64,000 nt of DNA from Schleiferiaceae bacterium (GTDB lineage Bacteria > Bacteroidota > Bacteroidia > Flavobacteriales > Schleiferiaceae). Of this stretch, positions 1 to 64,000 are shown in pieces. A program made the translations under genes and the position numbers. The stretch's first letter is position 1. The number at the start of each line of letters is the position of its first letter. The stretch is from the NCBI GenBank assembly GCA_018402665.1, contig JAGYIN010000002.1, positions 1 to 64,000 of the forward strand, given 5' to 3'. The notes under the pieces were generated by a model. It saw nothing but the letters and a program-made list of their open reading frames with translations. It was not told the origin of the DNA and did no database searches.

Positions 1-2198
1 CACTTCATGCGTACCTATTTCAAACCAACTTCCGCTCGTATACGTGGCGTAGGTGGTATCAATCCCACAAACATCTGTAGCTACTAATGCCGTCCAGCTG
101 TATGCTGTACCGCTGGTATCAGCCGCTACATATAAGGTGGTATCACCTGCACATTGTAAAACGGGTGCTATGTTATCAACAACAGTAACCGTGGCAAAGG
201 CAGTATCGCTCTGCGTTCCGTCGGTCCCTATGAGCATTACGGTATGTGCGCCCAATCCTGAACAATCCCAAGACGAGCTATCAATACTTAAGGTGAGGGT
301 ACAATTATCGCTTGAAGCGCTATCCACATCTGCCGCCGTAATGTTAGCCAGCCCCATAGCATCCAGCTGAACGGTGATGTTTTTCGCATACACCGTGGGT
401 GCAACGCCATCACTATCATTTACAGCAACAGTCGCTGTTCCTTGACAACCGATCGGGTCGAGCAAGGTCACGGTATAGCTTCCGCTAGGCACATTCGAAA
501 GATCTTCCGTCGAGGCGCCGTTGCTCCAGCTGTAAGACATAGGCGCTATTGTGGTGACCATGGTCAGGTCGATCCCACCGTCGCTGGTACCGGGACAACT
601 GGCAGGCGTGCTTGTGAGCGTCGCAACCGGGTCCGGGTTTACAGTGACTGTAGCCATAGGCGACGTCCAGCGGCAACCGGCTGCTGAAGTCACGGTGACG
701 TGATACATGGAGGTATCTGTTAAAGCAGCTGTGGTGTAGGTGGTGTTCGTTGCGCCTGCAATACCGCTCCACGCAGCACCGTCAAAGGCGTACCATTGAA
801 CGTTGGTAGCGGTTCCTGTAGCAATGACCCCAAATGTGGCGGTAGCATTGGTACAAATGTTTTGATCACTAGGAGCGAAGGCAATGGTAAAGTCGATGGG
901 CTCATTAAGGGTAAGGCTATTTCCCGCCGCTGAGGTACAGCCGTTTGCATCCGTGAGTTGAATATCAATATAAGGTCCCTCCGCAAGGTTGGTAAGCGTA
1001 GCAACACCAGAAGTAACTGCCGCTGTGGTGGAGCCGCCCATATAGGTAACCGTGTAGTTGCCGTCGGGAACATTGGCGATGTTAAAACTTATAGTCCCGT
1101 CTTCTGGTGGCACAGCGGTAGGATCTGTTTTCGTGAAATTGCTGGATCGTTAATGCGCTACCTAAAAGTTTTCGCTTTATTATGGCGGTGATGAGTACAT
1201 CCGTGGCGCCGCCTGAACTTAGCGTGATTTGTGCTGGCCCGGCCGGTGCGCTACCAACACATATGGCATAAATACCGCAGTATCTAGACGACCTAATGAA
1301 TCTGCAATTGAGCGTGAGGCTGTCGTGTAGGTACTGCCTGCGGTGGCGCTCATCGCATAGCCCGCTGGAGCAGTTGGCGATGAGGCTGTCGCCGAGGTGT
1401 AACCTTCACAGCGATGCTTGGGCTAGCGCCAGTGATCCACAGCACGTGAAATACGGGACGGTGGTGCCAGCGTATAGATGGTGGAATCGCAGCTATGCCG
1501 CTGCAGTAGGGAACCAAATTCGTTGGGCTGCTCACGAAAGCATTCAGTCTAGCCTCGCACCAGAAGATCCAATGCTAAAGGAAATGGATGCCGTACTGGC
1601 ATATTCTAGTTGAAGCTCCGCTGGTACCACAGCTCTACGGTGCTGGCGGAGGCGTTGTTGTTTGAGAATCGGTCACGTTAGTGGCGTGGTAATTCTGCAG
1701 GCAGAATGGTCGAAGACCTAGGGTATAGCTAGTGAACCGTAATCGCTTCCCAGTGGTACTTACCGGAGCACTGATACCGTCTAAATCCCATGCGGTTGCA
1801 AAGTAAAATCACCTGGAGCGTAACGGGTAATGTGGGCAACTGGCTGTCCTGTCTTCAATAAATTCGAGTCTGTAGGAGATTCTCCCGCGCTGGTCCAAAA
1901 TGGACGGGCTGAAGTTTGCAGCCAAAGGCGTTGCGGTGGCAGTGGCGCGTTGGAAATCTGTAACCAATCCATTCGTGATGTTGTCGATGGTAATGATGGC
2001 ATCGTAAGGTGGTCCGGTCAACTGACTACATCATTGTAGATACAACTTCCGCCCACTCCCGTTGGCTGGCCATAGGTTAATGGATCAAAGTTTAAGGAGC
2101 CCAATTGCAGGAATGGACCAGCTTCTTGCGCCCAAAATGGAATATGTGGCCAAGGTGAGCATCGAGAGGAACCGTCTTCTCACAAGAATACAGTGCAT
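1..2198 (-). pseudogene. Large HYR/Ig-repeat surface protein, partial, frameshifted near its N terminus
   Basis: Read on the minus strand, positions 1 to about 1145 form one open frame that runs off the window. It encodes tandem beta-sandwich modules: an Ig-like module with the phrase SYSWSNGASTEDLSNVPSG, followed by a HYR-type module (APTVYAKNITVQLD, then ITAADVDSASSDNC and WDCSGLGAHTV). Such arrays are typical of very long cell-surface adhesins of gliding Bacteroidota secreted by the type IX system. Upstream of 1145 the same kind of sequence continues but changes frame repeatedly (for example SPTAPAGYAMSATAGS near 1370 and ICVGSAPAGPAQITLSSGG near 1240). A plausible start with a signal peptide (MHCILVRRRFLSMLTLATYS) lies at 2198. 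The C terminus is outside the window, so a sorting domain cannot be checked. A role in adhesion or surface attachment is inferred. Confidence 0.65.
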
Positions 2199-2212
2199 AA
2201 TTTCAAAAAGAG

Positions 2213-3672
2213 TTAAGGATTTGTCTGCGGCGTCTTTAGTTTCCAGCCAAAGTTAGCCTCAGGTGCTTCATTGATACATTGAGCTGAACTCTACAACCGA
2301 CGTGTGAGTGAATCGAGTGCTGGTTTTGATCGAGCAAAGAGAAATAGTGCTTTGTCTTGTAGATTCTTAAAATCGTGACATTTGGTCACGCTCTTACAGG
2401 TAAAACCGAGAGCATGAATAAGCGGAGTGCAGCACATCAAGGCACTGAATGAAGCATTCCGTCCATTACAACCGGAAATAACGCATCATAGAATTGTATA
2501 GAAATTACAGTACTGACCAGCTCGCGTTGATGAGCTTCGTTTGCGGCGACATCAGTGCATTTTACTGCATCTCTTTTCCATCTACCAGCCTGAGCAAGAG
2601 GTCTCTTTTTATCAATACCGGTTACCATCTTTGATGAACGCCGCTGTACAAGACTACCCTACAAAGTTTATGGATTGCGCACAAGAGAGTGCGTGAGGAC
2701 TTCGGAAGCGATGAATCGTTTACTCGCGCGATGAAACGCGTGGATGAAGGACCCTGGATTACTGGCTGCAAATATGTGGCTGAAGTAGAGCCGTTAGAGA
2801 AGGAAAGAGGAACATGCAGGTGTGGGCTGTGCGACTCCAAGGTACTGGCAGAGTGACCGGAGAAAAAACCCTAGATATTTTGAGGACCGTGGGTGGCGTG
2901 ATTGGCTCCCATCCGCTGTTGATGTCACCATAGAGAAAAGGAGGCCTATGCATTAAAGATCATTTACTTTTCTTTCATCCCTTGCACCGAAGGCTATTTC
3001 AGTATTGGGTGTAAACACTGTACGCAGCCTGGTGGAAAGTGCTGGGGCAGGGTGTGTGGAACAATAGTCTGAAGATGGAATGTGGTCTGCAATTTAGCAG
3101 AAGGCGCTCTTGGCCTAAGAATTGACCGTAGAAGGAAACGTAGTATATGAAAACCCGGGCTTTGGGGCTGGCTCTCCCTAATCCAATACAATGTCATTAC
3201 TGGACAAACCATCCAAATTGCTGAAATGCAGGATACTATCATCTGTCACTACACTCGCCCGCGTGGTCTGGGACATTTAATAAGGTTACTGGGAAAAGTA
3301 ATTCGCCGCACCAGGGGTCATTGTCGCGGTGGACAATCGCCGTATCCGGCCGTGGTTGCTGTTGTATGTCCTTTCCTGTTGGGGTACGGTTGATGCCATC
3401 ACGCCTTCGATCGGTGCCTCTTGAAAATTCCGTGAATGCGGCATCGCAACGTACGTAAATCTGCGCATTACCAAAGCTCACTACTTCGAGTGTACGTTTT
3501 CAACACGACGGTGATGGGATAGTGGTAGTCGAAACACCTGATAGGCGAAAGGTCCGGATTTCTCCCGTTCGCTTAATCCTTCATGGTCGATTCACACGCT
3601 GGCAGGAAAAACACCAACAAGAACTCATCAAGCGGTGAAGCGACCAAAAACCAATTTTTCTTTGAAATGCAT
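2213..3672 (-). pseudogene. Broken gene for an unrecognised lipoprotein
   Basis: I do not recognise this family. A likely start is at 3672 (MHFKEKLVFGRFTA), and a lipoprotein signal (LLVFFLPACES) appears shortly after it in a shifted frame. The last residues before the stop at 2213 read NEAPEANFGWKLKTPQTNP. Between them, plausible coding fragments occur in all three minus frames, for example VSFGNAQIYVRCDAAFTEF near 3440 and SFSNGSTSATYLQPVIQG near 2780. The gene lies 52 bases after the dehydrogenase subunit 3 gene and 15 bases before the surface protein start, so it probably belongs to the same transcript. It is broken by the same dense frameshifts as its neighbours, so the exact protein cannot be read. 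Confidence 0.4.
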
Positions 3673-3723
3673 CGTCTTATACTTTTAGCGTCGTTATATT
3701 TTCTAACGCACCTGGGCATCCAT

Positions 3724-4391
3724 TTATCTGGCCAATTGAATTTTTAACGAGGGAAACGCCTGGGTCTGGTCAGGACTGGAAGTGCTCAAAGCATTTTCTT
3801 CCGCCAGAATTAAATGTTGGAATAGGAAGACTTTCGTGTGCGCATCCACGGGGCAGACAACCGTCGTAACGGGTGGGCACCGGCTCATAATGTAATTACG
3901 CCAATTCGGCGGTACGCCTCTTCGAGGTGAAATAGCCGAGCATGGTGAGCCTTTCAAGGTGCAAAGAAATGCGAAAATCCGTCATCGGCGGTCATGGCAT
4001 CATACACGCCCAAAAAGGTTTCACGATCCATCTGGGTCGCTTCCTCAAAGGCACTGGGTTTGGCGAGTGTTTGCCCACGGCAAATTCCGATGACCTGCAT
4101 CGCAATTTCTCGCAAGTTATCCGGGTATAGCAACCGCGAATCATCACATCAATAAAGGCACCAATGCGCGCGTCGCGTGGCACCGGCGGTGGCGGTCTCC
4201 AGGGATGATGGCTCTGCAATCGCGTCCAGACTGCAAGCCGCCCCAGGCCCGCGGTAGAAAGCATCGTGTGGACTGGGGCAAGAATGTTTCGCCTTCTAAC
4301 AACACCTTCGTAGGAGCCAACCAACGTTCCACTAACAAAGCCAGCGCCATGCGCCGTACCATCTGGTCTACGGGTCAATGTATTTTTCCAT
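3724..4391 (-). pseudogene. Gluconate 2-dehydrogenase subunit 3-like protein, frameshifted
   Basis: This is the small partner subunit that accompanies GMC flavin dehydrogenases oxidising sugars in the periplasm. It usually carries a twin-arginine or similar leader. Recognisable pieces in shifting minus frames are, in order: a start MEKYID followed by RRMALALLV, then GAFIDVMIRGCYT (the usual middle motif), ETFLGVYDAM/MTAD, LTMLGYFTS, and YEPVPTRYDGCLP, the characteristic C-terminal motif. Total length, about 220 codons, matches the family. It directly follows the GMC catalytic gene, the normal order. At least four frame changes are needed to read it, so it is listed as broken. The motif order makes the family assignment fairly safe. 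Confidence 0.7.
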
Positions 4392-6055
4392 TAGTTCAGA
4401 GTTCCTAAAGGCTTTCAATCTGTTCACCGCATAATCTGCTGCACGGAGCCGTCATCGCCATATACGTGAGCGATGGATCTACACACGAAGAAGAGGCTGC
4501 GGCTGCACCGTCGGTGACATAAAGATATCTGGCGCCTCCCAAACTTGGTTCCATTTATTGAGCACTGACCTTCGGGTGCCGTTCCCATGCGGGTACGTTC
4601 CCATTTCGTGGATGCTCATGCCCAGGGCATAATCGGACCTAACCGCTGATACCCAGGAAGCCCAAGCTCAGCATATCGACTGCACCTTGCCTATATCGAC
4701 ACGCATTTCGCCTCATTTTCTCTGAGCTGCGCGTCGAAAGAAAGCACGGAAGCCCCCATTTATCCTTCTTATCCGGGTCCAATTTATTTCCATTATCATA
4801 CGGCAATACCTCACCGAAGCCTGTCATTCCCATGGTCCACGGACCGGTTTTGCTGATGCCTTTTAAAATCGGCCCCAATTCCTAGTTCGCGCACGCTGCG
4901 TCTCCAATCGCCGCGCGAGGCAGAACCCCAGCCAAACCCACGCAAATAGTCGCGCTTGTCGCCATCCCAATTCCGGAAACGAAAACGTGCCAGTCGGGCG
5001 CCCACCAAAGTAGTATTTGTCCTGATCGCCTCCAAGTCCCACTCGCTCCAACTCTGAAGTGGTGGTCCATCAAATTGTGACCCAACTACCGTGAACTAGA
5101 GCCCAAAACTGGCCTTCCCAAACGTCCGTCGCACTGTCTATCAAATCCAAGTCGAATCTAATGCAGAGGCGTTCAAAACACACCGGTGGGTGTATTCATA
5201 GGCCGCGTCTGTCTCGGCATCCAGCACGCTTACGCCTCTTCGCTTCTTACCGTCTTTACTACATCAATCTTCATGATACTGTGCGGACGCAACGCCAAAT
5301 TGCCCACGCATCGCGGCCGGCAGCGTTGAGGCTTTCAGTACTGGGAAGTAGCCACCGTACGACAGCCTGCAACAACCGGTGATTGTTTGGCATTGATACC
5401 CCGTTCGTCCATGGTGCGGTACGGCGATGTTTGAGGTATGGCCAATGATTAATCGGCGCTTTCATCACATGATGAATGCGATCCGTGCCGCCGTTCCACA
5501 CAACTAAATCCATCGCATGCAACACACACTGTCCGGCAGCACATCCAGATTCTCAAAAGTGATCCAGCTCAATCCTGCAAATTTCCCAACGCAAGCGCTC
5601 AAGGCTCCAGATCATCGTACCCGATCGGCCAAGCGCGTCGCAATGCCAGTTCTTTCATTGGCTAAAGTCCTCGCGGTTCCATCAGCTCCATGGCCCCACA
5701 TCAGCGCGAGAGCGCCCTCTTTCGACATGATAGCGCTGGCAGAACGTTAATCGAACTGTTTTTCTCCAGGTACGGACAATCCTGATCGTCCACCCACCAA
5801 TCCGGCCCAATTCATTCAATTGATAACCTCCCAGCACCGGATTCCTATCCTTCTGCGCGTGCTGCCTTTCTCCAGGCGGAAATTCCCAGGGATCTTATCT
5901 TTGTTGGTGTAATCTTTTAATGTGCTCTACGTTTTGCCTGCGCTCCAGCACCAGGACCTTCAGTCCCTTCTGGGTGAGTTCTTTTTGTTCCAGCCTCCGG
6001 AAATCCCGGAGCCAATAATGATCGCATCATAATGCATTTCCTGGTCTTCTGCCAT
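4392..6055 (-). pseudogene. GMC family FAD-dependent sugar dehydrogenase, frameshifted
   Basis: The N terminus is clear: from an ATG at 6055 the frame reads MAEDQEMHYDAIIIGSGISGG, the dinucleotide-binding motif of glucose-methanol-choline oxidoreductases. Shifted frames then give YTNKDKIPWEFP. The C-terminal end gives ALGMSIHEMGT, LNKWNQVWEAPDIF and RAADYAVNRLKAF, the family's substrate-binding and final helix motifs. The length, about 1.66 kb, fits the large subunit of periplasmic sugar dehydrogenases that make 3-keto sugars or sugar lactones and pass electrons to a cytochrome. It sits between the isomerase gene and the subunit 3 gene. Many single-base frame changes interrupt it while the coded motifs stay well conserved, which suggests sequence error rather than old decay. 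Confidence 0.75.
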
Positions 6056-6081
6056 GATTGAGCTGAGTTAACGATGTTTTC

Positions 6082-6964
6082 TTAGTTAAGCGCCATCCTA
6101 CTGAATAAATCTGTCGTAGCTGCGGCGCATGCCAACAATGTCCCATGGTACTCAGGGCAACATATCCATTAAAACCGGTGAAACAATGGCCTGCATCACT
6201 GCCGGGTAGTTGATCTCTGATCGCTCCATTTCTGCGCCACGCTGGTGGCCTGGCACCCCGCCACATGGTAGTGCCTGTAATACTGGTGGTTTTCCTTGAT
6301 GTCTGCCACCAAATTTCCATAATCCGTATGTGGTAAATGTCGTAGAGCAATTTGAAACTGGGCTATTCAACGCGCGGGCCGCACCCAATACCCTAACGAC
6401 TGCTATCTGCCATATAATCCGGATGATCGATAATGCTGTTAAAACAACTCCATCTGCAATATTTACCTGCAAGTAAGCCTTTATTAATTTCACCATCGGC
6501 TGCAAAGCCTTTCACCGCTTAAAGCAGCCCCTTCCTCTCGCTCATAACCCGCGGCGGTTCCGCTGAAGCAAATCAGGCTGGTATATATCCGGTTTTCTGG
6601 CCACGTGCGCGGGATCATCTTGCAGCGCTTCAGCAGCACCCCCTTCAAATTCCTCGTGAATAAAGCCGTCAACTACTAAGCCCCGCACCGCCGTGCCATG
6701 CTACTATCCAGTCCATGCTTTAGGTGGGTGCCACTCTTCCGGGTCCCACCAACCACCGCTTCAACCCTTGATCGGCAAGCCACGGCACAGCTCCTCCCAC
6801 TCCGGGATCAACAGCCGTCCACCGCCCATACACTTTTTATACCCAAAGGCGCGTCGTTTCTTCACGGCGCCTCCACCAGCTGTGCTCGCCCAAAGCGATC
6901 CCGGTACAGCCGAAGCGGGCCCCCTGGGCGCCATAAGTCTTTTGATGTGGTCGCGGCGGTCCAC
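6082..6964 (-). pseudogene. Hydroxypyruvate isomerase-like TIM-barrel protein with Tat-type leader, frameshifted
   Basis: The start at 6964 is GTG and touches the stop of the transporter gene. The N terminus MDRRDHIKRLM has a twin-arginine motif, so export is likely. Shifted minus frames contain landmarks of the Hyi/sugar-isomerase TIM-barrel family in the right order: VGPEEWHPPK, VDGFIHEEFEG, SLICFSG, a segment ending LLYDIYHIRIME (strand with metal ligands), HYHVAG, INYPAVMQAIV, TGFNGYVAL and a terminal ATTDLFSRMALN before the stop at 6082. The family isomerises hydroxypyruvate or keto sugars. Next to a GMC dehydrogenase it probably acts on an oxidised sugar in the periplasm (inference). 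Several indels break it. Confidence 0.65.
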
Positions 6965-8149
6965 TTAAGCGTGTTTTACGGATGTAAAAATGAATGCCCG
7001 CGAACATGATACGATCAAAATAATAGGTATGTATAGTGTCGCCATAATGACCTTCCTTCCTGCTTCAACCTCCGTCAAACCCACCATCAACTCATCATAG
7101 AATCCGCCCATGAATTGCATATAAATGCTCACCGCGAACATCCCCGCTGCCCCAATAACCGCCATGCCCACAGCACCTGTGGAAGGGAGGTAAGTAGCCA
7201 CAAATCCAATCATCGTCGGCCAGAAATAAGTCACACCAATTCCAAACACAAAAGCACTCACAAACAGCATCGAGCCGTCCATAGTTCCCATCATGTACAA
7301 ACCGATGGTGGTGAAGATGGCGCTGAAGAGCAACATCCCTGTAGTGGAGAATCGCTCCACAACCGGAGCCGCTATACCGCGTCCAAAGGTCATCACCCCT
7401 GAGGTGATTAGGAGGATGAGGATGGCGTTGTCGCTGACACTTTTTAAGAGGACATCCACGTATTGATTAATGAACAACTCTGAAGTTGCCGTTCCTAACA
7501 TGGCGATGGTGATGATGATGCACAACGGGTTGAGTAGGGCCTTGTACATATCGGAATCGGACACCTTGTTCGCCACACGTTCGGTCACTGGAAATTCCAT
7601 GCGCTCCATCTGCAACGCATACCAAATGGTCGGCAGCAGCATCACGGCCATCATCATTTGCCAGCTGAGGCCCATCTTCCCAAAGGTGAAGGCCACGAGC
7701 GAACCGATGACGATCCCTCCGGGGAACCAGAGGTGGAATTGGTTGAGTTTGGTGGTCTTTTCTTCTGGATAAATAGAAGCTACTAAGGGGTTACATACGG
7801 CTTCGACCATACCGTTGGCCAAACCGATGAACAAGGTGCTGATCCAAAGGGACCAAAATCCGCCTGCGAAGATGGTGAGTAAGATCCCCGCAAAGTGACC
7901 TATGTAGGCCAAGCGCATCAAATTTTTCATCCCCACTTTGTCTACGAGGGCACCCCCAATGATCATGCTCACGGGGAATCCCCAGAAAGCAGTAGCTGCA
8001 ATTCGGCTGAGTTCAGAACCGTTGAGTTCGAATTCTACCCCCAATTCATTTAGAATCCCAGCGCGAATTCCAAAACTCAAACTCGTAACTAATAAACTCG
8101 CACAGCTCGCAATAAAGAGCGCGCGACGGTTGCTTGTATTGGCAGTCAT
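6965..8149 (-). CDS. MFS sugar transporter
   Basis: A major facilitator superfamily permease of about 394 residues with some twelve hydrophobic segments. It has the family's loop signature around residues 70-85 (GGALVDKVGMKNLMRLAYIG). It resembles sugar permeases that lie beside Gfo/Idh oxidoreductases and sugar isomerases in Bacteroidota. I chose the ATG at 8149 because the upstream alternative at 8158 is a TTG. The last residues (LIVSCSRAFIFTSVKHA) look wrong. A neighbouring frame reads FAGIHFYIRKTR, the usual type of ending, so the first frameshift of the damaged block probably lies near 7000. It is the first gene of the minus-strand operon and probably imports the oxidised sugar or its parent glycoside. 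Confidence 0.85.
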   Translation of the reverse strand: MTANTSNRRALFIASCASLLVTSLSFGIRAGILNELGVEFELNGSELSRIAATAFWGFPVSMIIGGALVDKVGMKNLMRLAYIGHFAGILLTIFAGGFWSLWISTLFIGLANGMVEAVCNPLVASIYPEEKTTKLNQFHLWFPGGIVIGSLVAFTFGKMGLSWQMMMAVMLLPTIWYALQMERMEFPVTERVANKVSDSDMYKALLNPLCIIITIAMLGTATSELFINQYVDVLLKSVSDNAILILLITSGVMTFGRGIAAPVVERFSTTGMLLFSAIFTTIGLYMMGTMDGSMLFVSAFVFGIGVTYFWPTMIGFVATYLPSTGAVGMAVIGAAGMFAVSIYMQFMGGFYDELMVGLTEVEAGRKVIMATLYIPIILIVSCSRAFIFTSVKHA

Positions 8150-8565
8150 AGCGTTCAAAGTGTTTTTTGTTTAGGAAGTGTCTAAAATACACTTTATCGC
8201 AAAACCACCTACTTCTTTGAAGAGTAATCCTGTTTTGAATACGCTCAATAGCATATCAGTCAACCTATGTCTTGCTAAACTGACGTAGAAATGAGTATCC
8301 AATCTCATCTGACAATTCTACAGTGTGTCAAAAGTCCTGTTTAGTCACTGAAAATCAAAGAATTGTGCATAAATAAAACTTATGTCAATCTTGTCATTTA
8401 CATGTGTATTATCTACAATCCAGCCAATATTTCGACGTTACAAATTCATAGAAATTTTCGATCGAAACTGCTCGTTGATTTAGACTTCCCTTTAAAATCT
8501 TAACAATGCGAAAGTTTTAGATTGACTTAGACAGATAAATGTAAAATAATGAAAAACAAGAACTT
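8150..8565. promoter_or_regulatory. Divergent intergenic region between transporter and HTH gene
   Basis: This 416-base AT-rich gap separates the two divergent arms of the sugar-oxidation locus and must carry promoters for both. I found no ORF or RNA gene in it. The only clear structure is a 12-base perfect palindrome (TTTCGATCGAAA) at 8456-8467. No convincing Bacteroidota promoter box (TTG about 19 bases before TAnnTTTG) stands out on either strand. Confidence 0.5.
8456..8467. promoter_or_regulatory. Perfect 12-base palindrome, candidate operator
   Basis: The sequence TTTCGATCGAAA is its own reverse complement and sits about 100 bases before the HTH gene in the divergent region. A palindrome with a central CG is the form bound by many dimeric repressors. 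No second copy was noticed, so the call is tentative. Confidence 0.3.
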
Positions 8566-9351
8566 ATGAGGTATTCAGAAAAAGGATTAATTAATTGCCC
8601 GCGCAAAATGAGCGAATCAACTGGGCTTTGCGCAACATATACGTTAACTGAAAAGCCAATGGATAGCGTAAGTGAAAAAAGACCGATGAAACGATCTGGA
8701 AGGGAAACGGCGACTTGGAAATTCAAACGAATGAATTTGATGCAAGAAGGAGGGAAAAGATGGGCGAGTATGGCGGAATTGAAAGGATTCGAAAAGGAAC
8801 GGGCGAGGGTGAGGGAGATGGAGGAATTGGATGAATGGAATTTTGAGGCGCGGGTGCGGTTTGAAGAGGTGGCGCGGATTGAGGAATGGTTTGTGGAGCG
8901 CGGGGTGCGGTTTGAAGAATTGGGGTTGCCGGAGCGAGAACGGAGTGAGCGGATGTGGGCGCGATGGGGCGAGGGGAATTTGGAATGGGTCAGGCGGGCG
9001 CTCGGGATGACGAGGAAGGAGATGGCGGAATGTTATGGGGTAAGTCGGCAGGCGATGGGCCAATTACTCGAGCGCGATGCGCGGGGCGCACTGAAGGTGG
9101 CGACTTTAAGGGGCGTTTTGGAGCGATTGGGGTGTGATATGCAATTGGTGGTGAGTCCGATGGGCGGACGGAGTTTTCGTGAGTGGCGGAAGGTGGCGGC
9201 GTGGGAGGTTTTGCGTGCGGAGGGCGTGCGCGAGGAGGAGGCGTTGCGAGTGGTGAAGCGGGTGGCGCGTGGGGGGAAATTGAATTGGACCCAATGGGCA
9301 AAATTGCGAGCGGCGAGGGAAATGGGATTGAAAGAGGGAGGAGAAAGGTAA
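8566..9351 (+). CDS. HTH protein resembling mobile mystery protein A
   Basis: A 261-residue frame. The only recognisable part is a helix-turn-helix at about residues 140-195 (LGMTRKEMAECYGVSRQAM, then ATLRGVLERLGCDMQLVVSP). This has the wording of the mobile mystery protein A family (XRE-like HTH). In that family the usual neighbour is a Fic protein, which is absent here. The N-terminal 60 residues look unlike the family, so the real start may be one of the internal methionines (for example at 8731). The coding strand is strikingly G-rich and C-poor from about 8750 to 9350, unlike every neighbour, which suggests recent transfer. It lies 49 bases before the oxidoreductase gene and could be the local regulator. 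Confidence 0.55.
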   Translation: MRYSEKGLINCPRKMSESTGLCATYTLTEKPMDSVSEKRPMKRSGRETATWKFKRMNLMQEGGKRWASMAELKGFEKERARVREMEELDEWNFEARVRFEEVARIEEWFVERGVRFEELGLPERERSERMWARWGEGNLEWVRRALGMTRKEMAECYGVSRQAMGQLLERDARGALKVATLRGVLERLGCDMQLVVSPMGGRSFREWRKVAAWEVLRAEGVREEEALRVVKRVARGGKLNWTQWAKLRAAREMGLKEGGER

Positions 9352-9400
9352 ATTGGACATTTTCCACTACTTTGGGGACCAATTACAATACTGGAGCAAC

Positions 9401-10549
9401 ATGAGTCAAAAATTACGTGCTGCCATGATTGGCGGAGGACCAGGAAGTTTTATTGGCGCAGTGCATCGCATTGCGGCGCGGATGGATGGCGATTACGAAT
9501 TGGTCGCCGGGGCATTTTCTTCAAAACCGGAGAAGTGTTTGGAGACGGCGCGTGAATTGGGCATTGCTGAAGAGCGTGCCTCTCCAAGCTGGGCGGGGAT
9601 GCTGGAAAGTGAATTGGCGCTCCCGGCAGACGAGCGGGTTCAAGTCATTATGATCACCACCCCGAATCATGTACATGCGGCGCCCACTATCGCGGCGTTG
9701 GAGGCTGGATTTCATGTGATTCTAGACAAGCCTTTGTGCACTTCCATGGAGGAGGCAAGGGCGATGGAAGCGGCGGCGAAAAGTTCAAAAGCACTGTTTT
9801 GTTTGACGCATACCTACACGGGCTATCCAATGATTAAAGAGGCCAAACACCAGATTGCCTCTGGGGCACTAGGAACGGTCAGAAAGATTTATGTAGAATA
9901 TCCGCAAGGCTGGTTGTCGACCTATTTAGAGGGAGGGGACCATACGCAGGCGGCGTGGCGAACGGACCCGACGAAATCGGGGAAAGTTGGCGCTATGGGA
10001 GATATAGGGACACACGTTTTTAACCTTGCGGAATACGTGAGTGGCGAAGAGATTGTGGACGTCTGTGCCCAATTAAACACTGTCGTCAACGGGCGCGCTT
10101 TAGACGACGATGGTGCCGTACTTTTTCGCACGGCCTCAGGCGCCACGGGCGTTCTCATGGCGACGCAAATTGCCGCAGGTGAGGAAAACAATGTGAAGAT
10201 TCGTGTTTTTGGAGAAAAGGGCGGTCTTTGCTGGGAACATACCGATAATAACAGCTTAACGCTGATGCCATTGGACGCGCCAGTGGTAAAATTGCGTACG
10301 GGAGGCCCCGGGACATCGGACTGGGCCCTGGCGAATCACCGCATTCCTCCGGGCCATCCGGAAGGCTACCTCGAGGCGTTTGCCAACCTCTACAAAAATT
10401 TCGCGGCCCATGTTCGTGCTCATGAAGCTGGAAAAGCGCAGCATCCGCACCTGGACTACCCCGGTATTGAAGACGGTGTACGCGGCATGAAATTTATAGA
10501 AGCCATTGTGGCGAACAACGCTGGAAACGAAAAATACACAGCACTATGA
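9401..10549 (+). CDS. Gfo/Idh/MocA family oxidoreductase
   Basis: A 382-residue NAD(P)-dependent sugar oxidoreductase. The Rossmann motif is at the very N terminus (AAMIGGGPGSFIGAVHR), and the conserved lysine motif is LDKPLCTS near residue 120. The active-site segment GAMGDIGTHVFNLAEYVSG is near residue 210, with the Asp and His expected of the family. I chose the ATG at 9401 because the frame upstream begins at a TTG without homology. Its stop overlaps the next start by four bases (ATGA), so the two genes are translationally coupled. Relatives interconvert hydroxyl and keto groups on sugars (for example 3-keto-glucoside reductase/dehydrogenase YcjS). With the DUF1080 and GMC genes nearby, a role in 3-keto sugar metabolism is likely. 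Confidence 0.88.
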   Translation: MSQKLRAAMIGGGPGSFIGAVHRIAARMDGDYELVAGAFSSKPEKCLETARELGIAEERASPSWAGMLESELALPADERVQVIMITTPNHVHAAPTIAALEAGFHVILDKPLCTSMEEARAMEAAAKSSKALFCLTHTYTGYPMIKEAKHQIASGALGTVRKIYVEYPQGWLSTYLEGGDHTQAAWRTDPTKSGKVGAMGDIGTHVFNLAEYVSGEEIVDVCAQLNTVVNGRALDDDGAVLFRTASGATGVLMATQIAAGEENNVKIRVFGEKGGLCWEHTDNNSLTLMPLDAPVVKLRTGGPGTSDWALANHRIPPGHPEGYLEAFANLYKNFAAHVRAHEAGKAQHPHLDYPGIEDGVRGMKFIEAIVANNAGNEKYTAL

Positions 10550-11604
10550 AAACGCTGAAAGGACCGGGCATTTTTATCGCCCAATTCGCAGACGACCTCG
10601 CCCCGTTCAATTCATGGGCGTCCATTTGTAAATGGGCTGCCGATCTAGGCTACAAAGGCATTCAAATCCCTTCCTGGGATGGCCGATTCATGGACCTTAA
10701 AAAGGTGGCGAACAGCCAAGATGCGGCAGATGAACTCACAGGCATTGCTGCGGAGCACGGTATACAAATCACAGAATTAAGTACCCATTTACAGGGCCAG
10801 CTCGTGGCTGTTCACCCGGCCTTCGACGCGCAATTTGATGCATTTGCCCCGGCTGAGGTTCACGGGAATGCTAAGGCGCGCACGGCGTGGGCGGTGGACC
10901 AATTACATCTTGCCGCAACGGCTTCACAGCGTTTGGGACTTACAGCCCATCCGACGTTTTCAGGCGCATTGGCCTGGCCGTATTTCTACCCTTGGCCGCA
11001 ACGACCGGCGGGGTTGGTGGAAGAGGCGTTTGAGGAATTGGGCCGTAGATGGTTGCCAATTCTTAATCATTTCGACGGCTGTGGCGTAGATCTGGCCTAT
11101 GAAATTCATCCGGGTGAAGACCTGCACGACGGAGCGACCTTTGAACGCTTTCTCGATGTGGTAGGCGGCCACCAGCGTGCAAACATGCTGTACGATCCCT
11201 CCCACCTGGTTTTGCAGGGGATGGATTATTTGGGCTACATCGACCTGTACCATGAACGCATTAAAGCCTTCCATGTGAAGGATGCAGAATTTAACCCGGA
11301 CGCTAGAACCGGTGCCTACGGTGGCTACCTTCCTTGGGTAGAACGCGCCGGCCGATTCCGTTCCGTGGGCGATGGAGAGATCGATTTTCCTGCCATTTTT
11401 GCCAAGCTCGCCCAGTACAATTACGACGGTTGGGCCGTGCTAGAATGGGAGTGCTGTTTGAAAGATTCGGCTGCCGGTGCGCGCGAGGGCGCAGAACGCA
11501 TCGCCGATTGGATCATCCCTGTGGCCTCGCGCGCCTTCGACGACTTCGCCGCAACGGGCGTAGACAGAGCCGCGAACCGCAAGGCTTTAGGATTGGATAA
11601 ATAA
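10546..11604 (+). CDS. Sugar phosphate isomerase/epimerase family TIM-barrel protein
   Basis: A 352-residue xylose-isomerase-like TIM barrel without signal peptide. Metal-ligand motifs of the family are visible in order: DLAYEIHPGEDLHDG (Glu) near residue 190, MLYDPSHL (Asp) near 215, IKAFHVKDAEF (His) near 245 and WAVLEWECCLKDS (Glu) near 300. The start overlaps the oxidoreductase stop. Proteins of this family in such operons isomerise or epimerise keto sugars, and pair with Gfo/Idh partners in known 3-keto-glycoside and myo-inositol-like pathways. The exact substrate cannot be read from sequence. Confidence 0.88.
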   Translation: MKTLKGPGIFIAQFADDLAPFNSWASICKWAADLGYKGIQIPSWDGRFMDLKKVANSQDAADELTGIAAEHGIQITELSTHLQGQLVAVHPAFDAQFDAFAPAEVHGNAKARTAWAVDQLHLAATASQRLGLTAHPTFSGALAWPYFYPWPQRPAGLVEEAFEELGRRWLPILNHFDGCGVDLAYEIHPGEDLHDGATFERFLDVVGGHQRANMLYDPSHLVLQGMDYLGYIDLYHERIKAFHVKDAEFNPDARTGAYGGYLPWVERAGRFRSVGDGEIDFPAIFAKLAQYNYDGWAVLEWECCLKDSAAGAREGAERIADWIIPVASRAFDDFAATGVDRAANRKALGLDK

Positions 11605-11618
11605 AACCCCAAAAATAA

Positions 11619-12926
11619 ATGAGTTACAAATTCTCAATGTCGCAGTGTCGCTTCGCCTTTCTATTGATGTGCAGTATGCTGTTGGGACTCCGGGGCGCCG
11701 TTGCGCAATCGGGCCCAGAATTTTTACAGCAGCGCGGCGTTCCAGACACCGTACATTCTGAAGTGTTGAATGAGGACCGGCTCATTTATGTGGATTTTCC
11801 TTTGAGCTATACGCCGGGCAGTGCGCAGAAGTACCCGGTGGCATTTTTACTGGACGGCGATGTGCTGTTGCCGGCGGCAGGTACGGTGCAGGATTATTAC
11901 AGTGGCGGATACACGCCTGATATGATCATCATCGGTATTTCCAATGCGGAAAATAGAACTAGGGATTTGACCCCACCCAAGTTTATTGAGGCACAGAGTG
12001 CCGTTTCTTCCGATCCTATGGCGGTTGCCATGACACCGAACGCGGTATTGGAGGGTGGAGCGCCTGCCTTTCTTGATTTCATTGAGAACGAATTAATCCC
12101 TCATGTGGAGGCCAATTATCCAGTGACCCAATTCAGAACCTTGATTGGCCATTCGTATGGCGGACTCTTCACCTTATTTGCCCTAGCCGAGCGCCCCGCG
12201 CTGTTCAACTACTACCTCGCTATTGATCCCAGCATGAATTGGAGCGGGGGGCATTACCATTACATCCTTCCAGAAAAACTGAGTGAGACATCTCTTGAGG
12301 GCCGTTCGGTGTTCATCACCATGAGTGGCCAATTGCACTTTCAAGACACCACCATCACCCTCGCTAATGTGCGTGAAGACGATTCTTGGCCAACCGAATT
12401 TCCTCGTGCCATCCTCCAGACCGTCGACCAACTGGAAGCATTGGCGCCTACAGGACTTCGTGTGGGATACCAATTCTTTGAAAGAGATTTTCACGGTACT
12501 GTGCCCTTGCCCTCTTTAATGGAGGGATTGATTGCCCTGTTCGATTGGTATCAAATGGAGGACACCCACAAAATCAACGATCCAGCGACGCCGGTGGCAA
12601 CACTATCGAAGATCATCAATCACAGAGCAGCAAAATTGGAACGCAACTTCGGCTATGCGGTGCCTCCATATCCTGAAGAATTGCTCAACATGTCGGGCTA
12701 CATGCAAATGGATATGGGCGATCTGGAGAAATCAGAAATGTATTTTGCGGCAGCGCTAGAGTATTTTCCTAACAGTGCGAACGCGTATGATTCTATGGCC
12801 GATTTTTATGAAGCTACCCAAGCCTATCCCGCTGCGGCAGAATGCTTGAAAAAAGCGATGATACTAGATCCTTTGCCCCGCTACAAAGAGCGTCTAGACG
12901 AATTGACCGCGAAGATTAAACCTTAA
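11619..12926 (+). CDS. Exported alpha/beta-hydrolase (esterase D family) with C-terminal TPR
   Basis: A 435-residue protein with a signal peptide ending near GAVAQ (residue 30). An esterase-D/enterochelin-esterase-like alpha/beta-hydrolase core follows, with the nucleophile elbow GHSYGGLF near residue 180. The likely His is in ERDFHGTVPLPS near residue 290. After about residue 350 there are two tetratricopeptide repeats (YMQMDMGDLEKSEMYFAAAL and NAYDSMADFYEATQAYPAA). It lies 14 bases after the isomerase and 30 before the DUF1080 gene, in one operon. It probably removes acyl groups from glycosides or carbohydrate esters in the periplasm before or after oxidation (inference). Confidence 0.8.
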   Translation: MSYKFSMSQCRFAFLLMCSMLLGLRGAVAQSGPEFLQQRGVPDTVHSEVLNEDRLIYVDFPLSYTPGSAQKYPVAFLLDGDVLLPAAGTVQDYYSGGYTPDMIIIGISNAENRTRDLTPPKFIEAQSAVSSDPMAVAMTPNAVLEGGAPAFLDFIENELIPHVEANYPVTQFRTLIGHSYGGLFTLFALAERPALFNYYLAIDPSMNWSGGHYHYILPEKLSETSLEGRSVFITMSGQLHFQDTTITLANVREDDSWPTEFPRAILQTVDQLEALAPTGLRVGYQFFERDFHGTVPLPSLMEGLIALFDWYQMEDTHKINDPATPVATLSKIINHRAAKLERNFGYAVPPYPEELLNMSGYMQMDMGDLEKSEMYFAAALEYFPNSANAYDSMADFYEATQAYPAAAECLKKAMILDPLPRYKERLDELTAKIKP

Positions 12927-12956
12927 ACTCAACGCAAAACTCATCTTTTAGCACGA

Positions 12957-13829
12957 ATGAAACATCTCATCCTATCTGCCGCGGCTCTTTTTGCCGTTGC
13001 CTGCACCGCACCTGCCGAAGCACCAGCTCAAGCACCAGCCGAAGAAACGGCCGCCGCTCCTGAAAAATTGCACAATAACATCACCGAAGCCGAAATTATC
13101 GACGGCTGGGAGCTCCTGTTCGACGGCCAATGCACCGGCAATTTCCGCAAGTACGGCGATACGGTGATTGGCAAAGCGTGGGTCATCGAAGACGAGGCCT
13201 TGCATTTGGACGCGAGCAACAAAGAGGACTGGCAAGTCAACGGTGGTGGCGATATCGTGTACCAGGATGTTGACGGTTCTATCCGGGAATTTGAAAACTT
13301 CCACTTCAAGGGGGAATGGAAAATTGGCGAACGCGGAAATTCCGGCATCATCTACCTCATCAACGAGGATGCCGAGCAGTATCCGTTTTGCTGGATGACC
13401 GGTCTTGAAATGCAAGTCCTCGACAATGGCACGGACTCCACAGAAGGCCACCCAGATGCGGCCATCCACAAGCACCGCGCTGGAGATCTGTACGACATCA
13501 ACGCCGCACCAGAAGGTGCTGCCAAGCTCGCTGGCGAGTGGAACAGCTTCGAAATCATCGTTCAAGACGGTCACCTCACCCAGAAGCTCAACGGCGTGGT
13601 CACCGTGGATCGCGACCTCTTCGACGATGCGTGGCGTGCGGATGTTGTGGCTTCGAAATTCCACGAATTCCCTGGATACGGCACCTATCGCAAGGGTGGG
13701 ATTGCGCTGCAGGACCATGGCGATAATGTGTGGTACCGCAACTTGAAGATTAAGTCGCTAGCATCTACAGAAACTGAGGCGACTGAACGAGACGAGACTG
13801 ATACCATAATCGGATCAGATTTGGATTAA
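12957..13829 (+). CDS. DUF1080 (3-keto-disaccharide hydrolase) lipoprotein
   Basis: A 290-residue lipoprotein: the leader ends at a lipobox (FAVAC, Cys16), followed by an Ala/Pro-rich linker. The DUF1080 domain begins near residue 47 with GWELLFDGQ and contains GEWKIGERGNSGIIYLI near residue 120 and TGLEMQVLDNG near 145. It ends with DNVWYRNLKIKSL near residue 262. This concanavalin-like fold family is now described as 3-keto-disaccharide hydrolase, splitting glycosides whose sugar has been oxidised at C3. Together with the GMC dehydrogenase, Gfo/Idh and isomerase genes this is the best clue to the pathway. A strong terminator follows, so it is the last gene of its operon. Confidence 0.88.
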   Translation: MKHLILSAAALFAVACTAPAEAPAQAPAEETAAAPEKLHNNITEAEIIDGWELLFDGQCTGNFRKYGDTVIGKAWVIEDEALHLDASNKEDWQVNGGGDIVYQDVDGSIREFENFHFKGEWKIGERGNSGIIYLINEDAEQYPFCWMTGLEMQVLDNGTDSTEGHPDAAIHKHRAGDLYDINAAPEGAAKLAGEWNSFEIIVQDGHLTQKLNGVVTVDRDLFDDAWRADVVASKFHEFPGYGTYRKGGIALQDHGDNVWYRNLKIKSLASTETEATERDETDTIIGSDLD

Positions 13830-13860
13830 TTTTCGCGCCCGAAAATTTTCCTAGAAAAGC

Positions 13861-13894
13861 AAAAACCCGGCGCCGGCAGGCGCCGGGTTTTTTT
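13861..13894 (+). terminator. Rho-independent terminator after the keto-sugar operon
   Basis: A GC-rich stem (AAAAACCCGGCGCC pairing with GGCGCCGGGTTTTT) with loop GGCA, followed by a T run. It ends the plus-strand operon 32 bases after the DUF1080 stop. Confidence 0.9.
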
Positions 13895-13916
13895 ATGAGT
13901 AACGTACATTTACATC

Positions 13917-14642
13917 ATGGCCCAATACCACCACAGTAAAGGCATAGTTTTAAGCGCGCTGAAGTATGGCGAAAGCAGTAGGATTGTGCGCGTGTATACG
14001 GAGGAATTTGGGCTACTGAGTTTTCTAGTGAACAGTGTTGGAAGCAAGCGCGGGGTGGTGCGCAGTTCCATGCTGTTGCCGCTGTCCTTGCTGGAATTGG
14101 TCCATACGCACAAGGGGGAAGGAAAACTGGACCGCATTAAGGAGGCGAAGATGGACCTGACCTTCACGAGCATTCCGTACGATCCCGTGCGCAATGCGTT
14201 GGCGCTCTTCCTTTCTGAACTCTTTCAAAAGGTGTTGCAGACGGGGGAGGCGAATTCAGAAAAGTTCGATTTTGTCCGTTCCGCATGCCTGGCGCTAGAT
14301 ACTATAGATCCTATTCCGCCGGCCTTTCACCTCGCTGTTTGGGCCCGATTAACCACCTACCTGGGATTCGCTCCCAACCTCAACGCGTCGAACGGGACCA
14401 ATTATTTCGACCTCCACAACGGCAACTTCGTCCCGGAACCGCCCCTGCTGCACGGGTATCTTCAGCCGGAAGCGAGCGAATACCTGCGGATTGCATTGGA
14501 GTGGAATTTTGACGGGCCGCTGGGCATATCCAAGCAGGGCCGCTCAGATTTAATGGATGGATTGAGCAGGTACATGAACATTCACCTCGATGGATTTGGC
14601 ACCTTCAAGAGTTTAGACGTGCTGAAAGAGCTGTTTGTGTAG
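13917..14642 (+). CDS. recO: DNA repair protein RecO
   Basis: A 241-residue RecO, which helps load RecA onto single-stranded DNA with RecR. The N-terminal OB-fold segment reads GIVLSALKYGESSRIVRVYT with the typical pattern of RecO (I/V-L-x3-Y-G-E-x-S-x-I). The mid-protein helical part includes FLSELFQKVLQTGE near residue 100. No zinc-binding CxxC motif is present, as usual for Bacteroidota RecO. The gene starts just after a terminator and is followed by a 188-base gap, so it is probably a single transcription unit. Confidence 0.92.
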   Translation: MAQYHHSKGIVLSALKYGESSRIVRVYTEEFGLLSFLVNSVGSKRGVVRSSMLLPLSLLELVHTHKGEGKLDRIKEAKMDLTFTSIPYDPVRNALALFLSELFQKVLQTGEANSEKFDFVRSACLALDTIDPIPPAFHLAVWARLTTYLGFAPNLNASNGTNYFDLHNGNFVPEPPLLHGYLQPEASEYLRIALEWNFDGPLGISKQGRSDLMDGLSRYMNIHLDGFGTFKSLDVLKELFV

Positions 14643-14830
14643 CGCAGGCAGTTGGGAAAAACGCTAGATTTCAATAAAAAATCGGCGAAAAAATCAAAAA
14701 TTCGGTGAAAATAGTGGGGAAATCAGGCAAAATCGGACAAAAATCGCAACTGTCGCGACACCCTGACACCCGAAACAGGTTGGTAAGATATTTGCTATAT
14801 TAATGGCATAATTAATCTTAAAAAGACTAA

Positions 14831-15640
14831 ATGAATAATTCATTTCCAAAGTGGTTGATTCCTGCATTTGTAGCCTTCCTCTTAATTCTCGCGTTTTCAT
14901 CACGATTGTTTGTTAAAATTGAATCCGGTGAAGCGGGTGTTCAATACGATCTAGTTAAAGGTCTTAAGGTGGACCGCATTTATGATCAAGGTTTGAAAAT
15001 CATCGCGCCGTGGAACCGTATGTTCATCTACAGCACACGTATCCAGGAAGACCGTTCCGTAATGGAGGTACTTAGTGCAAATGGCTTGACCATTCGTGCG
15101 GAGCTTTCCTACCGTTACCGTCCTATAGAACAAAGTATTGGTTATCTGCACAATGAAGTTGGTGAGAACTACCAAGATCGGATTGTTATACCAGAAATTC
15201 GTTCGGCAACCCGCGAAGTGATCGGTAAATATTTACCTGAAGAGTTGTATAGCTCGAAACGCGACAGCATTCAGTTAGAAATATTTAATTTGGCGGCAAG
15301 CCGTATTAAAGAGAAGTACATTGAATTAGATGCAATTTTGATTCGTGATGTAGGCTTACCAGATAAATTGAAGCAAGCGATCGAGCGCAAGCTTGAACAA
15401 GAGCAGGTTTCATTAGAATATGAATTCCGTTTGACTCGTGCTCAGAAAGAAGCGGAGCGTCAGCGTATTGAAGCAGAGGGTAAAGCAGTGGCTAACCGTT
15501 TGTTGAGCCAGTCGCTTACGGATAAGGTGCTTCAGGACAAAGGAATTGATGCTACTTTAAAGTTGGCAGAAAGTCCGAACAGTAAAGTGATCGTAATAGG
15601 TGGAAGCGATGGACTTCCTTTGATATTGGGAAATAACTAA
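14831..15640 (+). CDS. Prohibitin/SPFH-domain membrane protein
   Basis: A 269-residue prohibitin-like protein: one N-terminal membrane helix (residues 8-27), then a band-7/SPFH domain starting around VKIESGEAGVQYDL. It contains EVLSANGLTIRAELSYRYRP near residue 80. A charged coiled coil follows from about 185 to 225 (AIERKLEQEQVSLEYEFRLT and AQKEAERQRIEAEGKAV). Such proteins form ring-like scaffolds on the inner membrane and affect membrane proteases, but the target here is unknown. It stands alone with its own terminator. Confidence 0.85.
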   Translation: MNNSFPKWLIPAFVAFLLILAFSSRLFVKIESGEAGVQYDLVKGLKVDRIYDQGLKIIAPWNRMFIYSTRIQEDRSVMEVLSANGLTIRAELSYRYRPIEQSIGYLHNEVGENYQDRIVIPEIRSATREVIGKYLPEELYSSKRDSIQLEIFNLAASRIKEKYIELDAILIRDVGLPDKLKQAIERKLEQEQVSLEYEFRLTRAQKEAERQRIEAEGKAVANRLLSQSLTDKVLQDKGIDATLKLAESPNSKVIVIGGSDGLPLILGNN

Positions 15641-15667
15641 TCGGTCCAACTGATTAAAATTGAGATA

Positions 15668-15697
15668 GAAAGGCGGCCAGATGGCCGCCTTTTTTTT
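15668..15697 (+). terminator. Rho-independent terminator after the prohibitin gene
   Basis: Stem AAAGGCGGCC / GGCCGCCTTT with loop AGAT, followed by eight T, 27 bases after the prohibitin stop. Confidence 0.92.
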
Positions 15698-15755
15698 ATA
15701 TTCGGAGTCCCCGTCGACCTAGTACTACGACTGAAACGAACGAATAAAATCGCAA

Positions 15756-16475
15756 ATGGACTTGCATGTTGCATTATCTTATAGAGATGTACTGTACTGG
15801 TTTGGCTGGGCGGCAGCGCTATTTGTTATCCTCTTCCCACTGTGGTTCGGCGGTAAATTAGGAGCGGTAGCCCGCGGTAAATTTGAGCGCGGTTGGGCAC
15901 TGGTTTTGGTGGCTGCGTACCTGGCGATGACGGGACTTTCCATTTCAAGAGGCGAATTCAGCTGGGGCAGTTCCTTACTCTTCCACATGTGCGGCTTCTC
16001 GAGGCTCTTGCTCATCGGTTATTTTTTTACCGGCAAACGCTGGATGGGAGAATTGGTCACCTTCACCGGCATTGCAGGTGGTTTGCAAAGCTTGCTTACT
16101 CCGGAATTTACCCACGGCATCAACGTGGTCTATGCCTTTGATTATTATGTCAACCACGCATCCATCATCGGGGTAGGTTTCTATAGTATTGTTGTGCAAC
16201 ACAATCGTCTTAAGAAAAGGGCATGGCTGCGCAGCTTCGGTCGTATACAACTCATGGCGCTCATTGCGCTCGGTGTAAATCTACTGACCGGTGGAAATTA
16301 CATGTACCTCATGGAACCCCCAATCGCAGATAACCCACTGATCATTACCAGTGAACGCTTTGCCTACCTCCATGTAATGTTCTTCGAAGTATTCGCTGCC
16401 TTGAACTTTTGGTTGATCGAAATACTCTTGCGTCGTATTCACGTCAAAAACAGCCTCGGTTACCGGGCCGTTTAG
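15756..16475 (+). CDS. TIGR02206/YwaF-TMEM164-like membrane protein
   Basis: A 239-residue polytopic membrane protein with about six or seven hydrophobic helices. The signature segments of the YwaF/TMEM164 family are LLFHMCGFSRLLLIGYFFTG near residue 75, LQSLLTPEFTHG near 115, YYVNHASIIGVGFY near 135 and NYMYLMEPP near 190. Eukaryotic TMEM164 is reported as a phospholipid acyltransferase. Bacterial members are uncharacterised, so a lipid role is only a hypothesis. The gene sits alone between a terminator and a TonB receptor gene. Confidence 0.8.
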   Translation: MDLHVALSYRDVLYWFGWAAALFVILFPLWFGGKLGAVARGKFERGWALVLVAAYLAMTGLSISRGEFSWGSSLLFHMCGFSRLLLIGYFFTGKRWMGELVTFTGIAGGLQSLLTPEFTHGINVVYAFDYYVNHASIIGVGFYSIVVQHNRLKKRAWLRSFGRIQLMALIALGVNLLTGGNYMYLMEPPIADNPLIITSERFAYLHVMFFEVFAALNFWLIEILLRRIHVKNSLGYRAV

Positions 16476-16588
16476 GGCGTTAACACATCTCCAACATTTT
16501 AGGCGACAGAAGTACCTTATCTTCGCGTGGCTACGCACGAAAATTGCTGAGTATTAAACCTTTTGACCCCAATACGCGTCTACTAGAC

Positions 16589-19072
16589 ATGAAGAACCTA
16601 AGCAATACCCTACTCGTATTCCTCGCAGTGTTTTTAACCGGAACACTCCACGCCCAGCAACCGGGCGGCCAACGCGGTGAGAATTTTGACCCTTCTAAAC
16701 TCCCGAAAATCGGTGTGATCACCGGAAAATTGGTGGATGCTGAAACCAAAGAGCCGCTTGCGTATGCTGCAGTGAAAGTCACCCACAAGATGAGTGAAGA
16801 ACTGGTTACAGGCGGTATGACCAACGATCGCGGACAGTTCAAAATCGAAGGCATTACGCTCGGACCTAACGTGATTGAATTTGCGTATGTAGGGTATAAA
16901 ACGAAGACGCAGGAAGTACGTTTAGGGCGTGAAGGTGTGGAGCAGTCGCTCGGTGAAATTGGCCTACAACATTCCGGAGTGGAGCTTGACGAAGTAACTG
17001 TGCAAGCGGAACGCCAGTTCATGACGAATGAGATCGACCGCAAAGTGTATGATCCTTCCAAGCTGATCTTAAGTAAGACGGGTTCTGCAACGGACATTCT
17101 TGAAAATATACCTTCGGTGGAATTGGATCTCGATGGCAACATCACGCTCCGCGGTTCTAGTGCAGTGCGCATTATGATCGACGGGCGCCCTTCGCGTTTC
17201 ACAGGGGAGGACCTTACCGCGTTGTTGCAAAGTTTACCGGGCAACAGTGTTGAGAAGATTGAAGTGATGACGAATCCAAGCGCGAAATACGATCCGGACG
17301 GTACGGCGGGTATGATCAATATCGTGTTGAAGAAATCGGCGTTGCAAGGTTTAAATGGATCGGTCAATGCCTCTTATTCGGGAGCAGATCGCGTGCGCGG
17401 TGGACTCAACCTGAACTATAAGGTAGATAATGTGAACCTCTTTTTTAATGCAGGACACAGTTCAGGATTTACCCCACGCAGTTCGTGGGCAAACCGTGAA
17501 AATTACCTAACGGACGGCACCTACAGCTTTGAGCAAGTGACGGATGGACTGGGCGGTCGCAATGGAAATAATGTTAAAACGGGGATCGATTGGACCCCGA
17601 ACGACAAACATACCCTCACGCTTCAAGGCAACATCAATCAAGGGTTGCGTCCGCGTTCGGAAGAGAAAACCACGGATTGGACTACGCCAACGAGCATCTA
17701 TACCATTCTCCAGGCGAATGAAGAAAACGGCATTCGTTGGAACAACAGTGCCGACCTTATTTACGACTACAAACCGAAAAAAGGCGAGGAACTCAACGTC
17801 CGGTTCAGTTACACCGACGGAAACCGTCACGACGACATGGTCTTTGAACAAGATACGCTTAACTCAGGGAGCATCAAATCGCCATCACTGCGCTATGCAA
17901 CAGAAAGTTTTGGCGACCAATGGGAGTTTAACGGTTTGGCGGATTACGTCAAGAAGTGGAACGAGGACCGCAAATTAGAGGCGGGTGTGAAGATGATTCT
18001 TCGCGATGATCTCGACGGCTTCAATAGAACGAATACCGACATCAACACGGGCATCGCCACCTTAGATCCCCTTTCTGTAAATGAATTTTTATACTCTGAA
18101 GATATTTTCGCGGCCTACGCAAACTACGGCTTCAAAAAGGGTCCGTGGGGCTTCCAGTTGGGACTTCGCGCAGAACAAGCGAACATCGAGGCCACACAAA
18201 TCACGCAGGATTCGACCTTCGTCAACGACTATTTCCAAATATATCCCAGTGCGTTCATGACCTATGAGATCGCGCGTGGACGTGAACTTAATTTCAGTTA
18301 CAGCCGCCGTGTTCAGCGCCCCGGTGGTCGACAGCTCAACCCATTTATTGACTACAGCGATCCATTCAACCTTCGTCAAGGAAATCCGTACCTCCTCCCA
18401 GAATTCACAGGATCTTATGAGGTAGGGTACACGCACATTTTGAAAAAAGGTTCTACACTGAGTGCAAACGTCTACTTCCGGGATAAGAGCAATCTTATTA
18501 CCTGGTTCAGTCAGGTCGACACGAACGGAATTAACACGACCACATTTAAAAACCTCAACAATGGCGAAGATGTGGGCATGGACTTTAATTTCCGCGGCCG
18601 TCTCGGCAGCAAAGGTGCGTTCGCAACGCTCGGAGGAAATTACTTTTACAGCCAGGTCAGTGGTGATATCGACGGCCGCGGCTGGGTCAACAGCGGATAC
18701 GGTTTTGGTCTGAACACCATGGTGAGCACGCCACTTTGGAAAGGTGCGAGCTTACAAATCATGGGGAATTACCGCAGTAAACGAGTCATGGCGCAGGGTA
18801 TAGGCCGTCCGTTCTATTTTATGGGCGGTGGATTTAAACAAGGGTTCATGAACGATCGTTTGAACCTGTCCATTAATTGCCGGGACCTCTTCAACACCAT
18901 GGGATGGAATTACGAATCCATGGGCCCCAATTTCTACCAAGAGGGCCAATTCCGCTGGAGCAATCGCATCGTTGAAGCCGGTCTTACCTACAACTTTGGC
19001 GAAGTGCAACGCCGTCGTCGTCAAATGGACCGCGGAAGTGGTGGTGGAGGAATGGACATGGACATGTTCTAA
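16589..19072 (+). CDS. TonB-dependent outer membrane receptor (OMP_b-brl_3 type)
   Basis: An 827-residue receptor with signal peptide (ending TLHAQ at residue 22 from the ATG at 16589). I preferred this start to the one 45 bases upstream because of the clean leader. Domains in order are a carboxypeptidase-regulatory-like beta domain (about 35-120, GKLVDAETKEPLAYAAVKV), a TonB plug (about 135-245, with IMIDGRPSRFTGEDLTALLQ) and a large barrel with NFSYSRRVQRPGGRQLNPF near residue 570. The C-terminal tail is rich in Gly and Met (GSGGGGMDMDMF). There is no SusD partner next to it. This subtype often carries metal or siderophore-like or peptide substrates, but nothing local identifies the substrate. 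Confidence 0.85.
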   Translation: MKNLSNTLLVFLAVFLTGTLHAQQPGGQRGENFDPSKLPKIGVITGKLVDAETKEPLAYAAVKVTHKMSEELVTGGMTNDRGQFKIEGITLGPNVIEFAYVGYKTKTQEVRLGREGVEQSLGEIGLQHSGVELDEVTVQAERQFMTNEIDRKVYDPSKLILSKTGSATDILENIPSVELDLDGNITLRGSSAVRIMIDGRPSRFTGEDLTALLQSLPGNSVEKIEVMTNPSAKYDPDGTAGMINIVLKKSALQGLNGSVNASYSGADRVRGGLNLNYKVDNVNLFFNAGHSSGFTPRSSWANRENYLTDGTYSFEQVTDGLGGRNGNNVKTGIDWTPNDKHTLTLQGNINQGLRPRSEEKTTDWTTPTSIYTILQANEENGIRWNNSADLIYDYKPKKGEELNVRFSYTDGNRHDDMVFEQDTLNSGSIKSPSLRYATESFGDQWEFNGLADYVKKWNEDRKLEAGVKMILRDDLDGFNRTNTDINTGIATLDPLSVNEFLYSEDIFAAYANYGFKKGPWGFQLGLRAEQANIEATQITQDSTFVNDYFQIYPSAFMTYEIARGRELNFSYSRRVQRPGGRQLNPFIDYSDPFNLRQGNPYLLPEFTGSYEVGYTHILKKGSTLSANVYFRDKSNLITWFSQVDTNGINTTTFKNLNNGEDVGMDFNFRGRLGSKGAFATLGGNYFYSQVSGDIDGRGWVNSGYGFGLNTMVSTPLWKGASLQIMGNYRSKRVMAQGIGRPFYFMGGGFKQGFMNDRLNLSINCRDLFNTMGWNYESMGPNFYQEGQFRWSNRIVEAGLTYNFGEVQRRRRQMDRGSGGGGMDMDMF

Positions 19073-19141
19073 TCCATTTTTAAGCATTTGTTACATATTT
19101 TTACGCCTAGGAATATTTTCGGAGCTTTTTTAAATAGACTT

Positions 19142-19825
19142 ATGAAACATTTGATTCACCTCGCACTCGTTGCCCTTTTTATCGCGCCATTTTCTCTAAG
19201 CGCAGAACGTTCCATCATGGACCCCGTAGTGTACGATTTACGAGGTGCATTAACCCAGGGGTATGAGGTGGCCGCAGTGGTCACGGATGCCGGCGAGCTT
19301 TCAGAATTCACCTTCGATACAGCGAATAGTTACCTGACCTTACTCAAGCCAGCGACCTTTTATTATGCCTTATGTGTGGATACAGCGGGCCAATTGGCCT
19401 ACCTCTACATGGGCCCCAAAGAAGTTGGAGGCTCCAGTGAGCCGTATATTCAAGAGCTTACACCCTTGCCTTCTGCAACCGCGCAGGGCGCGAAGACTGC
19501 AGGAAGAGGGTACTTCATTTCTTTAGGTTCTGGAGTGGTAGTTTTTGCGGCTATAGCGGCCTTAGACGATGGTGATGGATTCGCGGTGCTCCTCGGTTTC
19601 TTCACAGGACTGCTTGTGGCAACTGTGGGTGCAGTGATCTCTGTGGCAGCAGGATTGATTAAAGGCACAAAAGTGGCCTTAGAAAACAGAGCCGAAATTC
19701 AGCAGCGCGAGGCGCAGCGCAACGCTTCTCCCCCGAGCAGCACACAATTTGTGGTCGAACCAGTAGACGAACTGCTGGTTCCAGCAGAATTTACAACGGC
19801 ATTGAAACTGGCTGTGGGTCGTTAG
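19142..19825 (+). CDS. Unrecognised exported protein with membrane segments
   Basis: I do not recognise this 227-residue protein. From the ATG at 19142 it has a clear signal peptide (MKHLIHLALVALFIAPFSLS). A soluble stretch follows, then a hydrophobic pair of segments around residues 125-175 (FISLGSGVVVFAAIAAL, then AVLLGFFTGLLVATVGAVIS), and a polar tail. The frame extends upstream to 19088 but the leader favours the later start. Its end overlaps the converging PBP1A gene by four bases. It may be co-transcribed with the TonB receptor 69 bases upstream. No function is proposed. Confidence 0.7.
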   Translation: MKHLIHLALVALFIAPFSLSAERSIMDPVVYDLRGALTQGYEVAAVVTDAGELSEFTFDTANSYLTLLKPATFYYALCVDTAGQLAYLYMGPKEVGGSSEPYIQELTPLPSATAQGAKTAGRGYFISLGSGVVVFAAIAALDDGDGFAVLLGFFTGLLVATVGAVISVAAGLIKGTKVALENRAEIQQREAQRNASPPSSTQFVVEPVDELLVPAEFTTALKLAVGR

Positions 19826-22131
19826 AAATTTTCGTCAAAATCGTCGCCTTCACCGCTATCAAAGTCGAAGGTGGTGGGCACGCAATCTACATCGATACCC
19901 AGCGTACCTTTAGGGCGTTCAAACGGACTCTTGCTGATGCCGAGATCAGGGTTGGCGTAATTCTTTTTCATGTAGACGGCCCAGATGGGAAGTGCCGCTG
20001 TAGCGCCTTGTCCGTAATACGTACCGAACCCGCCGCCCATATGCGCAGCACGATCTTCACAACCGGTCCATACCCCGGTGATTAGGTTAGGTACAGCGCC
20101 CATAAACCAACCGTCAGAGTTGTTTTGCGTCGTCCCCGTTTTGCCGGCGATTTCATTGGTGAACGTGTAGGGATAGCCGGTTACTGCATTATTGCGGTAG
20201 AAGTTTTTGCCTAAATCGTGGCGCAATCGGACCCCGGTGCCGTCTTCCGTCACTCCCATGAGGAGTTTAAGAATTACATAGGCATCTCGATCGCTCATTA
20301 CCTGACGTGTTTCGGGCGTAAATTCTTCCAATACGACACCATTCTTATCTTCTATGCGCGTCACCATGATGGGCTGCACATAGCGCCCTTTGTTTGCGAA
20401 AGTGGTGTAGCTGCCTACCATCTCATAGACGCTGAGGTCGACTGTACCTAGGGCAATAGAAGGCACTTCTGGAATATCGCCCGTAATGCCCATCCGTCTG
20501 GCCAGGTCAATAACAGGACGTGGCCCCACCTGCTTCATCAGGAAGGTCGTCACGGTGTTCATGGAATTTGCTAAGGCGTGTTTTAAGCTCTTCGTCCCGC
20601 CGTATTTATCATCAGAATTGGACGGGCACCAATCTTCGATGAGTCCAAACTCCCCTTTTTCAATACAAATCTTCGCGTTCGGGACCTCCATGCAAGGACT
20701 GTAGTTTTTCTCTAGAATGGCAGAAGCATAAACGAACGGCTTGAAGGTGGAGCCCACCTGACGTTTTCCTTGCTTTACGTGGTCGTATTTAAAGTACTGG
20801 TAGTCGTTACCGCCTACCCATGCTTTGACGTGGCCGGTCTGTGGTTCCACGCTCATCATGCCCACCTGGTAGAGTCCTTTGTAATACACGATACTGTCGC
20901 GCGGCGATAGCACGGTGTCTTTGTCCCCGTTCCAGGTAAAAACGGTCATGGGGATAGGGGTAGCAAAGGCCTTTTGAATGCTGTCCTGGCTGGCGCCCCG
21001 GCGCTTCATGCCGCGGTAGCGCTGCGTGTTTTTCATGGCACGGTCTACGATGCGCTTTACATTCCCGGCGGGATCTTCATCGAAATAGAACGGACCGTAT
21101 TTGCGGTCTTCTTTGATGATGTCAAAAATGCGTTGGTAATTGCTCAAATGCTCTTGCACGGCTTCTTCCGCATTCTGTTGCATCTCTGCATTGATGGTCG
21201 TGTAGATTTTTAACCCGCCACTGTAGAGGTCCAATTCGCGGCCGGTCCTTTTCTCATAATCTTTGATCCACTCCTTCATGTAGCCACGTAAATATTCCCG
21301 GAAATACGGCGCTAGACCGGCCGTATGACTCTGTGGTCGGAATTCCAGCTGAAGGGGGATTTGTTGCAGGCTGTCTTTTTCTGCTACCGTAAGCATGCCG
21401 TTTTTAACCATCTGCACGAACACTTGGTCGCGGCGTTGTTTAGTGCGTTCCGGGTAGCGTTTAGGATTGTAGAGGGAAGGATTTTTTGCCATGGCAACGA
21501 ACACCGCGGCCTCCTCTATGGTGAGGTCAATTGGTTTTTTGTTGAAGTAGACGCGGGCGGCAGAATTGATGCCGACGGCTTGGTAGAGAAAGTCCAATTG
21601 GTTCAAATACAAGGCAATAATTTCGTCTTTCGTGTAGAGCCTTTCCAACTGCACCGCGATGATCCATTCGCCCAATTTCTGTCCAATGCGCTCCACCAAA
21701 TTACGCGCGGGTTCATTGTACTGCATCTTCGCCAATTGCTGCGTGAGCGTAGAGCCTCCACCTTTGGATCCCAGATACGCAACAGCACGTGCCAGTGCCT
21801 TTGCATCCACCCCGCTGTGGGAATAGAAGCGTTCATCTTCCGTTGCTACGAGCGCTTTACCGAGCCATGGCGAGAGTTCATCGAAGGTTGCAGCCGTTCT
21901 GTTTTCGCGAAAGAAGGTACCTAGGGTTTCACCGTCTTCGGTAATGATTTCAGTGGCCAATTTTGTATCGGGATTTGCAATCTGCGCGATGTTGGGCAAT
22001 TCACCAAACACGCCCATGCTCGTCAAACTGAGCAAAACCGTCAAACCCCAAACCGGTCCCGTAAGCACGACCACCGTCCAGATGATTTGCTTGCGGTAGT
22101 TGCGTTTCTTTTTTTCTGTCTCTTGTGCCAT
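19822..22131 (-). CDS. Penicillin-binding protein 1A (bifunctional transglycosylase/transpeptidase)
   Basis: A 769-residue class A penicillin-binding protein that polymerises and cross-links peptidoglycan. It has an N-terminal membrane anchor (about residues 13-36). The GT51 transglycosylase domain has EDERFYSHSGVD near residue 98 and GGSTLTQQLAKMQYN near 125. The transpeptidase domain has the active-site SxxK in VGSTFKPFVYASAIL, the SMN triad and KTGTT at residue 664. The acidic C-terminal tail is DSGEGDDFDENF. It follows porZ by 33 bases, so the two are probably co-transcribed. Confidence 0.95.
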   Translation of the reverse strand: MAQETEKKKRNYRKQIIWTVVVLTGPVWGLTVLLSLTSMGVFGELPNIAQIANPDTKLATEIITEDGETLGTFFRENRTAATFDELSPWLGKALVATEDERFYSHSGVDAKALARAVAYLGSKGGGSTLTQQLAKMQYNEPARNLVERIGQKLGEWIIAVQLERLYTKDEIIALYLNQLDFLYQAVGINSAARVYFNKKPIDLTIEEAAVFVAMAKNPSLYNPKRYPERTKQRRDQVFVQMVKNGMLTVAEKDSLQQIPLQLEFRPQSHTAGLAPYFREYLRGYMKEWIKDYEKRTGRELDLYSGGLKIYTTINAEMQQNAEEAVQEHLSNYQRIFDIIKEDRKYGPFYFDEDPAGNVKRIVDRAMKNTQRYRGMKRRGASQDSIQKAFATPIPMTVFTWNGDKDTVLSPRDSIVYYKGLYQVGMMSVEPQTGHVKAWVGGNDYQYFKYDHVKQGKRQVGSTFKPFVYASAILEKNYSPCMEVPNAKICIEKGEFGLIEDWCPSNSDDKYGGTKSLKHALANSMNTVTTFLMKQVGPRPVIDLARRMGITGDIPEVPSIALGTVDLSVYEMVGSYTTFANKGRYVQPIMVTRIEDKNGVVLEEFTPETRQVMSDRDAYVILKLLMGVTEDGTGVRLRHDLGKNFYRNNAVTGYPYTFTNEIAGKTGTTQNNSDGWFMGAVPNLITGVWTGCEDRAAHMGGGFGTYYGQGATAALPIWAVYMKKNYANPDLGISKSPFERPKGTLGIDVDCVPTTFDFDSGEGDDFDENF

Positions 22132-22164
22132 AGCCTCTCAAAAATACCAATATCTCAGATTGGT

Positions 22165-24624
22165 TTATTGCCGGATCAGAAGAACTTTTCCTTGTGCAGT
22201 AACGGTGCCTAATGCATTTGTAATGTAGACCAGGTACACGCCACTAGCTGCGGGCGCTCCGCCCAGGTTTGTGCCGTTCCACCGTGCTGTCCCCCCGTTG
22301 GATTGCGTTTCATACACCAGCGCCCCGGTTATGTCCGTAAACTTTACTACCGCACCTTCCGGGCAGCCCTGGACAAAAATGGGCCCTTCATACCCGGGGC
22401 GTACTGGGTTGGGGTAGATGGCGGCTTCGGGTACATTGCCGGCATAACCGGGTGTGGCATCGCCGCGGTAGCCGATCAATCCCTTTGCGGTAGCAATGAG
22501 GAGCGCTCCGCTGGTTGGATCCGCTGCAATACTGAGGATGTCATTGGCGAGTAAAGGGGAATTGGTCGCCGTAAATTGCTGTAGGGTTTGCAAGCCCTCG
22601 GGACTGACTAAAAAGAGTCCAGCGCCGCGTGTTCCGATCCATTTGCGGTTGCCGCCGTCCACGAAAATGCTCGTTATGGGCGTTTCACCCAAAAGCTTCT
22701 GTACAACACCGTCTTCCTCGAAGAGAATAGGACGCGCGTCTGAATTTCCACCGTTAAAAATAGTTGATGGACTGTACAGTACCACTAACCCTTCATCCGT
22801 GCCGATCCACAATTCTCCGTCGTGATCCACGGCCATACTCAGTACGTGGTTGGAGGGCAGGTTGCCGCTACCCGTACCCGAGCTGATCTGCCGTTTCAGT
22901 CCGTCGGAAGCACGGTAGGCGTAGATGCCGTTTGTTCGGCTTTGAATGAAGAACATGCCGTCGTGGTGAACGATGTTTTTTAATGCCACGGCGTCTGCAC
23001 CGGGACTTAAAGCGAAATTGGACCAATTCCCCGCTGCATCTTTCTTAAACAACGGCGCAGCGACTAAACTTTGCACACCCCATAGATTCCCTTCATCGTC
23101 AAAGGTCAAACCACCGGTCCGCAGATCATTTGCGTTTCCGTTCACGGCGAGCAGCGCACCATCAGTGTTGCTTGCGCGATACCAGCCCGTCGTATCGCCG
23201 TCAGTCAGCTCAACAATCCCGCCGCCCCAACTGCTGAGGTAGAGTCGCTCGCCCGAAGCGGTGAATTCGTGCGCCGCACTCACAAAATCCGTCAAACCGT
23301 ACAGGTAATTTTTATCCCAATGCACCCACTGCTGGTTCTCGTACCGACCGGCGCCGTCGCTCGAATAGGCTTTTGACCACAGTTCATTTAAGGCGCCCGG
23401 CAAATGAAGGACACCGCCTGTATTGCCGCGGTAGGCCGCTGCGTATGGATTGGCCCCATCTGGATTAGGGTCGTTATCCTTGCCCAATCCGAAAGGCACG
23501 AGGTGAAAAGCTTTGTTGCTGTACGGGCTGCTGGGGAGAATGCGTTTGACTTTAGTGCGGTCCTTAACGCGTACCATGCCCGTTTGAAAATTACCCGTGT
23601 AGAAGGCATTCTCACTGGCTACAAACGCAGAGGAGAGGGGCCGAAGCACCCCTGGAGCGAAGAGCGCGTTGGAAATATTGACGGAATCCACAGGACTGTT
23701 TTTTTGGTCCGATTTTTTACCAATCACATTGAAATCTCGCGTAACCACGAGCCAATTCTCGTTCACGCGTACATCTTGTATTTCTTGACTTAAGCTTCCG
23801 CTGCCCCAAGGCTGCGGGTAGGTTCCAGCCTCCCAATCGCCGTTGCTGTTTTCGGTGACATCAAAAAGCAGTGTTCCTGAAGTAAGGTCGGTTGCGGCAT
23901 ACAAGAAACACGCATCGACGCCGTACCATACGAGGTGGCTGGGGTCGTAGACGCTGGAGAAAACGCGGTAATCGATGGGGGTCCACTGCGGTAAGTTTTC
24001 GGTGAGGTTGGCGACTAAAAACGCATTTTGCTGAGCAGGGGAATAGACGCAGGCGGTGCCCGATGGGTTGATATCAAAGGAAGCGATCGCAATGGGACTG
24101 TAGTTATCGCCGAGAAGAAAAGTTCGACCGGCAAGGCGGGAAGAAATTTCAAATTCGACCAATCCAAAGTCCGTTCCGACGTAGGCGTTTCCATCAAAAA
24201 AGGCGAAGCCATTGATTTGTTTGAGTCCGGTAAAAGAGGGAGTTTCTTCGATGGCGGTGATGGGTTGAAAAGAGCCATTGCGCCAAACGTCGATGCGCCC
24301 GTTGGCGTAGCCAATCCAAACGGTCTGCGAGGAAGGATCGGAGCGTAAGGCAGTGATGTTGGTTCCTGAAAGTCCGTTGATGCGCGAGTACCTGGAAAAT
24401 TCGTCGGTGCTGCCGTCGATAATGAGCAGGTTGTCCTGGGAGGCGCAGAAAACGAGCGGGTCCAATTGGTCCACGTGCTCAAACGTGTTGTAGGGAAGAT
24501 GATCCACCCAGTGCTCAAAGGCGCTTGCAGCCTGCCATTTCCCGTCCTGTCCCTTCGCTAACGGGGCCAGTAGAACCGCGAAACAAGCGGTGAGGAGAAT
24601 TTTAAACAGATTCCGTTCAATCAT
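22165..24624 (-). CDS. porZ: Type IX secretion system protein PorZ (beta-propeller, sorting domain)
   Basis: An 819-residue exported protein with a signal peptide (ending LAKGQ near residue 26). Two-component-regulator-type beta-propeller repeats fill the body, including TNITALRSDPSSQTVWIGYA near 90 and DHDGELWIGTDEGLVVLYSP near 605. A C-terminal type IX sorting domain begins at AAIYPNPV near 735 and ends KVLLIRQ. This architecture is that of PorZ, a component of the surface attachment complex that handles cargo and anionic lipopolysaccharide delivery in Porphyromonas. The gene is divergent from ricT and precedes PBP1A. The PorZ call rests on domain order and length. Confidence 0.85.
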   Translation of the reverse strand: MIERNLFKILLTACFAVLLAPLAKGQDGKWQAASAFEHWVDHLPYNTFEHVDQLDPLVFCASQDNLLIIDGSTDEFSRYSRINGLSGTNITALRSDPSSQTVWIGYANGRIDVWRNGSFQPITAIEETPSFTGLKQINGFAFFDGNAYVGTDFGLVEFEISSRLAGRTFLLGDNYSPIAIASFDINPSGTACVYSPAQQNAFLVANLTENLPQWTPIDYRVFSSVYDPSHLVWYGVDACFLYAATDLTSGTLLFDVTENSNGDWEAGTYPQPWGSGSLSQEIQDVRVNENWLVVTRDFNVIGKKSDQKNSPVDSVNISNALFAPGVLRPLSSAFVASENAFYTGNFQTGMVRVKDRTKVKRILPSSPYSNKAFHLVPFGLGKDNDPNPDGANPYAAAYRGNTGGVLHLPGALNELWSKAYSSDGAGRYENQQWVHWDKNYLYGLTDFVSAAHEFTASGERLYLSSWGGGIVELTDGDTTGWYRASNTDGALLAVNGNANDLRTGGLTFDDEGNLWGVQSLVAAPLFKKDAAGNWSNFALSPGADAVALKNIVHHDGMFFIQSRTNGIYAYRASDGLKRQISSGTGSGNLPSNHVLSMAVDHDGELWIGTDEGLVVLYSPSTIFNGGNSDARPILFEEDGVVQKLLGETPITSIFVDGGNRKWIGTRGAGLFLVSPEGLQTLQQFTATNSPLLANDILSIAADPTSGALLIATAKGLIGYRGDATPGYAGNVPEAAIYPNPVRPGYEGPIFVQGCPEGAVVKFTDITGALVYETQSNGGTARWNGTNLGGAPAASGVYLVYITNALGTVTAQGKVLLIRQ

Positions 24625-24697
24625 GGGTTCAATTTACGACCTTAGTATCGCAAACAACACAACAAAGTTGTTGTTTGATAGCATAAATATAACGACC

Positions 24698-25897
24698 ATG
24701 GCATGCAGTAATTGTGGCAGCGGTGGTGGCGTTCCAAAGGGTTGTCAAAGCAACGGCTCATGTGGAACTGGAGGATGCGGAAAACTGTCGGTCTTTGACT
24801 GGCTTTCAAATATGGAACTACCCTCGACAGATCAAGCTTTTGATTGGGTTGAGGTCAGATTTAAGAACGGACGCAAGGAATTTTTCCACAATGCAGAAGG
24901 TCTTCCACTCCAGATCGGAGATGCTGTGGCTGTAGAAGCCCACTCCGGACACGACATAGGAAACGTCTCTATCACCGGGGAGCTGGTAAAGCTCCAGATG
25001 AATAAAAAGAAGTTTAAATACGAATCGGAAGAGCATCCGAACAAGGTGTACCGTAAAGCTTCAGCACACGACTTAGAAAAGTGGGCGGAAGCTCGAGCGC
25101 GTGAAAAACAAACCATGATGCAGAGCCGCGATGTGGCGCAGCGTCTAGGGTTGCGGATGAAAATATCCGACGTTGAATTCCAGGGCGACGGTTCAAAAGC
25201 GACGTTCTACTATACGGCAGATGAGCGGGTAGATTTTCGCCAATTGATCCGCGAACTGGCCCAACTGTTCTCCGTACGTATTGAAATGAAACAGATCGGT
25301 GCACGCCAGGAAGCTCAGCGTTTGGGTGGTATAGGTTCGTGCGGCCGTGAGCTGTGTTGTTCCACTTGGCTTAGTGATTTTCGTAGTGTGAATACTGCGG
25401 CAGCGCGCTACCAGCAACTCAGTTTGAATCCCCAGAAATTGGCGGGACAGTGTGGAAAGTTGAAGTGTTGTTTGAACTATGAATTGGACAGCTACATCGA
25501 AGCGGTAAAGCGTTTCCCATCACCTTCAAAGAAACTCAAGCTCGCAAAAGGCGTGGCGTTCTTCCAGAAAATGGACATTTTTAAGGAGATGCTGTGGTAT
25601 TCGCTCGATAGCGACCCTAACAACTGGGTGCCGTTAAAGCTCGACCAGGTGCTTGAGATTATTGAAGCGAACAAACAAGGGGAAACTCCCGACGACCTTG
25701 CAGAATTTGCTTACGTCGAGCAGCCTAAAGTGAAGGCTGAAGTTGCGGTGGCCGATTTCGTAGGTGGAAGTGCAGAAGATAGCATCACCCGTTTCGATCA
25801 GCCTAAAGGCGGTCGCAATAGCGGTGGACGCAACCGCAATCGTGGCGGTCGTAACCGCAGTGGTAAAAAACCAAACGCACCGAAAAAAGCAGAATAA
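24698..25897 (+). CDS. ricT: RicT/PSP1 family protein
   Basis: A 399-residue PSP1-domain protein. I took the ATG at 24698, where the protein begins with a Cys-rich stretch (MACSNCGSGGGVPKGC), over the in-frame start at 24590. The PSP1 domain holds the conserved Cys motifs GSCGRELCCSTWL near residue 250 and AGQCGKLKCCLNYEL near 280. In Bacillus the homologue (YaaT/RicT) binds iron-sulfur clusters and aids RNA maturation; the role in Bacteroidota is not established. The C terminus is a basic Arg/Asn/Gly-rich tail (GGRNSGGRNRNRGGRNR), which suggests nucleic acid binding. The stop overlaps the gldH start (TAATG). Confidence 0.9.
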   Translation: MACSNCGSGGGVPKGCQSNGSCGTGGCGKLSVFDWLSNMELPSTDQAFDWVEVRFKNGRKEFFHNAEGLPLQIGDAVAVEAHSGHDIGNVSITGELVKLQMNKKKFKYESEEHPNKVYRKASAHDLEKWAEARAREKQTMMQSRDVAQRLGLRMKISDVEFQGDGSKATFYYTADERVDFRQLIRELAQLFSVRIEMKQIGARQEAQRLGGIGSCGRELCCSTWLSDFRSVNTAAARYQQLSLNPQKLAGQCGKLKCCLNYELDSYIEAVKRFPSPSKKLKLAKGVAFFQKMDIFKEMLWYSLDSDPNNWVPLKLDQVLEIIEANKQGETPDDLAEFAYVEQPKVKAEVAVADFVGGSAEDSITRFDQPKGGRNSGGRNRNRGGRNRSGKKPNAPKKAE

Positions 25898-26406
25898 TGC
25901 CCTTTTTAGCGCAAAAACACATAAAAACAGCTGGAAATGGACTCGTTTTGGGTCTTTTTTCACTGTTTTTTCTTTTTCTACAAAGTTGCTCGCCACCGCC
26001 AGTCTTAGATGAACTGACCACCTTTGAAAACAACCGGTGGCATATGGACAGCGTGATCACCGTGCAGTGGGCACCTCAGGATGCGGAAAAACCAGTTTTC
26101 ATGGGCATGTATGTACGTCATTTAGTCGACTATCCGTACAACAATCTGTACCTGTTTCGCACCATACGCTCAAGTCAGGGCGTGGAATATTCGGACACCG
26201 TGAACATCGCATTGGCGGATGACCTGGGCCGTTGGAACGGAACCGGAATGAGTACGCTTAAAACGGTCTTCGCACCCATAGGTGGCGGTGCAGTTCGCTT
26301 CAAAGGAAACGAGCGGTATACCCTGTCCATTATTCATGGAATGCGCGATACTGTGCTCACGGGGATTCAAGACGTCGTTGTTAAATTTGAGCAGGCAGAA
26401 AACTAG
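25897..26406 (+). CDS. gldH: Gliding motility lipoprotein GldH
   Basis: A 169-residue lipoprotein with a long leader and lipobox (FLFLQSC, Cys31). The mature part has the GldH landmarks FENNRWHMDSVITVQW near residue 42, YPYNNLYLFRTI near 78 and SIIHGMRDTVLTGIQDVV near 145. GldH is one of the Gld proteins needed for gliding in Flavobacterium. It is commonly placed just after the PSP1/ricT gene, as here, where the two overlap by one base. Its presence with porZ supports a type IX secretion system in this organism. Confidence 0.9.
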   Translation: MPFLAQKHIKTAGNGLVLGLFSLFFLFLQSCSPPPVLDELTTFENNRWHMDSVITVQWAPQDAEKPVFMGMYVRHLVDYPYNNLYLFRTIRSSQGVEYSDTVNIALADDLGRWNGTGMSTLKTVFAPIGGGAVRFKGNERYTLSIIHGMRDTVLTGIQDVVVKFEQAEN

Positions 26407-26412
26407 GTCCGC

Positions 26413-29193
26413 TTAGAACAGCAGCTGCTCCCAAAGCACATCCATAAGATGTACTGCGCTCCGTGAACTGAGGTCGTCGATCTGATGACGGCATGAAGTT
26501 CCAGTGGCAACGATGTGTTCACCTTCGAATGCTTGAACGGCCGGAAGTAAGACTAAATCGGCCATCTTTTTACTCATTTCGAAATTTTCGCGCTTCATGC
26601 CGTAGGACCCGGCCATGCCGCAGCAACTGCTTTTCACGCGGTTGACTGTCGCTCCTAACAGAAGTTGGAGCACGTAGGCCGTATCGCCAGCGCTTTCTAA
26701 ACTTTTCTGGTGGCAGTGCACGTGGAGTAAAATTTCCTCTGGGTGCGGTGCGAAGAGTTGCTTTGTCCCGGTCAGCTTTGGCAGTTCCGATGCTAAGAAT
26801 TTATCGACGGTTTCGAACCGCTGCGCCGCAATCCATTCGTTCTCTGCGGGAAGCAAACGTGGGTATTCGTCCTTTGCACTGAGAACGGCACTTGCCTCTA
26901 GACCCAAAATAGGTGCGTTTTTGAGTGTTTTTGTCGCGTTTTGAAGCTTTTTTAGCGATTTTTGGGCTAATTTCTTCGATTCTGGCAAAAAACCACCACT
27001 TATCGCTGCGCGTCCAGTTGGGCTGCAAACAACCGCTGGACTATACCCGAGCACGCCGAGCACGTCCAGTGCTTTTCCCACAAGCAGGGGATCTTGAGCC
27101 TGCGTAAATTCATCTACCCACAAAATCACTGTGCGCTCCTGGTTTGCGGCGCTTTCTACGGAATAGTTTTTTTCATAGGCTTTCATATAGGCCGGTGGTG
27201 CCAGCCCTGGAACTGATCGCTCTGGGTGAATGCCCATCAATCGTTTGGTCAGTCCAGATTTCAGGACAGGATTGATCAAACGCCAAAATCCCTGGTAGCT
27301 TAAGCTCTTATGGAAGTTGGCAAAGGCCTTATCCGCCATCGTACGTTTAGAACGGTTTTGATAGAGGTATTCAGACTTCATGGCGGCCATATCAACCCCA
27401 GAAGGACATTCCTTCGTACACCCTTTACAGCCCACACAATGTTGCATGGCTTCTGCCAATTCTGGTGCTTTGAACCCGGCTATACTTTGTTCGGTCAATA
27501 CGCTCCGCAGCACATTGGCCCGACCACGCGTACTGTCCCATTCATTGCGAGAGGCCATGTACGAAGGGCACATCAGGGCTCCGGTATGCGGAAGTCTTCT
27601 GCAGTCGCCCGATCCGTTGCATTTTTCTACAGCGCGTAAGAATCCGCCTTCCTCGCTAAACGGGAATTGGGTGTCTAAAACGGGCTCCTCACGGTCCACT
27701 TTATAGCGCAAATCTTCGTCCATGGGCTTTGCGCCCACGATCTTACCAGGATTGAGCTTGTTTTCTGGATCCCAAGCCTTTTTAAAGCTTTCCATCCACG
27801 GGTAGACCTCGGGGCCGTAAAAATCTTTGATGAAGGCCGCACGAACGCGACCGTCACCGTGCTCGCCCGAGAGCGAGCCGCCGAATTTTTTGACGAGCGC
27901 GGCGCTGGCTTTACTGATTTCGTATAATAATCGGACCCCCTCGGAAGTCTTTAAATTTAGAATAGGGCGCAAGTGCAATTCCCCAGCACCGGCATGCGCG
28001 TAGTAAACACTTTCCTGCCCGAAGTCCTGCATTAATGCATCAAATTCCCGGATATAGTCTTGGAGCACATCGATGCGCACGGCAGTATCTTCAATACACG
28101 CAACGGGTTTTGCATCGCCAGGAACATTAGAAAGCAGTCCCAATCCGGCAGCACGGAGCTTCCAAACTTTATCGCTGTCCTCGCCAAAGAGTTCGGCTCT
28201 TGCATAGCTGGTCTCACACTGAAGTGCAGCTAACTTTTCGGTCAGTTCTTTCTCGCTCTCACCGCGAACTTCCACCAATAAAATGGCAGCCGGATCGCCT
28301 TGTACGAAATCGCGGTAGCTTGAATATTCTTTACTCTCACGCGTACACTCTAAGATGATGCGGTCCATGAGCTCGAGTTGATAAGGCTTAAAAGCCATTA
28401 GTTTGGGCGTGGCGCCCATGGCATCGTCCATGCTCTGGTAGTGCAGTGCTGCTACTGCGACATACGCAGGTGGGAGCGGATCCAAGGCCACGCGGATCTT
28501 CGTGGTAATGCCTAAAGTTCCTTCAGAGCCACATAGCACAGCTAAGAGTGCATCGGGATCGTTGCCAATTAAATCGATTGCATACCCAGTATTTCTGCGG
28601 TGTATGGTCGGATCCGGGAAATGGTCGGCGAGGCTTTCCGTGGACCAAACTTGGGACCACTTTGCCAGCCATTGTGCAACGGCTTCAGGAATTTCTCGCC
28701 TCCCGTCAGAGTCGATTGCGCCCATCGCGCGCAACACGCCATCTGCGGTGACCAGTTCAAGGCCAAGCAGCTTTTCGCGTGTGGTTCCGTAGGAAATAGA
28801 GGTGGAGCCGGAGCTGTTATTGCCCACCATTCCGCCCATCATACAGCGGTTCGAGGTGGAGGTGTTGGGACCGAAAAACAGCCCGTGTTCTTTTAAATGG
28901 TGGTTGAGTTCATCGCGTACCACACCCGGCTGTACTTCTGCCCAACGCTCCTCGACATTGATGTGGAGAATGGCATTCATGTGCCTTCCGGTATCGAGCA
29001 CGGTACCATTACCTACGACTTGACCAGCGAGGGAGGTTCCTGCGGCGCGTGGGATCAGCGGCTTACCGGATCTGACCAGTGCGACCACATCATCAGCCGA
29101 TTTTGGAAAGGCTACAGATTCGGGCGTTTCCTGGTAGATGGAAGCATCCTGTGCATAGGCACGTTGAAGGAGTTTATCGCTTGGTTTGGTCAT
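26413..29193 (-). CDS. FAD-binding and Fe-S-binding D-2-hydroxyacid dehydrogenase (YdiJ/GlcD-type fusion)
   Basis: A 926-residue fused oxidoreductase. The N-terminal FAD domain (residues about 25-260) contains PRAAGTSLAGQVVGNG and MMGGMVGNNSSGSTSI. The FAD-oxidase C-terminal domain spans about 265-500 with LSGEHGDGRVR near 445. A ferredoxin-like segment follows with CNGSGDCRRL near 535 and CVGCKGCTKECP near 590. CCG-type cysteine motifs come last (HVHCHQKSLE, SSCCGMAGSYGMKRE, GTSCRHQI). Such proteins oxidise D-lactate, D-2-hydroxyglutarate or glycolate and feed electrons to the membrane. The substrate is not decided by sequence. The gene converges on gldH and follows the PaaH-like gene by four bases. 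Confidence 0.88.
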   Translation of the reverse strand: MTKPSDKLLQRAYAQDASIYQETPESVAFPKSADDVVALVRSGKPLIPRAAGTSLAGQVVGNGTVLDTGRHMNAILHINVEERWAEVQPGVVRDELNHHLKEHGLFFGPNTSTSNRCMMGGMVGNNSSGSTSISYGTTREKLLGLELVTADGVLRAMGAIDSDGRREIPEAVAQWLAKWSQVWSTESLADHFPDPTIHRRNTGYAIDLIGNDPDALLAVLCGSEGTLGITTKIRVALDPLPPAYVAVAALHYQSMDDAMGATPKLMAFKPYQLELMDRIILECTRESKEYSSYRDFVQGDPAAILLVEVRGESEKELTEKLAALQCETSYARAELFGEDSDKVWKLRAAGLGLLSNVPGDAKPVACIEDTAVRIDVLQDYIREFDALMQDFGQESVYYAHAGAGELHLRPILNLKTSEGVRLLYEISKASAALVKKFGGSLSGEHGDGRVRAAFIKDFYGPEVYPWMESFKKAWDPENKLNPGKIVGAKPMDEDLRYKVDREEPVLDTQFPFSEEGGFLRAVEKCNGSGDCRRLPHTGALMCPSYMASRNEWDSTRGRANVLRSVLTEQSIAGFKAPELAEAMQHCVGCKGCTKECPSGVDMAAMKSEYLYQNRSKRTMADKAFANFHKSLSYQGFWRLINPVLKSGLTKRLMGIHPERSVPGLAPPAYMKAYEKNYSVESAANQERTVILWVDEFTQAQDPLLVGKALDVLGVLGYSPAVVCSPTGRAAISGGFLPESKKLAQKSLKKLQNATKTLKNAPILGLEASAVLSAKDEYPRLLPAENEWIAAQRFETVDKFLASELPKLTGTKQLFAPHPEEILLHVHCHQKSLESAGDTAYVLQLLLGATVNRVKSSCCGMAGSYGMKRENFEMSKKMADLVLLPAVQAFEGEHIVATGTSCRHQIDDLSSRSAVHLMDVLWEQLLF

Positions 29194-29197
29194 GGCA

Positions 29198-30394
29198 CTA
29201 GACCATAAAATTATCAGTCAACTGACCTTCGCCTAGTTCGGCGTTGCCCGAATTCAGGTGACGCAATAACGGACATGGGCGGTAGCGGTCGTCCCCATAG
29301 TGTTTGTGGCAGCGTTTTAAGGTGCCGAGCACTTGGTCCCAGCCCATTTCGCGTCCCCACTCAATGGGTCCCTTGGGGTAATTTACTCCTTTAGTCATGG
29401 CGAGGTCGACATTTTCAGGAGAAGCAATGCCCTGCCACACGGCATCTAAGGCTTCATTGATAATAAGGCATAGAATGCGCTCAACGATTTTTTCGCTCAG
29501 CATGGGATCAATTTCCACTTCTTCCTGTGCCACTACTGCGGCGTCCATACCGCTTGCGTAGTTGTAGAAACCACGGCCGGTTTTACGACCGAACAATCCG
29601 GCTTCTTTCAGTCTTTTTTGGGTGATGGAAGGGCGGAAGCGTGGGTCGTAAAAGAATTGGCTCCAGACGGTTTCCGTCACCCTATAATTCACGTCGTGAC
29701 CGATGAGATCGGTCAATTCAAAAGGTCCCATTCGAAACCCTATACTTTTCACTGCGGCATCAATCTCCGCGACACTTGCCACGCCTTCTTCATAGAGTTT
29801 TATGGCCTCACTGTAAAACGGACGGGCTACTTTATTCACGATAAACCCTGGGGTATCTTTTGCGACAACGGGTACTTTGCCCCATTCCAGCATTAAAGCT
29901 TCCATAGTCTCCGTAAAGTCATCACCGGTTTTCACGCCAGGCACGACTTCTACCAAAGGCATTAAAGGTGCCGGGTTAAAAAAGTGCAATCCTCCGAATC
30001 GTTCAGGATGTGTTAAACCGCTTGAAAGGGCAGCAATGCTTAGGCTTGAGGTATTCGTACAGAGCCAAGCATCAGAACGGAGCAACGGCTCTACTTTCGC
30101 GAACAAGTCCTTTTTTACATCAAGGTCTTCAATCACAGCTTCAACCACAAGATCCGCCCCCGAAACTGCGTCTACATCTGCACTCCACTGCATGCGACCC
30201 AGCATCTCTTCTTTCTGTTCCGAGGTAATCTTTCCTTTCTCCGCTAACCGATTAAAAATCTTTTCTATCGAAGCTTTACTGCGGTCTGTAGCGCCTGGGA
30301 AGCTGTCGTAATACACTACATGACAACCGTTCTGTACGGCAATCTGTCCAATTCCTGTGCCCATGGCACCAGCACCTAATACGGCTACTTTCAT
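29198..30394 (-). CDS. 3-hydroxyacyl-CoA dehydrogenase (PaaH-like)
   Basis: A 398-residue NAD-dependent 3-hydroxyacyl-CoA dehydrogenase. The N-terminal Rossmann motif is VAVLGAGAMGTGIGQ. The catalytic motif is FGGLHFFNPAPLMPLVEVVP (His near residue 140), and the substrate domain begins at TPGFIVNKVARPFYSEAI. A second C-terminal domain contains GVNYPKGPIEWGREMGWDQV. The ATG at 30394 lies right after the upstream enoyl-CoA hydratase stop, with the two genes almost touching. Beside a PaaG-like gene it probably performs the hydroxyadipyl-CoA oxidation step of phenylacetate breakdown, though a general beta-oxidation role is possible. Confidence 0.85.
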   Translation of the reverse strand: MKVAVLGAGAMGTGIGQIAVQNGCHVVYYDSFPGATDRSKASIEKIFNRLAEKGKITSEQKEEMLGRMQWSADVDAVSGADLVVEAVIEDLDVKKDLFAKVEPLLRSDAWLCTNTSSLSIAALSSGLTHPERFGGLHFFNPAPLMPLVEVVPGVKTGDDFTETMEALMLEWGKVPVVAKDTPGFIVNKVARPFYSEAIKLYEEGVASVAEIDAAVKSIGFRMGPFELTDLIGHDVNYRVTETVWSQFFYDPRFRPSITQKRLKEAGLFGRKTGRGFYNYASGMDAAVVAQEEVEIDPMLSEKIVERILCLIINEALDAVWQGIASPENVDLAMTKGVNYPKGPIEWGREMGWDQVLGTLKRCHKHYGDDRYRPCPLLRHLNSGNAELGEGQLTDNFMV

Positions 30395-30395
30395 T

Positions 30396-31166
30396 TTATT
30401 CTCCTTTAAATTCAGGTGCACGCTTTTCTAAAAACGCCTGGACACCTTCGTTGAAATCGTATGTTTTTCCTGCTTTAGTCTGCAGTGCTTCTTCTAAGTC
30501 CAATTGCGTGTTAAGATCATTCGTTGCCGCCGCGTTCAACGCCCGTTTAGTCAACGCCAAACCTTTCGTCGGCATCTGTGCCATGCGCAGCGCTAATGCA
30601 GCAACTTCTCCTTCGTAGCGTTCTTCTGGGAACACTTGATACACCATGCCCATGCGCTGCGCTTGAGCAGCAGGCACCTTATCGCCGGTCATCATCAGCG
30701 CACTCGCGTGCTGAAAACCGACCAATCTGGGCAGTGTAAACGTACCGCCGCTGTCTGGAATAAGACCAATTTTACTGAAGGCTTGCACAAAACTGGCCTT
30801 TTCGTGTGCCACTACAATGTCACAAGCGAGCGCAATATTTGCACCTGCCCCGGCAGCAACGCCGTTGACCGCTGCTATGACGGGCTTCGGTAATTCTCGA
30901 ATGGCTTTAATGATGGGGTTGTAATGCTTCGCGACGATATCGCGCAAGGTTGGGCCATTTTCTGCGATGGCTTCACCGAGGTCTTGGCCTGCACAAAAGG
31001 CTTTGCCTGCACCTGTGATGACTATACAACGCACCGCTGTATCTGTAGCGGCGAGACGCAATGCCTCCTGCACACCTAAGGCAAGTTCGCGGTTGAATGC
31101 GTTGAATTTGTCTGGACGGTCGAAGGTGATGGTCAATACACCTTCCTTAGTAGTTACTTCTAACAT
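30396..31166 (-). CDS. paaG: Enoyl-CoA hydratase/isomerase, PaaG-like
   Basis: A 256-residue crotonase-fold protein. The oxyanion-hole motifs are AFCAGQDLGEAI near residue 65 and VNGVAAGAGANIALACDIVV near 105, followed by ASFVQAFSKIGLIPDSGGTF near 135 with the catalytic Asp typical of PaaG rather than the hydratase Glu pair. PaaG isomerises ring-1,2-epoxyphenylacetyl-CoA to the oxepin. I chose the ATG at 31166 because AAGGAAG lies just upstream and the leader of the longer frame (start 31190) has no family similarity. It is followed almost at once by the PaaH-like gene. A paaD gene lies about 6 kb away on the same strand, supporting the phenylacetate assignment. Confidence 0.8.
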   Translation of the reverse strand: MLEVTTKEGVLTITFDRPDKFNAFNRELALGVQEALRLAATDTAVRCIVITGAGKAFCAGQDLGEAIAENGPTLRDIVAKHYNPIIKAIRELPKPVIAAVNGVAAGAGANIALACDIVVAHEKASFVQAFSKIGLIPDSGGTFTLPRLVGFQHASALMMTGDKVPAAQAQRMGMVYQVFPEERYEGEVAALALRMAQMPTKGLALTKRALNAAATNDLNTQLDLEEALQTKAGKTYDFNEGVQAFLEKRAPEFKGE

Positions 31167-31211
31167 GCTTCCTTGGGTTTGTCTCCCCAAGGTACAGTAT
31201 AGGCGGCTTTG

Positions 31212-32219
31212 CTACAACTTAATGGAACGCATCATTGCCTCCATTTCTAACACTACATTTCGCTTCTTCGCAGTAGGTCCATACAGGAGACTTTCGATGG
31301 TCAATATGCGGTCGTTTTTCTCGTCGTAAATGGTGTAGGATAAGAACGGCCCGCCCATAAAATCGCCGTTCATTCGCCACAATCCGCGCGTTTCAATGGC
31401 AAACATTCCGCTGATTTCAGTATTCTCAATGCTGGGCGGGATCATCAGTTCCGTAGACATAAACGACCCTTCGTAGGTGCCTTCAAAATAATTCTTTCCG
31501 ATGCTGTCGCGGTGTGCAATAATGGCATCAACACTGACTAAACCTTCGGACATAGGGCGTTCACTCACGATAACATACTGAATGGTCTTTACCGTCTTCG
31601 TTGCGAAAATTTTCAGATCTTCCTTGTCTAGCGTGGGATCAAACCCCTGATGCAGCAGCATGCTTTTGATGCCGATATCTTTTAAGTTCTCATGGGTATA
31701 GGCATAAGACGATTTCTTCAACCTGCCCTGAATCACGCTCATGTCGTGCTCCTTAAAAGCGTCCATCAATTGCTTCGCACTTTCTTTTATGGACTTCGCT
31801 ATTGCTTCTTCGCTCGGTGCAGTGATGCGCACGATTCGTTGCGGTCGCGCCCACAAATCTTTCTGCATTTTCACAAATGAGGTATCGCTTTTTTCAACCC
31901 AAAGGATGCTCTTTGTTTTCTGTAGAATTTTATTGACGTCCTTGGGTTCAACTCTAGAAGCATCGAAATAGGCTTCTGCTTGAGGCAATCCTTCTACATC
32001 TGCAAGATACTGTGCTCTGAATTCTTCCCCCGGTGCACCTTCCCAAAGCGCATCAGGCATTACCAGTAAAAGCTCACTGTGAGTTCCGCTGGACGGGGGC
32101 AGTATGCGCTCCTTTTTTTTAGTGGTACCGTCTGCGTTTTTCTCTGCACATCCACTAAAGAAGAAGAGGGAGAGCGAAGCAGTAACAAGAAATGGGAGTA
32201 AAGCGCTGTTGCGTAACAT
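31212..32219 (-). CDS. DUF4837 family lipoprotein
   Basis: A 335-residue lipoprotein of the Bacteroidota-specific DUF4837 family, function unknown. The ATG at 32219 gives a proper leader with lipobox (FFFSGC, Cys23). The upstream part of the frame is spurious. Family landmarks are LPPSSGTHSELLLVMPDALW near residue 40 and RGLWRMNGDFMGGPFLSYTI near 285. It lies between paaG and a lytic transglycosylase gene, 45 bases from the former, and is probably part of the same long minus-strand run. Confidence 0.85.
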   Translation of the reverse strand: MLRNSALLPFLVTASLSLFFFSGCAEKNADGTTKKKERILPPSSGTHSELLLVMPDALWEGAPGEEFRAQYLADVEGLPQAEAYFDASRVEPKDVNKILQKTKSILWVEKSDTSFVKMQKDLWARPQRIVRITAPSEEAIAKSIKESAKQLMDAFKEHDMSVIQGRLKKSSYAYTHENLKDIGIKSMLLHQGFDPTLDKEDLKIFATKTVKTIQYVIVSERPMSEGLVSVDAIIAHRDSIGKNYFEGTYEGSFMSTELMIPPSIENTEISGMFAIETRGLWRMNGDFMGGPFLSYTIYDEKNDRILTIESLLYGPTAKKRNVVLEMEAMMRSIKL

Positions 32220-32283
32220 AATGCAGGAATTAGTACTGGAAATTAGGCAAAAAGTAGACCAAAGCCTTCTGACCGTCTTTGTT

Positions 32284-33561
32284 TTAGATGCGGCGCGGAT
32301 AAACGACAATGCGCTGACCCACACGTATCATATCCGAAGTTAGACCGTTCCAACGTTTGATCTCACTCACCCCCACGCCGTATTTCCCAGCGATGTGTCC
32401 TAAGGTTTCGCCGCTTTGAACCCGGTGCGTTGTCCGTTCGTTCATTTGGGTGAACTCTGGCATCGTGCTCGCGCGCGACTCAAAATAGCTGGCGGCCATG
32501 GTGTAAATGGAATCTTGCCGTGCTCTAAAGGCTACGGCACTTTCCTTTGGTAGGGTAATGAAATAATCGGTGCCATCGACAACAGGAATGATCTTATAGC
32601 GGTACTGCGGATTTAGGAATTCCAGCAGGTCGGATGCAACGCCGAGCTGTTGTTCTAGCTGTTGAAAGTGCAATTGGTTCGTAACGCGAACCGTATCGGT
32701 TGCAACGTAGTAGGCGGGTATATCGGCGGGCCCGACACCGTACAAATGCCCGTATTCCATCGCATAAGTCGCTGCGATAAAGAGCGGCACGTACGCCGAA
32801 GTTTCGCGCGGTAAAAACGGACGAATTTCCCAGTAGGACGTTTTCCCTCCACTGCGGCGAATGGCCTTACGGACATTGCCTGGACCGCTGTTGTACGCAG
32901 CTAGAACGAGGTTCCAATCTTCAAAGACAGCATACATTTTAAGCATGTATTGGCACGCGGCTTCGGTACTTTTTAATGGATCGTTGCGGTCATCAACGTA
33001 GCTGTTGACCTTGAGGTCGTACATTTTCCCCGTGCTGTACATGAATTGCCACAAACCGGTCGCGCCAACGTAGGAGCGGGCCTTAGGATTCAACGCACTT
33101 TCAACCACCGCTAAATATTTAAGCTCTAACGGCATGTCGTATTTGTCGAGGTGCTCCTCGAACATGGGGAAGTAATATTGACCGTGGGCCATCATGCGAC
33201 TCAACCGCGCCGTACCGTGCTTGAGGTAGCGCTCAATGTATTTACGCACGATGGGATTGTAGGTCATTTCAAACGGCGTACGTTGGTCCAATTCGGCCAT
33301 GTAGTGCTCGAAGATGCTATCTGTTAATGGCAGCGGATGTACGGTATCAATGACTTTAATCTGTGCAGCGGCGCGAAAAACATGCTCAGCATCCAATTTT
33401 GCAAGACGATCATCCAGTGCCCACAAGGCCGCGCTATCTAAAGTGGTTGACGCAGCTAATGCCGTGGTCGTAGTATCATTCGATAAGGCAGTTGTATCGC
33501 TGTTTTGACCAAAAGCGGCTGCAAAAATGAAGGTAAAAAGTAAGGTAGTTGTCGTGCGCAT
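32284..33561 (-). CDS. LysM lytic transglycosylase (MltD-like)
   Basis: A 425-residue exported murein transglycosylase. The ATG at 33561 opens a signal peptide (LLFTFIFAAAFGQ). The SLT catalytic domain covers about residues 110-240, with the catalytic Glu in YLAVVESALNPKARSYVGAT followed by GLWQFMYSTGKMY and AAYNSGPGNVRKAI. The C terminus carries one LysM peptidoglycan-binding motif (HRVQSGETLGHIAGKYGVGV). It cleaves glycan strands during wall turnover. It starts three bases after the gatA stop, so it is probably co-transcribed with gatA. Confidence 0.9.
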   Translation of the reverse strand: MRTTTTLLFTFIFAAAFGQNSDTTALSNDTTTTALAASTTLDSAALWALDDRLAKLDAEHVFRAAAQIKVIDTVHPLPLTDSIFEHYMAELDQRTPFEMTYNPIVRKYIERYLKHGTARLSRMMAHGQYYFPMFEEHLDKYDMPLELKYLAVVESALNPKARSYVGATGLWQFMYSTGKMYDLKVNSYVDDRNDPLKSTEAACQYMLKMYAVFEDWNLVLAAYNSGPGNVRKAIRRSGGKTSYWEIRPFLPRETSAYVPLFIAATYAMEYGHLYGVGPADIPAYYVATDTVRVTNQLHFQQLEQQLGVASDLLEFLNPQYRYKIIPVVDGTDYFITLPKESAVAFRARQDSIYTMAASYFESRASTMPEFTQMNERTTHRVQSGETLGHIAGKYGVGVSEIKRWNGLTSDMIRVGQRIVVYPRRI

Positions 33562-33563
33562 TC

Positions 33564-34922
33564 TTAGTGGTTTTGGATCCAATCGGCCATGGCCAATACG
33601 TCCAAATCCGCACCGTTGCTCCCCATGAGTTGAAGACCCATCGGTAGTCCGTTTGCATGGACGCCCATAGGTATACTAACGGCGGGAACGCCTGCAATAT
33701 TTGCTTGAACTGTAAAAATATCTTCTAAATAATTCACGGTAGGGTCGCTCACCTCACGCCCAATCTCAAACGCCGTAGTCGGCGAAGTAGGGCATAAAAT
33801 GGCGTCGTATTCTTCCAACGTTTTGTCGGTCCACTCCTGAACCAAACGACGGGCCGATTGTGCCTTGCCAAAGAAAGAATCGTAATACCCTGAGCTCAAC
33901 ACAAAGGTCCCAAGCATAATACGGCGTTGAACCTCTTTGCCAAATCCTGCGCTGCGGCTGAGTTTATATACGCTCTCAAGATCGGTACTTTCTGGATGGC
34001 GGTAACCTGCGTGAACACCGTCAAACCTTGCAAGGTTGGAACTGGCTTCAGCAGTAGTAATAATGTAATAAATGGGAACGAGCGTATTCAGCAGCTCTAA
34101 TTCTACCGGCTCAACGATGACCCCCGCATTTTCAAGCAGTTCGAGCTGGGTCATAAATGCCTTGCGAACGCCTTCGTCCACTGCGGGATTGTCTACGGCT
34201 GTTTTTAAATAGGCTACTTTTTTCGGCTGGCCTTTTGTCACAGGAGCTAAGGGCTCTTGCATGGCGGTGGCGTCAAAAGCATCCGGTCCGGCAATGACTT
34301 CCATGATGCGGGCCGCGTCTTTCACCGAAGTGGTAAACGGACCGATCTGGTCAAAGCTACTGGCATAAGCGATCAACCCGTGGCGACTGACGCGGCCGTA
34401 GGAAGGCTTGAAGCCAACGGTACCCGTAAAACTAGCGGGCTGGCGAATAGATCCACCCGTATCTGATCCTAGCGCGGCATGGCAAAGACCGGCTGCAACT
34501 GCAGCTGCAGAGCCTCCTGATGAACCGCCAGGCACTTTCGTAGGGTCGAGTGGGTTTTTAGTTGGGCCAAAGGCAGAATTTTCATTCCCAGAACCCATGG
34601 CAAATTCATCACAGTTGGTACGGCCTATGAATACCGCATCTGCAGCAAGCAAACGTTCAACGGCGGTGGCTGAAAATTGACTTTCGAAACCGTCTAAGAT
34701 TTTTGACGCAGCACTGACTTTGTGTCCGCGGTAGCAAATATTGTCTTTCAACGCAATGACCATTCCTGCGAGGGAACCTGCCGTTCCTGCAGCTATTTTT
34801 TCATCGACTTGCGCAGCTTGCGCGCGCGCTTCATCTGCCCAAACTTCTAGAAAGATGTTGAGGTCTTTCGTTTGGTCAATTTTTGCCAAAAACTGTTCAA
34901 CCGCCTGGGCCGTGGTACTCAT
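33564..34922 (-). CDS. gatA: Asp-tRNA(Asn)/Glu-tRNA(Gln) amidotransferase subunit A
   Basis: A 452-residue amidase-signature enzyme, the glutaminase subunit of GatCAB, which makes Gln-tRNA or Asn-tRNA by transamidation. The catalytic triad is visible: the Lys in VIALKDNICYRG near residue 57, and the cis-Ser and nucleophile Ser in ALGSDTGGSIRQPASFTG near 155. The Gly/Ser-rich segment VPGGSSGGSAAAVAAG precedes them near 135. The GatB and GatC genes are not in the window. It lies 21 bases after tatA on the same strand. Confidence 0.93.
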   Translation of the reverse strand: MSTTAQAVEQFLAKIDQTKDLNIFLEVWADEARAQAAQVDEKIAAGTAGSLAGMVIALKDNICYRGHKVSAASKILDGFESQFSATAVERLLAADAVFIGRTNCDEFAMGSGNENSAFGPTKNPLDPTKVPGGSSGGSAAAVAAGLCHAALGSDTGGSIRQPASFTGTVGFKPSYGRVSRHGLIAYASSFDQIGPFTTSVKDAARIMEVIAGPDAFDATAMQEPLAPVTKGQPKKVAYLKTAVDNPAVDEGVRKAFMTQLELLENAGVIVEPVELELLNTLVPIYYIITTAEASSNLARFDGVHAGYRHPESTDLESVYKLSRSAGFGKEVQRRIMLGTFVLSSGYYDSFFGKAQSARRLVQEWTDKTLEEYDAILCPTSPTTAFEIGREVSDPTVNYLEDIFTVQANIAGVPAVSIPMGVHANGLPMGLQLMGSNGADLDVLAMADWIQNH

Positions 34923-34943
34923 ATGCGCTACGTTGGGATGGGT

Positions 34944-35123
34944 TTACTCTTTCGAGTCGTCCTTTGATTCTTCGTCGGCAACGCCGTCCTTAAATTCTTT
35001 AACACCGCGACCTAAACCACGCATTAATTCTGGGATTTTGCGCCCTCCAAAAAGCAACAAAACCACCACAAGGATGAGAATCATTTGGTTGGGACCCATG
35101 ATCCCTAGAAATACTGTGTTCAT
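34944..35123 (-). CDS. tatA: Twin-arginine translocase TatA/TatE family protein
   Basis: A 59-residue TatA-type protein. It has a short N-terminal part, one membrane helix (MILILVVVLLLFGG), the conserved RKIPELMRGLGRGVKEFKDG amphipathic helix and an acidic, Lys-rich tail. The frame can start at a GTG at 35126, but the ATG at 35123 is preferred. It forms the pore of the Tat pathway that exports folded proteins. That fits the twin-arginine leader of the isomerase at about 6.9 kb. It lies between gatA and the E1 fusion gene. Confidence 0.92.
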   Translation of the reverse strand: MNTVFLGIMGPNQMILILVVVLLLFGGRKIPELMRGLGRGVKEFKDGVADEESKDDSKE

Positions 35124-35175
35124 CACTACTGATTTTGAGCGACTAAAGTACCCATTTTTACTGAATTGGTCCCTA

Positions 35176-37233
35176 TCAATACGCGAGCAAACTGCGCAAC
35201 GCTCCTTCCACTTTTTCGGCGTTCGGGAGCATGGTTTGTTCCAGGGTAGTGTTCAATGGAATAGCCGGTACATTCACTGCACCCAGAAGTTGCACGGGCG
35301 CATCTAAAAATTCGAAGCATTCCTCGGCAATAGCACCTTGCACACTTTGGGCGAAACTGGGGCTGCTGCATTCTTCAGTAAGCACGAGCACGCGGCCGTG
35401 TGTTCTAGCTTCCGCCATGACCGCAGCACGGTCCCACGGTGCGAGCGTGCGTAAATCTAATATACTGATCTGCCCGGGGAAAGCTTTGGCCGCTTTTTGC
35501 GCCCAATACACTCCCATGCCATAGGTCACCACTACCGCAGATTCACCCGAGGTAACTGCAGAAGCTTCCGCTGCGATCACCATACGCGCTTTTCCAAACG
35601 GGATGACGTAGTCTGCGCTAGGTTCTGGGGTTTTAGCCCCTTCGGTTCCTGGTATTTTACTCCAATACAGGCCTTTATGTTCAAAAATCACCACCGGGTT
35701 AGGGTCGTAAAAAGCCGATTTCATCAATCCTTTCAGATCCGCTCCTGTCGAGGGGTAAGCGATTTTAATACCGCGAATGCTCGTTACGGCCGTCTCAATA
35801 GAAGAACTGTGGAAGGGTCCGCCGGATCCATATGCGCCGATGGGGACGCGGATGACGGTACTCACCGGCCATTTTCCATTGCTGAGGTAATAGCTGCGGC
35901 TGACTTCAGTGAACAATTGGTTCATGCCTGGCCAGAGGTAATCTGCGAACTGAACTTCGACAAATGGCTTGAGCCCAGTAGCCGACATTCCGACCGTAGA
36001 ACCGATGATAAATGCTTCTTGAATGGGTGTGTTGAACACGCGCTCGTCACCAAATTTTTGCGCAAGCGTGGCCGCTTCGCGGAACACACCGCCCAATCTT
36101 CCACCGACATCCTGCCCGTACAATAGTGCTTCGGGATGTGCTGCCATGAGTTCTTTGATGGCAAACAATGCGGCATCCACCATTACCGTAGGTTCAGCAC
36201 CTTTGGGCGCACGTTCGCCGCGCTCTTCAGTAATGGGGGTGGGTGCGAAATCATGGGTGAGTAGATCTGCGGGTTGCGGATCTGGCATGGATAGGGCGCT
36301 TTCGTACTGGGCTTGAACGAATTGGCCCGCTTCGGTTTCCCACTGGTCCAATTCCTTTTCGCTCACCCCGGCCTTCAAACATTGCGCCTTCAAAATAGGA
36401 TAGGGGTCGCGTTTTGCCGCTTCCTCCAAATCGTCGCGGTACCATTCTTTCCGCACACCAGAAGTATGGTGGTTCAGCAGCGGTACATCCATGCGAACTA
36501 AGAACGGACGGCGCTCTTTGCGCATCGTCTTGATGATCTTGCCCAATTCCGTATACGCCGATTCAAAATCTGTCCCGTCTATATCTACGGCTTCAATACC
36601 AGTGAACCCTTTCGCATATTCCACTGCATTGCTGTGGTGCACCTCCGCCCGGTTGGCACTGATGTCCCAGCCGTTGTCTTGAACAAACATGAGTAGCGGG
36701 AATTGTTTCAAAGCTGCCATGTGCAGTGCTTCAGAAATCTCACCTTCCGTCATGGCACTGTCGCCAATACTACATACGGCGATTCCGCCCAATTCCTCTT
36801 TGCTGGCTAGCCCCTGCTGCTCGCGGTATTGTATCCCCATGGCCACACCGGCTGTGGGAATGGCTTGCATTCCAGTGGCAGAACTCTGGTGCGGAATTTT
36901 TGGTTTATCCGCGTCGTTGAGGCTTGGGTGGCTGTAATAGGTGCGACCGCCGGAAAAGGGATCGTCCACTTTTGCCAGGAGTTGCAACATTAAATCTTTT
37001 GGGGTCATGCCGATACCGAGTAGCAAGCTGTCGTCTCTGTAATACGGAGCGACATAATCTTTTGGCTCTAGATGCAAGGCAAGCGCAAGCTGGGCCGATT
37101 CGTGGCCACGGCTCGTTGCGTGAACATATTTTGACGTCGTATCCTTTTCCCGCTCGTATAATTCAGCCATACTCATAGCCGTGGCCATGAGTTTGAACGC
37201 TTTTTCGAACGGAATAGTGGTCTTTTTTGACAT
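35176..37233 (-). CDS. Fused E1 alpha/beta subunit of 2-oxoacid dehydrogenase
   Basis: A 685-residue fusion of the alpha and beta chains of a thiamine-diphosphate-dependent E1, a form common in Bacteroidota and probably acting on branched-chain 2-oxo acids or pyruvate. The alpha part (to about 340) holds the cofactor motif VCSIGDSAMTEGEISEALHM, ending in MFVQDNGWDISANRAE. The beta part (from about 355) has GQDVGGRLGGVFREA, VGMSATGLKPFVEVQFADYL and VVTYGMGVYWAQKAA. The start at 37233 (MSKKTTIPFEKAF) replaces a longer frame with no similarity. No E2/E3 genes are adjacent; the next gene upstream is paaD. Confidence 0.88.
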   Translation of the reverse strand: MSKKTTIPFEKAFKLMATAMSMAELYEREKDTTSKYVHATSRGHESAQLALALHLEPKDYVAPYYRDDSLLLGIGMTPKDLMLQLLAKVDDPFSGGRTYYSHPSLNDADKPKIPHQSSATGMQAIPTAGVAMGIQYREQQGLASKEELGGIAVCSIGDSAMTEGEISEALHMAALKQFPLLMFVQDNGWDISANRAEVHHSNAVEYAKGFTGIEAVDIDGTDFESAYTELGKIIKTMRKERRPFLVRMDVPLLNHHTSGVRKEWYRDDLEEAAKRDPYPILKAQCLKAGVSEKELDQWETEAGQFVQAQYESALSMPDPQPADLLTHDFAPTPITEERGERAPKGAEPTVMVDAALFAIKELMAAHPEALLYGQDVGGRLGGVFREAATLAQKFGDERVFNTPIQEAFIIGSTVGMSATGLKPFVEVQFADYLWPGMNQLFTEVSRSYYLSNGKWPVSTVIRVPIGAYGSGGPFHSSSIETAVTSIRGIKIAYPSTGADLKGLMKSAFYDPNPVVIFEHKGLYWSKIPGTEGAKTPEPSADYVIPFGKARMVIAAEASAVTSGESAVVVTYGMGVYWAQKAAKAFPGQISILDLRTLAPWDRAAVMAEARTHGRVLVLTEECSSPSFAQSVQGAIAEECFEFLDAPVQLLGAVNVPAIPLNTTLEQTMLPNAEKVEGALRSLLAY

Positions 37234-37291
37234 GAGTCTGTGTTTGGGCTCCTCAAAGTTAGGACATGAGGGGCATTTCACCTCGGCCGAT

Positions 37292-37852
37292 TTACAAACA
37301 CTTAAAGTATTCGAACGGCTCTAGGCAACTGTTGCACACGTACTGGCTTTTACACGCTGTGCTGCCGTGTACACTGAGCATTCGGGTATCCGGATCTTTG
37401 CATTTGGGACAGCGAACTTTTGGTGCCTCCGCAAAGAGTTCTCGTTTATCTGCCGACCCGGAAACAGGCGGTGCAATACCGTAATCTTCCATTTTTTTTC
37501 TGCCTTCCTCAGAAATCCAATCGGTGGTCCACGACGGCTGCAGTTGCTGGGTGATGGTAAAAGGCAATTGGCGCACAAACATGGCCTCTTCAATATCTTG
37601 AGACATGCGATCCATGGCCGGGCAACCTACATAGGTAGGGCTAATGACAATCTCGTAGACATGATCGGCATGTTCCTTTGGAGCGTCGGGATGTCTCGTG
37701 TGAAAGCGCTCTAACGCCTGGGCATGGCGCTCGTCGGTCTCTGGGAGCACATTTACTGCGCGTAAAATGCCCATATCGTGTAGGCTCAGTACCGGAATCT
37801 CAGGATCATTTACCTGACCGAGATGTGCGTATATGGTACTGCTTACATCCAT
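37292..37852 (-). CDS. paaD: Phenylacetyl-CoA epoxidase maturation subunit PaaD
   Basis: A 186-residue PaaD. The N-terminal MIP18/DUF59-type domain has VNDPEIPVLSLHDMGILRAV near residue 15 and ISPTYVGCPAMDRMSQDIEE near 75, including the conserved Cys. The C terminus carries zinc-ribbon-like cysteines (VRCPKCKDPDT, YVCNSCLEPFEYFKCL). PaaD helps assemble the di-iron or Fe-S centres of the PaaABCE epoxidase. The usual partners paaA, B, C and E are not beside it; the neighbours are rseP and the E1 fusion. A lone paaD is odd and suggests the pathway genes are scattered. Confidence 0.9.
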   Translation of the reverse strand: MDVSSTIYAHLGQVNDPEIPVLSLHDMGILRAVNVLPETDERHAQALERFHTRHPDAPKEHADHVYEIVISPTYVGCPAMDRMSQDIEEAMFVRQLPFTITQQLQPSWTTDWISEEGRKKMEDYGIAPPVSGSADKRELFAEAPKVRCPKCKDPDTRMLSVHGSTACKSQYVCNSCLEPFEYFKCL

Positions 37853-37856
37853 GGAT

Positions 37857-39185
37857 TTACCCGCCGAAAACGGCTTTTATGATATCGTTTCCGTTCGCAA
37901 AGATCAACAGGGCCAGAAGTAAGAAGAAACCGACCATTTGTGCATATTCCAGTACTTTGATCGAAGGCTTTCTACCGGACACCCATTCAATGACCGTAAA
38001 AATCACATGACCGCCATCTAAAGCGGGGATGGGTAGGATGTTCAAGAATCCTAGCATGATGCTCAAGAATGCCGTAAACTCCCAAAAATGACGCCAATTC
38101 CACGCCTGGTCGTATTGTTTCAAGATGGTCAAGAAACCACCCACTTCTTTATACGCTTCCGTCTTAGGATTGAAGATGAGCTTGAATTGACGGATGTAGC
38201 TCATTAATTTATTCTGAACCTCGCCTCCTGCGCCACCCAAAGCCTCCGCAAAGGTGTACGCTTTGTTTTTGATTTCGTAGTATTTAAACACCGCTCCGGT
38301 GTTGTATACGCCTATTTGACCAGATTCCGGCACGGTCATTTTCACGGTATCAGATCGGCCATCGCGGTAGATGCGCAATGCAATCTCTTGCCCGGCCAAT
38401 GCTGGTAAGGCCGCCTTGTATTGGTCGAAAAACAGCATTTCCTGTCCGTTGAGCGCGACAATGCTATCGCCCACAGCAAGTCCTGCCTCACGTCCTGCAC
38501 TTTCCTCACCAAAGCCCCCTATGACATAAGGCATGCGTGGATTGATCAGCCCAACAAATTTCTTATTGCTGATCATATCTTCAATAGCCTCCATGGTGAT
38601 GGGCACCGTCACTAAGTTTCCAGCACGTTCTACGACAATATCTTCTTCTTGACTCAAGAGAATTTCCATTGGGATCTCACGGTAGCTTTCAGGGATGTTA
38701 TCACCGATGCTCACGATTTTATCGCCGTTCTCGAGCCCCATGGAAAGTCCCATTTCGTTGGTCCAGATGCCGTTTACTAAACTTTCGTTCGGCAAATAGT
38801 CTTTTCCATAAGACATCAATAAGAATACATATATAAAATACGCAGTGATGAAATTCATGATGACACCTCCGGTAAGAATGATCACGCGTTGCCAGGCCGG
38901 CTTCGCTCTGAATTCCCATTCTTCTGGCTCTTCGCTAAGGTTTTCGGTGTCCATGCTTTCGTCCACCATGCCTTCAATTTTCACATAGCCGCCTAACGGA
39001 ATCCAACCAATTCCCCATTCCGTTTCCCCAATTTTCTTCTTCAATAAAGAAAATTTATAGTCGAAAAAGAGGTAGAATTTAGTAACGCGCACGCCGAAAA
39101 AACGTGCAGGTAAATAATGACCAAACTCATGAAGTACGATCAATATGGAGAGTCCTAAAAGGAACTGTAAAATCTGAATAAGCAT
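37857..39185 (-). CDS. rseP: RIP metalloprotease RseP
   Basis: A 442-residue site-2-type intramembrane protease. The zinc site HEFGH is at residues 20-24 within the first membrane helix, and the second motif NILPIPALDGGHV is near residue 390. A PDZ domain lies near 215-290 (EESAGREAGLAVGDSIVALN). The usual HExxH helix is followed by LPARFFGVRVTKFYL. RseP enzymes cut anti-sigma factors or leftover signal peptides within the membrane. The stop lies four bases before the paaD start. Confidence 0.92.
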   Translation of the reverse strand: MLIQILQFLLGLSILIVLHEFGHYLPARFFGVRVTKFYLFFDYKFSLLKKKIGETEWGIGWIPLGGYVKIEGMVDESMDTENLSEEPEEWEFRAKPAWQRVIILTGGVIMNFITAYFIYVFLLMSYGKDYLPNESLVNGIWTNEMGLSMGLENGDKIVSIGDNIPESYREIPMEILLSQEEDIVVERAGNLVTVPITMEAIEDMISNKKFVGLINPRMPYVIGGFGEESAGREAGLAVGDSIVALNGQEMLFFDQYKAALPALAGQEIALRIYRDGRSDTVKMTVPESGQIGVYNTGAVFKYYEIKNKAYTFAEALGGAGGEVQNKLMSYIRQFKLIFNPKTEAYKEVGGFLTILKQYDQAWNWRHFWEFTAFLSIMLGFLNILPIPALDGGHVIFTVIEWVSGRKPSIKVLEYAQMVGFFLLLALLIFANGNDIIKAVFGG

Positions 39186-39286
39186 GTGCTGTAGTTCTAA
39201 TGAGGGTCAAAAGTAACGCTACGGTTGCAGATGAGCGCTTTTAGCTCCTAATAAACCTCGATAAAGTGTTGTTAAAATGGACTTCC

Positions 39287-40477
39287 TTAGCCCACTACGC
39301 CCAATTCCTTGCCCACTTTCGTAAATGCAGCAATGGCTTTATCCAGATGCGCTTGGGTATGTGCAGCACTCAACTGAACTCTAATTCTCGCTTGACCCTG
39401 CGGTACAACCGGATAAAAGAAGCCAATAACGTAGATGCCTTCGGCAAGAAGTCGATCTGCAAATTCCTGACTTAAGGCGGCATCGTAAAGCATGATCGGT
39501 ACAATGGCACTTTCACCGTCCTTGTAGTCAAATCCCGCAGCCTTCATGCCGTCTTTGAAGTAGTTGACGTTCCACTCCAATTGGTCACGAAGGTCCGTCG
39601 TTTCACTCAGCAAATTCAACACCTCAATCGACGCTCCTACAATAGCTGGCGCAAGAGAGTTGGAGAACAGGTATGGGCGAGATTTTTGACGCAACATTTC
39701 GATAATTTCCTTTCGGCCGGTAGTAAAACCACCCATTGCACCGCCCAGGGCTTTACCTAAAGTTCCGGTAATAATATCTACACGCCCCAGCACATTTTTT
39801 AGCTCGACCGTACCGCGTCCCGTCTTGCCAATAAATCCAGTGGCGTGGCATTCATCTACCATGACCAGTGCATCGTATTTGTCGGCGAGATCACAAATTT
39901 TGTCCAATTGGGCGACATAACCGTCCATAGAAAAAACACCGTCGGTCACAATTATTTTGAATCGGGCACCTTCAGCTGCTTGCAACTGCGCCTCTAAATC
40001 TGCCATATCGTTATTCGCATAACGGTAGCGCTGTGCTTTACAAAGGCGAACCCCATCAATAATAGAGGCGTGATTTAAACTGTCTGAAATGATGGCATCT
40101 TCCGCGGTAAGTAGCGGTTCGAACACGCCGCCGTTCGCGTCGAAGGCCGCTGCGTAGAGAATGGTGTCCTCGCAGTGCAGAAACTCCGCAAGTTTCGCCT
40201 CCAACTCCTTATGAATATCCTGGGTACCGCAAATAAAACGTACGGAGGACATGCCGAAACCGTGCGTTTCTAATGTCTTTTGAGCTGCCGCTAAAACGCG
40301 CGGGTGTGAGCTCAGTCCTAAATAGTTATTCGCACAAAAATTCAGAACCTCTTCGCCCTCAGTAGTCTTTATGACTGCATCTTGAGGCGTGGTTATAATC
40401 CGTTCGCGTTTGAATAAGCCGGCTGCTGTGATCTCTTCAAGTTGTGTGGTCAAATGGTCTTTTAATCCTCCGTACAT
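39287..40477 (-). CDS. kbl: Glycine C-acetyltransferase (2-amino-3-ketobutyrate CoA ligase)
   Basis: A 396-residue PLP enzyme of the alpha-oxoamine synthase family. It begins [16 protein letters not shown], with [16 protein letters not shown] near residue 48 and [16 protein letters not shown] near 77, all as in Kbl. The PLP-binding Lys lies in [16 protein letters not shown] near residue 240. It splits 2-amino-3-ketobutyrate, the product of threonine dehydrogenase, to glycine and acetyl-CoA. The tdh gene is not next to it. A serine palmitoyltransferase-like role is less likely given the N-terminal match. Confidence 0.9.
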
Positions 40478-40525
40478 AGGTCAGTTATGTTCATTGTGGT
40501 GTTAACGCTGCTTGAGCAGTTTAGT

Positions 40526-41452
40526 TTAATTCATGAAGGGCTGCTTGTTCACCCATGCTATACTTTCTTCAAGACATTGAACGGCTTTGTCCGCAGCACA
40601 GAAGTCTTGTTCGATGAAATAATGTTGTAGCCCTGCGGTTTCTGCCATGGCAAAAACTTCTGCCCAGTCCAACACGCCTTGCCCAACGGGCACTTGGGTT
40701 GCGGTATCTGCGGCAAAATCTTTAACGTGCCATAAAGGGAAACGGCCCGGATAGTGTGCCATCCATTCTGCTGGATTTTGTCCGGCGTAGGCCACCCAAT
40801 GAATATCCATTTCAAAGATCACATTGCTGCCCTCGAGTGCGTTCAACAGGTACTCATAAGCAAAAGGTGAACCGGGCTGGCTGGGTTCCAGTGGGGCGAA
40901 TTCGAAATCGTGGTTGTGCCAGCCTGCGACCATGCCGCGCTGTGCTGCTGCTTCTCCTAATTGGATCAGGTATTCAATCAAATGGTCGTACCCCTCTTTA
41001 TTGCGCCAAGCTTCGTTCATCCAGGGTATAACCACCCATTTTTGTCCAAGCGCCTCTGCAGCATCTAAAAACGCATCAATGGATGCTGGATCGATGGTCC
41101 CCATAGTCTCACTGGCCAATTCTGTAGGCATATAGTGTCCAGATGGACTTTTAAGTTCCGCATCTGTAATTGCGTTTTTAAAATCTGTGGTACTCAGGCC
41201 TAAAAAACCGCCGTCCATGTAGCCAAAGCTTTCCACTTTTTCATAGCCCATTTCGCGCGTAGCCCGCAGGGTGGCTGCGATGGAGTCCGCACCAGTAAGT
41301 GCTTCGCGCACGGTGTACAATTGGTAGCCTTTTCCTGAGTGATTCATAACCTGAGTGTTTTCTTTCGGGGTCGTGGTTGCCGTTTCGTCTGCGTTTTGAC
41401 AGGCAAATAATGTACTAAAGGCCAATGCCCCGAGGAGTACTGATTGCTTCAT
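40526..41452 (-). CDS. Sugar phosphate isomerase/epimerase-family lipoprotein
   Basis: A 308-residue TIM-barrel protein with a lipoprotein leader (FSTLFAC, Cys18), so it is anchored in the envelope. Family motifs are GYQLYTVREAL near residue 43, MVAGWHNHDFEFAPL near 195, VIFEMDIHWVAYAGQNPAEW near 215 and FPLWHVKDFA near 243. The C-terminal end has QHYFIEQDFCAADKAVQCLE. Exported relatives often accompany 3-keto-glycoside or similar sugar pathways, but this one stands alone here. It lies divergent from the S4-domain gene and next to kbl. Confidence 0.85.
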   Translation of the reverse strand: MKQSVLLGALAFSTLFACQNADETATTTPKENTQVMNHSGKGYQLYTVREALTGADSIAATLRATREMGYEKVESFGYMDGGFLGLSTTDFKNAITDAELKSPSGHYMPTELASETMGTIDPASIDAFLDAAEALGQKWVVIPWMNEAWRNKEGYDHLIEYLIQLGEAAAQRGMVAGWHNHDFEFAPLEPSQPGSPFAYEYLLNALEGSNVIFEMDIHWVAYAGQNPAEWMAHYPGRFPLWHVKDFAADTATQVPVGQGVLDWAEVFAMAETAGLQHYFIEQDFCAADKAVQCLEESIAWVNKQPFMN

Positions 41453-41510
41453 TCGATCATTTTTAATCTTGAAGGCTTGAAATTAGTGGAAAACGTGCAA
41501 TTTTGTGGCC

Positions 41511-41876
41511 ATGCGTATAGACAAATTCTTGTGGTGTGTCCGATTGTACAAAACCCGCACCTTAGCCGGCGAGCAGGTGAGATCCAATCGCGTTTATATG
41601 GATGAACATCCAGTGAAACCGTCCCGTGAAGTCAAAGAGGGCGACCTTTTTACGCTTAAGCGTCACGGTTTTGATGAAGTCTTTCAAATCAAAGCATTGC
41701 CTAAAAGTCGGGTGAGCGCAAAATTCGTCGCAGACCTCATTGAGAATAAAACGCCCCAAGTCGAACTGGATAAAATGGCGTTTCTACGTTTAGCGCGCAA
41801 TTTCAGTCGTCAAAAGGGATTGGGACGCCCTACAAAAAAGGATCGACGCGATATTGACGGTTTCTTTGACGAGTGA
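41511..41876 (+). CDS. S4-domain RNA-binding protein (Hsp15-like)
   Basis: A 121-residue protein with an S4 RNA-binding domain at the N terminus (MRIDKFLWCVRLYKTRTLAG, then SNRVYMDEHPVKPSREVKEG). A basic tail ends GLGRPTKKDRRDIDGFFDE. The arrangement is that of Hsp15, which binds stalled 50S subunits carrying nascent chains. The ATG at 41511 is preferred over the GTG six bases upstream because it gives the standard MRIDKFLW start. It is monocistronic, ending 161 bases before susC. Confidence 0.85.
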   Translation: MRIDKFLWCVRLYKTRTLAGEQVRSNRVYMDEHPVKPSREVKEGDLFTLKRHGFDEVFQIKALPKSRVSAKFVADLIENKTPQVELDKMAFLRLARNFSRQKGLGRPTKKDRRDIDGFFDE

Positions 41877-41939
41877 TTCTGCATCTTTACTGTACTAAGA
41901 ATTGCCCTGAACCTTTTGACTTTACTGGCGTTAACATTC

Positions 41940-41997
41940 TGTCCGGTATTTGTCCGGCGCCCATAGTTGCGTTCTTAATAATAGATTAACACTTTTG
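41940..41997 (+). promoter_or_regulatory. susC upstream element: TGTCC direct repeat and promoter-like boxes
   Basis: Two copies of TGTCC start 11 bases apart (41940 and 41951), one helical turn. TTGCG follows at 41967 and CACTTTTG at 41990, a spacing close to the Bacteroidota promoter form (TTG, about 19 bases, TAnnTTTG). The ATG of susC is 41 bases farther on. The same arrangement recurs at 52995. I read it as an activator site next to the promoter of the glucan locus, probably used by the regulator encoded at 50158. Confidence 0.45.
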
Positions 41998-42037
41998 AGT
42001 GTACAAAGTACATTTAAACGCTAATAGACTTAACACA

Positions 42038-45000
42038 ATGCAAAAACACAGCATGCGAAACAGCTTACTCGTTCTGTTTTCATTTTTGATGTTTACTGCA
42101 ACTGCACAATACTCTGGTACTGTGGTAGATGCAGCGGACAACGCACCATTACCTGGTGCAGTAGTGAAGGCAGGAACGAAATCTGCGATGACGGATATGG
42201 ACGGCCGCTGGTCGTTAGACGCCACGAAAGGAACTAAGATTAATGTATCTTTTATAGGGTACGAAAGTAAATCTATCGTTCTAGGTGACGCGAAAACGGT
42301 AAAAGTTGCACTGAAATACGACAAAGCTGCAAGCACCTTGGATGAAGTAGTTGTCGTCGGTTACGGTGTTCAAAAAAAGAGTAACGTTACCGGAGCCATC
42401 TCTAGTGTAAAAGCGGAAGACTTAGAAGATCTTCAGTTGCCTCGTTTAGAGACTGCCCTACAGGGTAGAACTTCGGGTGTACAGGTACTTCAAAATTCCG
42501 GGCAGCCGGGTGCTGCTTCGGTAGTTCGTATTCGCGGTACATCTTCAATCAATGGATCTAATCCTTTATATGTTGTCGATGGTGTTGTGATCGGCGGAGG
42601 TATTGACTACTTAAACCCTAACGATATTCAAACCATAGAGGTGTTGAAAGATGCCGCTTCTGCAGCCATTTACGGTGCACGTGGTGCGAACGGGGTCATT
42701 ATTGTGACTACGAAGAACGGCTCTACTGCAAAAGGTATGGAGGTGAATTTTAGTACGTACACGGGTGTTCAGAACTCTTGGAAGCAATTGCCGCTGCTCA
42801 ACGCTACAGAATACGCTACACTTCAAAATGAAATGGCCGCAGCAGCTGGTCAGCCGATTATTTATGATGATCCATCTATTTATGGCGAAGGAACGAATTG
42901 GCAACAGCACGTATTTAATCAAAACGCTTTGATGCGGAGCACTGATTTCAGTGTTTCTGGTGGATCGGATCGCGGTTCATACTTCTCATCGATCAGTCAC
43001 TTCAAGCAAGACGGTATTGTCGCGGAAGGGAAGTCAAATTTTGAACGTCTATCTGCACGTCTAAATACCATTACAAAAGCAAACGACCGCTTCACTATAG
43101 GTTGGAATGTGGCTTACACGCACAACGAAAGCCAAACGGTTGCGGAGAACACGGAATTTGGCTCGCCTTTAGGCCGTGCAATGAATATTGATCCTATTAC
43201 TCCTTTATACGAGACCGATCCTACGGTACTTTCTCAAGCCCCTTACACCTCTGGTGGTGTATTGCGTAACAACCTTGTTCGTGATGCAGGCGGTATTTAC
43301 GGAATTTCAAGTCGTGTAACTTCAGAGGTTTTAAATCCTGTTGCGGCTTACATGATTGAAAACAACTACGGTTGGTCAGATAAAATTGTCAACAACACGT
43401 TTGCTGAATTTGAGATTGCTGAAGGATTAAAAGCACGCACAAGCATGGGGGTTGACCTCGCGTTCTACGGAGGCAACGGGTTCCGTCCTTCACATTATTT
43501 GAATGCAACCAACTTCTTAGACACCAACATGGTGTACAGCAACTTTAACCGTGCCTTTACTTGGATTTGGGATCAAACCATTACCTACACAAAGGACTTT
43601 GGCGATCATCACTTTGACGGTCTTGCTGGCCACAGTGCTCAGGAAGTTCAAGGCCGATACATCGGTGGTAGCAAGCGCGATGTGCCGGTAAGCACGTACG
43701 ACGGCGCGACGATCGACTACGCACGTAATGAGGAAAGCGAACAGGTTTATGGTGGCTATTGGGAGCGCTACGCGATTGAATCGTATTTCGCTCGTGCCAA
43801 CTACGATTACCAAGGAAAATATGTAGCCACCGCAATTCTTCGCGCAGATGCATCGTCCAACTTTGGTGCGAACTACCGCTGGGGATACTTCCCGTCGGTG
43901 AGTGCAGGTTGGAACCTTCACAAAGAAAACTTCTGGGTGTTTGATAATGTAAACACGATGAAATTAAAAGCAGGTTACGGTTTGAACGGTAACGATGCTG
44001 CAGGTTCTTTAGAATACGCTTCTACGATTGTCGGAGGTCGTTCGTACACGTTCGGTTCCGGTGAAGTGTTAACCAACGGTACTGCGCCTGCTCAGGTGGC
44101 GAATCCAGATTTGCGCTGGGAAAGCGTGAGCCAATTCAACGTAGGTGTTGAAATGCGCGCGTACGATTGGCTAACCGCTAACATTGATTTCTACAGCCGC
44201 ATTACGAACGATATGAAAACGCGTCCGCCATTGCCAGATTACATTGGTAACGATGCGCCAACTGCGAACATCGGTTCGATGTCTAACCGCGGTATCGATA
44301 TCGAATTGGGCTATGAAAAATCATTTACGCAAGATTTCAGATTCGCGGCATCAGCGAACGTGAGTTTCTTGAGAAACGAAGTAGTGCTTTTGGGTAACGA
44401 AAGCGGGTATTTACCAGGCCAGCAGTGGGGTCCACAAGGATTGGAAATTACGCGTATTTCAGAAGGGTTGCCCATAGGTTACTTCTACGGTTACCAAACC
44501 AACGGTATTTTCCAAACGCAAGACGAAGTGTTCACATACACCGGAGGTGAAAACGGCGATACACTTCAACCAGGAGCGGTTGCAGGTGATTTCCGCTTTG
44601 TGGATGTAAACGGCGACGGAGAAATTACTGCGGACGACAGAACGTTTATCGGTAATCCAACGCCAGACATGACAGCGGGTATCAACCTTGATATGCAATA
44701 TAAGAGCTGGGATATCGCTATCTTCGGTCAAGGAGTTTGGGGGAATCAGATTTACAACGCAACACGTCGTTACGATCTTCCGACAGCGAACATGACGGGC
44801 GCTGCTCTAGACAGGTGGACGGGACCAGGTACGTCGAATGACTACCCGCGCTTGACGTCCCAGGATAACAACATGAACTTCGCACGTAGCTCAGATTTCT
44901 ACGTAGAGGACGGCAGCTTCTTCCGTATTAAAAATGTTCAAGTTGGATACAATTTGAGCCCAGCAGTAGCTGACCGCTTGATGCTACGTAAAATGCGTAT

Positions 45001-45142
45001 TTACTATGCAGGAACGAATTTGTTGACCTTCACGAAATACTCTGGATTTGATCCAGAAATCGGAGCAGGTTTTGGTGTAGACCGCGGTATTTATCCTCAA
45101 GCGCGTGTGCACAGCATTGGTTTAAACGTCACTTTCAAATAA
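42038..45142 (+). CDS. SusC/RagA-family TonB-linked outer membrane transporter
   Basis: A 1034-residue SusC-like transporter starting at 42038 with signal peptide (LLVLFSFLMFTATAQ). Domains in order are a carboxypeptidase-regulatory-like domain (YSGTVVDAADNAPLPGAVV), the family hallmark TLDEVVVVGYGVQKKSNVTG near residue 112, and a plug with GQPGAASVVRIRGTSSINGS and LYVVDGVVIGG. A large barrel ends with a final strand HSIGLNVTFK. It imports oligosaccharides through the outer membrane together with the SusD lipoprotein encoded 9 bases downstream. The GH16 gene in the same operon points to beta-glucan (laminarin) as substrate. Confidence 0.95.
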   Translation: MQKHSMRNSLLVLFSFLMFTATAQYSGTVVDAADNAPLPGAVVKAGTKSAMTDMDGRWSLDATKGTKINVSFIGYESKSIVLGDAKTVKVALKYDKAASTLDEVVVVGYGVQKKSNVTGAISSVKAEDLEDLQLPRLETALQGRTSGVQVLQNSGQPGAASVVRIRGTSSINGSNPLYVVDGVVIGGGIDYLNPNDIQTIEVLKDAASAAIYGARGANGVIIVTTKNGSTAKGMEVNFSTYTGVQNSWKQLPLLNATEYATLQNEMAAAAGQPIIYDDPSIYGEGTNWQQHVFNQNALMRSTDFSVSGGSDRGSYFSSISHFKQDGIVAEGKSNFERLSARLNTITKANDRFTIGWNVAYTHNESQTVAENTEFGSPLGRAMNIDPITPLYETDPTVLSQAPYTSGGVLRNNLVRDAGGIYGISSRVTSEVLNPVAAYMIENNYGWSDKIVNNTFAEFEIAEGLKARTSMGVDLAFYGGNGFRPSHYLNATNFLDTNMVYSNFNRAFTWIWDQTITYTKDFGDHHFDGLAGHSAQEVQGRYIGGSKRDVPVSTYDGATIDYARNEESEQVYGGYWERYAIESYFARANYDYQGKYVATAILRADASSNFGANYRWGYFPSVSAGWNLHKENFWVFDNVNTMKLKAGYGLNGNDAAGSLEYASTIVGGRSYTFGSGEVLTNGTAPAQVANPDLRWESVSQFNVGVEMRAYDWLTANIDFYSRITNDMKTRPPLPDYIGNDAPTANIGSMSNRGIDIELGYEKSFTQDFRFAASANVSFLRNEVVLLGNESGYLPGQQWGPQGLEITRISEGLPIGYFYGYQTNGIFQTQDEVFTYTGGENGDTLQPGAVAGDFRFVDVNGDGEITADDRTFIGNPTPDMTAGINLDMQYKSWDIAIFGQGVWGNQIYNATRRYDLPTANMTGAALDRWTGPGTSNDYPRLTSQDNNMNFARSSDFYVEDGSFFRIKNVQVGYNLSPAVADRLMLRKMRIYYAGTNLLTFTKYSGFDPEIGAGFGVDRGIYPQARVHSIGLNVTFK

Positions 45143-45151
45143 GCTAGAAAG

Positions 45152-46660
45152 ATGAAAAAGACACTTCATACAACAATCAAATCATTCGCAATACTCGCAC
45201 TGGGTGCACTTGTATCTGTCGGATGTTCGAAAGATTTTCTAACGACTACTCCAGTAGGACGTGATTTGGAAATCAACTACTACCAAACAGAAGAACAAGC
45301 GTTCGAGGCATTGGTAAGTATCTATGATGTTTTGCAATGGAATGACCAGTACGGTTTTTCTATGCACCGCTTCTTAATGAACGTAGCTTCTGATGATAAC
45401 TACGCGGGAGGTTCGGATGCTTCGGATCAGCCGTCTTGGGTAGCAACAGATAACTTTACTTGGACCCCGAACTTGGGACCTCAAGCGGGTTTTTGGCGCA
45501 AGAATTACAAGGGGGTGTACCGTGCAAATCTCTTCCTTGAGAAGATTGATGCCATTGATGCGGCTTCAGAAGCCTTCAAAACGCGTTCGAAAGCAGAAGC
45601 ACACTTCTTACGTGCGAAATTCTACTTTGATCTAGCACGCCATTTTGGGTATGTGCCTTTGATTCAAAGTACGTTGGATCCATCGGAATACTATGCTGTA
45701 AATCAGGTAGGTCCAGAGGTATTGTATCCGTTCATCATTGCTGAATTGGAAGCGGCTATTCCGGATTTACCGGTGAGCGTTCCAGGCATTGAATTGGGCC
45801 GTGTAACTAAAGGTGCTGCACAAGCACTTCTTGCACGTGTCTACTTATTTATGGACGACGATGCGAACATGGACGAGGTAGCTACGTTGTGTCAAGAGGT
45901 CATCAACTCAGGTCAATACAGCCTTGAGCCGAACTACGAGGACATCTTCAAGAAAACGGGCGAGTGGGGTGTTGAAAGCGTTTTCGAAATCACGTATTCT
46001 GAAAACTCTACAAGCGACTGGGGCCGATTCGGTTCTGGCCACAGCGAAGGCAATGTGGGTGTTCAGTTTTGTGGTATGCGCGATTACAACGGCCCGGATT
46101 ATTCTCCGGGATGGGGCTTCTGCCCTGTTACAGAGGATCTAGAATCGTTCATGGACGGCGATCCACGTTATGCAGCGACCATTATTGATGCGGATAACCT
46201 CGCAGGTGCAGAGTACAGCCCAGGATACCAGAATACCGGGTTCTTTATGAAAAAATATGCACCCCTTGCGAGCAACTTCCCACCAGATGGCGAGCCTGCT
46301 TTGAACTGGGGAAATAACATTCGCGAAATCCGTTATGCAGATGTATTGCTGATGGCGGCTGAAGGTCTCGTGCGCAGTGGTGGTTCAGAAGGAACCGCTC
46401 GCAGCTACGTAAACCAAGTTCGCTCACGTGTAGGTATTCAGGGAATTGGCGCATCAGGCAGCGCATTGTTGGAAGCTATTTACGACGAACGTAGAATGGA
46501 ATTGGCCACAGAGGGACACCGCTACTATGACTTGATTAGAACAGGCAAGGCAGCGACCACTCTAGACAACTGGGACGCTACGAAACACAGGTATTTACCT
46601 ATTCCGCAAAATGAATTGGACGCATCGCAAGGTGCATTAACTCAAAACTCAGGCTACTAA
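45152..46660 (+). CDS. SusD/RagB-family glycan-binding lipoprotein
   Basis: A 502-residue SusD-like lipoprotein with lipobox (LVSVGC, Cys25). It has the typical N-terminal SKDFLTTTPVGRD and the TPR-like helices KTRSKAEAHFLRAKFYFDLA near residue 150. The C-terminal motifs are IRYADVLLMAAEGLVRSGG near 415, YDERRMELATEGHRYYDLIR near 445 and the terminal HRYLPIPQNELDAS. It forms the lid of the SusC transporter and binds the incoming glycan at the surface. It is in the same operon as susC and the PKD lipoprotein. Confidence 0.95.
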   Translation: MKKTLHTTIKSFAILALGALVSVGCSKDFLTTTPVGRDLEINYYQTEEQAFEALVSIYDVLQWNDQYGFSMHRFLMNVASDDNYAGGSDASDQPSWVATDNFTWTPNLGPQAGFWRKNYKGVYRANLFLEKIDAIDAASEAFKTRSKAEAHFLRAKFYFDLARHFGYVPLIQSTLDPSEYYAVNQVGPEVLYPFIIAELEAAIPDLPVSVPGIELGRVTKGAAQALLARVYLFMDDDANMDEVATLCQEVINSGQYSLEPNYEDIFKKTGEWGVESVFEITYSENSTSDWGRFGSGHSEGNVGVQFCGMRDYNGPDYSPGWGFCPVTEDLESFMDGDPRYAATIIDADNLAGAEYSPGYQNTGFFMKKYAPLASNFPPDGEPALNWGNNIREIRYADVLLMAAEGLVRSGGSEGTARSYVNQVRSRVGIQGIGASGSALLEAIYDERRMELATEGHRYYDLIRTGKAATTLDNWDATKHRYLPIPQNELDASQGALTQNSGY

Positions 46661-46661
46661 A

Positions 46662-47543
46662 ATGAAAGCATTCAAATTATTCGCCATTCTTGGCTTAGCA
46701 TTTGCGGCTGTATCGTGTGAACCAACGGTACCGGGCAAAACAGAATTGGGTCCATTGCCTACGGCTGATTACAGCTTGCAATTCGTGGATTCGAACACGG
46801 TAATGTTGACCAGTGAGAGTTCTGGTGATCCGTTCCTATACCAATGGGAAGTGGACGGTATTGGCGTCTTCACTGGCGAAGAGGTAGAAGTATTCATCCC
46901 TAAAATGGGGGTATACGATATCAAACACACCGTAATCAACCAAGGTGGACACGCAACTGCGCAAGGGCAAGTTGAAATTTTGATAGATGCGGCCTTTGTT
47001 TGTGCCGGTACATCTGAATTTTTGACCGATTGTACCTCCCGCACTTGGAAACTAGCACCTCAGGCGGGTGCACTTTGGGTAGGACCACCGGATGCCTCTT
47101 CTACCTGGTGGGCGATCGGCGCAACGGGTGCAACAGACCGTCCGTGTGCTTTTGACGACGAATGGACGTTCAATTCTGATTTGGAAATGATCTACGACAC
47201 CAAAGGCGATATATGGGCTGAAACCTATATGGGTGTGGCGGCTGATGGTTGCCAGCCAGAATCTATTTTGACCGGCCCTAAGGCCGCATGGGCCAGTGGT
47301 ACGCATGGTTTTGAGGTACTGCCGGGTTCAGGTGTTAATGGGGTTGACCAGTTAAAAGTGATTGGAACCGGTGCTTTCATTGGCCTTCCAAAGGCTGCTA
47401 ATTCAGGTGAGGTGGGCAATCCTGTTGCTGAAATCACTTATGATATTTTGAGTATGACCGACGATGGGTCAACACGCTACATGGAAATCGAAGTGAATTG
47501 TGGTGGCTCATTGATTTGGCGTTACACACTTTACTCAGAATAA
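46662..47543 (+). CDS. PKD-domain surface lipoprotein of the glucan locus
   Basis: A 293-residue lipoprotein (lipobox AAVSC, Cys19) starting one base after the susD stop. A PKD-like domain covers about residues 38-112 (YQWEVDGIGVFTGEEVEVFI, then YDIKHTVINQGGHA). The C-terminal half (about 125-293) is another beta-rich domain with DCTSRTWKLAPQAG and several Trp residues. It has no close family that I can name. Its position is that of SusE/SusF-type surface glycan-binding proteins, so binding of the target glucan is likely. Confidence 0.8.
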   Translation: MKAFKLFAILGLAFAAVSCEPTVPGKTELGPLPTADYSLQFVDSNTVMLTSESSGDPFLYQWEVDGIGVFTGEEVEVFIPKMGVYDIKHTVINQGGHATAQGQVEILIDAAFVCAGTSEFLTDCTSRTWKLAPQAGALWVGPPDASSTWWAIGATGATDRPCAFDDEWTFNSDLEMIYDTKGDIWAETYMGVAADGCQPESILTGPKAAWASGTHGFEVLPGSGVNGVDQLKVIGTGAFIGLPKAANSGEVGNPVAEITYDILSMTDDGSTRYMEIEVNCGGSLIWRYTLYSE

Positions 47544-47566
47544 TTGGTTCAGACCCCATCCCTATT

Positions 47567-48718
47567 ATGCAGTTGAATAAACTACTTGTTCCCTTTTGCT
47601 TAGCCATTGCCTTGACATCTTGTGAGTCGGCAGAACCGCCTGTGCTATCAGGCAGCGATGTCGTTGTAGTAGAAGGAAATACGGCGCACACCTACGAATA
47701 CAAGGTTAGTCTAAACGAGCCAGCCGCAAAGGAGGTGACTTTTAACTACAGTACGGTAGAGGTAAGTGCTTTGGCTGGAGAAGATTTCGAGCAGGTCAGT
47801 GGTACAGCGACCATTCCCAAAGGTGAAAGCCGTGCGACCATCTCCATTCCCGTGTTGGGTGATTTAGATTTTGAGCAGGACGAGACACTTTGGATCAGTT
47901 ATTCCAATGGAATGAACGTGAGTATTCCGAATCCTTTCAATGTCATTACCCTAGAGAATGACGACAGTTACAGCGGTCAGTCGGACAGTGGATATACGAC
48001 CCCATTATCTTATCCCGGTGTGGATTTGGTTTGGAACGATGAGTTTGATGGTACGTCACTGAACACAAACGATTGGAATTACGAGACTGGTGCAAGCGGA
48101 TGGGGTAATCAGGAAAGTCAGTACTACCGTTCAGGAACAAACAATGCAACCGTTGAGAATGGTGTGCTCATTATTGCCGCAAAAGACGAAAGTTTCGGCG
48201 GTGCACCCTTTACTTCAGCACGTATTACTACACAGGGCAAGCAGAGTTTCAAATACGGACGCATCGATATTCGAGCACGTCTTCCCTACGGTCAAGGTTT
48301 GTGGCCGGCACTTTGGATGCTAGGAGATAATATCAGTACGGTAGGTTGGCCTTCGTGTGGTGAAATAGATATTATGGAATTGATCGGGGGCGACGGTGCA
48401 AACGATAGAACGGTGCACGGAACGGCACACTGGAATGCCGGTGGCCAAGCCAGTCAAGGTGCGACCAAAAGCTTGCCAGAAGGTAAATACGCCGATGAAT
48501 TTCACGTCTTTAGCTTAATCTGGGATCAAGGTACCTTGAAGTGGTACGTGGACGACGTACTTTACAATACGTTAAACATTGGATCGCTTTCCGCGTTCCA
48601 TGAAAAATTCTTCTTCATTTTTAACATCGCCGTAGAAGGAGATTGGCCTGGGCCAGTGGGACCGAACACTGTGTTTCCACAATATATGGCGGTGGACTAT
48701 GTACGTGTATTTCAATAA
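47567..48718 (+). CDS. GH16 endo-beta-glucanase (laminarinase) lipoprotein with Calx-beta domain
   Basis: A 383-residue lipoprotein from the ATG at 47567 (lipobox ALTSC, Cys19). A Calx-beta-like domain covers about residues 25-130 (AKEVTFNYSTVEVSALAGED, then FEQDETLWISYSNG). The GH16 catalytic domain follows from LVWNDEFDGTSLNTNDWNYE. The active-site motif is GEIDIMELIG near residue 265, with the ExDxxE pattern holding the nucleophile and acid/base. Nearby are KYGRIDIRARLPYGQGLWPA and FHVFSLIWDQGTLKWYVDD. The pattern fits endo-1,3(4)-beta-glucanases such as laminarinases. It probably cuts glucan on the cell surface for SusCD uptake. Confidence 0.92.
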   Translation: MQLNKLLVPFCLAIALTSCESAEPPVLSGSDVVVVEGNTAHTYEYKVSLNEPAAKEVTFNYSTVEVSALAGEDFEQVSGTATIPKGESRATISIPVLGDLDFEQDETLWISYSNGMNVSIPNPFNVITLENDDSYSGQSDSGYTTPLSYPGVDLVWNDEFDGTSLNTNDWNYETGASGWGNQESQYYRSGTNNATVENGVLIIAAKDESFGGAPFTSARITTQGKQSFKYGRIDIRARLPYGQGLWPALWMLGDNISTVGWPSCGEIDIMELIGGDGANDRTVHGTAHWNAGGQASQGATKSLPEGKYADEFHVFSLIWDQGTLKWYVDDVLYNTLNIGSLSAFHEKFFFIFNIAVEGDWPGPVGPNTVFPQYMAVDYVRVFQ

Positions 48719-48743
48719 TTACTAACCATAAATAATGCTTAAC

Positions 48744-50081
48744 ATGAAAAAAATCTACGCTTTATTAATGCTGGCCCTTCCAATGTTGGGTTTTGCACAA
48801 AAGGATGTCACGTTTATCGTTGACATGCGCGACTATTCCGGGTCGTACACTACTGTACACTTGAATGGTGACTTTAACAGCTGGTGTGGTACCTGTAACC
48901 CAATGTCGGACCCTGAGGGTGATTCAATTTGGACGGTAACTCTTCCGTTAACTGCGGATTCTATCGAGTACAAATTCACACTTGATGGATGGACTGGTCA
49001 AGAAAGTTTGACTTCTGGTACTGCATGTACTAAAACTACAAGTGGTTTCACGAACCGTTTCGCTGCATTCACTGGAGATACTATCCTTCCAGGTGTTGCA
49101 TGGGAATCGTGTGGTGCTAAAGCTGGCCAAGTATACATGACGTTCCAGGTGAACATGGCATACAGAGCCGTTGATTCAACCGGTGTATTCTTAGCCGGTG
49201 GTACTGGTTTTGGCGTACCAGGAGATAACGAGATGTACCCTATCGGTGATAGCGTTTACTCTAAGACACTTGCTGCAGATACTGGTTTCTACAGCATGTT
49301 CACATTCTTGAGTGCTAATGACCCTTCGTGGGGCGCAAAAGAGAACATCGTAGGTAAGCCATGTGCCGCGGGTACATATAGTGACCGTGATATGGTAGGT
49401 TACTCTGCAACTATGGGCTTGATGGGGGATTTCCACTACCGCACATGTTTTGCTGAATGTACAACAGATGGTACTTGTCCTGTTCCTGCAACGCCGGTGA
49501 ACGTTACGTTCCAGTCTGACCGTACGAACAGCCCTGCGTTTACAACTGCGTACATCTCAGGTACAATGAACGGATGGAGTGGTGATGCAAACGAAATGAC
49601 TGATGCTGATGGCGACGGTGTATACGAAGTAACACTTTCTCTATTGCCAGGTTCTTACGAGTTCAAATTCACTGCGGATAACTGGGCTATTCAAGAGAAC
49701 TTCGACGCATCTACTGCCGATTCAGTATGTACATTGACTACTGGTGGATTCACTAACCGTCTAGTGACAGTTTCTCAGGCGGATACTACTCTTGACGTTC
49801 AATGCTGGGAAGAGTGTGGTCCATGTTCTGGTATCGGTATTGAAGAATCAGCAGCTGACTTCGTAGTGAAGCCAAATCCAGCTTCTGATGTATTGTTCAT
49901 CGAAAACACTACAGGTACAACTTCTAATGTAGCAATCTACAGCGTAACTGGTGCGAAAGTATTGGAGCAGCGCTTTGAGAATGAAGCACGTTTAGAGGTT
50001 GCATCTTTACCACGTGGTATGTACATCGTACGCGTTCAAAATGGTTTGAGCGAAAGCGTTGTACGCATTGCACTTAAATAA
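48744..50081 (+). CDS. Type-IX-secreted protein with three carbohydrate-binding-like modules
   Basis: A 445-residue exported protein (signal MKKIYALLMLALPMLGFAQ). Two related modules of about 100 residues lie at about 20-130 and 245-355. Each has the pattern TTVHLNGDFNSWCG / TAYISGTMNGWSG, a DxDGD turn, EYKFTLDGWTGQE / EFKFTADNWAIQE and a closing WExCG. Between them is a third related module (about 130-240). These look like AMPK/CBM48-type E-set sugar-binding folds. The end is a type IX sorting domain (VKPNPASDVLFIENTTG, ending VVRIALK). It is the last structural gene of the glucan operon before a terminator, and probably binds glucan outside the cell. Confidence 0.75.
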   Translation: MKKIYALLMLALPMLGFAQKDVTFIVDMRDYSGSYTTVHLNGDFNSWCGTCNPMSDPEGDSIWTVTLPLTADSIEYKFTLDGWTGQESLTSGTACTKTTSGFTNRFAAFTGDTILPGVAWESCGAKAGQVYMTFQVNMAYRAVDSTGVFLAGGTGFGVPGDNEMYPIGDSVYSKTLAADTGFYSMFTFLSANDPSWGAKENIVGKPCAAGTYSDRDMVGYSATMGLMGDFHYRTCFAECTTDGTCPVPATPVNVTFQSDRTNSPAFTTAYISGTMNGWSGDANEMTDADGDGVYEVTLSLLPGSYEFKFTADNWAIQENFDASTADSVCTLTTGGFTNRLVTVSQADTTLDVQCWEECGPCSGIGIEESAADFVVKPNPASDVLFIENTTGTTSNVAIYSVTGAKVLEQRFENEARLEVASLPRGMYIVRVQNGLSESVVRIALK

Positions 50082-50112
50082 TCACTTACCTTTTGGTTAG
50101 TAAGTAAGTGTT

Positions 50113-50144
50113 AAGGGGACCCGCGAGGGTCCCCTTTTCATTTT
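50113..50144 (+). terminator. Rho-independent terminator after the glucan operon
   Basis: Perfect 10-base stem AAGGGGACCC / GGGTCCCCTT, loop GCGA, then a T-rich stretch. It separates the structural genes from the regulator gene that starts 14 bases later. Confidence 0.88.
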
Positions 50145-50157
50145 GTAAATTTCCGCC

Positions 50158-52989
50158 ATGCAAAGAATCAAATGTCTTGTCGTTTTCTTGTGGCTTGCTG
50201 TTGGGTTAAAGGCCCAGGGAATTCGCCACATTGACGCCGTTCAAGGTTTAGGTCATCCGACCGTTTATGCGATAACGTCGGATGATCTTGGCTTTGTCTG
50301 GATGGGAACACGCGATGGGTTGTACCGGTATACTGATGGTAGGGCCCAATTGGTACCCTTCCTGGAGAAAACTACAGCGCGAAGAACAACGAATGTACAG
50401 AGTCTGTGCGTCGCACAAGATTCGATTCTCTGGATTGGCCTGCAGCAAGGAGGCATTGTTGCGTACAACATACACAGATTGCAGCCCATCGCGGATGCAG
50501 CGGTTCCGCAGTTGCCTTTAAGTACCACAGTCATGTCCATTTTCGAGGATTCCTACGGTACGCTATGGGCCGCAACGGCGGGTAAGGGTATTTATGCGCT
50601 TCACAAGGGCGCTTCCGGTTGGGAGCGATTGGGCTTTGATTCTGCTCCTGAAGATGTTTTGTTTTGTTTTGATTTCGCGCAACAAGGCGATACGCTTTGG
50701 CTCGGAACCTCGGGCTCCCGCCTTCTGTATTATGATTATTCGCTAAGGCGCATCTTATCCATTGCTTCAGGCGATGTGTATGACAGTTACCGCAAATCGG
50801 TTGTCGTGGCTGGAGGGAAGGTGATTATAGGAATAGAAGAACAAGGCATTGTCATCGTGGAAAACGGACAGATTGAACGTTTACCGGGATTACCAGTTGC
50901 CCCTTGGGTGATTAATCCACGCGATGTGGCCGTTCATGAAGGTGAAATATGGGTCAGTACAGACGGTGATGGTATGTGGGTTTGGAACGGAGTACATTGG
51001 AGGCAGTTTAGCAAAAACGTTGTGCAGCTTGGCATGACGACGGACCAATTGTACGCCTTCACCAAAATCAACAACGAATTTTGGGTGGGAACATTCAATG
51101 GTGGCGTCACTATTTTTCCGCTCGAGGAGGCGCAGTCTGCACCATTAGTTAAACCCAACAGATTTATTCCCTCCGGGATCCAGAGTGCGTTGAGCTTAGA
51201 AAATGTTGACGGCACGCTGTGGGCAGGTTTTGACGGTGATGGTGTAGTGCTGTACGAAAAGACTGAAGAAGGTTGGGTACCTGAAGAGGCGGACGGTACA
51301 GCAATGCCCAAGGTTACCCCGAGCATGCTACTCACATCAGATTCCACTTTGTGGCTGGGGTCATTTAATGAAGGAATATTTGTCTACGATAAAGACGGTG
51401 CATTGCTGCGCAGGTTTGTTGCATTTACACCCATAGCGAATGGGTTGGGTAACAATAACATTTGGTCTTTGGCTCAAGGTAAAGGAGATTCTATTTGGGT
51501 AGGTACGCTCGGAGGACTGTATGTATGGGATGGTACGGAGTTTACGCTACCTTGGCGTTCGCCCTGGGAAGTGGGTAGAAACATCATGGACTTGAAGGTT
51601 TATGACGATGCCGCTTGGGTCGCTACTGAATTTCAAGGGCTGTATCGTATTGAGTCGGATTTGTCCTATTCGAATTGGTCCCTAGACCATCCCATTCTCA
51701 GCATTGAACAACACAACGACAGGCTTTATGTAGGTACAGAAGGCGGTGGGCTTTATAGCGTGACTCCTTCGGGTTTCGATACGCTTATTGCGCCTTCTAC
51801 GTATGTTTCGGTATACGGTTTGACTTCCTATCGAGGCGTGTTATGGATTGCCTCGAGTAATGGATTGTTAAGACTTTCGGAAGAAGCACAGGCTTCGTCC
51901 ATCGTGGCAGAAGCGAGTATGTCGGAGCTGTCCATCAGCTTGTTTAATAGAAAGTCGTTGTTGCCTTGGGGTGATGACTTACTTATCGGTGGTGATCGTG
52001 GTGTGGTCTCGTATCGGATCGAACAAAATGAGGTCGAGGACCGGGGCCAATTGGCCATAACAAGTATTTACCAAGACAATGAGATCCGGCAGAATCCTGT
52101 GTACACAGGGATTAACAATGAGGAGAATGCATTGATTGTACCAGCAGGCGTCAATTCGATTGAATTCAATTACGAATGGATCGGAAAACAAGGCATGTTG
52201 GGAGGCACCGTATTTTACCAAGTGGACGGTATTTCTGACCAATGGCTCCAGCTAAACGCACGTTCTCGTTCCTTCTCCCTAAATAACTTGCGACCGGGCA
52301 ACTATAGATTAAAATTAGAGTTGCGGAATGATGCAGGTGACGTACTGAGCGCTCTTGAAGTGCCATTCCTTCAAAAGGCGCACCTTTGGGAGAAGCGTTG
52401 GTTTCGCATCGTTCTTATAGTATTGAGTTTCGTAATTGTGGGCGGTTCTATTGCGGTCTATCAAGAGCGTAAACTAAAAGAAACCAGGTTGCAACTGCTT
52501 GAAACGGAAAAAGCCTTACTCTCAGCTAAAGCGGGCGAAATGGAGGCTAAGGCCAAAGAAAAAACGGACGAATTGAACTTCCAATTGCTCAAGACCTCTT
52601 CTCGTGTGGAGCTATTGAAAGAGTTTAAAGACAAGCTGGATAGCGAAAGCAAAATGCCCAACCGATCCACGGAAACGAAATCTTTGTTGCGTGGCCTGAT
52701 CAGAGAATTGAACCGCGAGCTTCAGAGTGAGAACTATTGGGACCATTTTGAACGAAATTATAAGGACCTGCACGATGCATTTTCAGATACATTGATCGCT
52801 GTTCATCCGGGTTTAACTAAAGGGGAGGTTCGATTGAGTTATCTCATACGTCAAAAGATGAATAATAAAGAAATTGCCACGGTTCTTAATGTAAGTCCGG
52901 CTGCTGTCGAAAAGGCTAAATACCGACTCAAAAAGAAGATTACTTTAGAAAAAGAAGAGTCGTTAGACGCTTATATTCAGCAACTTTAG
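50158..52989 (+). CDS. Membrane-spanning one-component regulator (beta-propeller sensor, Y_Y_Y, LuxR-type HTH)
   Basis: A 943-residue sensor-regulator. A signal peptide (LWLAVGLKAQG) leads into a periplasmic two-component-regulator propeller with repeated motifs such as SDDLGFVWMGTRDGLYRY and DSIWVGTLGGLYVWDG. A Y_Y_Y domain follows near residues 660-730 (IEFNYEWIGKQGMLGGTVFY). One membrane helix lies at about 747-767 (IVLIVLSFVIVGGSIAVY), then a coiled coil. The end is a LuxR-type HTH (LTKGEVRLSYLIRQKMNNKE, then IATVLNVSPAAVEKAKYRLK). There is no kinase or receiver domain, so it should sense glucan fragments outside and bind DNA inside directly. It lies next to the susCD locus and probably controls it. 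Confidence 0.88.
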   Translation: MQRIKCLVVFLWLAVGLKAQGIRHIDAVQGLGHPTVYAITSDDLGFVWMGTRDGLYRYTDGRAQLVPFLEKTTARRTTNVQSLCVAQDSILWIGLQQGGIVAYNIHRLQPIADAAVPQLPLSTTVMSIFEDSYGTLWAATAGKGIYALHKGASGWERLGFDSAPEDVLFCFDFAQQGDTLWLGTSGSRLLYYDYSLRRILSIASGDVYDSYRKSVVVAGGKVIIGIEEQGIVIVENGQIERLPGLPVAPWVINPRDVAVHEGEIWVSTDGDGMWVWNGVHWRQFSKNVVQLGMTTDQLYAFTKINNEFWVGTFNGGVTIFPLEEAQSAPLVKPNRFIPSGIQSALSLENVDGTLWAGFDGDGVVLYEKTEEGWVPEEADGTAMPKVTPSMLLTSDSTLWLGSFNEGIFVYDKDGALLRRFVAFTPIANGLGNNNIWSLAQGKGDSIWVGTLGGLYVWDGTEFTLPWRSPWEVGRNIMDLKVYDDAAWVATEFQGLYRIESDLSYSNWSLDHPILSIEQHNDRLYVGTEGGGLYSVTPSGFDTLIAPSTYVSVYGLTSYRGVLWIASSNGLLRLSEEAQASSIVAEASMSELSISLFNRKSLLPWGDDLLIGGDRGVVSYRIEQNEVEDRGQLAITSIYQDNEIRQNPVYTGINNEENALIVPAGVNSIEFNYEWIGKQGMLGGTVFYQVDGISDQWLQLNARSRSFSLNNLRPGNYRLKLELRNDAGDVLSALEVPFLQKAHLWEKRWFRIVLIVLSFVIVGGSIAVYQERKLKETRLQLLETEKALLSAKAGEMEAKAKEKTDELNFQLLKTSSRVELLKEFKDKLDSESKMPNRSTETKSLLRGLIRELNRELQSENYWDHFERNYKDLHDAFSDTLIAVHPGLTKGEVRLSYLIRQKMNNKEIATVLNVSPAAVEKAKYRLKKKITLEKEESLDAYIQQL

Positions 52990-52994
52990 CAAGT

Positions 52995-53052
52995 TGTCCT
53001 AAGTTTGTCCAGCACGGGACACTTGCGGTGAAATAAAATTTTGTGACTTTAG
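52995..53052 (+). promoter_or_regulatory. Second TGTCC direct-repeat element with promoter-like boxes
   Basis: Two TGTCC copies 11 bases apart (52995 and 53006) are followed by TTGCG at 53023 and GACTTTAG at 53045. The order and spacing nearly match the susC upstream element (TTGCG 27 versus 28 bases from the first repeat). It starts six bases after the stop of the regulator gene and points toward a region without an ORF that ends in a terminator. Confidence 0.4.
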
Positions 53053-53055
53053 TTA

Positions 53056-53132
53056 ATGAGTTAACGAGGGAGTCACGATTAGTAGATTTCTATCATTTAA
53101 AACCAGCGTTGCACGAAACGCTGGTTTTTTTT
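53056..53132 (+). ncRNA. Candidate small RNA between the regulator gene and the M61 gene
   Basis: This stretch of about 75 bases has no ORF. It is preceded by a promoter-like element matching that of susC and ends in a strong hairpin with a T run. It overlaps a nested inverted repeat (GTGACT...AGTCAC at 53043-53076 enclosing GTTAA TGAG TTAAC). A small RNA co-regulated with the glucan locus is one reading. A simple 3' end of the regulator mRNA is the other. The start position is estimated from the promoter-like boxes. Confidence 0.3.
53099..53132. terminator. Bidirectional-type terminator between converging genes
   Basis: Stem AACCAGCGTT / AACGCTGGTT, loop GCACGA, followed by eight T on the plus strand and preceded by four A (T on the minus strand). 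It can end transcripts from the regulator side and, less strongly, the M61 gene. Confidence 0.85.
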
Positions 53133-53136
53133 GTGC

Positions 53137-55011
53137 CTAATTCTGAAACCAGAGGTTTCGTAATGCTAATTGCTCCGCCGTTGGGTTGCTGTGAAAGCGA
53201 ATAAAGTGCTTTCTAGCACCTGCTTTGTACTGTACCTCATAGGGAATAGTGAAGGAGGTATCTCCACGGGTAACTTCAAGATGTAAGGCGGTTCCTTCTG
53301 CCGGTCCTCCGTATACATTGTCCAATTCTTTGCTGTAACGGACCACGCGATCTCCTTCTTGCAGTTGATACGGATTCTCTTTGGTAACCTTCTTGATTTT
53401 GACGTAGTCTGTGGCGCGAACGTTGCGGGTTTTGTACCCGCTATCTCGTAATGGATCCATGACAACCGGACCCTCATACCGACGGTCGTAGCTAATCCCC
53501 ACTTTTTCAAAATAAGTTTCAATTGGCAACTCCTTACGTCCAGTAACGTAATCATCGAAGAACTGCTGGAGATCTGGATGCACTAATGCTACGAATTCAC
53601 CAATGATCGCATCATCCTTAAAACTATTTTCAGGACCGTAAGTATCGCGCAATGTAAGGATCACATCGTGTAAATCTTTTTGCCCTTGGGTTAATTCCAT
53701 AATACGGATATCCAGCAATGCGCCCATAAGTGCTCCACGTTGATACACCTGAGCATATTGTTTTTTATAAGGGTTCCTTAAAACGTTTTCGCTCATCTCA
53801 GTAAACGACATTTTCTTAGTTGGGTAGCGGTCGGCCGCACGGATTTTACCGCGAAGTAAGTTTCGTACGTAGGTTTCTTCATCAATGACCTCGCCTTTTA
53901 GTTGACTGATGCCTGCAAAGTATTCCGTGATGCCCTCGTAAAGCCATAAGTGCCGGCTCATTTTCGGATCGATATAGTCGAAGTTGCCAATCTCCTCACT
54001 GTGCAGTCCCAAAGGAGTGAGAATGTGGAAGAATTCGTGAATACATACGTCAGCCATACCATCCAGTACTGTTGTACCGCCAAAGTCAGGCAAATAGTAG
54101 ACGGAACTATTGCCGTGTTCTAGCGCTCCAAAACCTTTACCGGCAAGTGTTCGGATGGCTTTAATGATCGTTCCAATCTTAATTTCTTGGCCGGTAAACA
54201 GTCCTTCGAATTCTGTATAGTCTTTGATATAAAAAATGAAGACATAATTTTCTACGGGAAGATCGCCTTCCAAAAAGGCTTCAATGGCCTTCATACTAGT
54301 CGCTACCTGCGCATATATCTCCTGTGATAGTTCACGTCCATTTTCAGTAAAGACACCTATGGTTACTTTGGCGCCGCCGAGCTTGAATGAAGTGGTATCA
54401 GGCCGGCTGACCATTACCGGGCAGTCTAGGAATTCATGGTAATTACGTGCATAGAAATTCTGAGTATTCCCATAACTGTAGCTTTCCATAGCACTTAGGC
54501 CGAAGAGGCTGGGGCTTTTAATAATCTCGAGCGATACGGGGAGGTCTTCCTGTCCTTCGAAAAAGCCAAAGTAACCTGCTGCATTTAAAAGGAAGTTCGT
54601 GCGCTCTTGGTTATTCGTCCCCGCCGGTTCAAATACTTTATTCTTGCGAATCCTCGCATCGAACGTGTCGTCGGCCCAATATTCAAGGCGCTCAGGTCTT
54701 CCGTAGATGGTAAAAGTATTGCCCTTTCGTTTGACTTTTAGTGAAGCCCCATCGGTATCGAAAGCCTGAAAATCTTGAATAAATCGACCGTAGTCTAGCG
54801 TGGCATAGGTGCCCGGAATAGTTGCCGGGAAATGAAAGTTGTACGTGCGCTGTTTTGAGGTGGTCCACTGAAGCGATCTGGCATCAACGGAAACTTTAAC
54901 GCGATCTTCTATCACCTGCGTGAGGTCAATGGTGTAGGAATGCCTACCCGCACGTTGCCCAAAAGATGGCAATGTGAGGATGAGGATTAGGGAAAGGAGT
55001 TTGATTTTCAT
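53137..55011 (-). CDS. M61 family metallopeptidase
   Basis: A 624-residue exported peptidase of the glycyl aminopeptidase/M61 type. The signal peptide is MKIKLLSLILILTLPSFGQR. An N-terminal beta domain (about 20-180) contains SLQWTTSKQRTYNFHFPATI. The gluzincin catalytic domain has HEFFH in DVCIHEFFHILTPLGLHSEE near residue 328 and the downstream Glu in LWLYEGITEYFAG near 355. The C-terminal part (about 500-624) is shorter than a full PDZ domain. It is transcribed alone, between two terminators, and likely digests peptides in the envelope. Confidence 0.88.
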   Translation of the reverse strand: MKIKLLSLILILTLPSFGQRAGRHSYTIDLTQVIEDRVKVSVDARSLQWTTSKQRTYNFHFPATIPGTYATLDYGRFIQDFQAFDTDGASLKVKRKGNTFTIYGRPERLEYWADDTFDARIRKNKVFEPAGTNNQERTNFLLNAAGYFGFFEGQEDLPVSLEIIKSPSLFGLSAMESYSYGNTQNFYARNYHEFLDCPVMVSRPDTTSFKLGGAKVTIGVFTENGRELSQEIYAQVATSMKAIEAFLEGDLPVENYVFIFYIKDYTEFEGLFTGQEIKIGTIIKAIRTLAGKGFGALEHGNSSVYYLPDFGGTTVLDGMADVCIHEFFHILTPLGLHSEEIGNFDYIDPKMSRHLWLYEGITEYFAGISQLKGEVIDEETYVRNLLRGKIRAADRYPTKKMSFTEMSENVLRNPYKKQYAQVYQRGALMGALLDIRIMELTQGQKDLHDVILTLRDTYGPENSFKDDAIIGEFVALVHPDLQQFFDDYVTGRKELPIETYFEKVGISYDRRYEGPVVMDPLRDSGYKTRNVRATDYVKIKKVTKENPYQLQEGDRVVRYSKELDNVYGGPAEGTALHLEVTRGDTSFTIPYEVQYKAGARKHFIRFHSNPTAEQLALRNLWFQN

Positions 55012-55083
55012 CTTTTAATTATTCTATGCTACTTAGTAAGACAACGAAAACAGCTCGAGGGTTGCCTCGGCATGGAAAGATTT

Positions 55084-55120
55084 AAAAAAAAGAAAGCCCC
55101 ACGACGAAAGTCGTGGGGCT
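55084..55120 (-). terminator. Rho-independent terminator of the rhodopsin gene
   Basis: On the minus strand an 11-base stem AGCCCCACGAC / GTCGTGGGGCT with a four-base loop is followed by a T run (seen as A at 55084-55091). It lies 24 bases after the rhodopsin stop. Confidence 0.92.
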
Positions 55121-55143
55121 CACTAACACTCTGAAACGTATGA

Positions 55144-55887
55144 TTAAGCCGCCTCTGTCTTAGACTCGATAGCCAAAGAGTAGATTACAAGACCAAATCC
55201 AATTTTGTTGATTGCATCAGCAAGGTTGTAGCACAAGTTCAGTACTTCCTCGTTTGCTTCGATACCTAGGTCCATTCCGAAGAATCCACCTGCTGTACCT
55301 AAGATGTAACCGATAGGGTAGATACCCCAACCGATGATTACGAATTTAGCCAAAGCACTGTTTGCTTTTGCTACTGCACCACCAGCGTTGTTCGCCAATT
55401 TCGCAACGTCTCCTTTCCATACCATCCATACGATGTAGAAGTAAGCAGCACCAGAAATAGCACCCCATACCCAAGAAACAGCGTCATTTGCGTAGAATGC
55501 CTCACCGATGTAACCGGTAACTAACATTGCAACTGAAGCTAGGATCAGTTTGTACAAGATTGACTTTGTACCTCCAGCTTTCTTTGTGATCAAGTAGAAC
55601 TCAACACACATAAGTGGAACGGTTAACGTCCAGTCTACATAACGTAGAACAACTGGACTTCCATTACCGGCAGCGTAGAAATCACGCATGTAGTAGTAGT
55701 GCACTGCTGCAATACCAGTAATAAGCCCACTAACGAGCATTGAAGTTTTCCACTCGTCTGCAACTCTACTTCTTTCGAAGAAGAAGAATACTGAAGCGGC
55801 CAACATCGCCATGTAACCGGCGAAGAATGTGAACGATACGTAATCGTTCGGATCGAATCCCATAGATCCGTCTAAAAATAATGACAT
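55144..55887 (-). CDS. Proton-pumping proteorhodopsin, green type
   Basis: A 247-residue seven-helix microbial rhodopsin. Helix C reads RYVDWTLTVPLMCVEF, giving Asp85, Thr89 and Glu96, the DTE triad (97/101/108 in the reference protein) of outward proton pumps. The tuning position (reference 105) is Met93, predicting green absorption. His63, partner of the proton acceptor, is in AAVHYYYMRD. The retinal Lys228 is in NLADAINKIGFGL. Gly142 in WVWGAISG aligns with reference Phe152, the position that is Gly in carotenoid-antenna-binding xanthorhodopsins. It has its own terminator and is divergent from the retinal-forming fusion gene across 207 bases. It would supply light-driven proton motive force. 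Confidence 0.95.
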   Translation of the reverse strand: MSLFLDGSMGFDPNDYVSFTFFAGYMAMLAASVFFFFERSRVADEWKTSMLVSGLITGIAAVHYYYMRDFYAAGNGSPVVLRYVDWTLTVPLMCVEFYLITKKAGGTKSILYKLILASVAMLVTGYIGEAFYANDAVSWVWGAISGAAYFYIVWMVWKGDVAKLANNAGGAVAKANSALAKFVIIGWGIYPIGYILGTAGGFFGMDLGIEANEEVLNLCYNLADAINKIGFGLVIYSLAIESKTEAA

Positions 55888-56094
55888 GGTGTTAAAAATT
55901 AAAGGTTATAACTACCACTTAACTTACGAAGAATACTTTTGTTCACGACAGACTAAAAATAAGTTAAAACACTCATATTTATAGCCATATTTATCGATTT
56001 CAGCTATTTATACAGCTAATTAGCAGCATGTATAGAACAAAATAGTCATGCAATTGTTATGCTAAATATAAAGGGTCTAATCGACATTTAATCA

Positions 56095-58074
56095 ATGGAG
56101 CGTTACGATATAGGTTTTTTGGGAATGGGTGCCGCAAATGGTTTGCTTTTGCTTGAATTGGAGCGTAGAAATAACTTGCACCAGTTCAAAATACTCATTC
56201 TTGAACCCGACGCGAAACATAAAAATGATAAGACCTATTGTTTTTGGGCGGATTCTAAACATGAAATCCGTACGCAACTCAAAGATGTATTGTTCCACCA
56301 GTGGGATACGCTCGATACAGTAGATGGTCTAGAGGCGTTAGAAGATCAGCATTATTATATGGTTGAAAGTAGCGCACTATATAATAAGGTTAAAACGGTT
56401 GCGCAATCGCACGAAAATATCGTTTGGATTAGAGGTGCTGTTGATGGTTTAAGGACTGAACAAGAAGGCGTTTTAGTTTCAAGCGGAGACTATTCGTGGG
56501 AAGTTCAGCAAGTGTTCGATAGCAGGCCCCCAAACATTAAAGAGCCCATGGGACCGCTTGTCTTGCAAAGTTTTGTGGGATGGCGCGTTGAGCTCAAGGA
56601 AGCGTACTGGACCCCGAATGAAATGACGTTGATGGATTTCAGTATTCCTCAAAACGGTTTTACGCAGTTCATGTACGTGCTTCCAACCGGAACTAAGGAA
56701 GCTTTGGTGGAAATGACGCGCTTCGGCAGTGAACAATTGCCGCATGAATTGGCCAGTAATCATCTTCGAAATTATCTTCTTTCTAGAGGCCTATCTTTTG
56801 ATATTCAACACGAGGAACGTGGTGTTATTCCCATGACGCAATATGCCGAGGTCAAGGATCAGGATGCACGTATTGTTTCTACAGGTGCCCGTGCAGGAAG
56901 GGTTAAAGCCACTACAGGCTATGCTTTTAAGAGCATGTTTGAGCACGCGAGAGAATTGGCAGAAAGCATTGTGCAGGAACGTAAAGAATCGTCGTGGTTG
57001 CGTTTGCCCAAGAGCACTATGGATCGATTCAATTTTTACGATCATCTGCTGCTGCACATCTTGAAGCATAAACCTCACTGGGGTAAAGAAATATTTGAAA
57101 CCTTATTCGCGACTCAGAAGGCCAACAAGGTCTTTCAATTCTTAGATGAAAAATCTTCCTTTAAGTGGGAGTTAAGCATGTTTGCGCGTTTGCCCATCAT
57201 GAAATTTTTATGGGCATTAGCGGCTTCTTTTGTGGCTATAGTTGTGGCTAAACCCGCGCGCTGGGCTCCAGTAGTGTTCACGGTTTTAGCGCTCGTAGCG
57301 GATGCTTTTTTGCCGCTATCCGTAACTTATGGCCTGCAAGCCGTGCTCGTTTTTCTGTTGTTTCTTTATGGCATACCCCATGGCGCATTAGACGGTTACA
57401 GCCACGCTAACCAGGACCGATTACCGAAATTCATTTTGCGCTACTGCTTCATCATGCTCATGGTCATTTTGTTTTGGGCTGCAAGTCCAGTCATAGGATT
57501 ATCCGCCTTCTTAATTTACAGCGCGTGGCATTTCGGGGAAACGGACCTCCGCGAGTGGGGCTTTCCTAGTATTGGTCTTTCGTTTTTATGGGGGACTTTA
57601 CTATTGACATTGATACTTATACCTCATTCGATGGAAGTGAACACAGTGCTTGAAGTCATGGGTATTAGTAAAGTAACATGGTCTACGGAATTCATGGACA
57701 TGGTTTACAGAATGGCGCTGACGCTGGGACTTTTTATGGGCCTTTGGTTTCGCTCGATCCCTTGGCTGGTTGCCGTGGTGACACTCGGTTTGACTGCGAC
57801 GATACCGTTGGCTACTGCATTCGGGATTTACTTTGTCTTGCAGCACAGTCTGTCGGGTTGGAACCACCTAAAGTTGTCGCACAAATGGACGAACACGGAA
57901 ATGTGGATGAAGGCCTTACCGTTTACCATCGGAGCTGTGGTGCTCTTCCTATTGGTGTTTAGATTCGATAAAAACTCCCTGTTGGCGTGGTCGAGCTACT
58001 TTTTAGTATTCCTTAGCGCCATAAGCTTACCACACATTTACTTCATGTCGAAGCTTTACAAGGACCGATTCTAA
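56095..58074 (+). CDS. crtY-blh: Lycopene cyclase-carotenoid dioxygenase fusion (CrtY-Blh)
   Basis: A 659-residue protein in one uninterrupted frame. Residues 1 to about 375 are an FAD-dependent lycopene beta-cyclase: DIGFLGMGAANGLLLLEL at the N terminus, FDSRP at 141-145, LMDFSIPQ near 180, FMYVLP near 193 and GARAGRVKATTGYAF at 264-278. Residues from about 370 to 659 are a polytopic Brp/Blh 15,15'-beta-carotene dioxygenase with its histidine motifs GIPHGALDG (His429), YSAWHFGETD (His479), QHSLSGWNH (His584, His591) and LPHIYF (His647). The junction (FARLPIMKFLWALAASFVAI) keeps the cyclase end and runs straight into a membrane helix. The protein could turn lycopene to beta-carotene and cleave it to retinal, the chromophore of the divergent rhodopsin. 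The stop overlaps the converging phosphoesterase gene. Confidence 0.92.
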   Translation: MERYDIGFLGMGAANGLLLLELERRNNLHQFKILILEPDAKHKNDKTYCFWADSKHEIRTQLKDVLFHQWDTLDTVDGLEALEDQHYYMVESSALYNKVKTVAQSHENIVWIRGAVDGLRTEQEGVLVSSGDYSWEVQQVFDSRPPNIKEPMGPLVLQSFVGWRVELKEAYWTPNEMTLMDFSIPQNGFTQFMYVLPTGTKEALVEMTRFGSEQLPHELASNHLRNYLLSRGLSFDIQHEERGVIPMTQYAEVKDQDARIVSTGARAGRVKATTGYAFKSMFEHARELAESIVQERKESSWLRLPKSTMDRFNFYDHLLLHILKHKPHWGKEIFETLFATQKANKVFQFLDEKSSFKWELSMFARLPIMKFLWALAASFVAIVVAKPARWAPVVFTVLALVADAFLPLSVTYGLQAVLVFLLFLYGIPHGALDGYSHANQDRLPKFILRYCFIMLMVILFWAASPVIGLSAFLIYSAWHFGETDLREWGFPSIGLSFLWGTLLLTLILIPHSMEVNTVLEVMGISKVTWSTEFMDMVYRMALTLGLFMGLWFRSIPWLVAVVTLGLTATIPLATAFGIYFVLQHSLSGWNHLKLSHKWTNTEMWMKALPFTIGAVVLFLLVFRFDKNSLLAWSSYFLVFLSAISLPHIYFMSKLYKDRF

Positions 58075-59297
58075 ACCGCCGCCTTCTTCTTCAAGGTAAT
58101 GTGCGTGATTTCAGGCCACATGCCTACGCGTCCTGGAAAAGCTAAAAATCCAAATCCACGGTTTACGTGTAATATTCTCCCGTCTTGTTCAGGGTAGAGC
58201 CCCGCCCACTTTGGGTATTTGAATTTAACCGGTGACCATTTGATCCATCCAGGGATTTCAATCCCAAACTGCATGCCGTGCGTATGCCCGCTCAGCGTCA
58301 AGTGAATCTTATTGAGGTGTTGCTTGACTTCTGCATCAAAATGCGACGGATCGTGGCTTAGTAGCACAGTGAACGCATCTTCTGGTATTTGCTCTAATGC
58401 AGTGTTTAAATCTCCGTATTGTGGAAACGGTGGCAATCCCCAATTCTCGACGCCTGCAAGGTATAATCGCTCGCCGTTTCTCTCGAAATAGCGGCTGTCG
58501 TTGAGTAGAAGATCCATGCCCATTTCGGTATGGATTTCTTTTAGTCTATCCATGTTGGCGACCTTAGCCTCGGGTGAGGGAAAGCGCCAATAATCGCCAT
58601 AATCGTGGTTCCCCAGGATGGAAAAAATCCCTGATTTAGCCTTTAAGCGCTGGAAAACAGGGATCCATGGTTCTGCTTCACTGGCCGTGTTATTGACCAT
58701 GTCGCCGGTGAATACAATGCAATCGGCCCCCAGCTCTGTAACCATGTCGACGCCGTACTGCACCTTTGCCGTATTGTCGAATGAACCGCTGTGGATATCT
58801 GATATCTGAGCGATCGTAAAGCCGTCGAATGCATCGGGCAGGTCTTCGTATTCCAAGGTATGTGAAATGACGCGATAGCGGTAACGGCCTTTCCAAATCC
58901 CATCAATAATGCCTAAGAATGGGATGGCAGCCAGTCCAAGCGCCAATTTTGAAATGAAGGCTCTGCGCTCAGGCATGACCGTGGGCTGTGTGGTTACGCC
59001 GCGGAAAATATATTGGCCTAACCGGACTACATCTTCAATGAGCAACGGGCCGATCGCGATGAGCTTAGGTACGGCCAGCAGTATAGAAGCGCCCATGAGC
59101 AAGCTGAGGTAGCGGTACTCCACTTTCCCGCTTGTCATCATTGCAGCCAAAGTGATCGAGAATACTACATAAGCAATGGTAATGCCCCAGTACACATAGG
59201 GTGTGGCGCTGCTGCGAAAGACGGTTTTAAACGCTTGGTAGGCGTAAAGGTCGATGGCGAGCATGAACCCAAGGGTAAAGAATATTCTGAAGATCAT
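58071..59297 (-). CDS. Membrane-anchored metallophosphoesterase
   Basis: A 408-residue calcineurin-like phosphoesterase. The N terminus has about four hydrophobic helices (residues 1-120), and the catalytic domain begins near 165. Metal-binding motifs are IAQISDIHSGSFDN, CIVFTGDMVNN, FSILGNHDYGDYWR, VLLSHDPSHFDA and LTLSGHTHGMQFG, the complete set for an active enzyme. The type resembles YkuE/LpxH-like membrane phosphoesterases acting on lipids or nucleotides; the substrate is unknown. A longer frame starts at 59330. I favour 59297 because a membrane helix starts right there. It converges on crtY-blh with a four-base overlap. Confidence 0.88.
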   Translation of the reverse strand: MIFRIFFTLGFMLAIDLYAYQAFKTVFRSSATPYVYWGITIAYVVFSITLAAMMTSGKVEYRYLSLLMGASILLAVPKLIAIGPLLIEDVVRLGQYIFRGVTTQPTVMPERRAFISKLALGLAAIPFLGIIDGIWKGRYRYRVISHTLEYEDLPDAFDGFTIAQISDIHSGSFDNTAKVQYGVDMVTELGADCIVFTGDMVNNTASEAEPWIPVFQRLKAKSGIFSILGNHDYGDYWRFPSPEAKVANMDRLKEIHTEMGMDLLLNDSRYFERNGERLYLAGVENWGLPPFPQYGDLNTALEQIPEDAFTVLLSHDPSHFDAEVKQHLNKIHLTLSGHTHGMQFGIEIPGWIKWSPVKFKYPKWAGLYPEQDGRILHVNRGFGFLAFPGRVGMWPEITHITLKKKAAV

Positions 59298-59427
59298 AAT
59301 ATCTGTGTGGATGCTTAATAACAACGCCATGCGGGTAGGATTGTTTTGCTTGCAAAACTCGGTATTTGCCGCGAAGTAGCTATCTTACTTCCCTTATTTT
59401 TCCGTAGCCACAAGCAAAATCTATTCC

Positions 59428-62262
59428 ATGGGTCAAGAAACACCAGATCAAGAGAAAAAACTGTTTTTATTAGATGCTTACGCGCTGATTTTCAGGGCAT
59501 ACTTTGCCTTTGCAAAAAATCCAAGAGTAACTTCTGGTGGATTAGATACCAGTGCGGTTTACGGATTTACTAGTGCACTGCTCGATCTGTTATCGAAAGA
59601 GAACCCTACACACATTGCCGTTTGTTTCGACTTGCCTGAGCCAACGGAACGTCACGAGATTTTTCCTGAGTACAAAGCGAACCGCGATGCAACGCCGGAG
59701 GCGATAAAATTGGCCGTACCCTATATTCATCGGTTGCTCGAGGCGTTTAAAATCCCTGCTTTGGGTGTTCCTGGATACGAGGCAGATGATGTGATCGGAA
59801 CTTTAGCGAAGCAAGCTGAGAAAGAAGGGTATACCACCTACATGATGACTCCCGATAAGGATTTTGGCCAATTGGTGTCGCCAAATATTTTCATGTACCG
59901 CCCCGCCCGTGGTGGCAATCCGCCGGAGATTTGGGGTGAAGCTGAAGTTTGTGAGAAGTTTGATTTGGATCGCGTTGAGCAGGTGATCGACTACCTCGGA
60001 ATGATGGGAGATGCAGTGGATAATATCCCGGGCCTACCAGGTGTTGGAGCGAAGACAGCGTCGAAACTTTTAAAGCAGTACGGTTCTTTAGAAGAAACAT
60101 TAGCACATGCCGATGAAATCAAAGGAAAGCTGGGTGAAAAAATACGTGATAATGCAGCATTGGGTCTGCTTTCTAAAAAACTAGCACGCATAATCGTTGA
60201 AGTGCCCATTGATTTGAATCCGGGTTCACTTACTCGCGACCCGTGGGATCAAGATGCGCTTTTGGATTTGTTCGAAGAATTGGAGTTCCGCACTTTAGGC
60301 AGACGACTGGGTTTGCAGCGTGATGCCTCTGATGAAGTGAGCGCAAAGCCCGCGCCAACGAAGAAAGTGGAACTGGCCAGTAATGACCAAATGAGCCTTT
60401 TTGGTGAGCCCCAAGCAACGGCAGCAGTAGCAGATGTCCCGAGCGGAAGAAATTCGATTGCCACCGTGGACCATTTGTATCAATGCGTAGAGACCTTGCC
60501 TGAAGCCCGAGAATTGGGCCGATTATTACTAGAAAAACAGGAGGTTTGCTTCGATACAGAAACCACCTCCCTAGACACACACTCTGCCGAACTTATCGGT
60601 ATGAGTTTCGCTTTCGAAACAGGGAAAGCGTATTATGTTCCGGTACCGCAGGAGCGCGATGGGGCGCAAGAGTGGATCGCTGCATTCCAACCGTTTTTCG
60701 AATCGGAATCTGTAGGTAAAATTGGTCAGAATTTAAAATACGATATCGGTGTCTTGCTGAATTACGGCGTAGAAGTGCGCGGCCCTTTGTTTGATACCAT
60801 GATTGCCCATTATTTGCTGCAGCCGGATATGCGCCACAAAATGGATATTCTTGCGGAGACCTATCTGGAGTACACGACCATTTCCTATGAAAGCGTCGTG
60901 GGCAAAAAAGGCAAAACGCAGAAAACTCTGCGGGAAGTGCCTGTAGAGGTGGTGACAGATTATGCTGCCGAAGATGCAGATATCACCCTCCAGTTGAAAG
61001 AGGTCTTTGCACCAAAGTTGAAAGAGACGGGCGTTGCGAAGGTGTTCGAAACTATTGAAATGCCATTGGTCCCTGTTTTAGCGCGAATGGAGCGTGAAGG
61101 GATTAAGGTAGACGTCGCTGCGTTGAATAGTTACAGTCATGAATTGGGCCAATTAATAGAGGAACTCGAGGAAAATATTTTAGCATTAGCCGGCCGGCCC
61201 TTCAATGTAGGCTCCCCCCGTCAACTGGGCGAGGTCTTGTTCGAAGATTTGAAATTATCGGATAAGCCCAAGAAAACAAAAACTGGACAATACGCCACAT
61301 CCGAGGACATCTTGCAGGGGTACAGAAGCAAACACGAGATTGTGGATGCCATCTTGAACTACCGCGAGTTAAAAAAATTGAAAAGCACCTATGTGGATGC
61401 GCTTCCGGAATTGGTTCATCCTAGAACCGGGCGTATTCATACGAGTTACAACCAGACCGTTGCTGCGACTGGCCGTTTAAGTTCTACCAATCCCAACTTG
61501 CAGAACATACCTATACGTACAGAAAACGGGCGCCGGGTGCGAGCCATGTTCGTTCCTGCGGATGAGGAGCACCTCTTGCTTGCGGCAGATTACAGTCAGA
61601 TAGAGTTGCGTGTGATTGCGGCATTGGCAAATGATACTGCGATGATCGAGGCCTTCCGCAATGGTGAGGATATTCATAAGGCTACGGCAGCAAAGGTTTT
61701 TGAGGTACCGTTGGAAGAAGTCTCTCGCGAGCAACGTTCGAATGCAAAAACAGTCAATTTCGGAATAGTCTATGGGGTAAGCGCCTTTGGTTTAAGCCAA
61801 CAAACAGATATGAGTCGTTCGGAGGCTAAAGCAGCGATCGACGGTTATTTCCGCACCTATCCTGGTATTAAAGCGTACATGGATGAGCAAGTTGCTTTTG
61901 CACGTGAGCACGGGTATGTGGAGACCATTACCGGTCGACGCAGGTACCTCAAAGATATTGAGAGTCGCAATGCGGTGGTTCGAGGCCATAGCGAACGCAA
62001 CGCAGTGAATGCGCCTATTCAAGGCTCTGCAGCGGACATTATAAAGCTCGCCATGATCGAAATTGATCGAGCCATGCGGGCACAAGGATTAAAGTCGAAG
62101 ATGCTGCTTCAGGTTCATGATGAATTGGTCTTTGATGCCGTGGCGCACGAGCTTGATGCCCTTAAAGCATTAGTGCTTGAAAAAATGGAAGCCGCAGTGG
62201 ACTTAGCTGTACCAATGATTGCTGAAGTGGGCACGGGTAAAACTTGGCTCGAAGCACATTAA
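59428..62262 (+). CDS. polA: DNA polymerase I
   Basis: A 944-residue three-domain polymerase. The 5'-nuclease domain (about 10-290) has LFLLDAYALIFRAYFAF, PGYEADDVIGTLA and GDAVDNIPGLPGVGAKTASK. The 3'-5' exonuclease domain (about 340-530) keeps the catalytic FDTETTSLD and AAEDADITLQL, so proofreading is probably active. The polymerase domain has motif A LLLAADYSQIELRVIAAL, motif B RSNAKTVNFGIVYGVSAFGL and motif C LLQVHDELVFD. It fills gaps in repair and Okazaki fragment processing. Confidence 0.97.
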   Translation: MGQETPDQEKKLFLLDAYALIFRAYFAFAKNPRVTSGGLDTSAVYGFTSALLDLLSKENPTHIAVCFDLPEPTERHEIFPEYKANRDATPEAIKLAVPYIHRLLEAFKIPALGVPGYEADDVIGTLAKQAEKEGYTTYMMTPDKDFGQLVSPNIFMYRPARGGNPPEIWGEAEVCEKFDLDRVEQVIDYLGMMGDAVDNIPGLPGVGAKTASKLLKQYGSLEETLAHADEIKGKLGEKIRDNAALGLLSKKLARIIVEVPIDLNPGSLTRDPWDQDALLDLFEELEFRTLGRRLGLQRDASDEVSAKPAPTKKVELASNDQMSLFGEPQATAAVADVPSGRNSIATVDHLYQCVETLPEARELGRLLLEKQEVCFDTETTSLDTHSAELIGMSFAFETGKAYYVPVPQERDGAQEWIAAFQPFFESESVGKIGQNLKYDIGVLLNYGVEVRGPLFDTMIAHYLLQPDMRHKMDILAETYLEYTTISYESVVGKKGKTQKTLREVPVEVVTDYAAEDADITLQLKEVFAPKLKETGVAKVFETIEMPLVPVLARMEREGIKVDVAALNSYSHELGQLIEELEENILALAGRPFNVGSPRQLGEVLFEDLKLSDKPKKTKTGQYATSEDILQGYRSKHEIVDAILNYRELKKLKSTYVDALPELVHPRTGRIHTSYNQTVAATGRLSSTNPNLQNIPIRTENGRRVRAMFVPADEEHLLLAADYSQIELRVIAALANDTAMIEAFRNGEDIHKATAAKVFEVPLEEVSREQRSNAKTVNFGIVYGVSAFGLSQQTDMSRSEAKAAIDGYFRTYPGIKAYMDEQVAFAREHGYVETITGRRRYLKDIESRNAVVRGHSERNAVNAPIQGSAADIIKLAMIEIDRAMRAQGLKSKMLLQVHDELVFDAVAHELDALKALVLEKMEAAVDLAVPMIAEVGTGKTWLEAH

Positions 62263-62284
62263 TTCTATACAGTAATTTTCGTAT

Positions 62285-62308
62285 CATTGTAAGTGAATAC
62301 TCACAATG
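62285..62308. promoter_or_regulatory. Imperfect palindrome over the tetR start, candidate operator
   Basis: The 24 bases are symmetric at 18 positions, with outer arms CATTGT / ACAATG and the inner part AGTGAATACTCAC. They end on the start codon of the TetR gene. The inner core recurs in the site at 62829, which supports autoregulation. Confidence 0.5.
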
Positions 62309-62833
62309 ACTGAAAAACAACAAGCTTTACTTCAAAGCGCTCAAACGCTTATTGCTGCACACGGGTTTTCTGCTGTTTCGACAGCGAAGATTGCTGCGCA
62401 CGCAGGTGTGAGCGAAGCATTGATTTTTAGGCACTTCAAATCTAAAAAAGGATTGGCTTCGGCAGTTTTGTCGGCCGGAGAGCGTGCGCGTGCTTCGTTG
62501 ATATACGGCCGCTTAAATGATGCAGACCCTGTCGAAGTCCTACGGTCTTTCACTTCCATTGATCTGAATGTCTCGACGAATCAGACTGAGGTTCTGGCCT
62601 GGGTGGCGATGATCCGAATGACACAAGAAAATCCCGAAAGTCGGATGCTAGACGCTTTTGTGTTGGAACGCCTGCGCTGGGCCGTTTCTGGTGTAGGACA
62701 CGGTGCGGACGAAGCAGTGGCGGTCGTCGCTATTGAAATTTTGGAACGGTCATTGCTGTTAGCCTTTCGCGAAGATGAAGTACGTGCTTCGGAACTTATG
62801 TGTGGATTACGTGAACTACTCATTAATGAGTGA
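62306..62833 (+). CDS. TetR-family transcriptional regulator
   Basis: A 175-residue TetR regulator. The N-terminal HTH reads LIAAHGFSAVSTAKIAAHAG, then VSEALIFRHFKSKKGLAS, the standard TetR recognition helix pattern. The C-terminal ligand domain is less conserved. It sits 50 bases before an RND-efflux adaptor gene in the same direction, a usual arrangement for local repressors of efflux pumps. Palindromic sites overlap both its start and its stop codon. Confidence 0.88.
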   Translation: MTEKQQALLQSAQTLIAAHGFSAVSTAKIAAHAGVSEALIFRHFKSKKGLASAVLSAGERARASLIYGRLNDADPVEVLRSFTSIDLNVSTNQTEVLAWVAMIRMTQENPESRMLDAFVLERLRWAVSGVGHGADEAVAVVAIEILERSLLLAFREDEVRASELMCGLRELLINE

Positions 62834-62842
62834 GTACTTACT
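62829..62842. promoter_or_regulatory. Second candidate TetR operator before the efflux adaptor gene
   Basis: AGTGAGTACTTACT is symmetric at 12 of 14 positions. Its reverse complement shares AGTnAnTACTCAC with the site at 62285. It overlaps the stop of the regulator gene and lies about 40 bases before the adaptor gene. Confidence 0.45.
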
Positions 62843-62883
62843 AAAGAAAATGACGAAAAGAATTAAACATAACCTAAATACAC

Positions 62884-63999
62884 ATGAATAGAAAACTCAT
62901 AAGAAACAGTGTGATCGCTGTGGCCATCCTTGCGGTAGGAATTTTCGCCAAAGGCAAGCTCAGTGCGATGGCGACGAAAGAGGAAATACGGGACGAGAAG
63001 ATCAAGCCGCGTGTAAAGGTGATAGTAGTGGCAAACGATACTGTTGCACTTCCAATAACGGTGTATGGAAAATTGAATGCAGCCGAGCGCGTAGATCTTT
63101 TGGCTGAAGTTAGTGGAACCTTCATGGGCGGTGATGCGCCGTTTTTAGAAGGTGTAGCGTTTAAAAAAGGTCAGGTTTTATTGCAACTGGATAATGCCGA
63201 GGCTACAGCGAATGTAATGAGTTTGAAGGGCAACTTCATCAACAGTGTTTTGGCCATTTTGCCAGATGTACGTGCCGATTATCCGGAAGCCTACCAAGCG
63301 TGGGAATCGTATTATGATGCATTGAGTTTATCCATTCCATTGCCGGAGCTGCCATCCGTGCAGTCGAAGCTCGAAAAATTCTTGATTGCACGTGGTATTC
63401 AAAGTGCATTCTATCAAGTAAAAAGTGCCGAAGAGCGTTTGGAAAAGTACAGCATTCGTGCGCCGTTTGACGGTAAGGTCGCGCAGGCGTCCGTAAGGAA
63501 AGGGAATCTGGTAAGTCCGGGAAGGGCGTTGGGAACCTTTGTGGGAACAGGGGGATACGAGCTGAAAGGTGCGGTAACATTGGCCTATGCGGACCAATTA
63601 AAATTGGGCCAGTCCATCACTTTTAAGAGCCCAGATCGCAAAGGAAGCTGGAAAGGTCAGGTAGATCGTATCAGTCCCGTGGTGGATGGTGCAAGTCAAA
63701 GCATCAATCTGATCGCTACCGTAAAAGGAAACGATCTTAAGGAAGGGATGTACCTCACAGGAACCATTGCTAATGTTGAAGTGTACGATGCGCTTCGCGT
63801 ACCGGCATATATGGTCTTCGATAACGAATACGTGTACACCGTAGAATCGGATTCCGTACTGGCGAAGACAGCGATTCAAGTAGTAGAATGGTTCGATGAA
63901 AACATTGTCATTACAGGGTTGAATAACGGCCAGTGGTTGGTGGATGCACCCACCTTGAAAGCGGCCTCAGGAACGCTTATTGAAGTGGTAAAGAACTAA
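62884..63999 (+). CDS. RND efflux periplasmic adaptor subunit (HlyD/AcrA family)
   Basis: A 371-residue membrane-fusion protein. The N-terminal anchor is NSVIAVAILAVGIFAKG. It has the split lipoyl/hairpin layout: VYGKLNAAERVDLLAEVSGT near residue 60, a helical part around 110-185, then YSIRAPFDGKVAQASVRKG near 195. The beta-barrel part follows (ELKGAVTLAYADQLKLGQSI). It links an inner-membrane RND pump to an outer-membrane channel; the pump gene should follow beyond the window. The start is next to the TetR regulator. The stop codon is the last codon before the final base of the window. Confidence 0.9.
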   Translation: MNRKLIRNSVIAVAILAVGIFAKGKLSAMATKEEIRDEKIKPRVKVIVVANDTVALPITVYGKLNAAERVDLLAEVSGTFMGGDAPFLEGVAFKKGQVLLQLDNAEATANVMSLKGNFINSVLAILPDVRADYPEAYQAWESYYDALSLSIPLPELPSVQSKLEKFLIARGIQSAFYQVKSAEERLEKYSIRAPFDGKVAQASVRKGNLVSPGRALGTFVGTGGYELKGAVTLAYADQLKLGQSITFKSPDRKGSWKGQVDRISPVVDGASQSINLIATVKGNDLKEGMYLTGTIANVEVYDALRVPAYMVFDNEYVYTVESDSVLAKTAIQVVEWFDENIVITGLNNGQWLVDAPTLKAASGTLIEVVKN

Positions 64000-64000
64000 C

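Follow-up and report, generated by a model that had tools for sequence, protein, structure and literature searches.

Rhodopsin phototrophy requires retinal, and beta-carotene is the branch point at which the supply of retinal competes with that of protective or antenna pigments. The nearest known system that we found in which a lycopene cyclase and a Blh-type dioxygenase share one chain is a protein of Thecamonas trahens. As described in the parts of that paper used here, it has four domains in the order CrtB–CrtI–CrtYc/d–Blh, with Blh at the C terminus, in a species with putative opsins (PMC10016063). For the Blh of the uncultured marine bacterium 66A03, the text available to us gives four essential histidines, His21, 78, 188 and 192 (PMC9227343). 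Our searches of open-licence PMC papers, a literature that contains no preprints and few subscription journals, brought up no description of a CrtY–Blh fusion, and within that scope the remark of the first-pass annotation that it knew of none stands. Such chains are probably present but unremarked in public protein databases.

The window analyzed here (the whole stretch of DNA, 64,000 nucleotides, from a Schleiferiaceae bacterium) carries a gene of this kind beside a rhodopsin gene. Below, we describe the gene, its relatives, its conserved residues and its genomic company, and weigh what the joined enzymes might do.

Results

The fused gene and its surroundings

The crtY–blh fusion gene occupies positions 56095–58074 (+) and encodes 659 residues from ATG to TAA, in a frame whose translation has no internal stop; the assignment is based on the ORF, the domain profiles and orthologues. 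Residues 5–369 (56107–57201, +) match the Pfam family of CrtY-type lycopene cyclases (Lycopene_cycl, PF05834; 8.3e-43) over model positions 1–373 of 380, a near full-length match that passes the curated cut-off with 147.3 bits against 23.4. Residues 421–655 (57355–58059, +) match the Brp/Blh dioxygenase family (BCD, PF15461; 1.1e-23) over model positions 2–267 of 267, with 84.6 bits against a cut-off of 28, and the protein also passes the NCBIfam Brp/Blh model TIGR03753 (110.5 versus 95.25 bits). It falls below the cut-offs of the narrower NCBIfam CrtY models (TIGR01789, 65.1 versus 215.2 bits; TIGR01790, 118.5 versus 209.5), and, judged by these profiles, the cyclase half is a member of the broad Pfam family outside the groups named by the two models. 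The genome (1.95 Mb in 26 contigs, 89% complete) has a single BCD match and a single PF05834 match over cut-off, both within the fusion gene. With one frame, two near-complete Pfam domains and the same frame in relatives, the single intact CrtY and Blh chain claimed in the first-pass annotation is borne out.

The fusion stop shares four bases (58071–58074) with the end of a convergent gene (58071–59330, −). Upstream lies the rhodopsin gene that had been named as a neighbor, a divergent proteorhodopsin gene of 247 residues (55144–55887, −) recognized by profile and motif residues. The two genes are separated by 207 bp (55888–56094), and in the window and 11 relatives this intergenic region shows, by eye, conserved blocks at either end, one by each start codon, with a common AAAGG(G)T core. 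The blocks are a candidate site for a putative shared regulator.

Distribution of the fused frame

Both domains are found in one frame in 24 of the 25 genomes of the genus, our own genome counted. Among the other 24, a full-length fused frame is present in 22, at 47–90% identity; G006, where the gene runs into a contig end, has residues 80–657 in a single frame. G005, where contig ends split the gene across two contigs, is uninformative for the count. A scan of GTDB contigs gave at least 556 relatives, the best 80 of which were kept. Each of these matches spans residue 80 or earlier through residue 629 or later, and all 80 loci contain one frame of more than 560 residues with profile matches to both halves. 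Titles among the kept loci include Schleiferiaceae, Crocinitomicaceae, Chitinophagaceae, Saprospiraceae and Cytophagaceae. The further chains with both domains for which the first-pass annotation had proposed a search are thus numerous.

How often Blh occurs in this form was estimated from three overlapping draws of 395 genomes each, all of which include our own genome. The class draw has a frame with both domains in 33 of its 71 genomes with BCD over cut-off, the order draw in 24 of 95 and the phylum draw in 5 of 58; the remaining Blh-bearing genomes have shorter frames, mostly standalone Blh, a few of them cut by contig ends or a frameshift. Fusions outside the class come from G679, G596 and G583, which all belong to a single genus of another class. 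The CrtY–Blh fusion is a widespread architecture in aquatic Bacteroidota, common there rather than peculiar to one genome, and the class draw makes the idea that CrtY and Blh are normally separate only half right.

These numbers also bear on the possibility that an assembly error or frameshift joined two genes artificially. We regard that explanation as refuted, with essentially no chance of being true: the 22 further full-length frames in the genus and the 80 GTDB loci represent many independent assemblies at 31–90% identity. Nothing was found to support it, and one metagenome-assembled genome (G995; L128:2030-4164 (+)) shows the reverse, in that it appears to have a frameshift inside the cyclase half of a fused gene, with the domains in both pieces still recognizable. 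Its two frames had been considered as a natural split, a reading that was dropped, the first covering cyclase model positions 1–308 of 380 and the second having its BCD match from its own residue 125. Because a short frame in G359 has parts of both domains and begins with the very first base of its stretch, it is taken to be a cut fusion. A 958-residue frame in G605 was rejected as a larger fusion, as Pfam finds BCD alone in it. Viral spread was dropped as well: 40 viral stretches matched a peptide pattern, and none encoded a relative.

Junction, predicted structure and conserved residues

The junction (57202–57354, +; residues 370–420) was placed from the predicted structure and the alignment. 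The first-pass annotation saw no start signal there, and methionine is indeed absent from residues 370–385, but in-frame ATGs occur shortly upstream, at codons 362 and 369, and the sequence alone leaves room for a separate Blh start at one of them. Across 78 aligned fused proteins (alignment A3, window protein included), the distance from F371 to G426 is 46–55 residues. An AlphaFold2 model from the 78-row alignment (pLDDT 86.3, pTM 0.74) has a first domain of mixed alpha/beta structure and a helical second domain. The junction comprises the tail of a helix (368–385), a whole helix (387–405) and the start of a third (407–438), with no disordered linker at residues 370–420 of the model. Because residues 368–385 and 387–405 are modeled as helices, the halves are predicted to be joined by structured segments.

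In the cyclase half, G10, G12, E206, T208, R209, G264 and G275 are unchanged in all 78 proteins, an invariance that includes the E206-x-T208-R209 motif. G10 and G12 are the candidate nucleotide-binding glycines, and E206 is the putative counterpart of the catalytic E196 of Pantoea CrtY. In the Blh half, H429, D433, H479, H511 and H584 are unchanged in 78 of 78 proteins and H647 in 77, the exception being a gap. By our own mapping from motif and spacing, H429, H479 and H584 match three of the essential histidines of the 66A03 enzyme. The fourth has no counterpart: four residues beyond H584, the Blh alignment shows G588.

The absence of this second member of an HxxxH pair is the one feature suggesting that one half of the protein is a structural remnant, for example a Blh domain that no longer cleaves. 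We consider a remnant quite improbable. The other histidines are retained almost without exception, as just described, and the genome has no other BCD match yet encodes a rhodopsin. Moreover, the standalone Bacteroidia Blh proteins aligned also lack the +4 histidine, so its absence is no special trait of the fusion; it is present in only four aligned rows, all outside the class (L084, L086, L087 and L093). Most fused proteins have W at +5 and H at +7 after H584.

Searched by sequence against solved structures, the fusion gave no match at E values up to 1. In a fold search, the best 50 of 1334 matches (E up to 10) are flavoenzymes by title, led by 3oz2, geranylgeranyl reductase-like (4.6e-13), and none of these 50 is a Blh-like protein by name.

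Rhodopsin genes at fused loci

We counted 120 distinct fused genes, 24 of which come from our own genus; for 73 of the 120, a rhodopsin gene lies no more than 486 bp away. In 40 of these cases it is upstream on the same strand, in 25 upstream and divergent, as in the window, and in 8 downstream. At 35 of the 120, no rhodopsin gene was found although 1.1 kb or more of the locus is visible on both sides; the other 12 are uninformative. Ten neighbor proteins scanned at eight of those 35 loci included one polyprenyl synthetase and no rhodopsin. Within the genus, a rhodopsin is present in all but one of the 25 genomes. In G245, a rhodopsin gene is located on either side of the fusion (L067:1767-2495 and 5148-5888 (-)).

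The window rhodopsin is of the DTE type (D85, T89 and E96, with the retinal lysine at K228), has M93 and has a glycine, Gly 142, at the carotenoid-fenestration position; its best solved relative is 9jov/9jou (2.7e-75). All 70 distinct rhodopsins longer than 200 residues at fused loci are likewise DTE and have Met as the color-tuning residue; at the fenestration position they have Gly, where green proteorhodopsin has Phe in the alignment. Two papers (PMC12308411 and PMC13093654) put such a glycine first among the criteria for a carotenoid antenna site. As a mark of fused loci it was dropped, as 39 of 39 other rhodopsins also carry it, as do three from the genus at contig breaks.

Origin of the fusion

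A quick Blh tree with 129 rows gathers all 85 fused rows into a single group (SH-aLRT 99), which also takes in three unfused rows: one cut at a contig edge, one from a frameshifted metagenome-assembled genome and the Blh of the G032 crtY–blh pair. A more careful tree of 62 rows places the fused proteins together with G032 at 100/99. Strict monophyly of fused Blh was given up on account of this unfused member, a constraint of the fused proteins alone having an AU p value of 0.034. The nearest rows outside, at 94/89, are G875, G725, G421 and G425, all from adjacent pairs, and G1076, where Blh is apart from CrtY. The quick CrtY tree, with 79 rows, covers 48 of the 85 fused proteins and 31 unfused ones. 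All fused rows group in it; support is 39 with L109 included and 99 when L109 is left out. One step further out, the smallest well supported group around fused CrtY (support 100) adds one CrtY apart from Blh and six from the 12 adjacent pairs, including G032; of the Blh partners, that of G032 lies among the fused proteins, those of G875, G725, G421 and G425 near them and the rest elsewhere. The nearest sister therefore differs between the two trees, and G032 is in conflict, its Blh falling among the fused proteins and its CrtY just outside them.

All 12 adjacent same-strand crtY–blh pairs have stop-to-stop frames that overlap, and in G032, the sole pair inspected at the level of single bases, the start of blh overlaps the stop of crtY. 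As the nearest unfused CrtY relatives are mostly from such pairs, co-expression probably preceded fusion. We read the trees as an adjacent gene pair that would have fused once or twice and then spread horizontally. For G032, a later split, two fusions and a retained old unfused state all remain, and having an unfused pair with its Blh among the fused suggests that the halves can function apart too. Horizontal spread is indicated by the three fused genomes outside the class and by genus g11 (f1/g11). Three genomes of that genus have fusions that cluster with rows bearing Crocinitomicaceae and Cryomorphaceae titles, whereas other members of it have a distant, far-diverged standalone Blh.

A second lycopene cyclase

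From PF05834 alone, the fusion seemed to be the only lycopene cyclase of its genome. This was wrong. Contig C4, a different contig from that of the fusion, carries within 4.3 kb the genes for a CrtYcd-type cyclase (PF18916, 1.2e-40), for a CrtD that passes its cut-off (NF042421, 4.5e-183) and for a CruF-like protein (PF04240, 9.1e-28) that scores under the cut-offs of the NCBIfam CruF models. CrtB and the 3′ part of CrtI are on contig C16, followed by a NUDIX gene that, by eye, is a putative idi. CrtYcd is found in 22 of the 25 genus genomes. With the PF04116 model, CrtZ was not found in our genome (89% complete); its one candidate was dropped as a Lipid_desat protein. Such a protein (PF10520, 4.5e-36) is encoded on C4 (G000, L219:4571-5116 (-)), a few kb from the CrtYcd–CrtD–CruF cluster, and several genus genomes show weak PF04116 matches of similar length on the CrtYcd-bearing contig.

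We then asked, in a comparison devised after the result for our own genome, how general a second cyclase is. The test covered 80 of the 188 Blh-bearing genomes listed outside the genus (our own genome is counted in the 188): 37 of the 41 fused ones, four below 85% completeness being omitted, and 43 others chosen for spread. Genomes were classed as fused, adjacent or apart from gene coordinates, an assignment in which contig breaks could mask some adjacency. A free second cyclase is present in 33 of the 37 fused genomes, 28 having CrtYcd without a second CrtY, 5 a second CrtY without CrtYcd, and none both. All five second CrtY proteins lie outside the support-100 group of the CrtY tree. No second cyclase of either family was found in four (G1046, G679, G596 and G583), and the last three are the clearest case in which a fusion may be the sole lycopene cyclase. 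Where Blh adjoins a separate CrtY, an extra cyclase is present in 10 of 12 genomes (the exceptions are G032 and G425). Where Blh is apart from CrtY, two cyclases occur in 2 of 31 (G1064 and G240, two CrtYcd each), and neither family was found in G058 and G072. Fused and apart genomes differ with a Fisher p value of 1.6e-12, uncorrected for kinship, and the trend runs the same way in all five families that have both coupled and apart genomes.

Because a free second cyclase is commoner in fused than in apart genomes, the fusion looks like a dedicated lycopene-to-retinal branch. The suggestion of the first-pass annotation that carotenoid flow is biased toward retinal gains indirect support here, in that 33 fused genomes outside the genus, and our own, have a further lycopene cyclase that stands free of the fusion. 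The acyclic end of carotenoids is where CruF and CrtD act. In addition, the CrtYcd of the Bacteroidete Algoriphagus is termed a monocyclase in the part of PMC2889829 cited here. For these two reasons, by analogy, the other carotenoid line may have no need for beta-carotene at all.

Two other explanations need to be considered. The first is that fusion provides co-expression, a fixed 1:1 ratio of the enzymes and membrane tethering of the cyclase, with beta-carotene released and shared rather than channeled. This is a strong rival, and we give it an even chance. Carotenoids dissolve in the membrane, and the nearest unfused CrtY proteins come mostly from adjacent pairs with overlapping frames, both of which fit such an arrangement. 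A second cyclase, however, would be needless in those 33 genomes if the beta-carotene made by the fusion were freely shared; on the other side again, a horizontally moved cassette would yield the same second-cyclase pattern. The second explanation is precisely such a cassette, in which rhodopsin and retinal synthesis spread together and the second cyclase reflects recipients that already made carotenoids. Here, too, the scales seem to us level. The g11 mixture, the fusions outside the class and the rhodopsin genes beside 73 fusions all point toward it, but the presence of CrtYcd in 22, and of the fusion in 24, of the 25 genus genomes indicates that both have long been held there. Spread of a cassette is compatible with a dedicated retinal branch, not opposed to it.

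Discussion

The reading that we prefer, and hold to be probable, is that the fusion makes retinal from lycopene as a dedicated branch, with both activities predicted. In this mechanism, the protein would be a bifunctional, membrane-bound enzyme. Its N-terminal FAD-type CrtY domain would cyclize lycopene at both ends to give beta-carotene, and its C-terminal multi-helix Blh domain would cleave beta-carotene at the 15,15′ position into two retinals, which would serve the rhodopsin encoded beside it. The branch would run apart from the other carotenoid pathway, which would use its own cyclase, CrtYcd, together with CrtD and the CruF-like gene. Both enzyme activities and the reserved role in retinal supply are what we infer from domains, conserved residues and genomic company. 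Counting against a dedicated branch are the 35 fused genes of 120 with no rhodopsin in reach and the four fused genomes of 37 with no second cyclase.

Direct hand-over of beta-carotene between the two domains is the weakest element of the proposal, and we would sooner doubt it than rely on it; the observations that bear on it are the ordered junction of the model and the association with genome content. Similarly tentative is the fuller picture, for aquatic Bacteroidota, of two insulated lines drawing on one lycopene pool, in which retinal would come from a channeling CrtY–Blh and other carotenoids from a separate cyclase, possibly among them an antenna for that same rhodopsin with its fenestration glycine. 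If that picture were true, the fusion would be a natural answer to the conflict at the branch point.

In general, a single-chain lycopene-to-retinal enzyme accompanied by a second cyclase in many families makes the division of flux directly testable. Surveys that score crtY and blh separately, or that assume crtY to be the one cyclase behind every carotenoid, could misinterpret genomes with the fusion. The fusion is also a candidate part for making retinal in lycopene-producing hosts.

Comparison with known systems

Natural multifunctional carotenoid enzymes take several forms, and the fusion resembles each in part. The CrtYB and CrtIBY proteins of fungi and thraustochytrids, as far as the sources used describe them, join a CrtYcd-type cyclase to upstream enzymes, without Blh. 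Among bacteria, the CrtIB of Verrucomicrobiota rhodopsin operons is likewise a fusion of carotenoid enzymes in a rhodopsin cluster, but it joins phytoene synthase and desaturase, with crtY and blh as separate genes in the operons that the cited part of the paper presents (PMC10284914). The Blh of 66A03 belongs to the same dioxygenase family and converts beta-carotene to retinal; unlike the fusion, it is standalone in the account drawn on here, and the fusion matches three of its four essential histidines by motif (PMC9227343). Closer in content are the adjacent crtY–blh pairs of Bacteroidota (G531, G790, G861, G875, G725, G421, G032 and five others), which have the same families in the same order on the same strand and keep a second cyclase in 10 of 12 cases, but which encode two polypeptides. 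The Thecamonas trahens protein, like the fusion, combines a lycopene cyclase with Blh at the C terminus of a single polypeptide. It differs, as far as its published description was available to us, in belonging to a eukaryote and in combining an unrelated CrtYc/d cyclase with CrtB and CrtI, whereas the bacterial protein described here uses an FAD-type CrtY and unites the last two steps only.
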